The position numbers were made by a program, and so were the translations under genes. This document shows positions 1 through 39,644 of a stretch of DNA of 39,644 nucleotides, piece after piece. The notes beneath the pieces were generated by a model. That model was not told where the DNA came from. It ran no database searches and saw only the letters and a program-made list of their open reading frames with translations. Every line of letters starts with the position of its first letter. The first letter of the stretch is position 1. The stretch is from Candidatus Methanoperedens nitratireducens (lineage in GTDB: Archaea; Halobacteriota; Methanosarcinia; Methanosarcinales; Methanoperedenaceae): positions 1-39,644 of the forward strand of contig NZ_FZMP01000046.1 of the NCBI RefSeq assembly GCF_900196725.1. The letters run 5' to 3'.

Positions 1-69
1 GAGGGTCATTTGACACTATGTCAGGTTAAAAGATTATGAAAGACAAAAAAGCGTTTATAACTTCTTATA

Positions 70-1089
70 TCAGGATATCTCTTTCAATTTTTTTAAGCCT
101 TCGTTAATCTTAATCTGAGCGTCCTCGATTACCTTAATAAGCTCTTCCGGCTTTGGAATGACTTTTTCTTTGACATTGGGATTGACAGCTTTTATGTCAT
201 AATTCTTACTTTTTATCGTCTCTATATCGATAAACCAGCTTTTTTCACTGATTTTATCTTCTTCTTTCGGGGAATGGCGCCTGCGCAGGAAGTCATCGAA
301 TTTATTAAGCGTCAGAGGATCTTTCTTTAGAATCTTGATATCAGACATATCGTAATACCAGACTTTTTGGGTTGGCTTTCCTTTCGTGAAGAATAACAGG
401 TTCGTCTTGACACCTGCGCCGGCATTTAAGAAAGCGTTCTGCGGCAGGCTGAGGATGCACCACAAACTACATTCTTCCAGCAGTTTTTTCTTTGTCTGGA
501 CAAAAGCCAGTTCATTTGTCCTGAAAAGTACCCCTTCATCGATAACCATTGAACATGTTCCATCATCCTTAAGATGGTCTATAATATGCTGGATGAACAA
601 AATCTGGGTATTGCCAGTCTTGAAAACAAAGTTTGTCTTTGCATCTTCCCCTTCTTTACCACCAAAAGGAGGATTTGTAAATATATAATCAAATTTACTT
701 TGAGCGCCTTCGAATAGCTCCATATATGTATCCCTGCCGCTCAGCGTGTTTTTCAAGCCGATATGGGGATAATCTATCCCGTGAAGGACTAAATTCGCCA
801 GTGCAATAGGGAAAGCCGTGTCGCTATTGTCCAGACCCCAGAAAGCATCATGTTTTAAATGCTCGATTTCGGTTGCGTTCAGTTCTTTGCCTGATAGTTC
901 AGGGTTAGTAAAATAAGCATAACTTTCGGCGAGGAAGCCGCCTGTCCCGCAGCCAGGATCATAGATTGTTACGAGTGCGCCGTCTTTGATTATTTCAGGC
1001 TTTACTGCACGTATCATCGCCCTGATTACTTCCCTTGGAGTAAAAAACTGCCCGCCGTCATTATTTTTCTCGCCCATCTTTAAGAGCAA
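70..1089 (-). CDS. hsdM: Type I restriction-modification DNA methyltransferase subunit HsdM, C-terminal (catalytic) part, frameshifted
   Basis: This is the N6-adenine methyltransferase core of HsdM, which modifies the recognition site chosen by HsdS using S-adenosylmethionine. The fragment opens with a conserved pre-catalytic stretch (GGQFFTPREV, residues 12-21). It holds the SAM-binding motif I DPGCGTGGF (44-52) and the catalytic NPPF motif (139-142). It has no ATG; it begins at a TTG inside what should be continuous HsdM. Upstream in this frame the sequence reads LSQIYEGLLLKMGEK, the normal HsdM junction, so the frame continues the 1080-1634 fragment after a one-base shift near 1107-1114. 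Joined, the two parts give about 521 residues, the usual HsdM size. The break is either a consensus error or a real inactivating mutation. Confidence 0.9.
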   Translation of the reverse strand: MLLKMGEKNNDGGQFFTPREVIRAMIRAVKPEIIKDGALVTIYDPGCGTGGFLAESYAYFTNPELSGKELNATEIEHLKHDAFWGLDNSDTAFPIALANLVLHGIDYPHIGLKNTLSGRDTYMELFEGAQSKFDYIFTNPPFGGKEGEDAKTNFVFKTGNTQILFIQHIIDHLKDDGTCSMVIDEGVLFRTNELAFVQTKKKLLEECSLWCILSLPQNAFLNAGAGVKTNLLFFTKGKPTQKVWYYDMSDIKILKKDPLTLNKFDDFLRRRHSPKEEDKISEKSWFIDIETIKSKNYDIKAVNPNVKEKVIPKPEELIKVIEDAQIKINEGLKKLKEIS

Positions 1090-1634
1090 GCCTTCGTAGA
1101 TTTGCGAGAGCGGGACTGGTGGGTTTCGTCTATGTTTTTCGAGGTGAGATGGTCGATTTTATCCAGCACGTCCAGCAGGTTCGTCTCGCTTGCAAGCTTA
1201 GTCTGGTTGATATTCCTGAAGATTTGCGAGATGAGCTTTTGTTTTATGTTCGCTGATGGTTTGTTCTGGAATGGTTTCAAATAAGGAATCAGCTCGTTAT
1301 TTACGAAATCCAGGAAGTCTCCCATTTTGCTGTTTTGCAGTTTTACCCTCTTCTTACCATAGGGATTGCCCCAATCTCGCCACCTGTATGGTTCTTTAAG
1401 CGATGGGGTGAATGACTTCCCGACTGCCTGGCATTTTAGCTCTTCTTCCTGCTCTTTTTCGTCCAGTATTCTTAGGAACATCATCCATGTAAGTTCAGGG
1501 ATGTACTCTAACGCGCCTTTAGTCCTGTCCCTGCGCATGATATCGCAGACTGATTTTATGTAGGCGTTCATGCTAGATTGGTCTGTTACTGTTCTTCCGT
1601 TATTGTTTTTTGGCATGGGCTGATATTTCTTCAT
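1080..1634 (-). CDS. hsdM: Type I restriction-modification methyltransferase subunit HsdM, N-terminal part, frameshifted
   Basis: This is the helical N-terminal domain of HsdM, which contacts HsdS and DNA. It is recognised by YIPELTWMMFLRILDEKEQE, by the FLDFVNNELIPYLK segment and by the LDVLDKIDHLTSKNIDETHQS stretch that normally runs directly into the catalytic domain. After THQS the frame goes wrong (RSRKSTKACS, stop), while the next frame carries the expected continuation. A single missing base near 1107-1114 explains this. The start is ATG with an AGGTAA ribosome site a few bases upstream. The gene is last in the hsdR-hsdS-(nucleotidyltransferase pair)-hsdM series on this strand and is separated from its partners by repeats, so it may have its own transcript. 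Confidence 0.9.
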   Translation of the reverse strand: MKKYQPMPKNNNGRTVTDQSSMNAYIKSVCDIMRRDRTKGALEYIPELTWMMFLRILDEKEQEEELKCQAVGKSFTPSLKEPYRWRDWGNPYGKKRVKLQNSKMGDFLDFVNNELIPYLKPFQNKPSANIKQKLISQIFRNINQTKLASETNLLDVLDKIDHLTSKNIDETHQSRSRKSTKACS

Positions 1635-1685
1635 GTATTACCTGTGAACATCTAACTGTTGCAAACTTGATAATTATTTAACGGT

Positions 1686-1796
1686 GAGTTCGTATTGAGT
1701 TCGTTGTTAATTTCTGATTATGTTGTTGCTCCGGTGGGTAGCGATATTAACAACGAACTTGTACGAACTCTTTCAGGTTCGTATTGAGTCCGCTGT
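1686..1796. repeat. Long imperfect hairpin repeat, copy A
   Basis: The left arm at 1686-1711 (GAGTTCGTATTGAGTTCGTT...) is matched by an inverted right arm at 1746-1770 (ATTAACAACGAACTTGTACG...). A spacer of about 35 bases contains TTGTTGCT and GTAGCGAT. After the right arm comes TATTGAGTCCGCTGT at 1782-1796. The same arms, spacer words and trailing 15-mer recur in copy C at 2930-3075 in the same orientation. It fills the gap between the nucleotidyltransferase gene and hsdM. Function is unknown; transcription through it would form a long stem. Confidence 0.85.
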
Positions 1797-1803
1797 GAGT
1801 TGA

Positions 1804-2256
1804 TTATTTATCCTCCATTTTTTCCGTTGTTTTTGAACTTAATATAATTCTCAGATATTGAGCATCTTGCTTGTCTTTTTCACGTGATGAGGATTCCTTC
1901 ATCCTGATCAAGTCCATAATATTAGGCATTTTTATGAGGGTTCCTTTGTAAGATAATTCTTTATGGTATTCATAAAAGAAATTGAACTTGTAGCTTTCTA
2001 TGAACATCAGGTCAATTTCGACATTGCCGTCCGTTAACCTGACCCCACCCTCTAATTTCTCTTTTTCGGCAAAACCGGACTCTAACAGTAAAGAGGTTGC
2101 CTTGCTTATGCTTTCAGTATCCATAGAGATTGCTATATCTATATCAAAAGTGGAACGGGGGACACCATAAAGCACAGCCGCAACCCCTCCGATAAGGAGA
2201 TATTTTATTCTATGCTTATTGAGTAGTTTGATGATTTTGATTAGTTCGCGTTCCAT
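1804..2256 (-). CDS. Minimal nucleotidyltransferase, AbiEii/MNT-like toxin family
   Basis: A 150-residue protein with the polymerase-beta nucleotidyltransferase signature: LIGGVAAVLYG (residues 21-31) followed by DID (38-40) and a third acidic residue in EIDLMF (Asp82). The three aspartates are the metal ligands of this fold, so it looks catalytically intact. Short proteins of this type are usually halves of toxin-antitoxin or abortive-infection pairs that transfer a nucleotide to a partner protein or tRNA. It overlaps the upstream 127-codon gene by 16 bases and has a GGGGAAAG ribosome site, so the two are translationally coupled. The pair sits inside a restriction-modification locus between direct repeats. 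Target and substrate cannot be told from the sequence. Confidence 0.75.
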   Translation of the reverse strand: MERELIKIIKLLNKHRIKYLLIGGVAAVLYGVPRSTFDIDIAISMDTESISKATSLLLESGFAEKEKLEGGVRLTDGNVEIDLMFIESYKFNFFYEYHKELSYKGTLIKMPNIMDLIRMKESSSREKDKQDAQYLRIILSSKTTEKMEDK

Positions 2257-2624
2257 GCTTTCCCCAGCATTCTGTTAAACATTTCAATTTTTTTGATATT
2301 CTCCGGATATACGGGATACTGCATTATGATTTCGTTTTTGCTTTTTTCCATTGTCTTTTCAAGCTTATTCAGATCCCTTAAAGAGCTTATTTGACCGCCG
2401 AGAGTAAGATATGCCACGTTATTCCTCAAAACCAGAAACGCGCCACTTTTTGTTTGATATTTGCCATTAGTTCTGAGAGCCTGCTGGATGTTCTCTTTCA
2501 ATCTGGATTTAATGAGATACAGCGACATCTCATAGTAAGCCGGAGCTGTTTTCAGGATTTTGGATATGGTCTCCCGGTCAGGGTTGTTGAGTTTTTTGCC
2601 ATTGAAACTGAGTGAGGTTTTCAT
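2241..2624 (-). CDS. Small protein of unknown family, partner of the nucleotidyltransferase
   Basis: A 127-residue basic protein I do not recognise. The start at ATG 2624 is preferred because GGTGG lies about nine bases upstream; an in-frame TTG at 2642 and GTG at 2639 give only a few extra residues. The middle is helical and charged (IKSRLKENIQQALRTNGKYQ) and is followed by a probable beta hairpin (GAFLVLRNNVAYLTLGGQIS). No membrane segment or metal motif is visible. Overlap with the nucleotidyltransferase gene suggests a two-gene toxin-antitoxin or defence unit in which this is the partner, possibly the antitoxin. That role is inferred from position only. Confidence 0.6.
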   Translation of the reverse strand: MKTSLSFNGKKLNNPDRETISKILKTAPAYYEMSLYLIKSRLKENIQQALRTNGKYQTKSGAFLVLRNNVAYLTLGGQISSLRDLNKLEKTMEKSKNEIIMQYPVYPENIKKIEMFNRMLGKAWNAN

Positions 2625-2753
2625 GTTACTGTTAACCACCAATGAACCAGTTGACTTGTATTGTTCGAAGATTTCTTCTTAGGGTCATTTTGGTAGGGTG
2701 CCAGTTGATTCAATTTAATAGCGAACTGGTATGGACACCTTTGAGTTTTCTGT

Positions 2754-2844
2754 AAGTTCGTTGTTAAATATTTTGATGGTATTATGTTTGCCCTGGCTAA
2801 GTATCGGTAATTAACAACGAACTTGTACGAACTCATACGAACTC
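2754..2844. repeat. Long imperfect hairpin repeat, copy B (diverged)
   Basis: The short left arm AAGTTCGTTGTTAAAT (2754-2769) is inverted relative to ATTAACAACGAACTTGTACG at 2810-2829, which continues to 2844 with further ACGAACTC units. The spacer differs more from copies A and C but keeps a TATCGGTAA-like word next to the right arm. This is the most degenerate of the three hairpin copies. It shares the gap 2643-3099 with copy C, and no convincing gene lies in that gap. Confidence 0.7.
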
Positions 2845-2929
2845 TTTCAAGTTCATTATGGGTTTGTTGCTGGTCGCTTGCTAATATATTTAAGCAACGA
2901 ATTGCTACTGGCTCATTGCAAACTGCTAT

Positions 2930-3075
2930 AAGTTCGTATTGAGTTCGTTGTGAGTTCGTTGTTGATTTTTCTGATGGGGTTGTTGCTTGGGTATGTAGCG
3001 ATATTAACAACGAACTCGTACGAACTCGTACGAACTCTGAGAGTTCTTGTGGGTTGGTGGTATTGAGTCCGCTGT
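2930..3075. repeat. Long imperfect hairpin repeat, copy C (most complete)
   Basis: The left arm at 2930-2965 carries three AGTTCGT units (AAGTTCGTATTGAGTTCGTT followed by GTGAGTTCGTTGTTGAT). The right arm at 3003-3037 is its inverse with three CGAACTC units at 10-base spacing. The spacer repeats copy A words (TTGTTGCT, GTAGCGATATTAACAACGAA) and the trailer TATTGAGTCCGCTGT is at 3061-3075. Ten-base phasing puts the units on one DNA face, so protein binding is as plausible as RNA folding. Together with copy A it brackets the nucleotidyltransferase pair in direct orientation. Confidence 0.85.
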
Positions 3076-3099
3076 TTTGTATTTTGTAGGTCATAGGTG

Positions 3100-4365
3100 T
3101 TAGCTTAATTGAATTTGATATTGTCCGAAGACTTCGTTGAGGATTGAATTGGGGAGCTGGTTGATGGAGTTAAGTTGATTATTCATTTTGTTAAGTAATT
3201 CTTCGGAGAGTTGTTTCCTTGCATTGAGTTGAGCTACTATTTGATTCTGAATTTCAATGGATGGAGCAGGTATTTCGAATTGTTCAATTTTTGATTTTGT
3301 TAGAGCTTGTCTGGTAGCTCCTGATTCCGAGTCCATTATGAATTTTTGAAAGTTAGGATTTGAAAGGTAGTAGGATAAATAGTAAGGATTGAGCATATTA
3401 TTTGTCCTTACAATGCTTACATGCTGATTTACATTGGCAGGACATATTTCATCAGGAACTACGCAAACTCTGCCTATTGAGGCGCCTGTGATATTAAGCA
3501 ACACATCTCCCTTAATGACTCTGGTATTTTTCATGGATTCATCAATTTCAGCAGAAATATGGGCTAGCCCTTCTTTTTTAAAATTATTTAAATGAACGTT
3601 CATACTTCTTATTAAAGGTACACCGTCTTTTTGATAAACTGAATGACCACCATTAGGGGTTATCCCGCTGCCTATTTTGGTAGTTAAATTTACTAATTTA
3701 ATTTTTGGACATTTTTGAAAAATGTTACTTTCAAATAGATTTTTTTGGTAGGAATAAAATAAATCTTTAACAGCTTCTATATTTCCCTCCGCTTCTTTTT
3801 TCATTATCTCAATTTGAGCCATTTGCTTATCGAGTTTATCCACGATTTTTTGTTGCTCTACGAATGGTGGAACTATTATAGGATACTTTTCCAGAAAAGG
3901 TGATGGAACTCTTTGTTGCCCAACCGCGCCTGTAAAGTTACTCTCAGCTTCGTCTATAAATCTTTGATTTCTTATGAAGTAATAAACCCATTTAGGAATA
4001 ACTCTTTCTTTGCATCTTAAAACGTGAAATTCGGTTGTTCCAAACCCATAGCCACTAATCAGACCAACTGCGATAGCGCTTTTTTTGTTTTGCATACAAG
4101 GAGTAATCTTAGCAAAAAGAACGTCATTTTCTTCAAAATAGGTATATCCTTTTTTAACTTTTGAAAAGGGAACTATTCTTATTTCACTGATTATACCTCT
4201 ACCGCCATCAACCACTTCCATTGGAACAAAAGAAGTATCCCGATTATCATCCGCTTCAATGATATTACGTTTTCTTGGATTTATCTCACATTCTTTTCCT
4301 AGCGTGCTCCACCGCCACCCCTCCGGTAATCTTCCCCTCTCGACTACAACCGCTTCCTGCTTCAT
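3100..4365 (-). CDS. hsdS: Type I restriction-modification specificity subunit HsdS
   Basis: HsdS recognises the two halves of the bipartite target and holds HsdM and HsdR. The 421-residue protein has the expected two target-recognition domains, each opening with a typical motif (LPEGWRWSTLGKECEINP near residue 14; the second begins around residue 223). Each is followed by a helical spacer (VEQQKIVDKLDKQMAQIEIM and IVAQLNARKQLSEELLNKMN). The start ATG overlaps the hsdR stop as ATGA, so translation is coupled to hsdR. The gene is visibly more AT-rich than the metabolic genes further along, as is common for specificity genes. Recognition sequence cannot be predicted. Confidence 0.95.
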   Translation of the reverse strand: MKQEAVVVERGRLPEGWRWSTLGKECEINPRKRNIIEADDNRDTSFVPMEVVDGGRGIISEIRIVPFSKVKKGYTYFEENDVLFAKITPCMQNKKSAIAVGLISGYGFGTTEFHVLRCKERVIPKWVYYFIRNQRFIDEAESNFTGAVGQQRVPSPFLEKYPIIVPPFVEQQKIVDKLDKQMAQIEIMKKEAEGNIEAVKDLFYSYQKNLFESNIFQKCPKIKLVNLTTKIGSGITPNGGHSVYQKDGVPLIRSMNVHLNNFKKEGLAHISAEIDESMKNTRVIKGDVLLNITGASIGRVCVVPDEICPANVNQHVSIVRTNNMLNPYYLSYYLSNPNFQKFIMDSESGATRQALTKSKIEQFEIPAPSIEIQNQIVAQLNARKQLSEELLNKMNNQLNSINQLPNSILNEVFGQYQIQLS

Positions 4366-6716
4366 GCCGCCAGCAACCCCATCTTAACCTCAGATACCAC
4401 ATCCCCAAGATTCAGACCACTCTTAGCCAGAGCCTTAATTCCACCAGCCCTTTTTATCTCAGCCACATCAAAAACTTCTGGACTCTCAAGCTCCTCAATG
4501 CCGTTCTCTTCAAATAGCCTTGCAAGAGCCTTAATGACATTCGCTGAATCTCCGGGCAATGATAACAGCCAATCCTTGTTCTTATAATCAAATGCAAGAA
4601 CCCTTTCTCCTCTTGTTTTTCCAGGCACACCAAACCCAATTTCAGCGAACAGGTCAAATAAATCGCATTCTTTTAGCTTCAATAAATCCCGAAGCAGCAA
4701 GGCGCCTTTTTCGCCGCCGGGCAGCGCCGAAATCAGGTGCTTCCTTTCCTCTGGATTAACCCACATTTCGCGCAGCAGTTCAATGTTATCAGCATGCTCA
4801 ACCAGCGAGGCCGCCAGTTTTTCCCTGTACTCCTCAACCGTGAATGGTCGCTCTTTGCCTGTTATTTCGTCTTTCATCAAAATGAACGTCCCTTCGTCTC
4901 TGATTTCAACATAATATCCCCGAACCTTGGCAATCTTTCTTTTTTCTCCCTCTTTGGGAGAGCTTGAAGGTTCAGTCCTTGGCGTTGAAATGAACTCTTT
5001 TCCAAATAACCTTGTCGCATTGGTATAATCATAAATCCTGAACATGAACTTACCGAAGGCTTCATCGATTCTCATCCCGCGTCCGACCATCTGGTAAAAG
5101 AGAATCGGTGATTTTACATAAGTGAAAAACACAATGTTCTGGACGCAGGGGATATCCACTCCCGTTGTCAGCAAATCAACGGTTGTTGCTATGAAATGGG
5201 AATTCTTGCCTCCGCGCATGTTCGCAATCAGACCCTCCTGGCTCTCTCCTAACGAACCGCTTGCTATTCCTTTTTGCGTACACTTGAATGCAAATTTCTC
5301 ACAATTTGGCAGTCCTTTATCTTTGTATATATTATTCAGTTCGATTTCCACGTCTTCAGCATGTTTATCATTCGCGCAGAAAATAATCGTTTTCTGCTTT
5401 ACACCCCCTGTTTTTTCGAACTGCTCCAATAAATCCTTACACATTGCTTTTCTTCGGTCAGGAAGTATCAGTTGATCATCATAATTTTCTTTACTATAAA
5501 TCTCTTTAACATCACTTGTACCCAGAAACTCCCCGGTTTTTGCATCAGAAACTCCCTTCTCCAAAAGCTCATCCCTCATTATCGGACGATCATCGATACT
5601 AGGGCTTCTCTTAACAATCTCACATGCAGCCAGATAACCGTCCTCCCATCCTTTAGCATACGGATATTCATATACAGGCTCGCCAAAATATTTGAGATTG
5701 TTCCTGCTGATTTTCTCATCCTTATCCTTTTCAGGAGATTTCTCGCCGGTTATCTTCCTCGGAGTCGCAGTTAATCCGATTTGAACTGCATCAGGATTAT
5801 TTGTGAGGACGACACTCCACTTATCCCATGCGCTCCGGTGGCATTCATCAATGATGATATGGCTGAAATAATTCCTGGGATAATTCTGCAAAAAGAACGA
5901 TGTATCTCCGTCTTCATCAATACCCAGCGCCTGGTATGTTGATACAATAATCCTGGCGTTCTTTTTAGGATCTTTATTCTCAACAAACGCCGCATTATCG
6001 CCGAAAACAGAGAACATTTGCCCAAATCCCTGCTTCCTGAGTTCGTTCCTGTCGCACACAAATAGAGCCCTTCTCAAATGCCCAGCCTCTGCCAGCTTAT
6101 GCAAGAGTTGAACAGCAATCCGGGTCTTTCCCGAACCTGTTGCCAGAGATAGCAACACTCTATTCCAGCCTTCCTTCTTTCCAGCGATTTTTTCCAGCGC
6201 CGCCCTGATTGCAGCGTCCTGGTAATACCTTCTTTCGGATTGCCCGCCTCTGTATGGAACAGATAACGGTTTTGCGCCTTCATCTTCCAGGGAAAAACCC
6301 TTGTGCATTTCATATAACCTTTTTAGTAATTCTGGTTTTGGAAAGCTTTCCAGGCGCATTTCCTCACTAACTTTCTCCTTAAAAGAATCATATTCCACGA
6401 AAAGATGACCATTAGTAGAAAATACAAATGGAACATTCAGGCTCTTTGCGTATTCTTTAGCCTGTTCTAATCCAAGAGTTGCATGCTCGTCTTCATTCTT
6501 AGCCTCCAATACCGCAATAGACAATGGATTTTCTCCTTCTTTTACAGGCAGGCATAAGAGATAATCAGTTCTTCCCTTTTTTCGCTTAGGCTTTCCATTA
6601 ATAATTTCAATAGTTCCTGCAGTAATTTCTCTGCGGATAAGATATTCAGTCCAACCCATACTATGGAGCGCTGGATCTATCAGTTTTGCTCTTGTATCAG
6701 CTTCATTTAATCCCAT
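4362..6716 (-). CDS. hsdR: Type I restriction enzyme subunit HsdR (EcoEI-like)
   Basis: This is the motor and nuclease subunit, which translocates DNA and cleaves unmodified DNA. The 784-residue length fits the shorter EcoEI-like class. The N-terminal nuclease core is visible as Asp51 and LEAK (Glu71, Lys73). The helicase has a Walker A motif ATGSGKT (192-198), a DECH box (290-293) and a later QMVGRGMR motif VI, followed by a C-terminal domain. It is first in the leftward operon and overlaps hsdS by four bases. A TATA box near 6741-6750 places the transcript start within a few bases of the ATG, so the message is probably leaderless. All key residues are present, so restriction looks functional even though hsdM is frameshifted. 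Confidence 0.95.
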   Translation of the reverse strand: MGLNEADTRAKLIDPALHSMGWTEYLIRREITAGTIEIINGKPKRKKGRTDYLLCLPVKEGENPLSIAVLEAKNEDEHATLGLEQAKEYAKSLNVPFVFSTNGHLFVEYDSFKEKVSEEMRLESFPKPELLKRLYEMHKGFSLEDEGAKPLSVPYRGGQSERRYYQDAAIRAALEKIAGKKEGWNRVLLSLATGSGKTRIAVQLLHKLAEAGHLRRALFVCDRNELRKQGFGQMFSVFGDNAAFVENKDPKKNARIIVSTYQALGIDEDGDTSFFLQNYPRNYFSHIIIDECHRSAWDKWSVVLTNNPDAVQIGLTATPRKITGEKSPEKDKDEKISRNNLKYFGEPVYEYPYAKGWEDGYLAACEIVKRSPSIDDRPIMRDELLEKGVSDAKTGEFLGTSDVKEIYSKENYDDQLILPDRRKAMCKDLLEQFEKTGGVKQKTIIFCANDKHAEDVEIELNNIYKDKGLPNCEKFAFKCTQKGIASGSLGESQEGLIANMRGGKNSHFIATTVDLLTTGVDIPCVQNIVFFTYVKSPILFYQMVGRGMRIDEAFGKFMFRIYDYTNATRLFGKEFISTPRTEPSSSPKEGEKRKIAKVRGYYVEIRDEGTFILMKDEITGKERPFTVEEYREKLAASLVEHADNIELLREMWVNPEERKHLISALPGGEKGALLLRDLLKLKECDLFDLFAEIGFGVPGKTRGERVLAFDYKNKDWLLSLPGDSANVIKALARLFEENGIEELESPEVFDVAEIKRAGGIKALAKSGLNLGDVVSEVKMGLLAA

Positions 6717-6740
6717 TTTTATAAGTAAACATCAATACAT

Positions 6741-6750
6741 ACTTATAAAT
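6741..6750 (-). promoter_or_regulatory. TATA box of the hsdR operon
   Basis: Read on the minus strand this is ATTTATAAGT, centred about 30 bases before the hsdR ATG at 6716. That is the spacing expected for archaeal TBP binding with a leaderless transcript. There is no ribosome-binding site upstream of the ATG, which agrees. Inferred from spacing and sequence only. Confidence 0.5.
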
Positions 6751-6855
6751 GTTACTTTATTAATTATGCTCTGGAGTTCTGTTAGGTTATAGCAGTGCAG
6801 TTGGAGTACAGAAAACAAAACAACCATGTGGGAAGAACTAATAATGAACTTTAGT

Positions 6856-6887
6856 GAGTTCGTACGAGTTCGTATCAGTTCGTTGTT
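6856..6887. repeat. Half-unit (single arm) of the hairpin repeat, copy D
   Basis: GAGTTCGTACGAGTTCGTAT followed by CAGTTCGTTGTT reproduces one arm of copies A and C with 10-base periodicity, but no inverted partner follows. It lies about 140 bases upstream of hsdR in the 6717-6995 gap. That gap otherwise holds only the hsdR promoter and AT-rich sequence without a gene. Every copy found in this window is in or beside the restriction-modification locus. Confidence 0.75.
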
Positions 6888-6995
6888 TTTCATTAAATCT
6901 ACCGAAACAAGTATGGTGTCATATGAAATAATTTATACTAAACCTGTATAACGTAGTCCCAAGAAAAGTGAAAGTGTTAAAAAATATAAAAAATA

Positions 6996-7640
6996 CTATT
7001 CCACCATCGCCCTCGCATCCACCGCCACCGCCCCCTTCTCGCCCACGATGAGCGGGTTGATATCAAGCTCGATGATATTCTCTTTTTCCGCCATCCCGGA
7101 AACAGCCATCAGCACATCGGTTATCGCGTCAATATCAGCAGGCTTCCTCCCCCTGACCCCTTTGAGTACAGGATATCCTTTAATCTCGGAAATCATCATA
7201 AGCGCATCCTTTTTCTCAATCGGCACTACCCGGAATGATACGTCCCTGTAAACCTCAACGAAAATCCCGCCCAGCCCGAACATGAGCGCGTATCCGAACT
7301 GCGGGTCTTTCTTCAGTCCCACAATGACCTCCTGACCCGGCGGCACCATCTGCTGTACGAGGATGCCTTCGATACTCGCATCCGGGACTGCCTTCTTAGC
7401 CCGTGATATGATCTCATCGTAAGTAGTCCTAACAAACTCTTTTTTCACATTCAGCGCCACGCCGCCCACATCGCTTTTATGCGGTATATCTGGTGAGGAT
7501 ATTTTCATAGCTACCGGCGCTCCGATGTATAATGCGATGGCAAGGGCTTCATCAGCGCTGGATGCAAGCTGTTCTTTTGTAACAGGTATTCCATATTTTG
7601 CAAGAAGTTTTTTCGCCTCATGCTCGGTAAGTATTTTCAC
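6996..7640 (-). CDS. ADP-forming acyl-CoA synthetase, beta subunit (ATP-grasp)
   Basis: The ATP-grasp subunit of archaeal acetate/acyl-CoA synthetase (ADP-forming), which transfers phosphate between a phosphohistidine in the alpha subunit and ADP. At 214 residues it has the family size. Typical segments are the opening LTEHEAKKLLAKYGIPVTKE, PVAMKISSPDIPHKSDVGGV (near 38-57), GILVQQMVPPGQEVIVGLKKDPQFG (near 96-120) and ELDINPLIVGEKGAVAVDAR at the end. The start is GTG, and the GTGA overlaps the stop of the alpha gene by four bases, so the subunits are co-translated. The likely in vivo reaction is acyl-CoA + ADP + Pi to acid + CoA + ATP. Confidence 0.92.
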   Translation of the reverse strand: MKILTEHEAKKLLAKYGIPVTKEQLASSADEALAIALYIGAPVAMKISSPDIPHKSDVGGVALNVKKEFVRTTYDEIISRAKKAVPDASIEGILVQQMVPPGQEVIVGLKKDPQFGYALMFGLGGIFVEVYRDVSFRVVPIEKKDALMMISEIKGYPVLKGVRGRKPADIDAITDVLMAVSGMAEKENIIELDINPLIVGEKGAVAVDARAMVE

Positions 7641-9043
7641 GTTTTTCCCTCCCGGCTTTCTCCCGCTTTCACTTTTTCAAGGAACTCTTTGTGCCTGATA
7701 AGCGCAGCCAGCGCCTTAACCGCCCTCTCAGGGACAGGATAATTGGGTATGCAGCCGCTTTTCAGTATCTCCACGCCCTCCTCCTTGCCAGCCCCGCCCA
7801 TCCAGCATGAGATTATCGGCTTTTTACCCCTTTCCTGCTTGCTTTTCTTTATTAGCTCCACAACGGCTTCAGCCGGAGGTATCGCATTTGACATAAGAGT
7901 ATGCACGTAAATGACGATAATAGCGTCCACACTCGGGTCTTTGAGAAGCGCCTCTATAGAATCTTTATAAATTTTATACGAAACAGTCCCTGCAGTATCT
8001 ATCGGGTTTGATGTGGATGCGAACTCAGGGACGATTTTTTTGATCTGTTCCTGCGTCTCCTTTGTCAAATCAACAATATTGATGCCCTGCCTCTCGCATT
8101 CATCAGCAGCCACAATGGAGGCGCCGCCACCGTTTGAAAATATCGCAACATTATTCCCTTCAGGAAGCGGCTGGCATGAGAACGCAAGCGCTGCATCGAA
8201 AAGGTCATCGATATTATCGACCCGCAACACTCCTGCCTGCCGAAACGCCGCCGAATACACCTCATCAGAACCTGCGATGGAGCCTGTGTGCGAAAAAACC
8301 GCCTTTGCGCCTCTTTTTGACCTTCCTGTCTTGATTGCCACGATAGGTTTCCTGATGCGGCGGACTGCTTCTATAAACTGCCGTCCGCGCGTGATCCCTT
8401 CTACGTACATGGCTATAACGCCTGTTAACGGGTCACTATCCAGGTACTCAATAATATCAATGTCATCAACATCAGCCTTGTTTCCCGAACTTATCACCTT
8501 GCAAAGCCCTATCTCCGTATCTATGGTCCACTCTGCAAGAGCAAGACCGAGTGAGCCGCTCTGTGTAATAAACGAGATGGAACCCGGGACCGGGAGTTGC
8601 CCTATGATACTTGCATTAAGCCTTGCGGGCTCGTTTACAATGCCAAGCGTATTCGGCCCTATCATGCGCATTCCATACTTCCTTACTACTGACACAAGCT
8701 GTTTTTCAAGCTCCGCCCCGGCATTCCCGGTCTCGCTGAAACCCGCGCTTATCACGATCAACCCTTTTACGCCTTTTTCCCCGCACTCCTGCGCGACAGA
8801 AAGCACAGACTGCGCGGGTACGATTATCATCGCCATCTCCACGTCGCCGGGAATATCGAGCACAGAAGGATATGATTTCAGTCCCCGGACAACAGCTTCT
8901 TTAGGATTGACCGGATAAACGGCGCCCTTGAAACTGCTCAATATATTCTTCAATATCCGCCCTCCCCATTTAGATTCATTGCCGGATGCGCCTATTACGG
9001 CTATCGAGGCAGGCTCGAATATCGAAGAGAGCATTACATCCAT
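7637..9043 (-). CDS. ADP-forming acyl-CoA synthetase, alpha subunit
   Basis: The CoA-binding subunit, 468 residues. It has an N-terminal CoA-binding Rossmann domain (SIAVIGASGNESKWGGRILK near 13-32) and then succinyl-CoA-ligase-like domains with ITQSGSLGLAL. The phosphohistidine loop is FSHTGSIAGSDEVYSAAF, in which His takes the phosphate. The separate alpha and beta genes are typical of the two-subunit archaeal enzyme rather than the fused form. Its ATG overlaps the end of the amino-acid dehydrogenase gene (9034-9043), giving a three-gene operon. Substrate preference (acetyl, branched-chain or aryl-CoA) cannot be read from sequence; the dehydrogenase neighbour hints at amino-acid-derived acyl-CoAs. 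Confidence 0.93.
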   Translation of the reverse strand: MDVMLSSIFEPASIAVIGASGNESKWGGRILKNILSSFKGAVYPVNPKEAVVRGLKSYPSVLDIPGDVEMAMIIVPAQSVLSVAQECGEKGVKGLIVISAGFSETGNAGAELEKQLVSVVRKYGMRMIGPNTLGIVNEPARLNASIIGQLPVPGSISFITQSGSLGLALAEWTIDTEIGLCKVISSGNKADVDDIDIIEYLDSDPLTGVIAMYVEGITRGRQFIEAVRRIRKPIVAIKTGRSKRGAKAVFSHTGSIAGSDEVYSAAFRQAGVLRVDNIDDLFDAALAFSCQPLPEGNNVAIFSNGGGASIVAADECERQGINIVDLTKETQEQIKKIVPEFASTSNPIDTAGTVSYKIYKDSIEALLKDPSVDAIIVIYVHTLMSNAIPPAEAVVELIKKSKQERGKKPIISCWMGGAGKEEGVEILKSGCIPNYPVPERAVKALAALIRHKEFLEKVKAGESREGKT

Positions 9044-10143
9044 TCCCTGTATTTCATGGCACGCAGCACCCTTTGCTTTGCAATTCTGACCGCAGCTTCC
9101 CTGGGGTATGTTTTTTCGTTTTTTACCGCATCCAGTATCTCTTTTGTGTTCCTTGTAATAGTGCTTTTGATCCTTTCGAATGCCTGCGTCTCAGTCCCGC
9201 CGTGATACTCAACCGACGCTGTGATCACCCCGCCCGCATTAGCCACGAAATCCGGGATTACCAGGATTCCCCTCTCATGCAGCATCCTTTCTGCAGTTTC
9301 ACTGATTGGTATATTTGCACCTTCGATTATCAATTTTGCATCTACCACATCAGCATTGGCATCCGTTACTACATCAGGTCGTGCAGCAGGGACGAAAATA
9401 TCGGTTTTTATCATTAGCAGGTCGGTACTTTTCAGGACCTGACCGTCTTTATAATTTATCACCGAGCCTGTGGTATCTTTGATCCGTATCAGCTCCTCTA
9501 CATTCAGACCTGCCGGATTGTAGATTGTACCTTTTGAATCACTTGTAGCTATCAGCTTAACCCCCCTCTCTGCAAGAAACCGTGCAGTAGGTCTCCCTAC
9601 GTTCCCGAATCCTTCAATCGTCAGGCTTGCGCCGTTCATGTCCAGGGGAACATAATCCTTTGCTACCTCTGTGCATACCGCTACTCCATATGCAGTAGCC
9701 CCGATCTCATCAAGCGGGATTCCGCCAAGCTCAAGCGGCAGCCCTACGGCGCGTGATGTCTCGTCATAGATATATGCCATATCGCTCTCATCTGTGCCCA
9801 TATCAGGTCCGGGTATGTATTCTTCCAGGCTTTTTATCGCCCTGGCGAATGTCCTGATGACATGCTCCTTGTTAACGGTTTTCGGGTCTGCTATGATCCC
9901 CGATTTCCCTCCGCCGTGAGGAAGACCTGCCATTACATTTTTGTATGTCATCGCGCGGGCAAGCCTCCTGACCTCGGTAGCGGTCACATCAGGCGCCATC
10001 CGCACCCCGCCGATAGCAGGTCCGGCAGCCACGTTATCCACAACGACGATAGCTTTCATCTGCGTCCTGGGCTCGTACAAAAAAACAACCCTCTCAGGAC
10101 CGATTTCATCTGCCAGCTTGAATACATTTTCTGTGATATCCAT
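9034..10143 (-). CDS. Glu/Leu/Phe/Val dehydrogenase family amino-acid dehydrogenase
   Basis: NAD(P)-dependent oxidative deamination of an amino acid to a 2-oxoacid and ammonium, or the reverse. The 369-residue length and the N-terminal segment AAGPAIGGVRM resemble leucine/valine dehydrogenases more than the longer glutamate dehydrogenases. The two lysines of the active site are at residues 68 (MTYKNV) and 80 (LPHGGGKSGI), the numbering known for leucine dehydrogenase, and an Asp lies in GPDMGTDESDM. The nucleotide-binding motif GFGNVG, however, is glutamate-dehydrogenase-like, so substrate is open. It has ATG with GGGAG upstream and is first in an operon with the acyl-CoA synthetase genes. 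No 2-oxoacid:ferredoxin oxidoreductase, the missing middle step, lies nearby. Confidence 0.85.
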   Translation of the reverse strand: MDITENVFKLADEIGPERVVFLYEPRTQMKAIVVVDNVAAGPAIGGVRMAPDVTATEVRRLARAMTYKNVMAGLPHGGGKSGIIADPKTVNKEHVIRTFARAIKSLEEYIPGPDMGTDESDMAYIYDETSRAVGLPLELGGIPLDEIGATAYGVAVCTEVAKDYVPLDMNGASLTIEGFGNVGRPTARFLAERGVKLIATSDSKGTIYNPAGLNVEELIRIKDTTGSVINYKDGQVLKSTDLLMIKTDIFVPAARPDVVTDANADVVDAKLIIEGANIPISETAERMLHERGILVIPDFVANAGGVITASVEYHGGTETQAFERIKSTITRNTKEILDAVKNEKTYPREAAVRIAKQRVLRAMKYREWM

Positions 10144-10487
10144 GATATTTACTCTCCCTTTGATGCATAATTTTGTTTGAATAGTAAATAAAGCTGTTCA
10201 TGTTATCTAGAAGGGCGTCTTTTTCAGATGTCCGGTTTATCATACTTTCTGTCTCATAATTTGAGGAATGCGTCACAAACCCCGTACAAATGTAACGATG
10301 CCTGAGCACAGCGTTTTTGTATGCTATCGAAACTCTCTCCTTTTAGCCGTTCTATACATAGTCTATACTCTAAAGTTTATATCTAAAGTCTTATGGTAAG
10401 AGCAAGGTGAAAGCATTAAAATAATCAAAAACTGCTATAGGAATTTTTAATTTTAAGATTCAGAAATCTGCACTCCAACAATCATCT
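10144..10487. other. Intergenic region with promoter of the dehydrogenase operon
   Basis: About 340 bases without a convincing gene, lying between the 3' end of the TFS gene and the 5' end of the dehydrogenase gene (both leftward). The minus strand has GGGAG eight to ten bases before the dehydrogenase ATG and a weak TATA-like CTTTATTTAC roughly 40-50 bases upstream. Further out it is AT-rich with TATA-like words (10365-10385) but no structure I can assign. Confidence 0.45.
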
Positions 10488-10790
10488 CTAACTATACTCT
10501 CTCCACGTCTTCCCGCACTTCGTACACCTGAAGAACCTTACCTCGCTCTCATCAGCCGAGCGCAACTGCCGCAGCCACCAGTACGCTATGTCGTTGCCGC
10601 AGTCCTCGCATTTAGCTCTCGTTGTGGGCATCCCCATCTCGCGCCCTTCCAGTACTGAGACCTCGCGCTCTTTTCGCTCTGTCTTTGAGACAAAGCCTCC
10701 TTTGATTTCTTTTTCAAACCCGCATTTCCTGCATTTAAAAACGGTCTTTGCGGGCATCATCATGCTCTTGCATTTAGGACAAAATTCCAT
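10488..10790 (-). CDS. tfs: Transcription elongation factor TFS (archaeal TFIIS-like)
   Basis: It stimulates RNA cleavage by stalled archaeal RNA polymerase. The 100-residue protein has two zinc ribbons: N-terminal CPKC/CRKC (residues 4-24) and C-terminal CEDC/CTKC. The hairpin tip in the second ribbon, LRSADES, carries the Asp-Glu pair that reaches the polymerase active site. ATG at 10790 is chosen over the in-frame GTG at 10799 because GTGAT lies just upstream as a ribosome site. The gene overlaps the end of the Nudix gene by 17 bases and ends a Drg-Nudix-TFS group. Archaeal TFS paralogues can act as inhibitors; the intact DE tip argues for the cleavage factor. Confidence 0.93.
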   Translation of the reverse strand: MEFCPKCKSMMMPAKTVFKCRKCGFEKEIKGGFVSKTERKEREVSVLEGREMGMPTTRAKCEDCGNDIAYWWLRQLRSADESEVRFFRCTKCGKTWREYS

Positions 10791-11199
10791 TAATATCACT
10801 CTTAGCGTTTTCTATGATCTTATTATGATCAAATGCCAGTTTGGGTATTTCGTTCAAACCGAAAAGCCCTATATCTTTAGCATCTGAACCTGCCTTAAGC
10901 ATTCCGCTTCCTTTTGCAATATAACATATGGAGACCGCATGCCCTCTTGGGTCCCTTGAGGGATCGGAATATACACCCTGCAGCTTGATTATCTCAATAT
11001 CAAGCCCGGTCTCTTCCTTAGCCTCCCGGGCTACTGCCGCTTCAACCGTCTCACCCACCTCCACGAACCCGCCGGGAAGCGCGAAACATCCCTGGTACGG
11101 CGGGTTTTTGCGTTTAACAAGGACAAGTTTTCCTTTATAGATTATAAGCGCATCAACTGTCAGAAGCGGAGTTACAGGTTTCATAATTTCCTGAATCAT
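10774..11199 (-). CDS. Nudix hydrolase
   Basis: A 141-residue Nudix protein hydrolysing a nucleoside diphosphate linked to another group. The Nudix box is complete (GGFVEVGETVEAAVAREAKE followed by ETGLD, residues 43-66) with the metal-binding REAKEE core. The preceding ALPGG and the segment DPSRDPRGHAVSICYIA resemble ADP-ribose pyrophosphatases and MutT-like enzymes, but the substrate is not certain. The start ATG overlaps the stop of the Drg GTPase gene (ATGA) and its own end overlaps the TFS start, so all three genes are coupled. Confidence 0.92.
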   Translation of the reverse strand: MIQEIMKPVTPLLTVDALIIYKGKLVLVKRKNPPYQGCFALPGGFVEVGETVEAAVAREAKEETGLDIEIIKLQGVYSDPSRDPRGHAVSICYIAKGSGMLKAGSDAKDIGLFGLNEIPKLAFDHNKIIENAKSDINGILS

Positions 11200-12287
11200 C
11201 TCCTCAATATTATCGTCAGGATGTCATGATCATACAGCATATGGTCAAGACCTGCACGCTGGCCCTCATGTTTTGCAGACGTACCCCAGATCTGGGCATA
11301 CCTGAACCTGTTCCTGAAATCGCGGTGGAGCCGGTCGCATACATCCCCTATCGTGGAGCCGTCCCTGATTATCAGGGGCTCTTCCATATCGGCAGATTTG
11401 CCCTGGGGCTTCAGGTAAATCCTGATAAACCCGAGTTTATTATATATCAATTCTTTCAGTTCTTCGATATGAACCTTTTTATCTGCAGATATGAGCAGCG
11501 CATCAGGGAATCTCTCCCTGCATTCTTTGAGCGTATACTTATCCGCAAGGTCGATCTTATTGATGACCACGACCGCAGGGATATACTTCCTGTTACCCAG
11601 GATCACATCTATTAACTGGTCTATATTGATATTTTCGCGTATGACCACGTTCGCATTATGTATCCTGTACTCTCCCAGTACGGTTTTTATGGTATCTTCA
11701 TCAAGCCCCATGTCCACCGTGCTGTTTATGCTGACACCGCCTCTGGGTTTTTTCCTGATAGTGACATCAGGCGGTCTTGAATTGACGCGAATACCTGCAT
11801 CGTTTAACTCCCCGATGAGAACATCATGGTGCACAAGCTGGAAAACATCAAGCAGTATCAAAGCAAGGTCTGCATTCCTTATTACAGCCAGTACCTCCTT
11901 ACCTCTTCCCCTGCCGGACGCCGCGCCTTTTACAATACCGGGGACATCAAGTATCTGGATCGTCGCGCCCTTATATTCCATCGCGCCCGGTACAACATCC
12001 AGTGTGGTAAACTCATACGCCGCAACTGCCGATTCTGTACCTGTCAGGCTGTTCAGGAGTGTGCTCTTGCCAACTGACGGGAAGCCCACAAGCACGACAG
12101 ACGCATCCCCAGATTTCTTGACCGAGAAGCCTTCCCCGCCTGATTTTGACGAGGCTCTCTTCTGGACTTCTTCCCTTAACCTTGCCAGTTTTGCTTTAAG
12201 CCTGCCGATATGACCTTCGGTAGCCTTATTGTATTTCGTCCTGGATATTTCTTCTTCGACCGCTCTAATCTCTTCTTCAAGTGCCAT
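11196..12287 (-). CDS. Drg/Obg-family GTPase with C-terminal TGS domain
   Basis: Archaeal homologue of the eukaryotic developmentally regulated GTP-binding proteins, ribosome-associated GTPases. The 363-residue protein has an N-terminal coiled coil (residues 1-45), a P-loop GFPSVGKST (68-76), a switch region TTLDVVPG, the G3 motif DVPG, the G4 motif NKID near 243-246 and a C-terminal TGS domain. Length and order match Drg. The ATG at 12287 lies only 63 bases from the divergently transcribed peptidase gene. It leads the operon with Nudix and TFS, linking translation and transcription functions. Confidence 0.94.
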   Translation of the reverse strand: MALEEEIRAVEEEISRTKYNKATEGHIGRLKAKLARLREEVQKRASSKSGGEGFSVKKSGDASVVLVGFPSVGKSTLLNSLTGTESAVAAYEFTTLDVVPGAMEYKGATIQILDVPGIVKGAASGRGRGKEVLAVIRNADLALILLDVFQLVHHDVLIGELNDAGIRVNSRPPDVTIRKKPRGGVSINSTVDMGLDEDTIKTVLGEYRIHNANVVIRENINIDQLIDVILGNRKYIPAVVVINKIDLADKYTLKECRERFPDALLISADKKVHIEELKELIYNKLGFIRIYLKPQGKSADMEEPLIIRDGSTIGDVCDRLHRDFRNRFRYAQIWGTSAKHEGQRAGLDHMLYDHDILTIILRR

Positions 12288-12350
12288 TCGGCTCTAATAG
12301 ATATAATCAAAGCAAAAAGGATTTGGGTTATAAAAGCCTTTTTGGAACGA
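12288..12350. promoter_or_regulatory. Short divergent promoter region between Drg GTPase and M20 peptidase genes
   Basis: The 63-base spacer carries TATA-like sequences for both directions: TTATAAAAG at 12328-12336 for the rightward gene and GATTATATC (minus strand, about 12301-12310) for the leftward gene. Both are close to their ATGs and neither gene has a good ribosome site, so short-leader or leaderless transcripts are likely. The spacing is slightly tight in both cases, so the exact start points are uncertain. Confidence 0.4.
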
Positions 12351-13607
12351 ATGAAGGCATTATTTGAACACCTGGAATCCAAAACAGAGGAGACTATAAA
12401 AACGCTCGATGAACTTGTCCGTATCCCTACACAGGTTCCGCCGGGTGAGAATTATGAAAAAGCCGTAGAGGTTATGGCGGAAAAACTTCTTGACCTTGGC
12501 TTCGCGGTCGAGAAACTCATCATGCCCCGCGAGCTGTTCGAGAAGAAAAACCCCCGCCTTGCGCATCTAAAGGGAGAACGGGCTAACCTTTCGGCTGTAA
12601 AGGATATTGGCGCTGAGAAAACCCTGCTGATCAACACACACCTGGATGTCGTGCCGGCAAGTGCGAACTGGAGCGTTCCGCCTTATGAGGTAACAGTTAA
12701 GGACGGGCGCATCTACGGAAGGGGCGTGGCAGATTCAAAAGGCGGACCTGCGGCGCTTTTAAGCGTTCTTTCCGCAATGGAAGAACTTGATATAAAGCCG
12801 GAGTACAACCTGAATATCGCCCTGACAACAGACGAGGAGATGGGTCCCTATTCGGGTCTCTGTTATCTTGCCGATATCGGGAAGCTCAAAGCTGACTTTT
12901 TCCTGAGCATGGATGGGGACAGCGACGATATCACCATAGCCTCGAATGGCAACGTGGACTGGCAGATCGATGTTTTCGGGAAATCATTCCACAGCGGCAG
13001 CAGCTTCCTTGGAGTTAACGCAATAGAGAAATCCATTCCTGTGATGAACGGGTTGATGGGACTGAAGGCAGAAGTCGAGAAAAGGCGCTCTAAAGTGCCT
13101 GCCAGTATTGCAATAAGCCAGAAAACCGGGATTAAAACCCTCCTGCCTGTCCTTAATATCACCGTAATAAACGGCGGCGTAAAACAGAACATCGTGCCCG
13201 ACAGGTGCACCTTGAAAGGCGACCGGCGCTTTATTCCTGAGGAAAACTATGATGATGTTCGCAAGGAGTTCTCTGATGCTCTTTCCCGCGTGAAAGAAGA
13301 ACGCCCGGATGTTGATATTAAATGGAGTTGCGACATGATATATGGACCCATGCTTACGGACATGAACCATCCATGGGTGAGGGAAGTAAAGAGGGTTGCA
13401 AGCGAGATTGCGGGCAGGGATGTAAGGCTGGCAGGAGCGCAGGGGAGCCTTGATGTAGCTTATGCCGTTAAGGTTACCGGGCTGCCTGCGTGCTGCTTTG
13501 GGCTGGGAAGGAGGATGCAGAGCAATGCACATGCAGATGACGAAAACATCTTCGTTGAGGATATGGTAATGTATACTAAGTTCCTGGCAGGTTTGATTTG
13601 CAGATAA
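12351..13607 (+). CDS. M20-family metallopeptidase/deacylase (ArgE/DapE-like)
   Basis: A zinc amidohydrolase releasing an acyl group or cleaving a small peptide. With ATG at 12351 the protein is 418 residues; the open frame extends further left but would run through the divergent promoter and add a non-family N-terminus. The metal site is visible as THLD (His97, Asp99), VADSKGG (Asp128), TTDEEMGP with catalytic Glu162 and metal-binding Glu163, and a C-terminal HADDEN. A central dimerisation insert is present. It could be acetylornithine deacetylase, succinyl-diaminopimelate desuccinylase or a dipeptidase. It converges on the beta-helix gene, with six bases between the two stop codons. Confidence 0.88.
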   Translation: MKALFEHLESKTEETIKTLDELVRIPTQVPPGENYEKAVEVMAEKLLDLGFAVEKLIMPRELFEKKNPRLAHLKGERANLSAVKDIGAEKTLLINTHLDVVPASANWSVPPYEVTVKDGRIYGRGVADSKGGPAALLSVLSAMEELDIKPEYNLNIALTTDEEMGPYSGLCYLADIGKLKADFFLSMDGDSDDITIASNGNVDWQIDVFGKSFHSGSSFLGVNAIEKSIPVMNGLMGLKAEVEKRRSKVPASIAISQKTGIKTLLPVLNITVINGGVKQNIVPDRCTLKGDRRFIPEENYDDVRKEFSDALSRVKEERPDVDIKWSCDMIYGPMLTDMNHPWVREVKRVASEIAGRDVRLAGAQGSLDVAYAVKVTGLPACCFGLGRRMQSNAHADDENIFVEDMVMYTKFLAGLICR

Positions 13608-13613
13608 TCCTCT

Positions 13614-16600
13614 TCAATCTCTATTTTTCCCAATATACAGAAATGCAATTATGGCAATAAGAGCGAATACACCGATTATAAATGCCAGACTGACAGGCGG
13701 CGCATCTTCTGGAGGTATCCCTGTAACTTCAAGAGTGGATGTAGTCGCAGGTGTCATTTGCGATGCTGCGGGTGCCTCCGGCATCGATGCGTCTTTCACC
13801 CCGCTGATAGCGAAATGGGAGAATGTATCTGTGGTTGCTTCATAGTACACGTACGATTCATCCCCACTTATCCTGGTAGTATCAAGCTGCGTCCATTTGC
13901 TGCCATCCCATTTGAGCAACCTGATGTCGCCGGCTGCAAAATCGCTGTTGTTAAGCCATGAGTTCCCAACCCTGAACTTTATCACTGCCCCTTTGATCCT
14001 CTTTGAGCCTGCCCATATATTCAGGTTCTTATACACTGTCCCGAATGGTGAAACTGGAACAAGTTTTGATATGCCTTTTAGAACTTCTACTCTAAGGCTC
14101 ATGTCATTTTCGCTTTCCTTACCTGTAACATCTACCTCGTATATACCAAGCTCTGGTGTTGTGAATGTATAAACAACAGGCGTACCGGCGATGATGTTCT
14201 TTTCATGGTTTTCAGCCGCAGCTATATTGCCTGGAGGTTCTAAAGTTATCACACCTCCACCACCGCCGCTGCTGCCTGAGTTTCCGGCGCTGCTTGATGA
14301 AGTTCCGGCTGATGCGATCTCAGCGGCTAACGCAAAGGTCGAGAAGTGATTCAGGGTTACTTTAAGATAATCGGCAGTTGTATCTCTTTCGCCACCCAGA
14401 ACCTTTGGTCCTCCAATGGAAGTGTAATCCGGGTTAGGCATTATTCCGGGTCCCAGAGGTTTCCAGCGCTCTGAGTCGCCGGTTGCATTCGGGTTATACC
14501 AGTATATTTTCAGCGTTTGCTCGTTCAAATCTCCCGGGTCATCAGCATCCCCATCCCCGTTCATATCGAGGTCCGAAGCAGTATAATACATGGTCAGGTT
14601 TACAAAGTTAAGACTTACAGCGTCTATGCCGGTCACATTAACTTCAATATATCTTCCAATGGTTTTCTCATTCCGGTCAAGCCCGTAAACCGGGGTTGCA
14701 GATGTTGCATTTAATGCTGAAGCATCCGTACTGGCATTGATCTTCAGGATTACAGGAGCATTGATAGTTGCATTGAGTTCGATCGTAGAGTTCGTGATGT
14801 TCCGGGACTCATCCGGACTAATCTTTATGGTTTGATTTGCGTTTACATCTGTATTTACTATGATACTGGTGGAAGTCGTTCTTAAGAACGGGGCAAGAGC
14901 CAGATAGTCGGTATTATTGATGCTGGTCATATAGGATGAGTCGCATATCCCATCGGCGTTCGCATCGGCGCAGAGCTGTGAAAATCCGGTGCCATCAGGA
15001 TGTGCCCAGAAGTTGCCGCCGAGATAAGGTCCATCGATTATGTTGGAGCCTATAGTTCTGGTAACGTTCAAGCTGTTACTGCCACTGGCAACAGCATTAT
15101 TGGTATTATTGAAGTAATTGTTGTAGATGGTATTGTTTGAAGATTCTAAGTAAATGCCGAGGCTGTTATTAGATAGTCTATTGTTTTTTATAGTATTGTA
15201 CTTAGGTACAGGCAGGTAATTTGATAAGTTAATAGCAAGGGATTTCTGAGTATCGATGGCATAGCCTCCGATGATCTCTATGTTTTCTTCTTTTGCATAC
15301 GCCCCGGTAAACATATCAAAATCATAACTTCTGAAGCTCATAGTCTTAAAGTTCCATTCAATAGTTCCGTTTGGATACATTACGACCTGGAAATTTACTG
15401 GATTGGACAGGATGTCATAGCCATATGGGTATCCATCAGTGCGCGTAAAACCATACCACTCTACAACAACTTTATCCGAGAGATTGAATACGCCTAGGTA
15501 AGTCTTTTTTGAACTGAAGTAAGGGTCTTCTGAATCGCTTGTTATCAGGTCGCCATTGCTTGCAAATATGGCGTCCATGTTTCTGATGTGATACCCATTC
15601 TGATGTGTTCCGTAATTACCACATCCATACCAAAAATCGCAATCTTCATTGCTTTCTAGGAGTTCTATCAAACCGTTCGTATTGACAGAGATTCTTGTTA
15701 TGTTCCTGCCCATGAAAGGGAATGTGAACGGTAGCTCATAGATGAAATAACTATCACCGCCCTGCATAGTATAGTTGCCATAATCGTTTATGTAATCTTC
15801 AAGATTTGCTGTACTTGCAGTTGAGACATTTATATTAATAAAACGGAATGGTACTTCCTCAGCAACATACATGGCAGTTTCTCCGTAGATATGAATTCCA
15901 TAATTACTGTTCGAGTTTACGATATTATTTTTCAAGTTATTGCCGCCGGAAGAACCAAGTGACATTCCGATTGTATTTGAGTTCGCAGTATTATTTGTTA
16001 AAATATTGCCGCTGCTGTTGAGAAGGCAAATACCGCCGCACTGACCGTTTGAATTGGCTGTGTTGTTAGAAATAGTATTATTCCAGCTATTTTGTAAAAC
16101 CAGAAATCCCTCGCCCGAATTAATGGATACGTTGTTTTCGTTTATAATACCATTAAACGATTGGGTTAAAACAATCCCCTGCTCTGTGGTGTTATAAATT
16201 CTGTTGCTAATTATGCTGTTACCACTCGATGAGTCGCCTGTGAATATACCAGCGGTGCCGTTCAAAATTGTATTATTTATAAGCGTATTGCGGTTGCCGA
16301 AAATTAGATTGATTCCTTTGTAGGTGTTTGAATCCACAATGTTGCTGACCAGAGTGTTCGCGCTGGAAAAATCAAGGTAGATTCCGTTCTCGCTATTCGA
16401 GCTTACAGTGCTGTTGGCTAAGGTGTTATTATTGGAATAAAGAAAGTAGAATCCTGTATTACTGTTCGAGCTTGCTCTGTTATTAATCAGGGTGTTGTTA
16501 TCACTGCTGTAGAAGTAGACGCCATGGATTTCATTCAAATCCGCGGTATTATTATTTAAGGTGCTACCACTGGAACTATCAAAATAGATCCCATAGTCTC

Positions 16601-17066
16601 CGTTTAAATTTGCAATATTGTCGGTTAAGGTGTTATCATCACTGGAAGATTCAAGGTAGACTCCAATACGTGAGTTTGAGCTTGTAGTGGTGTTTGTAAT
16701 GTTTCCATGTACCACATTGTTGAAAGCTATACCGGTTTCCCAATTTATCACCGTAAGATTTTTTACTGTTACGTTTGTAAGAATCATTGTTGAATTAAAA
16801 ACTAACACACCGTAAGTCCCCGGTAGTTCTATGCTGTTAATCGTAAAGCCTGCCCCATCTAAGGTTACGTTGTTTGATTGAATATTGATGCATGTAGAAG
16901 TATTTGTCAAGTTCCGGTTGAGCCGATATTCGCCTTCCTGGATAATATCCCCGCAGGCATCGATTTCCGTCGCTGCGTCCGCGCCGCCCGCAAGCAGCAT
17001 TGCCAACGCCGTTGTCCAGGCTGCTATTCCAGGGACGCGCCCTCCATAAACGTTGTTTAATAACAT
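13614..17066 (-). CDS. Secreted NosD-type beta-helix protein with inserted globular domain and PGF-pre-PGF domain
   Basis: A 1150-residue surface protein. An N-terminal signal segment (hydrophobic to about residue 31, ending GGADAA) is followed by many right-handed beta-helix rungs (repeated NTANSNxxxGIYLxxSxxNTLxNN pattern, about 60-400). At about 405-600 an unrelated domain interrupts the helix (FPFMGRNITRISVNTNGLIE; FQVVMYPNGTIEWNF), resembling nidogen-like domains. The helix then resumes and ends with a NosD-like YLGGNFW cap. Later come a DMNGDGDADD calcium-type loop, a low-complexity Ser/Gly linker, a PGF-pre-PGF-like domain (SPFGTVYKNLNIWAG to FSHFAISG) and a C-terminal membrane helix. 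There are many N-glycosylation sequons. Start supported by GGTGGG three bases upstream. Ligand unknown. Confidence 0.85.
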   Translation of the reverse strand: MLLNNVYGGRVPGIAAWTTALAMLLAGGADAATEIDACGDIIQEGEYRLNRNLTNTSTCINIQSNNVTLDGAGFTINSIELPGTYGVLVFNSTMILTNVTVKNLTVINWETGIAFNNVVHGNITNTTTSSNSRIGVYLESSSDDNTLTDNIANLNGDYGIYFDSSSGSTLNNNTADLNEIHGVYFYSSDNNTLINNRASSNSNTGFYFLYSNNNTLANSTVSSNSENGIYLDFSSANTLVSNIVDSNTYKGINLIFGNRNTLINNTILNGTAGIFTGDSSSGNSIISNRIYNTTEQGIVLTQSFNGIINENNVSINSGEGFLVLQNSWNNTISNNTANSNGQCGGICLLNSSGNILTNNTANSNTIGMSLGSSGGNNLKNNIVNSNSNYGIHIYGETAMYVAEEVPFRFININVSTASTANLEDYINDYGNYTMQGGDSYFIYELPFTFPFMGRNITRISVNTNGLIELLESNEDCDFWYGCGNYGTHQNGYHIRNMDAIFASNGDLITSDSEDPYFSSKKTYLGVFNLSDKVVVEWYGFTRTDGYPYGYDILSNPVNFQVVMYPNGTIEWNFKTMSFRSYDFDMFTGAYAKEENIEIIGGYAIDTQKSLAINLSNYLPVPKYNTIKNNRLSNNSLGIYLESSNNTIYNNYFNNTNNAVASGSNSLNVTRTIGSNIIDGPYLGGNFWAHPDGTGFSQLCADANADGICDSSYMTSINNTDYLALAPFLRTTSTSIIVNTDVNANQTIKISPDESRNITNSTIELNATINAPVILKINASTDASALNATSATPVYGLDRNEKTIGRYIEVNVTGIDAVSLNFVNLTMYYTASDLDMNGDGDADDPGDLNEQTLKIYWYNPNATGDSERWKPLGPGIMPNPDYTSIGGPKVLGGERDTTADYLKVTLNHFSTFALAAEIASAGTSSSSAGNSGSSGGGGGVITLEPPGNIAAAENHEKNIIAGTPVVYTFTTPELGIYEVDVTGKESENDMSLRVEVLKGISKLVPVSPFGTVYKNLNIWAGSKRIKGAVIKFRVGNSWLNNSDFAAGDIRLLKWDGSKWTQLDTTRISGDESYVYYEATTDTFSHFAISGVKDASMPEAPAASQMTPATTSTLEVTGIPPEDAPPVSLAFIIGVFALIAIIAFLYIGKNRD

Positions 17067-17218
17067 ATTCCCACCTGTTTTTCAGGATGCAAGAAGGCAG
17101 TCCCGCTGATACGTTTTTTGAACAAGACCACCAAATCGGGCGGTTCAAGAAGTGTAAACTATTTAACATTTTCGATTAAATTTTATAATATGTTGATTTG
17201 TATTATGGATTAAATATT

Positions 17219-17236
17219 GTGTATCAGTGGATACAC
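17219..17236. repeat. Perfect 7-bp inverted repeat upstream of the beta-helix gene
   Basis: GTGTATC-AGTG-GATACAC lies in the 17067-17279 gap, about 150 bases before the beta-helix gene start and 44 bases after the ilvN stop (both leftward). It has no T-run on the minus strand, so it is a weak terminator candidate; an operator is equally possible. The rest of the gap is AT-rich and shows no gene. Confidence 0.45.
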
Positions 17237-17279
17237 TTCGAATAGAGCAAGACCACTTTTAAAGCGCGGGGTTTTAACG

Positions 17280-17783
17280 CTACGCTTTCTTCTCCGTCTG
17301 CACTACCTTAGCTCCCCTGTTCATCGCTATCTTCCCTGTCCTCACCATCTCTTTTATCCCGAACTGCCGCAGGAGCTGCTCCATCGCATTTATCTTGCTC
17401 TCATCACCCGTAACCTCGACCACGACCGATTTTATGCCCACGTCCACTATCTTCGCCCTGAATACGTCCACTATCTGCATCACTTCGGCACGGGTTGTAG
17501 AGTCAACGCCAACCTTGATAAGCGCAAGTTCCCTGTTCACCGCCTCCTCAGCAGGAAGGTCGCTTACCCGTATCACATCGATAAGCTTGTTGAGCTGTTT
17601 CATTACCTGCTCAAGCACGCGGTCATCGCCGCTCACGACTATGGTCATGCGCGAGGTATCCGGGTTCTCGGTCACACCGACAGCAAGGCTTTCGATGTTG
17701 AACCCGCGTCTTGAGAACAAACCCGCGACCCTTGTCAGGACACCGGGTCTATTTTCAACAAGTACTGCAAGCGTGCGTTTCAT
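17280..17783 (-). CDS. ilvN: Acetolactate synthase small (regulatory) subunit
   Basis: The regulatory subunit of acetohydroxyacid synthase, binding branched-chain amino acids (usually valine) and activating IlvB. At 167 residues it has the standard length. The N-terminal ACT domain begins KRTLAVLVENRPGVLTRVAGLF and continues RRGFNIESLAVG, and the C-terminal domain is present (EVMQIVDVFRAKIVDVG). ATG with GGAGTGATG upstream sits six bases after the ilvB stop, so the two are co-transcribed. It is the last gene of the M42-LeuA/CimA-IlvB-IlvN group. Confidence 0.96.
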   Translation of the reverse strand: MKRTLAVLVENRPGVLTRVAGLFSRRGFNIESLAVGVTENPDTSRMTIVVSGDDRVLEQVMKQLNKLIDVIRVSDLPAEEAVNRELALIKVGVDSTTRAEVMQIVDVFRAKIVDVGIKSVVVEVTGDESKINAMEQLLRQFGIKEMVRTGKIAMNRGAKVVQTEKKA

Positions 17784-17789
17784 AATACA

Positions 17790-19469
17790 TCACTCCAGGT
17801 CAAGTATCTCGTTGATAGCAGCGCCAGCCGGGACCATTGGCGTGACGTTCTCCTCACGCTCGACCACGAAGTCAAGAATCGCCGGTCGTTCGGATTTTAC
17901 TGCTTCCTTGATTATATCTTTCACATCGCTTTTCTTTGTCGCGCGCAGCCCCAGCGCCCCGTATGCCTCGGCAAGTTTCACGAAATCCACGCTGTCCGTG
18001 AGACAGGTCTGGGAGTAGCGCCTGTTAAAGAACAATTGCTGCCACTGCCTGACCATGCCAAGGAACCCGTTGTTCAGTATAGCCACGATAACAGGGATAT
18101 CGTTCTGGACAACCGTCGCAAGTTCCTGAGAGTTCATCTGGAAAGAGCCGTCTCCGGCAATATCTATAACCGTGGATTCGGGTTTTCCGACCTTAACGCC
18201 CATCGCTGCCGGGAATCCGTAGCCCATCGTCCCGAGCCCTCCGCTTGATATGAAGGTGCGCGGGTTCCTGTAATTGAAGAACTGGGCTGCCCACATCTGG
18301 TTCTGTCCGACCTCGGTAACGATTATCGCATCAGGGCATACCTCGCTTATCTGCTCGACAACGAACTGCGGGCGCAGGAAATCATCCTTCTTGTATGTCA
18401 GGGGATATTCTTTCTTCCACGCCGCTATTTTCTTGTTCCAGGCTTCTGTCCCGGGCTGCTCCTGCTTGACGTATTTAAGCAGGGTTTTCAGTATGTTCTT
18501 TGCATCCCCGACAATCGGCACATCAACGCGGACGTTCTTCCCTATCTCAGCCGGGTCGATATCTATATGGATAATCTTTGCATTTGGCGCGAACGCGGAT
18601 ATCTTGCCTGTAACGCGGTCGTCAAAGCGCACTCCTATCGCTATGATCAAATCCGATTCCTGGATTGCGTAATTGGCATACCTCGTCCCGTGCATGCCCA
18701 GCATCCCCAGGGACAGGGGATGGTTTGACGGGAATGCACCCATGCCCATGAGAGTGGTCGTGACAGGTGCCATTACTCCTTCGGCAAGCCCGCGAAGCTC
18801 TTCGCATGCATCCGAGAAAATTATGCCTCCCCCTACGTAGAGTATTGGCTTCTCAGCATGAAGGATCAGGGATGCCGCCTTTTTAATCTGCTGTTCATTC
18901 CCAACATATGTTGGTTTATATCCGCGCAGTTTTACTTCCTTCGGATATTCAAATTCTATGAGTTCGACCTGGGTATCCTTGGGTATATCAATAAGTACTG
19001 GTCCGGGACGCCCGGTCCTGGCTATATAGAAGGCTTCCTTGAAGATTCCCGGAATGTCTTTCGCATCCTGTACAAGGTAATTATGTTTTGTGATCGGAAG
19101 GGTTATTCCGGTGATGTTCGCCTCCTGGAACGCATCGTTACCTATCATAGACCGCGGGACCTGCCCTGTTATGGCTACTATCGGCACTGAGTCCATATAA
19201 GCAGTGGCAATACCTGTTACAAGGTTCGTAGCACCGGGTCCTGATGTGGCAAGACATACACCTACCTTTCCCGTGGCTCTTGCATAGCCATCGGCGGCAT
19301 GCGCCGCAGCCTGCTCATGCCTTACAAGTATGTGCCTTATATCCGCATCGTAGAGTTCGTCGTACAGGGGCAGCACCTGTCCCCCGGGGTAGCCGAAGAT
19401 GACATCCACACCTTCCTGAGCCAGTGATTCTATGACAGCCTTTGCGCCGGGTATCTTTGTTTTAGCCAT
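17790..19469 (-). CDS. ilvB: Acetolactate synthase large (catalytic) subunit
   Basis: Thiamine-diphosphate-dependent condensation of pyruvate with pyruvate or 2-oxobutyrate, the first common step to valine, leucine and isoleucine. With ATG 19469 it is 559 residues; this start is preferred to GTG 19478 because AGGTG, the probable ribosome site, overlaps that GTG. The catalytic Glu is in [17 protein letters not shown]. The thiamine-diphosphate motif is [12 protein letters not shown] to ILNNGFLG, and FAD/central-domain motifs are in place. A TATA-like stretch (ATTTATACAATATT, minus strand) in the spacer from the synthase gene may give a second promoter. Confidence 0.96.
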
Positions 19470-19511
19470 AACGTTCACCTTTAAAACTGATTAATATTGT
19501 ATAAATATTTC

Positions 19512-21024
19512 CTATGATTTCCTGTTCTGCTCCTGCTGTATCAGCCTGTTTATGCCTTCCAGTACTGCCTCCACCGAAGCCATTATTATATCGGTACGCG
19601 CGCCGCGGGCTGTTATTGTCTTACCGCCTTTGCTGAGCTTGACCCATACTTCGACAAGCGCATCTGTCCCGCCTGTTATTGCATCCACATGGTACTCATC
19701 AAGCTGAACATCTGCAACGCCTGATACGGCTTTTCTCAGGGCATTGATGGCAGCATCAACAGGTCCCGTGCCTACGCCTGCCTCTACAACATGGTTTCCG
19801 TTAACCTTCAGCCTGATCGATGCTGTGGGCATCACAGTATTGCCCGCTACGACAGTAAGCTCTTCAAGCCTGACCTTGGCTTCCTGGTATATCCCAAGCA
19901 CCGTCTCTGCAATCGTCTGAAGATCAGCGTCCGTGACCCGCTTCCCTTTATCGCCGAGTTCCTTCATGCGGACAACGATATCATCTATTTGTTTTTCACT
20001 GGCTGAAAGCCCCAGTTCTTTTAACGCAAGAACCACGGAGCTTCTGCCTGCATGCTTCCCGAGAACAATCCGCCGTTCACGCCCTACAAGTTCAGGCGTA
20101 ATAGGCTCGTAGGTCGCGGTATTTGCAAGAAGCCCGTGGACATGGATGCCAGCCTCGTGAGTGAAGGCATTACCTCCTACGATTGCTTTGTTCGGAGCCA
20201 CAGGAATCCCGCTTAGCCTGCTCACAAGACGCGAGGTAGTGTATAAACCCTTTATATCTATCTTTGTTTTTTGCTTGTATAAAGAATAAAGTACCATCAC
20301 CACTTCTTCAAGCGAGGTGTTACCAGCCCGCTCTCCGATACCGTTAATAGTAACATGCGCTTCCCTCGCCCCGGCACGCAATGCTGCAACAGTATTGGCT
20401 GTAGCCATCCCGAAATCGTTGTGGCAGTGTATGCTTATCGGAGCGCGCAGTTGAGACAGGTCGCTGAAGATATCGTATGCCCTTTCCGGGGTAAGAATCC
20501 CGACGGTATCGCAGAAGCACAGCCTGTCCGCGCCTGCATCTATTCCAGCGTTGTATACGGATTTCAGGTACTCTAAATCTGCCCGGGATGCATCTTCCCC
20601 GCTGAGTTCCACAAGCAACCCGTGCGATTTCGCATACTCTGTCATCTCGACTGCCATTTCGCGCACTGCCTCGCGGTCTTTTTTCAGCTTTTCCTGTATA
20701 TGGAGGTCTGAAACGGGTACTACAAGGTGAATGGAGGCTACGTCGCAGCCGATTGCAGCATCGATATCTTCCTTTCTTATGCGGCAGTAGCTGCAAATCT
20801 CTGCATTTAACCCCTCGCCTGCTATTCTTTTAATAGCCTCGCGCTCGCCATCAGATGTAATAGCAGAGCCAGCCTCGATAATGTCCACTCCAAGGCTGTC
20901 GATTTTCTTTGCGATCAACAACTTGCTCTCTGTTGTTAGCGAAACTCCGGGTGTCTGTTCACCGTCTCTCAGAGTTGTGTCCAGTATTTTTATACCGTTA
21001 AATAAAGCGATCCCTTCTATTCAT
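19512..21024 (-). CDS. 2-isopropylmalate/citramalate synthase family protein, 5' end disrupted
   Basis: A Claisen-type synthase condensing acetyl-CoA with 2-oxoisovalerate (LeuA) or pyruvate (CimA). The catalytic start motif [17 protein letters not shown] is encoded at about 20935-20990, and [30 protein letters not shown] and a complete C-terminal allosteric domain follow. No ATG, GTG or TTG precedes the catalytic motif in this frame before a TGA. An ATG at 21024 with GGTGA upstream reads MNRRDRFI then stops; losing one base in TTTATTTAAC (about 20997-21004) would join it as [20 protein letters not shown]. The first in-frame start codon as written (TTG 20921) would lose the catalytic motif. 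Position with ilvBN fits either product. Confidence 0.88.
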
Positions 21025-21028
21025 TATA

Positions 21029-21042
21029 TCACCGATTGGTGA
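21029..21042 (-). promoter_or_regulatory. Possible hairpin covering the ribosome site of the LeuA/CimA gene
   Basis: On the minus strand the sequence TCACC-AATC-GGTGA ends six bases before ATG 21024. The downstream arm GGTGA is the probable ribosome-binding site, and the upstream arm is its exact complement with a four-base loop. This could limit translation unless the upstream M42 gene (stop 21063) is being translated. Only five pairs, so chance is possible. Confidence 0.35.
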
Positions 21043-21062
21043 GCCTTTAAGATAGCTTCATA

Positions 21063-22112
21063 TTAGAAAAATCTATCTACAACCTCAACCGCCCGTGCGA
21101 TTAACTCGGCGCTTTTCTTAAGGTCGCTCATGCTCAGCACGGATACAGGCGTGTGGATGTACCGCGTGGGCATGCTTATGACGCCAGTCGGGATGCCTTC
21201 TTTCGTAAGGTGTATCGCTGATGCGTCCGTTGTACCGCCGCTGCCAACCTCAAGCTGGTAGGGGATGTTATTGGATTCAGCAGCCTCTTTTAACCATTTC
21301 AGGACTGATTCGGGGACTATTATCCCCCGCCCATCCGCATCGCTTACTGTAACAGATGGTCCTTTCCCCATCTCGATGGCTGAGTCCTTTTTTTCAATGC
21401 CCGGATGGTCGCCTGTTATGGTAACATCTGTCGCCAGCGCCACGTCAGGGTTCAACCCGAAGGCTGAAGTCTTTGCCCCTTTTAATCCTACCTCTTCCTG
21501 TACTGTGAAAACAGCATGGACTGTAGCCTTTACATTTTTCATCTGCGAAAGTGCCTCGATGAGCATCGCACATCCTGCACGGTTATCAAAAGCCTTGCCC
21601 GTTACCCTGTCGTTGCCAAGGGATTTAAACTCCGCATCCGAGGTAACAGGTGTTCCCGCCCTTACGCCCATCCTGTCCGCATCATCCTTGCTTGTAGCGC
21701 CAAAGTCGATGAACATATCCTCAGCCTTGATTATTTTGTTCTTTTCTTCCTCTTTAATGGCATGGGGAGGTTTTGAGCCGAGCACTCCGCAGAGCTGCCC
21801 GTTCTCCGTATGCAGTATCATTCTCTGGTTAAGAAGCGTCTGGTCAAACCATCCGCCCGTCTTTGTGAATCTGGCAAAGCCTTTATCATCAACGTATTTT
21901 ACCATGAGCCCTATCTCATCCATGTGCGCTGCGAGCATAACCGCAGGCGAGCCACCTTTTTTCGTGGCGATGAGGTTCCCCATTTTGTCCGTTCTTATTT
22001 CATCAACATAAGGTTTTACTTCTTCCTCAATGATCTGCCTGATATTTCCTTCATAGCCTGAGACGCCGTGCGCGTTGGACAATCGTTCAAGAAGAGATTT
22101 TAGGTCGCTCAT
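21063..22112 (-). CDS. M42-family metalloaminopeptidase (glutamyl aminopeptidase-like)
   Basis: A di-metal aminopeptidase of the tetrahedral TET type, acting on short peptides in the cytoplasm. Metal and catalytic motifs are present: AAHMDEIG (His63, Asp65), FDNRAGC (metal Asp), QEEVGLKGA (catalytic and metal Glu), ATDVT (metal Asp) and a late IHTPVSVLS (metal His). With ATG at 22112 it is 349 residues, the usual size; GTGAGA just upstream is an acceptable ribosome site, and an upstream GTG at 22121 is less likely. It precedes the LeuA/CimA gene by 38 bases. Substrate specificity within the family cannot be assigned. Confidence 0.92.
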   Translation of the reverse strand: MSDLKSLLERLSNAHGVSGYEGNIRQIIEEEVKPYVDEIRTDKMGNLIATKKGGSPAVMLAAHMDEIGLMVKYVDDKGFARFTKTGGWFDQTLLNQRMILHTENGQLCGVLGSKPPHAIKEEEKNKIIKAEDMFIDFGATSKDDADRMGVRAGTPVTSDAEFKSLGNDRVTGKAFDNRAGCAMLIEALSQMKNVKATVHAVFTVQEEVGLKGAKTSAFGLNPDVALATDVTITGDHPGIEKKDSAIEMGKGPSVTVSDADGRGIIVPESVLKWLKEAAESNNIPYQLEVGSGGTTDASAIHLTKEGIPTGVISMPTRYIHTPVSVLSMSDLKKSAELIARAVEVVDRFF

Positions 22113-22189
22113 AATTCTCACGCGGTTCTAATGGCAGGGGAGAGTAATTAAGGTATTGGAAAAAATAGAATTTGGGTATAGTCCCATGA

Positions 22190-23167
22190 CTACGTTAATT
22201 TACCCGGATCCATCACACCGGTCAGCACAGCCGTTACCCTGACATGACCTGCAAGGGATTCATCCACTTTCGCGCCCCATATTATGCGTCCCGTATTCGG
22301 CGCTTTCTGTAGGATGAGTTCACCTGCCTGCGTGACCTCCCCAAGCGTCATGTCCACGCCGCCCGCGATGTGTATCAGGACTCCGTAGGTCGAGGAAAGA
22401 TCGGATACATCAAGAAGCGGTGTGGAAAGCGCCTGCTCGACTGCTTTCTGGATGCGGTTCTCACCCTCTGCGTCCCCAAAGCCTATGGCTGATACCCCGC
22501 CCCTCTCGACAACGCTTCGCAGGTCTGAGTAGTCAAGGTTCACAAGACTGGGCTGTGTTATCGTTTCGGTTATGTTCTTGATAAAGTTACCCACGAATTC
22601 GTTCGCCACGGCAAAGCCCTCGCGAAGCGGCATGTTGCCCGCTATGTTCCTGAGCCTTGAATTATCTATCGCAACAAGGGAGTCGCACCTGTTTGCAAGA
22701 GGCTTTACCCCGACGATCGCTTTTTTGCGCCTTAATACCTCATAACCGAACGGTAACATGACGCATCCTACCGTGAGAATTCCAGCCTCGCGTGTCGCCT
22801 CGGCGATAACGGGCGCTGCACCTGTACCTGAGCCGCCCCCCATGCCTGCTATTAAAAATATGAGGTTTGAGTCCTTAAGCTCCTGGATTATTTCCTTTAT
22901 GTTCTCCCTGGCAGCTTCAGTGCCCCTCTCAGCGAAACCGCCGCAGCCTTTCCCCCTGTAGGTCTGCTCTCCCATAAGGATTTTCACATCGGCTTTTACG
23001 CCCATAAGATGCGTCGCATCGGTATCTGCCGCGATTATCTTGCTTCCCAGTAATTCTTTCTGTGCCATCCATGAAACTATGTTGCATCCCGCGCCGCCAA
23101 GACCGATTATTGCTACTGTGGGCTTTGCCGCTTTTGCGAGTTCGATGATCCTTGAGTCAAGTGTCAT
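22190..23167 (-). CDS. ftsZ: Cell-division GTPase FtsZ
   Basis: Tubulin-fold GTPase forming the division ring. The N-terminal IIGLGGAGCN is the first nucleotide contact, the tubulin signature reads GMGGGSGTG (residues 108-116) and the T7 loop is NLDYSDL with Asn210, Asp212 and Asp215, so GTP hydrolysis should be intact. The signature has Ser where most FtsZ have Thr. The 325-residue protein ends shortly after the second core domain and lacks the usual extended C-terminal tail. ATG 23167 is favoured over GTG 23176 since GTGAT lies upstream. A TATA stretch near 23203-23218 (minus strand) serves it. It diverges from ycaO. Confidence 0.93.
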   Translation of the reverse strand: MTLDSRIIELAKAAKPTVAIIGLGGAGCNIVSWMAQKELLGSKIIAADTDATHLMGVKADVKILMGEQTYRGKGCGGFAERGTEAARENIKEIIQELKDSNLIFLIAGMGGGSGTGAAPVIAEATREAGILTVGCVMLPFGYEVLRRKKAIVGVKPLANRCDSLVAIDNSRLRNIAGNMPLREGFAVANEFVGNFIKNITETITQPSLVNLDYSDLRSVVERGGVSAIGFGDAEGENRIQKAVEQALSTPLLDVSDLSSTYGVLIHIAGGVDMTLGEVTQAGELILQKAPNTGRIIWGAKVDESLAGHVRVTAVLTGVMDPGKLT

Positions 23168-23250
23168 TATAATCACTCTTTTTGTCTTTTTGTACTAAGA
23201 CGTCCTTATATTATATCCTTCATAATATTATATTTATCTCCTTTATCGCA

Positions 23251-23262
23251 ACCTATATAACC
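23251..23262 (+). promoter_or_regulatory. TATA box of ycaO-tfuA
   Basis: ACCTATATAACC is centred 30 bases before the ycaO ATG at 23286, and there is no ribosome site before that ATG. Spacing fits a leaderless or near-leaderless archaeal transcript. The 118-base spacer to ftsZ also carries the divergent ftsZ promoter. Confidence 0.55.
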
Positions 23263-23285
23263 CATACCCAATAAGATTGCAAAAA

Positions 23286-24524
23286 ATGAGCAAAATAACC
23301 CTTGACCCGACTATCAGGTACCTAGAAGGAACGCAGCGAGTCTTCTCCCCCGAGACTACGCTTGAGAAAACGACAAAGCTTCTCCCTAACATTGGCGTGA
23401 CGCGCATCGCCAATATCACAGATCTTGACCGCGTCGGCATCCCTGTATTCTCAGCCATAAGACCAAGCGCAGCAGCCGGTGCCATATCCATATATTCGGG
23501 AAAAGGCGTAAGTGAGACCAATGCAAGGATATCAGCCATCATGGAGAGTTTTGAGCGCTGCCTTGCAGAGCAGCCTGAGGTCAGCATCAACCTGAGCGGC
23601 ATCGAACTGAATGCAGAACGGGTGGTCGATACCTATGAGAGCCTGAGTGAAAGCTACCCGACTCTATACCCCGGTACCCTTCTTTTACCCCAGCCTGTGG
23701 CTGAGTTCACAAGCCTTGAATGGGTCATGGGGTACGATATCATGAACGACGTTGAGGTATTTGTACCTGCAAATGCTGTTTTCCATCCGTATAACCCCTT
23801 TAACGGGAACAAGCTTTTCAGGAGCAATACCAACGGGCTTGCCTCCGGGAATACGATCGAGGAGGCGGTACTTCACGGCTTGCTTGAGGTGATTGAAAGG
23901 GATGCCCTGAGCATTGCGGAGTACACCCGCAATCCCGGAAAGCAGATCGAGCTTTCAGAAAGTGATGGCTTGAATTACGAACTGAAGAGGCGCATGGAAG
24001 AAGCCGGGCTCAAGGTCAAGCTCTGGCTGCTTGATTCGGATGTTGATATTCCCACGGTCGTTGCTGCGCTTGATGATACGGTCCTGAAAGACCCGGCGCT
24101 CATGGTCATGGGTGCAGGGGCGCACCTTGACCCTGCAATAGCGATTACAAGGGCGCTTACCGAGGCTGCACAGAGCCGCGTAGTGCAGATACACGGTGCG
24201 CGCGAGGATACGGACCGGGAGCGCGTGGTGCGCACGTTCGGCTATGAACACATGAAAAAGCTCAACAGCTACTGGTATGAGGAGCTTCCACCTGTGCGGA
24301 TGGATGAGCTGGAGGACAGTTCAAGTGACACGCCTGCCGCCAATATCGGAACTGTACTTGAGCGCCTCGAAGGCATCGCTGACGGAGCCATAATAGTTGA
24401 CCTCTCAAGAGGCGTGGAAATCCCCGTGATCAGGGCGATGATCCCCATGTTCGAACAATATACGCTTGACCGCGAGAGGAAAGGGGAGCGCATCAAGAAA
24501 CGGAAGAAGAGAGTGTCGCGATGA
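23286..24524 (+). CDS. ycaO: YcaO-domain thioamidation enzyme
   Basis: YcaO enzymes activate a peptide amide by phosphorylation. With TfuA in methanogens they install thioglycine in the alpha subunit of methyl-coenzyme M reductase, a role shown genetically in Methanosarcina. The 412-residue protein has the family segments RIANITDLDRVGIPVF, ESFERC (ATP/Mg glutamates near residue 90), NGLASGNTIEEAVLHGLLEV with IERDA, and a late LTEAAQSR. ATG 23286 is chosen over an in-frame TTG at 23277 because of promoter spacing. Its stop overlaps the tfuA start (ATGA). The pairing makes the McrA-modifying role likely, but no mcr gene is in the window. Confidence 0.92.
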   Translation: MSKITLDPTIRYLEGTQRVFSPETTLEKTTKLLPNIGVTRIANITDLDRVGIPVFSAIRPSAAAGAISIYSGKGVSETNARISAIMESFERCLAEQPEVSINLSGIELNAERVVDTYESLSESYPTLYPGTLLLPQPVAEFTSLEWVMGYDIMNDVEVFVPANAVFHPYNPFNGNKLFRSNTNGLASGNTIEEAVLHGLLEVIERDALSIAEYTRNPGKQIELSESDGLNYELKRRMEEAGLKVKLWLLDSDVDIPTVVAALDDTVLKDPALMVMGAGAHLDPAIAITRALTEAAQSRVVQIHGAREDTDRERVVRTFGYEHMKKLNSYWYEELPPVRMDELEDSSSDTPAANIGTVLERLEGIADGAIIVDLSRGVEIPVIRAMIPMFEQYTLDRERKGERIKKRKKRVSR

Positions 24525-25183
24525 GAGCCGTGGTCTATACAGGCACGAGCATAAACCACAGCGATGCGATGAAGATACTTGAAGCTGAATACCGCCCGCC
24601 CGTAAGGCGCGATGATATCAGGAAACTCATGAAGTCGCCACCTGAAATAATCGGGATAATCGACGGGGTATTTTTTGACAGCGCTGCGGTGGCGCACCGC
24701 GAGATAATCGAGGCGCTGAGGGGCAGCGTAATAGTGGTCGGTGGAGGAAGTATGGGTGCGCTTCGCGCTTCCGAGCTTGAGCCCTACGGCATGATAGGTG
24801 TCGGGAGAGTATATGAAATGTACAGGAGCGGTGCTGTAGAATCTGATGATGAGGTCGCTGTGACCTTTAACGATGAAACGATGGAAGCGCTGTCCTTACC
24901 GCTTGTGAACATCAGGCTAACGGTTAAAGCTATGCAGGAGGCAGGGGTTTTGACCGGGGAGCAGGCTTCTGCTGTCGTGGATGTTACACGGAAATTATTT
25001 TATCCTGACAGGAATTATCGGAATATTGCAGGTGAATGCATTAAAAAAGGGGTTATTGGAGATAAAGAGAAGGATAAGCTGCTTGGAGATTTCAGGAATT
25101 ATGAGGTGGACGTGAAGCGGGAGGATGCGGTGCTGGTGCTGGAAAGGATAAAAAATATAATACAATCACTGGCAGTAGAATGA
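24521..25183 (+). CDS. tfuA: TfuA-like protein, partner of YcaO
   Basis: The 220-residue TfuA core protein is the standard companion of methanogen YcaO and is thought to deliver sulfur or assist thioamide formation. Typical features are an N-terminal VVYTGTSINHSDAMKILEA, IIGIIDGVFFDSAAVAHREI (about 43-62) and the signature VVGGGSMGALRASELEPYGMIGVGRVY (about 71-97). It is translationally coupled to ycaO by a four-base overlap. The transcript appears to end at the hairpin at 25201-25230. Confidence 0.92.
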   Translation: MRAVVYTGTSINHSDAMKILEAEYRPPVRRDDIRKLMKSPPEIIGIIDGVFFDSAAVAHREIIEALRGSVIVVGGGSMGALRASELEPYGMIGVGRVYEMYRSGAVESDDEVAVTFNDETMEALSLPLVNIRLTVKAMQEAGVLTGEQASAVVDVTRKLFYPDRNYRNIAGECIKKGVIGDKEKDKLLGDFRNYEVDVKREDAVLVLERIKNIIQSLAVE

Positions 25184-25200
25184 GTTCTGGTTAAAAAGAG

Positions 25201-25230
25201 CCGGGGAAAAGCCGCATCCGGTTTTCCCGG
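25201..25230. terminator. Hairpin between convergent tfuA and S-layer genes
   Basis: CCGGGGAAAAGCCG and CGGTTTTCCCGG form a GC-rich stem of about twelve pairs with two single-base bulges and a CATC loop, placed between converging stop codons at 25183 and 25243. It could serve either strand. A long U-run is lacking on both sides. Confidence 0.6.
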
Positions 25231-25242
25231 TCAAAGCGATTT

Positions 25243-28200
25243 TCAGATCCCTTTCTTTCCGGACTTTTCCAGCAGCTTTTTAATATGTTCTATGTTCAAT
25301 TTACTCTTCATAGTCTCTACGTTCATACTGTTCCTTATCGCTTCGATGCTTATCTTGCCTTTCGCGGTCAGTACATAGATTATAATCGCTCCCAGACCTG
25401 TTATTATCCCGCCGATCAGGAGATAATTCAGAGGTGCTTCCTTCACCTCAAGAATTCCCTTCTGCCCGAGTATCTCAACAGTATAATTCCCGGGCTTGTC
25501 CTCTTTCAGAGTGAAATTAATCTCTTGTTTCTCACCCGGAGCAAGGGTGATTGTCCTGTTGTCTACAACCGAGTTGTTTACTTTAAGCTCTACCGGGAGC
25601 GTGTCCCCTTTGGTGCCCGCATTCGTGATATTTGAGCGTATCAGGACTTCCCGGTTCGTGAAGGTCGAATTGGGAGTGATATTGATGTCAAGAGCCCGGT
25701 ATTCAGAGTACGGCGCCCGGACTTCGATTTCCCTTGCAATAGTGATGTACCCGCTCTTTGATGCTGTTAATGTATGCATGCCGCTTGTATCAAACTTATA
25801 GTTCAGGACTCCATTGGTATCGGTCGTACCGATCGTTGTATTATCAAACATCACAGTCGCGCCGGGGATAGCAGTACCGTTGTATGTGATCTTTACAGGT
25901 ATGGTCTCGAACTGGTTAACTTTTGCTGGAGCGTCCATGCTCAGCCTGTATTCAACATATTGAAGGATCTCTATGCTCTTAGTCGCGCCCTGGTAGCCCA
26001 GCTTTGTTGCTGTTATGTTGTACATGCCTTTCAGAGTTTTTGGAAGGGTATAATTAACAGAACCGGTGCTGTCTGTCGTTCCCATATCGGTAGAATCAAG
26101 AACCACGGATGCACCATCAACACCAGCTCCTCCTGCAGTGACCTTTACAATGGCTACATCGCCAGCCGTGATTTTGGACGGGGCGTCTATTACGAGCTGG
26201 TTTGCAACCATATCCGGCGTCACATCCACGGCAAAGTAAAATCTCAGCTTATCGCTGTTGTCTGCGACTTTCAATTTTACGCTGCCCATGAGCGTCTCGA
26301 CACTGTTCTGGCTAAGGCTGATGCTTCCATCGTTTTTCATCTCTATTATGTCCTTGCCCACGCTTGTAACTTCCATCCTGCCGAACTTATCACCTGTTTT
26401 AAGTGTGGTGGGAGTTTCCGATATCTGGAATATCCCTTTCAGGAATGCAGCCTGCACTTCCCTGCCTGAGAAAACATTGTCGAATCTTGCCATTATTATA
26501 GGCAGGTCTGATACAGCCCCGACTTTCTTGGTGTAAACATAGGTCTCACCTGCCGAGAGAGGAGTAGTATCGACTTCGCTCCCGTCCTTTAACAGGGAGA
26601 TTAGCATTATCCTTGCGGTCGTATCAATGTCCGTGGCTTTCAGCACATAGCCTTCTTTCAGAGTAAGAGTACTTCCAACGGATATGGTGCGCTGGTCGTT
26701 ATCGTCCGTGAGAACCTTATGAAGCTGTCCCTGTCCAAGCGCATTCTTGTCTGCAAAATTGACGCTGGGTCGTGTATTTGCGATAGTGTTCTTATATCCT
26801 GCAAAGTATTTCTCAGCCCTGAAGCCTATGACCTGGTAGCTGCCAAACTCTGAACGCTCAAAGCTCACGTCCTGTGGTGTGGTCGTGTACACAAGCCCCT
26901 GGTCTGCTATGGTTCTGCTGCTGATTGCTGAAGCAAGTCTCAGGCTCTCGTTGCCTATGCCGTCGTCCAGGCTGTAATAGAACCCTATGCTTGTCTTGCC
27001 TATGTTCAATCCGAAGTTATAAGGTGTCCATTCGGTGATCGGGTCCTCTTCCCTGTAAACAGAACTCCTCACTTCAAAGTTCCCTGTCTTTTCAACGGAG
27101 AGGGCATAGCGAACAACGCTGCTGTTATCAGCTACTACAATCTTCAGGTCTCCCATTATATCCTTTGTCGTCCCTGCGCTCAGGTCAACAGAGTTTTTAT
27201 TAACCATTTCTATCTTATCTTTACCAACACTTGTGATCTCCATCACGCCATATGTATCACCGGTTTTGATTTTAGTCGGATTCTCGTCTATCTGGAATAT
27301 TCCTTTCAGGAACGCTGCCTGCACTTCCCTGCCTGAGAACACATTATCGAATCTTACTATTACTATAGGCAGGTCTGATACAGCCCCGACTTTCTTGGTA
27401 TACACGTAAGTCTCGCCTGCCGAGAGGGGAGTTGTGTCCACTTCGCTTCCGTCCTTTAAAAGAGAGATGAGCATGGTTCTCGCGGAAGAATCTATATCCG
27501 TAGCTTTCAGCACATAGCCGTTCTTCAGCGTAAGAGTACCTCCCACGGATACGGTGCGCTGGTCGCCATCATCCATGAGCACCCTGTGAAGCTGTCCCTG
27601 CCCAAGCGCGTTCTTGTCTGCAAAATTGACGCTCGGTCGTGCATTTGGAGGCGTCGTGTTATAACCCGCGAAGTACTTATCCGCCATAAAGCCTATGACC
27701 TGATAGCTGCCGAATGCTGAATAGCCGAAGACTACTTCTTCCGGTGTTGTTTCGTACACAATGTCGCCTTTGTCGATGGTTCTATCGCTGTGACTATCCA
27801 GCGTTATAATGATATTCTCGTTCCCAACGTCGCTTTTCGCGTCATAATAGAACCCTGGGAAGCTCATCGGGTTCCAAGTGTATGTCGTGGAAAACAAATC
27901 CGGTTTGCTGCCATCCCAGATGCGGTTGCCCTGGAGGTAGGTTTTGGAACGCACGGTCCAGTTCCATGAATATGATGCAGTTCCATTTGTATTGTTGCCT
28001 ACAGCAGTAATGTTCCATGTGCCTATCGGTGGATTAGTGCTAAGATAGGATGCTGAAGTAACTGAATTATTACCTGCACCTGAAATTGGCGAACCATCCT
28101 TCAGCCAGGTAACATCCACAATTTGATCAAAGGATATTGTGAAATTAACTGATGTACTTCCAGTGGTTGTCCATGGAGAGCTTGGAGAAGTTGATGAGAT

Positions 28201-29148
28201 AGCGGGAGCAGGATATTTAGTTGTAAAGTTGAACACGGTAGAATTTGTATTATAACTCTGATTGCTGCCATTATATGCATAGACTGAATAGTAATAAGTT
28301 GTACCATTCGATAATCCTGAAAGCATTATGGTTCTTGATAAACCGGAAACGTTGTTATAATTACTCCAAGTTCCTAATGCATCAGTAGTGCCGTAATAAA
28401 CTACAGTCTTAGCATCACTTTGATTTACAGAAAATGTAATATTAACACTGGAAGCTTTGGGGTTATCAGTAGTAACATCTGTAATGTTAGGCGTTGTTGG
28501 ATTTAAAGTTATGAAATTTTGAATTGAAGTATTGTCGGAGTAACTCTGGTTGCTTCCATTGTACGCAAAGACGCTGTAATAATATGTTGTGCCATTAGTT
28601 AAACCGGAAAGTTGTATCGTTCTTGATAAACCGGAAACGTTGTTATAATTACTCCAGGTTCCTAATGCATTAGTAGTACCGTAATAAACTCTGGTTTTAG
28701 CATCACTTTGATTTATAGAAAATTGTATAACGGCGCTTGTATCAGTAATATTAACAGCGGTTAGAGAGGTAACATTTGGTGTCGAATCTCCAGATGGACT
28801 AGACGCACTTGTTACGTTCCAGAACCATTCGTGATATTCTGGGACAATCATATTTTCATTCCATACGGTTACAGAGATGTTCCAACTGCCAAGAACTGCA
28901 CTTGCATTTGGATAATTAGAAACATCTACATTGGTATTATTCTGAACTTCAGTGCCATTGATTTTCCATGTAGCATTGATTGATTGATTTGAGGAAACAT
29001 TAAATGATCTTTGTGCACCAGCAACATCATTTACCGTCGTATCCGCAGGCAAATAATCAGTAGTTGGTACACCGGCAAGCCCTACTAATACAACACCCAT
29101 CATCAATACAAAAATGATGATTCCAATACCATATCTCTTAATTACCAT
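25243..29148 (-). CDS. S-layer protein with fibronectin-type repeats and two DUF1608 domains
   Basis: A 1301-residue envelope protein. A signal peptide covers residues 1-28. It is followed by an N-terminal domain, two fibronectin-type III repeats (about 123-310) sharing SNYNNVSGLSRTI, an Ig/PKD-like domain, then two S-layer duplication domains (DUF1608 type) at about 399-690 and 691-975, each with SFGSYQVIGF-like and NFADKNALGQGQLH segments. Two carboxypeptidase-regulatory-like domains (GATVMFDNTTIGTTDTNGV), a CARDB-like domain and a membrane helix near 1239-1260 with a basic cytoplasmic tail complete it. Tandem DUF1608 proteins build the sheath of Methanosarcina. It has many NxS/T sequons and AGGGG before the ATG. 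No sorting motif beyond the membrane anchor was seen. Confidence 0.93.
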   Translation of the reverse strand: MVIKRYGIGIIIFVLMMGVVLVGLAGVPTTDYLPADTTVNDVAGAQRSFNVSSNQSINATWKINGTEVQNNTNVDVSNYPNASAVLGSWNISVTVWNENMIVPEYHEWFWNVTSASSPSGDSTPNVTSLTAVNITDTSAVIQFSINQSDAKTRVYYGTTNALGTWSNYNNVSGLSRTIQLSGLTNGTTYYYSVFAYNGSNQSYSDNTSIQNFITLNPTTPNITDVTTDNPKASSVNITFSVNQSDAKTVVYYGTTDALGTWSNYNNVSGLSRTIMLSGLSNGTTYYYSVYAYNGSNQSYNTNSTVFNFTTKYPAPAISSTSPSSPWTTTGSTSVNFTISFDQIVDVTWLKDGSPISGAGNNSVTSASYLSTNPPIGTWNITAVGNNTNGTASYSWNWTVRSKTYLQGNRIWDGSKPDLFSTTYTWNPMSFPGFYYDAKSDVGNENIIITLDSHSDRTIDKGDIVYETTPEEVVFGYSAFGSYQVIGFMADKYFAGYNTTPPNARPSVNFADKNALGQGQLHRVLMDDGDQRTVSVGGTLTLKNGYVLKATDIDSSARTMLISLLKDGSEVDTTPLSAGETYVYTKKVGAVSDLPIVIVRFDNVFSGREVQAAFLKGIFQIDENPTKIKTGDTYGVMEITSVGKDKIEMVNKNSVDLSAGTTKDIMGDLKIVVADNSSVVRYALSVEKTGNFEVRSSVYREEDPITEWTPYNFGLNIGKTSIGFYYSLDDGIGNESLRLASAISSRTIADQGLVYTTTPQDVSFERSEFGSYQVIGFRAEKYFAGYKNTIANTRPSVNFADKNALGQGQLHKVLTDDNDQRTISVGSTLTLKEGYVLKATDIDTTARIMLISLLKDGSEVDTTPLSAGETYVYTKKVGAVSDLPIIMARFDNVFSGREVQAAFLKGIFQISETPTTLKTGDKFGRMEVTSVGKDIIEMKNDGSISLSQNSVETLMGSVKLKVADNSDKLRFYFAVDVTPDMVANQLVIDAPSKITAGDVAIVKVTAGGAGVDGASVVLDSTDMGTTDSTGSVNYTLPKTLKGMYNITATKLGYQGATKSIEILQYVEYRLSMDAPAKVNQFETIPVKITYNGTAIPGATVMFDNTTIGTTDTNGVLNYKFDTSGMHTLTASKSGYITIAREIEVRAPYSEYRALDINITPNSTFTNREVLIRSNITNAGTKGDTLPVELKVNNSVVDNRTITLAPGEKQEINFTLKEDKPGNYTVEILGQKGILEVKEAPLNYLLIGGIITGLGAIIIYVLTAKGKISIEAIRNSMNVETMKSKLNIEHIKKLLEKSGKKGI
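26230..27955 (-). repeat. Internal tandem duplication of the DUF1608 domain
   Basis: Two consecutive gene segments encode the same domain and keep high DNA similarity, for example around 26690-26775 and 27555-27640, where GCGCTGGTCG, AAGCTGTCCCTG and TTCTTGTCTGCAAAATTGAC recur in the same order. The two-copy arrangement is normal for the family, but the nucleotide similarity suggests recent duplication or gene conversion between the copies. Confidence 0.75.
28215..28782 (-). repeat. Tandem duplication of a fibronectin-type III module
   Basis: Two adjacent modules of about 95 codons share long identical DNA. The stretch beginning TTCTTGATAAACCGGAAACG runs unchanged for about 37 bases at 28332 and again at 28620, followed by CCTAATGCAT and CCGTAATAAACT in both. 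The identity is higher than needed for protein similarity, indicating a recent event in the outer part of the S-layer protein. Confidence 0.75.
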
Positions 29149-29244
29149 ATTTTTTCCCCTTCGACATATTCAATTAGTCTCATCTCTAAATTATCAATCA
29201 TACTACAAAAATATAATATGATAGGATTATCCATCTCTAAGAAT

Positions 29245-29262
29245 TCATTATATAAATAAGTT
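29245..29262 (-). promoter_or_regulatory. TATA box of the S-layer gene
   Basis: On the minus strand the region reads ACTTATTTATATAATGAA, about 100 bases before the S-layer ATG at 29148. The predicted message would have a leader of roughly 70-80 bases with AGGGG near the start codon, unlike the leaderless genes elsewhere in the window. A longer leader fits a highly expressed surface protein. Confidence 0.45.
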
Positions 29263-29294
29263 CTGTGACAAAAGCCAACTTACAGACGGTTTAA

Positions 29295-29711
29295 TTATGA
29301 AATATACTTCAAAATCTTCTTAACGAATTCTTTAATATCCTTCAGGTCATCGGACATAATAATGAAAACCCGTTTGGTATCTATCTTGCCATATGCATGG
29401 ACAAGCAGGTTCCTGAACTGTGCCATCTCCTGAAGTCTTGCGGATAATTCAGGGTCTATGATCCCTTCTTCTTCCAGAACCTTATAAATATCCTTATAAT
29501 CTTCTGCCCTGCGGAAGCCTTTCTCGGCTATTATATGGTTGCCTATATCAAGGCACGCTTCAATAGACTCCTGCAATGAATGTTTCGCAGCCTGGATATC
29601 CCTGAAGTTATTCGAAAAGGACTCATAACCCTGCGACCTTATCTCTTCAATGAGCCTGATATTCTCATCAATAAGGTCTATCATAGCGTTTATGACTTCG
29701 CGGTTTATCAT
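29295..29711 (-). CDS. hepT: HepT-like HEPN ribonuclease toxin
   Basis: A 138-residue HEPN-domain protein (DUF86/HepT). The RNase motif RX4HXY is intact as RNLLVHAY (Arg100, His105, Tyr107) near the C-terminal third. In characterised HepT/MntA systems the toxin cleaves RNA and the cognate nucleotidyltransferase silences it by adding AMP to the Tyr of this motif. The ATG overlaps the MntA stop by four bases, so antitoxin and toxin are made together, antitoxin first. It lies upstream of the S-layer gene on the same strand but has its own promoter context. Confidence 0.88.
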   Translation of the reverse strand: MINREVINAMIDLIDENIRLIEEIRSQGYESFSNNFRDIQAAKHSLQESIEACLDIGNHIIAEKGFRRAEDYKDIYKVLEEEGIIDPELSARLQEMAQFRNLLVHAYGKIDTKRVFIIMSDDLKDIKEFVKKILKYIS

Positions 29712-30106
29712 ATTCCAAGCCTCACCCGCCTTGCAGCGTCATACTTTTCAAGAAAAGGTTTGAAGTCATAATAGAATGCAAGAGATTTTGTTTCAAATTC
29801 TATACGTTTTTTCTCATCCGTGGAATGCAGAAGATTTCCATATCTTAAAACCTGGCTTTTAAATCTGAGAGTAGAATCATTTAGAACTCTCATATCAACT
29901 GTCTTTTTTTCAGCCATTGCCCTTTCGATTTTTATTGCAAGCCTGGAAGGATAAAGAGGGTCTTTTTCAAGGATGCCTGTGTCTTTCAAATAAATAGCGA
30001 TGTCAATATCGCTGTTTTTGTCCTGCGTACCTTTTGCATACGACCCAAAAAGATAAGCGAATAAGACTTCAGGTTCTTTTTCCAGTATTTCTTTTATTTT
30101 TTCCAC
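29708..30106 (-). CDS. mntA: MntA-like nucleotidyltransferase antitoxin
   Basis: A 132-residue minimal nucleotidyltransferase. LFGSYAKGTQDKNSDIDIAI has the GS motif (21-22) and metal aspartates 33 and 35; the third is Asp71 in TVDMRV. Family members adenylylate HepT. The start appears to be GTG at 30106; the overlapping ATG at 30108 is out of frame and hits a stop after four codons. TATA-like TTTATAAAAC about 25-30 bases upstream fits a leaderless GTG-initiated message. It pairs with hepT through a four-base overlap. Confidence 0.88.
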   Translation of the reverse strand: MEKIKEILEKEPEVLFAYLFGSYAKGTQDKNSDIDIAIYLKDTGILEKDPLYPSRLAIKIERAMAEKKTVDMRVLNDSTLRFKSQVLRYGNLLHSTDEKKRIEFETKSLAFYYDFKPFLEKYDAARRVRLGI

Positions 30107-30166
30107 ATAAATGTAATTGTATAAAGGGTTTTATAAACTCTTTGAGTCCCTTACTTATTTTCCCTT

Positions 30167-30454
30167 CTATCCCCCGAGCACCTTCTCCAGCATCTCAAAC
30201 CGCTCCATCGCAAGCTCCCTGCCCGCGATGCGCCTGATTATAGCGCGCCCGCTATCGAATATTATTACCTTCTCAACAGGCGAGTTCGTAAGTACGAGCA
30301 TCTCATTATCAGGCGTCACCTGCACGCTCTCGAAGTATTTTTTAAGCTCTTCGAGAGCCTGCACGGTTATTTTTATACTGCCGAGCTCAGCCTCCCCGCT
30401 GAACAGGTCCTCATCCCCTTTAGTATAACAGGGTTCGATTGTAACGATTTTCAT
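30167..30454 (-). CDS. Small conserved-looking protein of unknown function, coupled to coaBC
   Basis: A 95-residue acidic protein I do not recognise. It starts with a short beta strand (MKIVTIEPCYTKGDEDLF), has a central helix (TVQALEELKKYFESVQV), then strands (EMLVLTNSPVEKVIIFDSGRAIIRR) and a C-terminal helix (RELAMERFEMLEKVL). No signal, membrane segment or metal site is seen; there is one Cys. Its ATG follows the coaBC stop by two bases with the ribosome site AGGTGATAC inside the end of coaBC, so the genes are co-translated. A link to coenzyme A synthesis is inferred only from that. Confidence 0.75.
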   Translation of the reverse strand: MKIVTIEPCYTKGDEDLFSGEAELGSIKITVQALEELKKYFESVQVTPDNEMLVLTNSPVEKVIIFDSGRAIIRRIAGRELAMERFEMLEKVLGG

Positions 30455-30456
30455 CG

Positions 30457-31644
30457 CTAAAGTATCACCTCGATTTTATTCATGATCTCTGCTGCTATAT
30501 ATCGCTTGGTGCCGCTGATATGCTTTACATTGCTATCGATAATATAAACATCGTTCTCCTCTGCCCCCATGCCGCCTTTTGATATGTCATTCGCAACGAC
30601 CATGCTTAGAGCAGATGCCTTCATCGATTCGCGCGCACGTTCGATCAGTTCATCTTCTGTTACGTTAGTTTCTGCTTTAAAACCGATTATTTTGAGTTGG
30701 GGGTATTTCTGGCGCGCCTGCCTTATAAGTTTCGGCGCAGGTCGAAGCGTCAGGGTGACCACCTTGCCGGACTTTATCTTCTCTGTGGCGGGCGTGACCG
30801 TAAAATCTGAAATTGCGGCTGCACTGATGAGAATATCATATCCCTTGCTTAATTCCTCAAGTACTATCTTTGCCATATCCTTGGCGCTCTCGATAGTGGA
30901 CTCGCATATCCCCTGGATACCGATGCATCCCCTGTGCACAAGCGTCACATCCGCGCCTCTCCTGAACGCTTCAAAAGCAAGCTCTATCCCTGTTTTTCCA
31001 GACGCGCGGTTGGTAAGAAGCCGGATAGGATCGATTGCTTCGGCAGTTGCGCCTCCTGTGATAAGTATGCGTTTGCCAGCCAATTTTTTCCCGCCAAGCG
31101 TCCTCTCCGCTCTCAGTAAGATCTCCTCTTTTCCCGCTATCTTGGCTGCGCCTTCTTCGACCGCAGGATTTACGAATTCAACGCCCAGCTCCGTGAGCTT
31201 TCCGGTGTTCTCTATAACGATGGGATGGTTGTACATGGACTCATGCATAGCCGGGACTATCATTATCGGGATATCAGAGCCGAAAGCCGTCGTGGCAAAA
31301 GTCGTAACAGGTGTGTCATCGATGCCGTGCGCGATTTTACCGATAGTGTTCGCGGTGCAAGGCGCGACCAGCAGGAGATGGGCTTTTCCACCCATGCCGC
31401 AGAACTCCACATGCTCCACGCCGCCGGTTATTTCAGTTATCACCGGATTGCCTGTGGCATAACGCATCGCCTCCGGGTGGATTATCTTCTGCGCCTCTTT
31501 TGTCATCACCGCATGCACACTGGCGCCATGTCTCATAAGCTCGCGCGCAAGCTCCACGCATCTTACAGCCGCGATACTGCCTGTAATGCCGAGGACAATT
31601 GTTTTCCCATCGAGGGAGCTTGAGGACTGAATAACGCGGGTCAT
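30457..31644 (-). CDS. coaBC: Bifunctional phosphopantothenoylcysteine decarboxylase/phosphopantothenate-cysteine ligase
   Basis: Two steps of coenzyme A synthesis: ligation of cysteine to 4'-phosphopantothenate and FMN-dependent decarboxylation to 4'-phosphopantetheine. The N-terminal CoaC flavoprotein half has LGITGSIAAVRCVELAREL, the substrate-binding APCTANTIGKIA and the PAMHESMYNHP segment that stands for the PxMNxxMW motif. The C-terminal CoaB half begins near residue 195 with RILITGGATAEAIDPIR and LTNRASGKTG. The size (395 residues) matches the archaeal fused enzyme. ATG 31644 is used; a GTG one codon upstream is equally in frame. An inverted repeat AAACCT/AGGTTT (31665-31687) lies just before the start. 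Confidence 0.95.
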   Translation of the reverse strand: MTRVIQSSSSLDGKTIVLGITGSIAAVRCVELARELMRHGASVHAVMTKEAQKIIHPEAMRYATGNPVITEITGGVEHVEFCGMGGKAHLLLVAPCTANTIGKIAHGIDDTPVTTFATTAFGSDIPIMIVPAMHESMYNHPIVIENTGKLTELGVEFVNPAVEEGAAKIAGKEEILLRAERTLGGKKLAGKRILITGGATAEAIDPIRLLTNRASGKTGIELAFEAFRRGADVTLVHRGCIGIQGICESTIESAKDMAKIVLEELSKGYDILISAAAISDFTVTPATEKIKSGKVVTLTLRPAPKLIRQARQKYPQLKIIGFKAETNVTEDELIERARESMKASALSMVVANDISKGGMGAEENDVYIIDSNVKHISGTKRYIAAEIMNKIEVIL

Positions 31645-31715
31645 CACGTTCTTTTATAGTTTACAAACCTTTATTAAGTTTAGGTTTATTACCTGAAAAC
31701 TTATTTAATGCAGTT

Positions 31716-31777
31716 GTGATGGCAGGGTAGTGGGATTGCAGTATTACTTTTCATAATAATGAGACCTGCCGCCATCA
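31716..31777. repeat. Intergenic stem-loop between divergent coaBC and DUF166 genes
   Basis: TGATGGC (31717-31723) pairs with GCCATCA (31771-31777), and the stem extends inward through AGGGT/ACCTGCC with a small bulge. An inner TATTA/TAATA pair lies in the loop. On the plus strand the stem is followed by AAGTTTTTCTT, so the shape is like a terminated small RNA or a terminator, yet both flanking genes are transcribed away from it. Function is unknown. Confidence 0.45.
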
Positions 31778-31815
31778 ACCAAGTTTTTCTTATAGTAGCA
31801 CTCCTAAATATTTAA

Positions 31816-31858
31816 TTGTAATTAGGATAGCACTAAAATACTAAACCGACAATTACAA
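31816..31858. repeat. 8-bp inverted repeat directly upstream of the DUF166 gene
   Basis: TTGTAATT (31816-31823) and AATTACAA (31851-31858) flank 27 bases and end four bases before the ATG at 31863. TATA-like AAATATTTAA overlaps the first half. There is no ribosome site, so the gene is probably read from a very short leader. The repeat may be an operator; this is position-based inference. Confidence 0.4.
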
Positions 31859-31862
31859 ACTA

Positions 31863-32528
31863 ATGATATCTATCGGCGTTATTACAAGAGGAAAATACGG
31901 GCTGCGCCTCATCGGGAACATTAAAAAGAATCCGGAGTTCGGTGTTTCTTCGATCAAGCTTCCGGAATCGCTTCCGGATTTCATCGAAGAACCCGGCGAT
32001 TTTATGGACACCCTGAATCTTGATAAAAGCGTATTCTCAAGCGATCTTGTCATAGCCTACACGCTGCATCCCGATCTTACGCCGGAAATCGTCCGCATCG
32101 CCGGGGAGAACGGCGCAAAAGCCGTAATTATCGCAGGCGGCATATCGAGGGCAGGCGGGCAATCCATATTATCAGATCTGTCGGAAAAATATAATATTCA
32201 TATCGAAGTCCATGAGATATGCTGCAATATAAAAAAACACGGCAGTAATGTCGTGGATGAGTTTGCATCATGTTTCGGGAGACCGGAGGTAAAAATAACC
32301 ACAAAAGGCGGCATCATCTTAAATGTAGAGGTAGTCCGCGGCGCACCATGTGGAAGTACATGGCATATGGCAAAAGCTCTTGAGGGAACAAGCGCAAAAG
32401 ATGCACCTGCAAAAGCAGGGCTGCTGGTGCAGCAATACCCGTGCAGGGCTCTCCGGGGCATCAAAGGCGGAATACATAAAGCAGCGGAGTTGCATAAAGA
32501 GGCGGTAGAAAAGGCTTTGGAGGAGTAG
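31863..32528 (+). CDS. DUF166 family protein
   Basis: A 221-residue cytoplasmic protein of the DUF166 family, often mislabelled as thymidylate synthase. It is found mainly in methanogens and some anaerobic bacteria; its function is not established. Visible features are an N-terminal IGVITRGKYGLRLIGNI, a central LVIAYTLHPDLTPEIVRIAG and GAKAVIIAGG, and several conserved-looking cysteines (EICCNIKKHG; VVRGAPCGSTWHMAKAL; QYPCRALRG) that could bind a metal or iron-sulfur cluster. It starts the operon with malic enzyme and rhomboid protease, three bases before the former. Expression may begin close to the ATG. Confidence 0.85.
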   Translation: MISIGVITRGKYGLRLIGNIKKNPEFGVSSIKLPESLPDFIEEPGDFMDTLNLDKSVFSSDLVIAYTLHPDLTPEIVRIAGENGAKAVIIAGGISRAGGQSILSDLSEKYNIHIEVHEICCNIKKHGSNVVDEFASCFGRPEVKITTKGGIILNVEVVRGAPCGSTWHMAKALEGTSAKDAPAKAGLLVQQYPCRALRGIKGGIHKAAELHKEAVEKALEE

Positions 32529-32531
32529 TCG

Positions 32532-33758
32532 ATGAAAGAATCAGTATTTGAACGGTCTCTCCGGTTCCATGAATCACACCAGGGGAAAATATCGCTAAAA
32601 AGCAAGGTCAGGGTAACGACAAAAGAAGAGCTGAGCCTCGCCTATACTCCCGGCGTTGCAGAGCCGTGCCTGCGGATATGGAAAAACAGGGATGATGTCT
32701 ACCGCTACACCTCAAAAGGGAATTTCGTAGCTGTGGTCAGCGACGGCTCATCCGTACTCGGGCTCGGTGACCTGGGCGCCCTTGCCGCAATACCGGTTAT
32801 GGAAGGGAAAGCAATGCTTTTCAAAGTTCTCGGGGGTGTTGATGCTTTCCCCATCTGTCTTGATACAAAAGATACAGAGGAAATAATCAATACTGTAAAG
32901 AACATAGCGCCCTCCTTTGGCGGCATTAACCTTGAGGACATAGGCGCACCGCGGTGTTTTGAGATAGAGGCGCGATTAAAAAAATTGCTTGATATCCCGG
33001 TATTCCACGACGACCAGCACGGGGCTGCGATAGCTGCTCTTGCCGGATTGATCAATGCCCTGAAGGTTGTCGGGAAAAAGTTCAATGAGGTAAAAGTCGT
33101 CATCAGCGGGGCTGGTGCCGCAGGCACCGCGACTGCCAAACTTCTAATTAATAAAGGTGTCAGGGATATGCTTGTATGCGATACCATGGGAATTATTTAT
33201 AGAGGCAGGAGCGGGCTTAATCCCTATAAACATGAACTTGCAGAGCTTACGAACAAGAACAACGAAGAAGGAACGCTGGCTGACGCAATGAAAGGCGCTG
33301 ATGTTTTTATCGGCCTGTCCATAGGCAGGATAGTATCACAGGATATGGTGCGCTCCATGGCTCACGATGCCATCGTTTTTCCGCTCGCGAACCCGATACC
33401 TGAGATTATGCCGGAAGAGGCTATGCAGGCAGGCGCGCGCATCACCGGAACAGGACGTTCGGACTGCCATAACCAGCTCAACAACGCTCTTGGCTTTCCG
33501 GGTATATTCAGGGGCGCACTGGATGTAAGAGCAAGGGACATCAACGAGGAGATGAAACTTGCTGCTGCAAATGCACTGGCATCGCTTGTTGTTGAACCGA
33601 CAGAGAATATGATCATACCGGGCATCTTTGACCCGCAGGTGGCACCGTCGGTAGCTGCTGCAGTTGCACAGGCGGCTATGGATAGCGGCACAGCCAGAGT
33701 TCACATGGATGCCGGGAAAGTGGCGGAGCATACAAGGGAACTTGTAAGATCGCTATGA
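32532..33758 (+). CDS. NAD(P)-dependent malic enzyme
   Basis: Oxidative decarboxylation of malate to pyruvate and CO2. The 408-residue prokaryotic short form has YTPGVAEPC, VSDGSSVLGLGDLGALA, the metal/substrate segment VFHDDQHGAAIAALAGL and the nucleotide-binding VVISGAGAAGTATAKLL. It also has FPLANPIPEI and RSDCHNQLNNALGFPGIF. It lacks the phosphotransacetylase extension of some bacterial enzymes. Strong ribosome site GGAGGAG before the ATG, overlapping the end of the DUF166 gene. Cofactor (NAD or NADP) not decidable. The rhomboid start overlaps its stop. Confidence 0.95.
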   Translation: MKESVFERSLRFHESHQGKISLKSKVRVTTKEELSLAYTPGVAEPCLRIWKNRDDVYRYTSKGNFVAVVSDGSSVLGLGDLGALAAIPVMEGKAMLFKVLGGVDAFPICLDTKDTEEIINTVKNIAPSFGGINLEDIGAPRCFEIEARLKKLLDIPVFHDDQHGAAIAALAGLINALKVVGKKFNEVKVVISGAGAAGTATAKLLINKGVRDMLVCDTMGIIYRGRSGLNPYKHELAELTNKNNEEGTLADAMKGADVFIGLSIGRIVSQDMVRSMAHDAIVFPLANPIPEIMPEEAMQAGARITGTGRSDCHNQLNNALGFPGIFRGALDVRARDINEEMKLAAANALASLVVEPTENMIIPGIFDPQVAPSVAAAVAQAAMDSGTARVHMDAGKVAEHTRELVRSL

Positions 33759-34363
33759 AGCTGACGGATCTCTTAATACTGCTGTGCTTTGCCTTCAGCC
33801 TGTATGCATGGGGCACGCCCGGCGGCACCGGTCTGGCCTTCAGCGAGTATGCGCTTTTTCACGGAGGCTATTACACCGTATTAACAGGCATCTTCGTTCA
33901 CGGGAACCTTGTCCATCTTCTTGGCAATATGCTTTTCCTCTACATTTTCGGTCATATACTTGAGGACGAGGTAGGGGCACAGCGTACAGCCGCAGTATTC
34001 TTTACAGGCGGCATAATTTCATTCATTCTCAGCATACCCTTTTACCCTGGCGCGAGCATGGTGGGCGCATCTGCTGCCATATTTGCGATCATGGCTGCCG
34101 TGCTGCTCGTCCGCCAGCCCGGTTTTTCGTTCCAGTTCCTCTCTCCTGTCGGGCCCATGGTGCTATTGTTTTTTATTTTCAATATCATTGCCATCCGTGA
34201 TGTAGCGATAGGGAATGTAGCCTACGTATCTCATATCATCGGATTTGTTACAGGGCTGTTTTTCGGAACCAGGTGGAATAAGAACTGGTTAAAAAGCCTG
34301 CTATTCACACTCATATTGCTTGCCATCTATATCGCGCTATATTATTACATGACAGGCGCTTAG
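33755..34363 (+). CDS. Rhomboid-family intramembrane serine protease
   Basis: A six-helix membrane protease of 202 residues. The family motifs are complete: FVHGNLVHLLGNMLFLYIFG (His49, His54, Asn58), the catalytic Ser106 in VGASAAIF and the catalytic His160 in YVSHIIGFVTGLFFG. Six hydrophobic segments are evident with little soluble sequence. The ATG overlaps the malic enzyme stop by four bases, so it is expressed with an unrelated metabolic enzyme. Substrates are unknown. It is the last gene of the operon. Confidence 0.93.
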   Translation: MKLTDLLILLCFAFSLYAWGTPGGTGLAFSEYALFHGGYYTVLTGIFVHGNLVHLLGNMLFLYIFGHILEDEVGAQRTAAVFFTGGIISFILSIPFYPGASMVGASAAIFAIMAAVLLVRQPGFSFQFLSPVGPMVLLFFIFNIIAIRDVAIGNVAYVSHIIGFVTGLFFGTRWNKNWLKSLLFTLILLAIYIALYYYMTGA

Positions 34364-34430
34364 TCCGCAGCCTGCACAAATATACTGTCTAAATAAATTG
34401 AAATCTTTTAATGCCATTAAAATTTTTTAA

Positions 34431-34448
34431 ACCGTTTGAAATATATAT
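34431..34448 (+). promoter_or_regulatory. Promoter element of the H-NOX gene, shared with cooS
   Basis: ACCGTTTGAAATATATAT includes a TATA-like AAATATAT, centred about 50 bases before the ATG at 34495, so the leader would be about 25 bases and contains AAGGAGAC. The first 16 bases recur exactly before cooS at 35184-35199. An inverted repeat TTTTAATGCCATTAAAA (34406-34422) lies just upstream and could bind a regulator. The TATA part alone could be chance; the shared ACCGTTTG is the unusual piece. Confidence 0.65.
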
Positions 34449-34494
34449 TTGTGTATTTTGTATAATAGTGCCAATAAATTAAGGAGACATAATA

Positions 34495-35019
34495 ATGAAG
34501 GGCGCTATAGTACAATGTTTAGGTGATTTGGTAAAGAACAGTTTTGGAAACGATAAATGGGAAGATTCCCTCGATAAAGCCGGAATGAGCAGGAAGGCTT
34601 TCTTCATGCCCCTGCAGAACATTGAAGACGATAAAGTATTAAAACTCATAGAATCGTCATGCAAGGTGCTGAATATTACCCCTGCCCAGGCAGCAGATGC
34701 CTTTGGGGATTACTGGGTTAATGTCTATGCCCCGAAAATATACGGTGCCTATTACAAAGGACCGAGTTCTGCAAAGGAATTCCTCAAGAAGATGGATGAG
34801 GTTCACGCTAACGTAACAGCGAATATACCAAATGCCCATCCACCCAGATTCGAATATGAATGGAAAAATGAAAAGACCTTGATCATGAGATACAGATCCA
34901 ACAGGGGATTAATAGATGTCCTTGTCGGGCTTATAAAAGGCGTTGGCAAATACTTTAAAGAAGACCTAAAGGTAACAAAGCTGGGAAGCGATAAAGTACA
35001 GGTTATTTTCTCAAAATAA
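34495..35019 (+). CDS. Stand-alone H-NOX (heme-nitric oxide/oxygen binding) protein
   Basis: A 174-residue heme sensor of gases. It opens with MKGAIVQCLGDLVKNSFGND, the H-NOX start. The proximal heme ligand is His104 in MDEVHANV, the YxSxR propionate-binding motif is YRSNR (Tyr133, Ser135, Arg137) and the distal-side proline is in HPPRF. Aligned by eye with the Caldanaerobacter (Thermoanaerobacter) tengcongensis protein, the distal Tyr140 that binds O2 is replaced by Val142, predicting NO rather than O2 binding. No output domain is fused, and no kinase, cyclase or chemoreceptor gene is adjacent. AAGGAGAC precedes the ATG and a hairpin follows the stop. The next gene is cooS with the same promoter element. 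Confidence 0.93.
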   Translation: MKGAIVQCLGDLVKNSFGNDKWEDSLDKAGMSRKAFFMPLQNIEDDKVLKLIESSCKVLNITPAQAADAFGDYWVNVYAPKIYGAYYKGPSSAKEFLKKMDEVHANVTANIPNAHPPRFEYEWKNEKTLIMRYRSNRGLIDVLVGLIKGVGKYFKEDLKVTKLGSDKVQVIFSK

Positions 35020-35031
35020 TCAGCTATAGTT

Positions 35032-35053
35032 CCGGGCGGGTTATCCCACCCGG
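35032..35053 (+). terminator. Terminator-like hairpin after the H-NOX gene
   Basis: CCGGGCGGG-TTAT-CCCACCCGG forms a nine-position GC-rich stem with one mismatch, 12 bases after the H-NOX stop. It supports H-NOX being its own transcript, separate from cooS. A U-run is not immediate, so processing or attenuation is also possible. Confidence 0.6.
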
Positions 35054-35183
35054 TCTGCCTGCACTTGAACCTGCGTAGCCATAGATTAAAAACGGATGTA
35101 GCGGCAGGCTTATCTTTTTGTTTCAAACAGGTTGAAAAGTTTTAATGGTTTTATAATTTTTAAACATCTTTGCAATTTTCTAC

Positions 35184-35199
35184 ACCGTTTGAAATATAT
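35184..35199 (+). promoter_or_regulatory. Promoter element of cooS, shared with H-NOX
   Basis: ACCGTTTGAAATATAT is identical over 16 bases to the element before the H-NOX gene, 73 bases before the cooS ATG (64 for H-NOX). The TATA-like AAATATAT gives an expected leader of about 35-40 bases holding AGGAGGT. A related GTTTCAAAC palindrome lies about 65 bases further upstream (35120-35128) next to TTTTAATGG, echoing the inverted repeat before H-NOX. Confidence 0.65.
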
Positions 35200-35256
35200 G
35201 CGGTAGTTGTAATACCTGTCTTAAACAGAAATCCAGTCTGTCAGGAGGTATGATCA

Positions 35257-37299
35257 ATGGTTGATAAAGATTGGATACCAAAAGAAAAAACCCGGTCAAC
35301 AGAAGATGAAGAGCCTTTTGTGGGACGGGTACCTGAAAAAGATATACCGGGTTCAAGACGCGTCCTTGACCGTGAAACCTCTGAAATGGTAAAACACGCC
35401 GAGAGCCTTGGCATTGATACTGTTTTCCAGAGACAGTCAAAGTTCAGCGGCTCATCCGTTTGCATTGATAAAAGATGCATTTTCGGGTCGCAGGGTCTAT
35501 GTTGCAAGCAGTGCGCCATGGGCCCTTGCAGGATACGGCAGGATGACCTGTCAAAGCCCTATAAGATAAACAAAGGAACATGCGGTGCAGGCGCAGATAC
35601 CATAGCTGCCAGGAATTTGCTTATGATGGTAGCCAGAGGTACTGCGGCTCATGCTTCCCACGCAAAGCATGTGGCTCTGATGCTCCTTAAAACCGCGCAG
35701 CACAAGACACCATATAGTATAAAGGACATCCAAAAACTGAAAGCGATATCCTCAAGAATAAATCTCAACGGGGAAAACTCCATTGAAGGGATTGCAAATA
35801 ATGTAGGCCAGAGCGCGCTTCTGGATATCCTGGGAAACGAGGATTATATGAGATTTGCGATGTCATACTGTCCTCTGGATAGAACTCTTTTCGACCTTGG
35901 TGTTATCCCGAAATCGGTAGGGCATGAACTGCTGGAGGAAGGGCACGAGACCTCGATGGGTACAATGGCTGACCCCACATCTCTTATTTTGCATGCTGTC
36001 AGACTGGGTCTTGCTGATATCACATCACTCGTAATAAGTTCAGAGCTTCAGGATGTGGTATTCGGCGTACCGAAGCCCGTCATCTCAAAAATAGAGATCA
36101 ATGTGCTTGAGGAGAAAAAAGTGAACGTGGTCATACACGGGCATATCCAGCTCCTCTCTGAAAAGATCGTTGAACTCTCCGAAGATGAGGAGCTTCTGGA
36201 TAAAGCCAGGCGTGCAGGGGCGCAGGGTATTAACATCGTAGGCTGCTGCTGTTCGGGGAACGATATGCTGGTAAGGCACGGCATCCCGCTGGCAGGCGGC
36301 AACCTTGAGCAAGAACTGATTATCACGACGGGGCTCGTAGAGGCATTCGTCATGGATGTGCAGTGTATATTCCCCAACGTACAGAACGTTGCCTGGAAAT
36401 TCCATACAAAGCTCATATCCACCATGAAAGAAGGAAGGTTCACGAACGCCGAGCATATACCATTCGAGGAAGAACGCGCTGATGAGATAGCAAGAAGGAT
36501 CCTTGAATCTGCGATAGAGAACTTCCCGAACAGGGGCAGGGATATCTTCCTGCCTGATGTGGAACCAAGGGAACTGATGGCAGGCTTCTCTGCCGAAGGA
36601 TGTTTTGATGCACTTTCAAGGTTGAATCCCGGCAATCCGCTTAAACCGCTGATCGACAGCATCACTGCAGGGGATATCTACGGGATCGTCCTGTTTTCCG
36701 GATGTACCAGCCCGAAAGCCAGCGCGAACCATGCGATAATAGCAAAAGAGTTACTTTCGCATAACGTGCTCATCGTAGCCACAGGCTGCGCTGCTCAGGC
36801 ATGTGCAAGGGAAGGGCTTTTAGCGACAGATGCAGCCGAAAAATATGCAGGCGCCGGGTTAAAGAAATTCCTTACAGTGCTCGGTGAAGCCTCAGGTATT
36901 GACGGGGCGCTTCCCCCGGTATGGCATTTCGGAAGCTGCGTGGATAATGCGCGTGTGATTATCCTGATCTCAGCGCTGGCTGAGAAACTCGGGGTCCGTA
37001 TAAAAGACCTGCCTTTTGCCGCCTCAGCCGCAGAATGGGTGACAGAAAAAGCCGCTGCAATAGGGACCGGGGCTGTAGCGCTCGGTATTACGGTTCACCT
37101 GGGTGTGGCGCCCCCCGTACTCGGAAGCCGGGCTGTGGTCTCCCTGCTTACACAGAAAGCTGAGGAACTCTTCGGAGCGAAGTTCATCGTAGAACTTGAC
37201 CCGAACAAGGCATCCATGGTACTGCTGGACCATATAGAAGAGGCACGAGAGAATCTCGGCATTGAGTCAAAGGGAAAGGTTATTCCTCTCTCATGCTGA
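35257..37299 (+). CDS. cooS: Anaerobic Ni-Fe carbon monoxide dehydrogenase catalytic subunit (CooS type)
   Basis: Oxidises CO to CO2 or the reverse. The 680-residue homodimer-type subunit has all cluster ligands: the D-cluster pair Cys74 and Cys82, B-cluster Cys83, Cys86, Cys91 and Cys109, and C-cluster residues in GHIQLLSE (His near 293), VGCCCSGND (near 329), VQCIFPN (near 369), FSGCTSPKAS (near 482), TGCAAQACA (near 511) and FGSCVDNAR (near 562). Their spacing matches structurally known CooS. No cooF ferredoxin, cooC nickel-insertion ATPase or acetyl-CoA synthase gene is adjacent, so electron partner and maturation come from elsewhere. ATG 35257 follows AGGAGGT; an ATG at 35250 is out of frame. 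Confidence 0.96.
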   Translation: MVDKDWIPKEKTRSTEDEEPFVGRVPEKDIPGSRRVLDRETSEMVKHAESLGIDTVFQRQSKFSGSSVCIDKRCIFGSQGLCCKQCAMGPCRIRQDDLSKPYKINKGTCGAGADTIAARNLLMMVARGTAAHASHAKHVALMLLKTAQHKTPYSIKDIQKLKAISSRINLNGENSIEGIANNVGQSALLDILGNEDYMRFAMSYCPLDRTLFDLGVIPKSVGHELLEEGHETSMGTMADPTSLILHAVRLGLADITSLVISSELQDVVFGVPKPVISKIEINVLEEKKVNVVIHGHIQLLSEKIVELSEDEELLDKARRAGAQGINIVGCCCSGNDMLVRHGIPLAGGNLEQELIITTGLVEAFVMDVQCIFPNVQNVAWKFHTKLISTMKEGRFTNAEHIPFEEERADEIARRILESAIENFPNRGRDIFLPDVEPRELMAGFSAEGCFDALSRLNPGNPLKPLIDSITAGDIYGIVLFSGCTSPKASANHAIIAKELLSHNVLIVATGCAAQACAREGLLATDAAEKYAGAGLKKFLTVLGEASGIDGALPPVWHFGSCVDNARVIILISALAEKLGVRIKDLPFAASAAEWVTEKAAAIGTGAVALGITVHLGVAPPVLGSRAVVSLLTQKAEELFGAKFIVELDPNKASMVLLDHIEEARENLGIESKGKVIPLSC

Positions 37300-37306
37300 T
37301 GCGAGG

Positions 37307-37336
37307 GATTTTTCAGGATGATATCCTGCAAAAATC
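37307..37336 (+). terminator. Terminator hairpin of cooS
   Basis: GATTTTTCAGGAT (37307-37319) pairs with ATCCTGCAAAAATC (37323-37336) over 13 pairs with one bulged base, starting seven bases after the cooS stop. The stem has A/T-rich outer ends. It marks the end of a single-gene cooS transcript. Confidence 0.65.
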
Positions 37337-37501
37337 TCCATACCAGGATTTTGAGCCGGCAAATAAGACCCTCTCCGGAAACTCAATCAGTAGTATATTT
37401 CCGAATGAACCATAGTTTACAAGCAGTTTTATAATGTAAAAAATTAAAGCGCAAATTTTAAATAATATCACAAATGATATTTTGGTTAAAGAGGACTTGG
37501 C

Positions 37502-37522
37502 CTTATAAGGGGATGGCCATCC
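37502..37522 (+). promoter_or_regulatory. TATA box and 12-base palindrome before the second NosD-like gene
   Basis: CTTATAAGG (37502-37510) is centred 35 bases before the ATG at 37541 and is followed directly by the perfect palindrome GGATGGCCATCC (37511-37522). A protein bound there would sit between TBP and the transcript start, as archaeal repressors do. GGGGG lies next to the start codon. Upstream in the gap 37337-37500 only AT-rich sequence and a short AATATC/GATATT inverted repeat were seen. Confidence 0.5.
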
Positions 37523-37540
37523 AATATATATTAGGGGGAA

Positions 37541-39106
37541 ATGATGTTGTATTACTTTCAAAGAGGGCATGCCCTCAGAATAGCTTTTAGAATAGTTGTG
37601 CTGGCATTTTCTTTGCTGGCGGGCGTTGGGACGGTCCAGGCAGAGACAGGATTGCCAGATGTGCATCAACCAACAGGATTGCCAGATTCACTTCAAATGC
37701 CTGGATGGCTTAATGCCACAGGAACGCATTTCGAACTTAGCAACAATAATTACCTGAACATAGAGCTGGATAGCTCGGAGTCTGTTAAATCAACCCTTGA
37801 ATCCGTGCCGCAGATGGTTACTATGAACATTGAATCGGCTTCAAGTGCCACTACAACAAAAATTACTATGAGAGGCCTTGCCCCGCATACCTCTTACCGG
37901 AAATACGAGGATGATTATCACAATCCTGTGACTTTTATTACAGACAGTAATGGGAGCTATGTTTATACTCAAGACATCTCAAAGCCGCACCTTGTATTCA
38001 TCCAGCCGGAACCCGGAAAGGTAAGTAAAAACAGTACCATCGCTAATCTCGCCGATCCTTTCCCCGGCACGATATTCATTCTGGATAACTCAACAGGTGG
38101 CAACTGCACCTTAATAGGCACCTGGGATAATAGTACAAAGACATGCACCCTGACAATGGACATAACTTCTAATATACAGATTGATAGCGATAATATAACT
38201 CTTGAAGGGAACAGGCATACATTGACAGGGAACAATACAGGCACAGGCGTTTACCTCGTTAGTAAGGGCGGAGTTACAATCAAGAACCTGAATGTCAAAA
38301 ACTTTTCTAGTGGGATCCTCTCTTATTATGGATATGAAAATATATTAACCAACAATATTGTAAATTTGAATTACAGGGGAATCTATCTTAACCGTGGCGG
38401 CAAAAATACTGTTATTGGTAATATCGTAAACTCGAATTACGATGGGATCTACCTTATATATGGTGACGGGGAGTCCAGAGGAAGAAACATACTGATTAAC
38501 AACACCGCGAACTTGAACAGGGGAAGCGGGATTGTTCTGGGGTATGTCGAAACCAACAATACGCTTTTTGGCAATAATGCCTCCAACAACAATAATTTTG
38601 GCATTTATCTGGCATATTCCAGCAACAACAATACGTTGCTTGGCAATAATGCCTCTAACAACTACGGTGGCATCAGCCTGAACTATTCCAGCAATAACAT
38701 CTTGAAAGATAATACTGTAATCTCAAATAGCAACTTTGGGATTCGCCTGGGCATTTCCCATGACAATATCATCTATAATAACTACTTCAATAACGCAAAC
38801 AATGCTATTGATGATGGAAACAACACCTGGAACATCACAAAAACCTCAGGGAAGAACATTATAGGCGGCTCCTGGCTTGGTGGTAACTTCTGGTCTGATT
38901 ATGCGGGCAGCGACACAGACGAAGATGGTTTGGGAGATACGTTACTTCCATACAATTCCACTGGCGGCATAAGAAATGGCGGTGATTATTTACCTTTGAT
39001 ACAAGTGACAACGCAGAAAGAGGGAATTATTCATGGAACTACGTTCAATGTCACAAATATCAACGGCGACTACAATTTCATGGACTTCGGGAACAGGAGG
39101 ATATAA
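37541..39106 (+). CDS. Secreted NosD-like right-handed beta-helix protein
   Basis: A 521-residue exported protein. The signal peptide spans about residues 1-31 (hydrophobic VVLAFSLLAGVGTVQA), followed by the short repeat TGLPDVHQP/TGLPDSLQ. A domain of about 110 residues comes next, then beta-helix rungs from about 215 (SDNITLEGNRHTLTGNN; repeated NNASNNNNFGIYLAYSS) and the NosD-like cap IIGGSWLGGNFWSDYAG with DTDEDGLGD, a calcium-type loop. Unlike the larger beta-helix protein at 13614-17066 it has no C-terminal membrane helix or PGF-pre-PGF domain, so it may be released or bound non-covalently. ATGATG offers two starts one codon apart. The ligand is unknown; it is not evidence for nitrous oxide reductase here. 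Confidence 0.87.
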   Translation: MMLYYFQRGHALRIAFRIVVLAFSLLAGVGTVQAETGLPDVHQPTGLPDSLQMPGWLNATGTHFELSNNNYLNIELDSSESVKSTLESVPQMVTMNIESASSATTTKITMRGLAPHTSYRKYEDDYHNPVTFITDSNGSYVYTQDISKPHLVFIQPEPGKVSKNSTIANLADPFPGTIFILDNSTGGNCTLIGTWDNSTKTCTLTMDITSNIQIDSDNITLEGNRHTLTGNNTGTGVYLVSKGGVTIKNLNVKNFSSGILSYYGYENILTNNIVNLNYRGIYLNRGGKNTVIGNIVNSNYDGIYLIYGDGESRGRNILINNTANLNRGSGIVLGYVETNNTLFGNNASNNNNFGIYLAYSSNNNTLLGNNASNNYGGISLNYSSNNILKDNTVISNSNFGIRLGISHDNIIYNNYFNNANNAIDDGNNTWNITKTSGKNIIGGSWLGGNFWSDYAGSDTDEDGLGDTLLPYNSTGGIRNGGDYLPLIQVTTQKEGIIHGTTFNVTNINGDYNFMDFGNRRI

Positions 39107-39125
39107 AAATCCTCCCATGGTTTTG

Positions 39126-39314
39126 TTAAAACCTCAGGTTCGGGATAACCAGATTATATACCTCCGGAATAAACTGGAACTCTCCGTTTCTCAGCTTTCT
39201 GATTATCTCCTGGTGCCCCTGTTTTGCTTCTTCTTCAGTGTAGTAATGCTGAATAAAACCCGCTTTCAGCCTCGAGTGAAGGTCGATTCCTCCATTGATC
39301 TGAGCCAGTAGCAT
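39126..39314 (-). CDS. Small hypothetical protein, doubtful
   Basis: A 62-residue open frame with protein-like composition (HYYTEEEAKQGHQEIIRKLR) and an ATG start, converging on the NosD-like gene with 19 bases between stops. No strong ribosome site is present and I recognise no family. It could be a real small gene, a remnant of a longer gene or chance; the local DNA has higher GC than the stretch that follows, which favours coding. Confidence 0.35.
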   Translation of the reverse strand: MLLAQINGGIDLHSRLKAGFIQHYYTEEEAKQGHQEIIRKLRNGEFQFIPEVYNLVIPNLRF

Positions 39315-39644
39315 TCCGATGGATATTCTTTATTTTGTGATTCTTGAAATTATTATGGTATATCTATACAAAAAATTTCTCGTAAATTGTTTGATTTGAA
39401 TTGCTCTTGAAATTAATACTATTGTAATTAATCAAAGATATATTAGAGCTATAAACACAAAAATAACTCTAATAAAGGCATAATCTAATCGAGCTTGTAG
39501 CTATGGAATATAAATACATTTCGGAAACATATATATTATTTTTTAAAACTTAATGAGCAATATTGCAAGAAATATGTGCTGTTATAACGAATTTTTTGGA
39601 GGAATGGCATTTTATAGATGCCTGTTGGCAATTTAGAGTTATTT
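39315..39644. other. AT-rich end region without a clear gene
   Basis: About 330 strongly AT-rich bases. A TATA-like CATATATATT lies near 39529-39538, and GGAGG at 39598-39602 precedes ATGs at 39604 (eleven codons including the stop) and 39618 (open to the window edge, MPVGNLELF). A rightward gene may therefore begin at the edge. GGCAT/ATGCC forms a small inverted repeat over the same spot. Nothing else is supportable. Confidence 0.3.

Follow-up and report, generated by a model that had tools for sequence, protein, structure and literature searches.

Haem gas sensors encoded beside genes for carbon monoxide dehydrogenase (CODH) are familiar from the coo operons, in which CooA and RcoM play this part. 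Two described H-NOX proteins are the closest points of comparison for a sensor of another fold. Alr2278 of Nostoc sp. is a stand-alone protein that binds NO and CO, and the H-NOX domain of the obligate anaerobe Thermoanaerobacter tengcongensis (Caldanaerobacter) binds O2 and is fused to a chemoreceptor (MCP). In both respects, the latter follows the usual rule for H-NOX domains from obligate anaerobes (PMC8738867). No paper mentioning H-NOX together with carbon monoxide dehydrogenase came up in a literature search, most subscription papers lying outside its reach. Here, we analysed a stretch of 39,644 nucleotides from Candidatus Methanoperedens nitratireducens (the window), in which a stand-alone H-NOX gene directly precedes a gene for the Ni-CO dehydrogenase CooS. 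On balance, we favour the reading that the H-NOX and a divergent type of CooS of Methanoperedenaceae belong to a single co-regulated unit for gas responses, which is probably NO-responsive and acts on CooS or on a FilR1-type regulator.

The H-NOX gene (34495..35019, forward strand) encodes 174 residues that match PF07700 (HNOB) with 145.8 bits (E 1.4e-42; cut-off 25.5), residues 2-161 covering the profile over its full length (positions 1-162), and it is the sole HNOB match across the 3.52-Mb window genome. A Pfam search detected no second domain in the 174 residues, hence neither an MCP fusion nor a DNA-binding domain. The proximal haem ligand is His104, and the YxSxR propionate motif reads YRSNR (133-137). 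The closest solved structures are those of Alr2278 (E 4e-24), and the HMMER alignment to this protein independently matches the haem His and the YxSxR motif. The 76 H-NOX relatives compared show no substitution at Trp74, His104, Pro117, Tyr133, Ser135 or Arg137, and 75 of them have Phe, Ile, Leu or Val at position 142. In an alignment, Val142 occupies the position of the distal Tyr140 of T. tengcongensis. By every sequence criterion that we applied, the ORF is a true H-NOX, and it is predicted to load haem. The initial annotation, which had proposed an archaeal stand-alone H-NOX with His104 and YRSNR intact and the distal Tyr replaced by Val142, is borne out on all three points. The single relative with a Tyr at the Val142 position is a cooS-linked H-NOX from Desulfuromonadales (L194:8001-8516), whose ligand may differ. 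An AlphaFold model built with 13 sequences was set aside (mean pLDDT 63, pTM 0.49).

The window protein thus resembles Alr2278 in fold family, length, haem His, YxSxR motif, Trp74 and the missing distal Tyr, but its host is an archaeon, and the gene linked to it is cooS, not one for a kinase, a cyclase or another signalling protein. With the T. tengcongensis protein it shares an H-NOX domain in an obligate anaerobe, but neither the distal Tyr nor the fused chemoreceptor, and judged from its sequence it does not fit the O2-binding, MCP-fused rule. CooA and RcoM are alike only in the layout of a haem gas sensor gene beside a CODH gene; their folds are unrelated and they carry their own DNA-binding domains. 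Because the distal Tyr is absent, O2 is an unlikely ligand, the sequence leaving NO and CO unseparated.

The partner gene cooS (35257..37299, forward strand) starts 237 bases past the H-NOX stop codon and encodes a monofunctional Ni-CO dehydrogenase of 680 residues and of the divergent type, scoring 605.6 bits against TIGR01702 (cut-off 478). Alignment to solved CODHs indicates that all cluster ligands are kept, namely the cysteines of the B, C and D clusters and the C-cluster histidine, as are the catalytic Lys and His stretches. The monofunctional CooS proteins of Ca. Methanoperedens BLZ2 belong to the same enzyme family, the H-NOX-linked copy being of the divergent type. On a CooS tree, every H-NOX-linked copy falls on one side, that of the divergent type, and none of the 30 main-type rows is H-NOX-linked; the divergent subclades of the family correspond to the two gene orders described below. 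A second divergent cooS, not accompanied by H-NOX, adjoins an amino-acid-kinase family gene (carbamate-kinase-like; L238:5213-6154).

Whether H-NOX and cooS keep company in related archaea was a question raised by the initial annotation, and the link proved to be conserved. Close relatives of the window genome (G000) carry the names Ca. Methanoperedens or Methanoperedenaceae (ANME-2d) and include BLZ2 (G017) and METP1 (G003). With the window genome counted, H-NOX was present in 13 genomes when 150 relatives were searched, all of them Methanoperedenaceae, and cooS is adjacent to it in nine of the 13. The two genes are directly adjacent on the same strand with H-NOX first in five genomes (G000, G005, G007, G010 and G032) and with cooS first in two (G020 and G021). 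The cooS-first order is also found in BLZ2 and METP1, where both genes lie at or near contig ends and the H-NOX and cooS contigs have exact overlaps of 54 and 141 bases, respectively; one extra ORF separates the genes in METP1. No cooS was found near H-NOX in G008, G019 and G033, in which H-NOX lies inside long contigs, nor beside it in G006, whose contig ends there. The other flanking genes vary from rhomboid and malic enzyme genes to a FilR1 regulator with a UbiA-like gene or a HisA-like gene with a flavin reductase gene. As these genes differ from lineage to lineage, the linked cooS has no constant neighbour other than H-NOX. Among the 24 Methanoperedens genomes searched for both genes, divergent CooS occurs in 11 of 11 H-NOX-positive versus three of 13 H-NOX-negative genomes (Fisher p=1.5e-4, kinship ignored). 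Two details of these loci may be recorded here. The H-NOX gene of G010 has a frameshift close to its start, in a poly-A run (L025, about 9900-9915), which is probably an assembly error, and in the window a DUF166 protein related to the selenoprotein family DfsP (NF041372, below cut-off) is encoded at 31863-32528, upstream of the malic enzyme and rhomboid genes.

Further evidence for the pairing, which was not part of the initial annotation, comes from a shared promoter element. The H-NOX element (34377..34449, forward strand) consists of tandem imperfect palindromes of ~19 bp (GTTNNAAATTTNNAAC-like) followed by a BRE/TATA-like core, and the cooS element (35125..35201, forward strand) has the same architecture. 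The terminal part of this longer palindrome element is an exact 16-mer, ACCGTTTGAAATATAT, which occurs exactly twice in the 3.5-Mb window genome: at 34431-34446, 64 bases before the H-NOX start, and at 35184-35199, 73 bases before the cooS start. With E<1e-5 as the limit, a sequence-only profile made from nine H-NOX/cooS promoters of five genomes gave about nine sites in the window genome, two from the training set and seven outside it with E between 1e-11 and 3e-6. Most element sites end roughly 20-130 bases upstream of a same-strand ORF. Chance promoter similarity was rejected on account of this placement and the seven non-training matches. Three 16-mer matches with two mismatches (L063-L065), which do not have the repeat architecture, were treated as chance. 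At least one element site is present in 12 of 34 family genomes, and genomes with two or more sites comprise seven with H-NOX and two without (G011 and G028). The profile search did not find the element in the cooS-first group (G003, G017, G020 and G021), so that joint control by the element covers only part of the family. In six loci (L014-L017, L021 and L022), mostly of genomes that do not have the main element, a stretch upstream of H-NOX is rich in GATAATNATNAT and looks like a Fur/DtxR box.

Among the genes that follow the element are those for FilR1-type regulators, a small HTH_45 regulator and secreted S8 proteases as well as UbiA-like genes, and chemoreceptors lie on the other strand at element sites; some of the element-preceded genes (secreted proteases, UbiA-like and others) have no obvious link to a gas. 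Orthologues of one FilR1-type regulator (C130) have an element within about 3 kb in five genomes (G000, G005, G024, G028 and G030). For G024 and G030, no further element was found in the genome. A second kind of FilR1-type regulator (C241) adjoins the element together with a UbiA-like gene in G000, G005 and G007. In G010 and G032, H-NOX itself has a divergently oriented FilR1-type regulator gene next to it. FilR1 of Methanosaeta harundinacea binds its own promoter in autoregulation (PMC3991700). The Methanoperedens protein shares with it the wHTH and FilR1-middle domains, but not a match to its C-terminal receiver domain. Proximity to the element thus makes a FilR1-type regulator the best candidate, and most likely the protein that binds it. 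The 79-residue HTH_45 protein was considered as well and rejected, since its distribution fits worse than that of FilR1, even though its own gene carries the element. In two Methanoperedenaceae, a regulator with an ArsR-type HTH and a V4R domain (MsvR-like) is encoded directly upstream of H-NOX (L021:10263-11009 and L022:4960-5700); V4R and HNOB are related domains according to a published comparison (PMC5847659).

According to our preferred reading, H-NOX would act as a soluble haem protein that binds NO, or less likely CO, at His104 and changes its shape on binding. NO at the ferrous haem would weaken or break the bond to His104 and the domain would rotate, as is general for H-NOX proteins (PMC8738867). 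In the lineage of the window, one type of operator-promoter would switch both genes, most likely bound by the FilR1-type winged-helix regulator. The cytosolic partner to which H-NOX would then report gas exposure would be CooS itself or the regulator, and the output or activity of CooS would be adjusted when NO is present. Since H-NOX would be produced along with CooS, a role as accompanying reporter or modulator is more likely for it than one as a permanent upstream switch. A bolder version, which we put forward only tentatively, is that the metabolic Ni-Fe enzyme is the direct output of H-NOX: NO-bound H-NOX might touch CooS and gate or shield CO oxidation, so that its output would differ from the kinases, cyclases and chemoreceptors, an arrangement that would have been assembled independently in archaea and several bacterial phyla.

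The partner being a CO dehydrogenase, and an H-NOX haem that has no distal Tyr being able to bind CO, the protein could instead detect CO and govern the linked CooS, like bacterial CooA or RcoM. Ca. M. BLZ2 uses CO, and most of its cooS transcripts rise with CO (PMC13079737, 2026), which would suit such a sensor. However, CooS_3 and CooS_5 of BLZ2, which are divergent and belong to another structural group, are hardly expressed under CH4 or CO (PMC13079737). The BLZ2 assembly contains five cooS genes, two of the divergent type, one of which is joined to H-NOX; by elimination, not by locus tag, the H-NOX-linked cooS is therefore CooS_3 or CooS_5. The low expression of these two genes under CO weighs against CO as the inducer and points towards NO or another signal, and a CO sensor seems unlikely to us, NO or nitrosative stress being the probable candidate for the trigger of the unit. 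The main text of the BLZ2 study mentions neither heme-NO-binding proteins beside any cooS nor nitric oxide (PMC13079737). We did not use nitrate reduction as an argument for NO because narG has no clear tie to H-NOX: a NarG profile run over the family found full narG only in G003 and G017, with weak fragmentary matches elsewhere.

That H-NOX and cooS have promoters of one kind would also suit a guard protein, which takes up NO locally and protects the Ni-Fe cluster without any signalling. In keeping with this idea, no HK, DGC or PDE gene lies directly beside H-NOX in the window or the family loci, and no kinase, cyclase or HNOBA partner was found, the HNOBA search of the window genome giving zero matches with its control likewise silent. 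Known H-NOX proteins, however, are sensors with protein partners, the signalling-fold residues are fully conserved in the 76 relatives, and relatives in ANME-1 and bacteria are encoded near chemotaxis or two-component genes. The last point comes from a scan with the family H-NOX alignment against one genome per species, which returned 75 H-NOX loci, many in anaerobic lineages; being based on patterns of this subfamily, the scan does not cover H-NOX as a whole. ANME-1 H-NOX genes of this subfamily are placed among CheA, CheB, CheW and CheX-like genes, and these chemotaxis clusters are a second archaeal H-NOX output; close stand-alone H-NOX genes were seen in such clusters of ANME-1 archaea and relatives at L175, L176, L179, L180, L182 and L184. 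Response-regulator-type genes adjoin H-NOX in many bacterial relatives. The ANME-1 clusters and these bacterial neighbours indicate that the subfamily has several outputs, and an NO trap without signalling is in our judgement improbable. The initial annotation had stated that no kinase, cyclase or receptor partner is adjacent. This holds for the window but not for its close relatives, given the ANME-1 chemotaxis clusters, the bacterial response regulators and the DNA-binding regulator beside H-NOX in some Methanoperedenaceae.

The same scan revealed cooS beside H-NOX in five bacterial genomes, from Nitrospirota, Desulfuromonadales and Myxococcota. The Nitrospirota pairs comprise two divergent and one same-strand arrangement, the Desulfuromonadales pair is divergent, and the two genes of the Myxococcota pair are 1.3 kb apart. 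The CooS proteins of these pairs are 36-44% identical to that of the window. By a rough estimate assuming one or two cooS per genome, ~0.1 such bacterial pairs would be expected by chance among 64 loci. On a quick H-NOX tree, with L194 and L200 as long branches, the cooS label needs seven changes, at least four of which are forced by well-supported branches. The association with cooS, whose conservation the initial annotation had made a test of its proposal, has held across archaea and bacteria. One Nitrospirae CooS beside H-NOX (L183:3108-5270) has a Tat-like leader (INRRKFLTIAGAAGF), which is odd for a Ni-CODH. Spread of the gene pair by lateral transfer without functional coupling would agree with the patchy, laterally moved distribution of both genes and with their separation in three family members, but is very improbable in view of the two gene orders in the family, the occurrence of divergent as well as same-strand pairs in bacteria whose CooS is distant, the forced tree changes (at least four), the co-occurrence (p=1.5e-4) and the shared rare promoter element.

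The pairing of H-NOX with a divergent CooS points to a new use of a well-known family of nitric-oxide sensors. It departs from the textbook split, in which the H-NOX proteins of obligate anaerobes are O2-binding chemoreceptors, and suggests that an H-NOX may also have an enzyme for a partner. Methanoperedens, which is exposed to CO as well as nitrogen oxides, curbs the release of methane. For the two BLZ2 CODHs that have no known trigger, the pairing offers candidates for the sensor, the signal (NO), the operator and the regulator.
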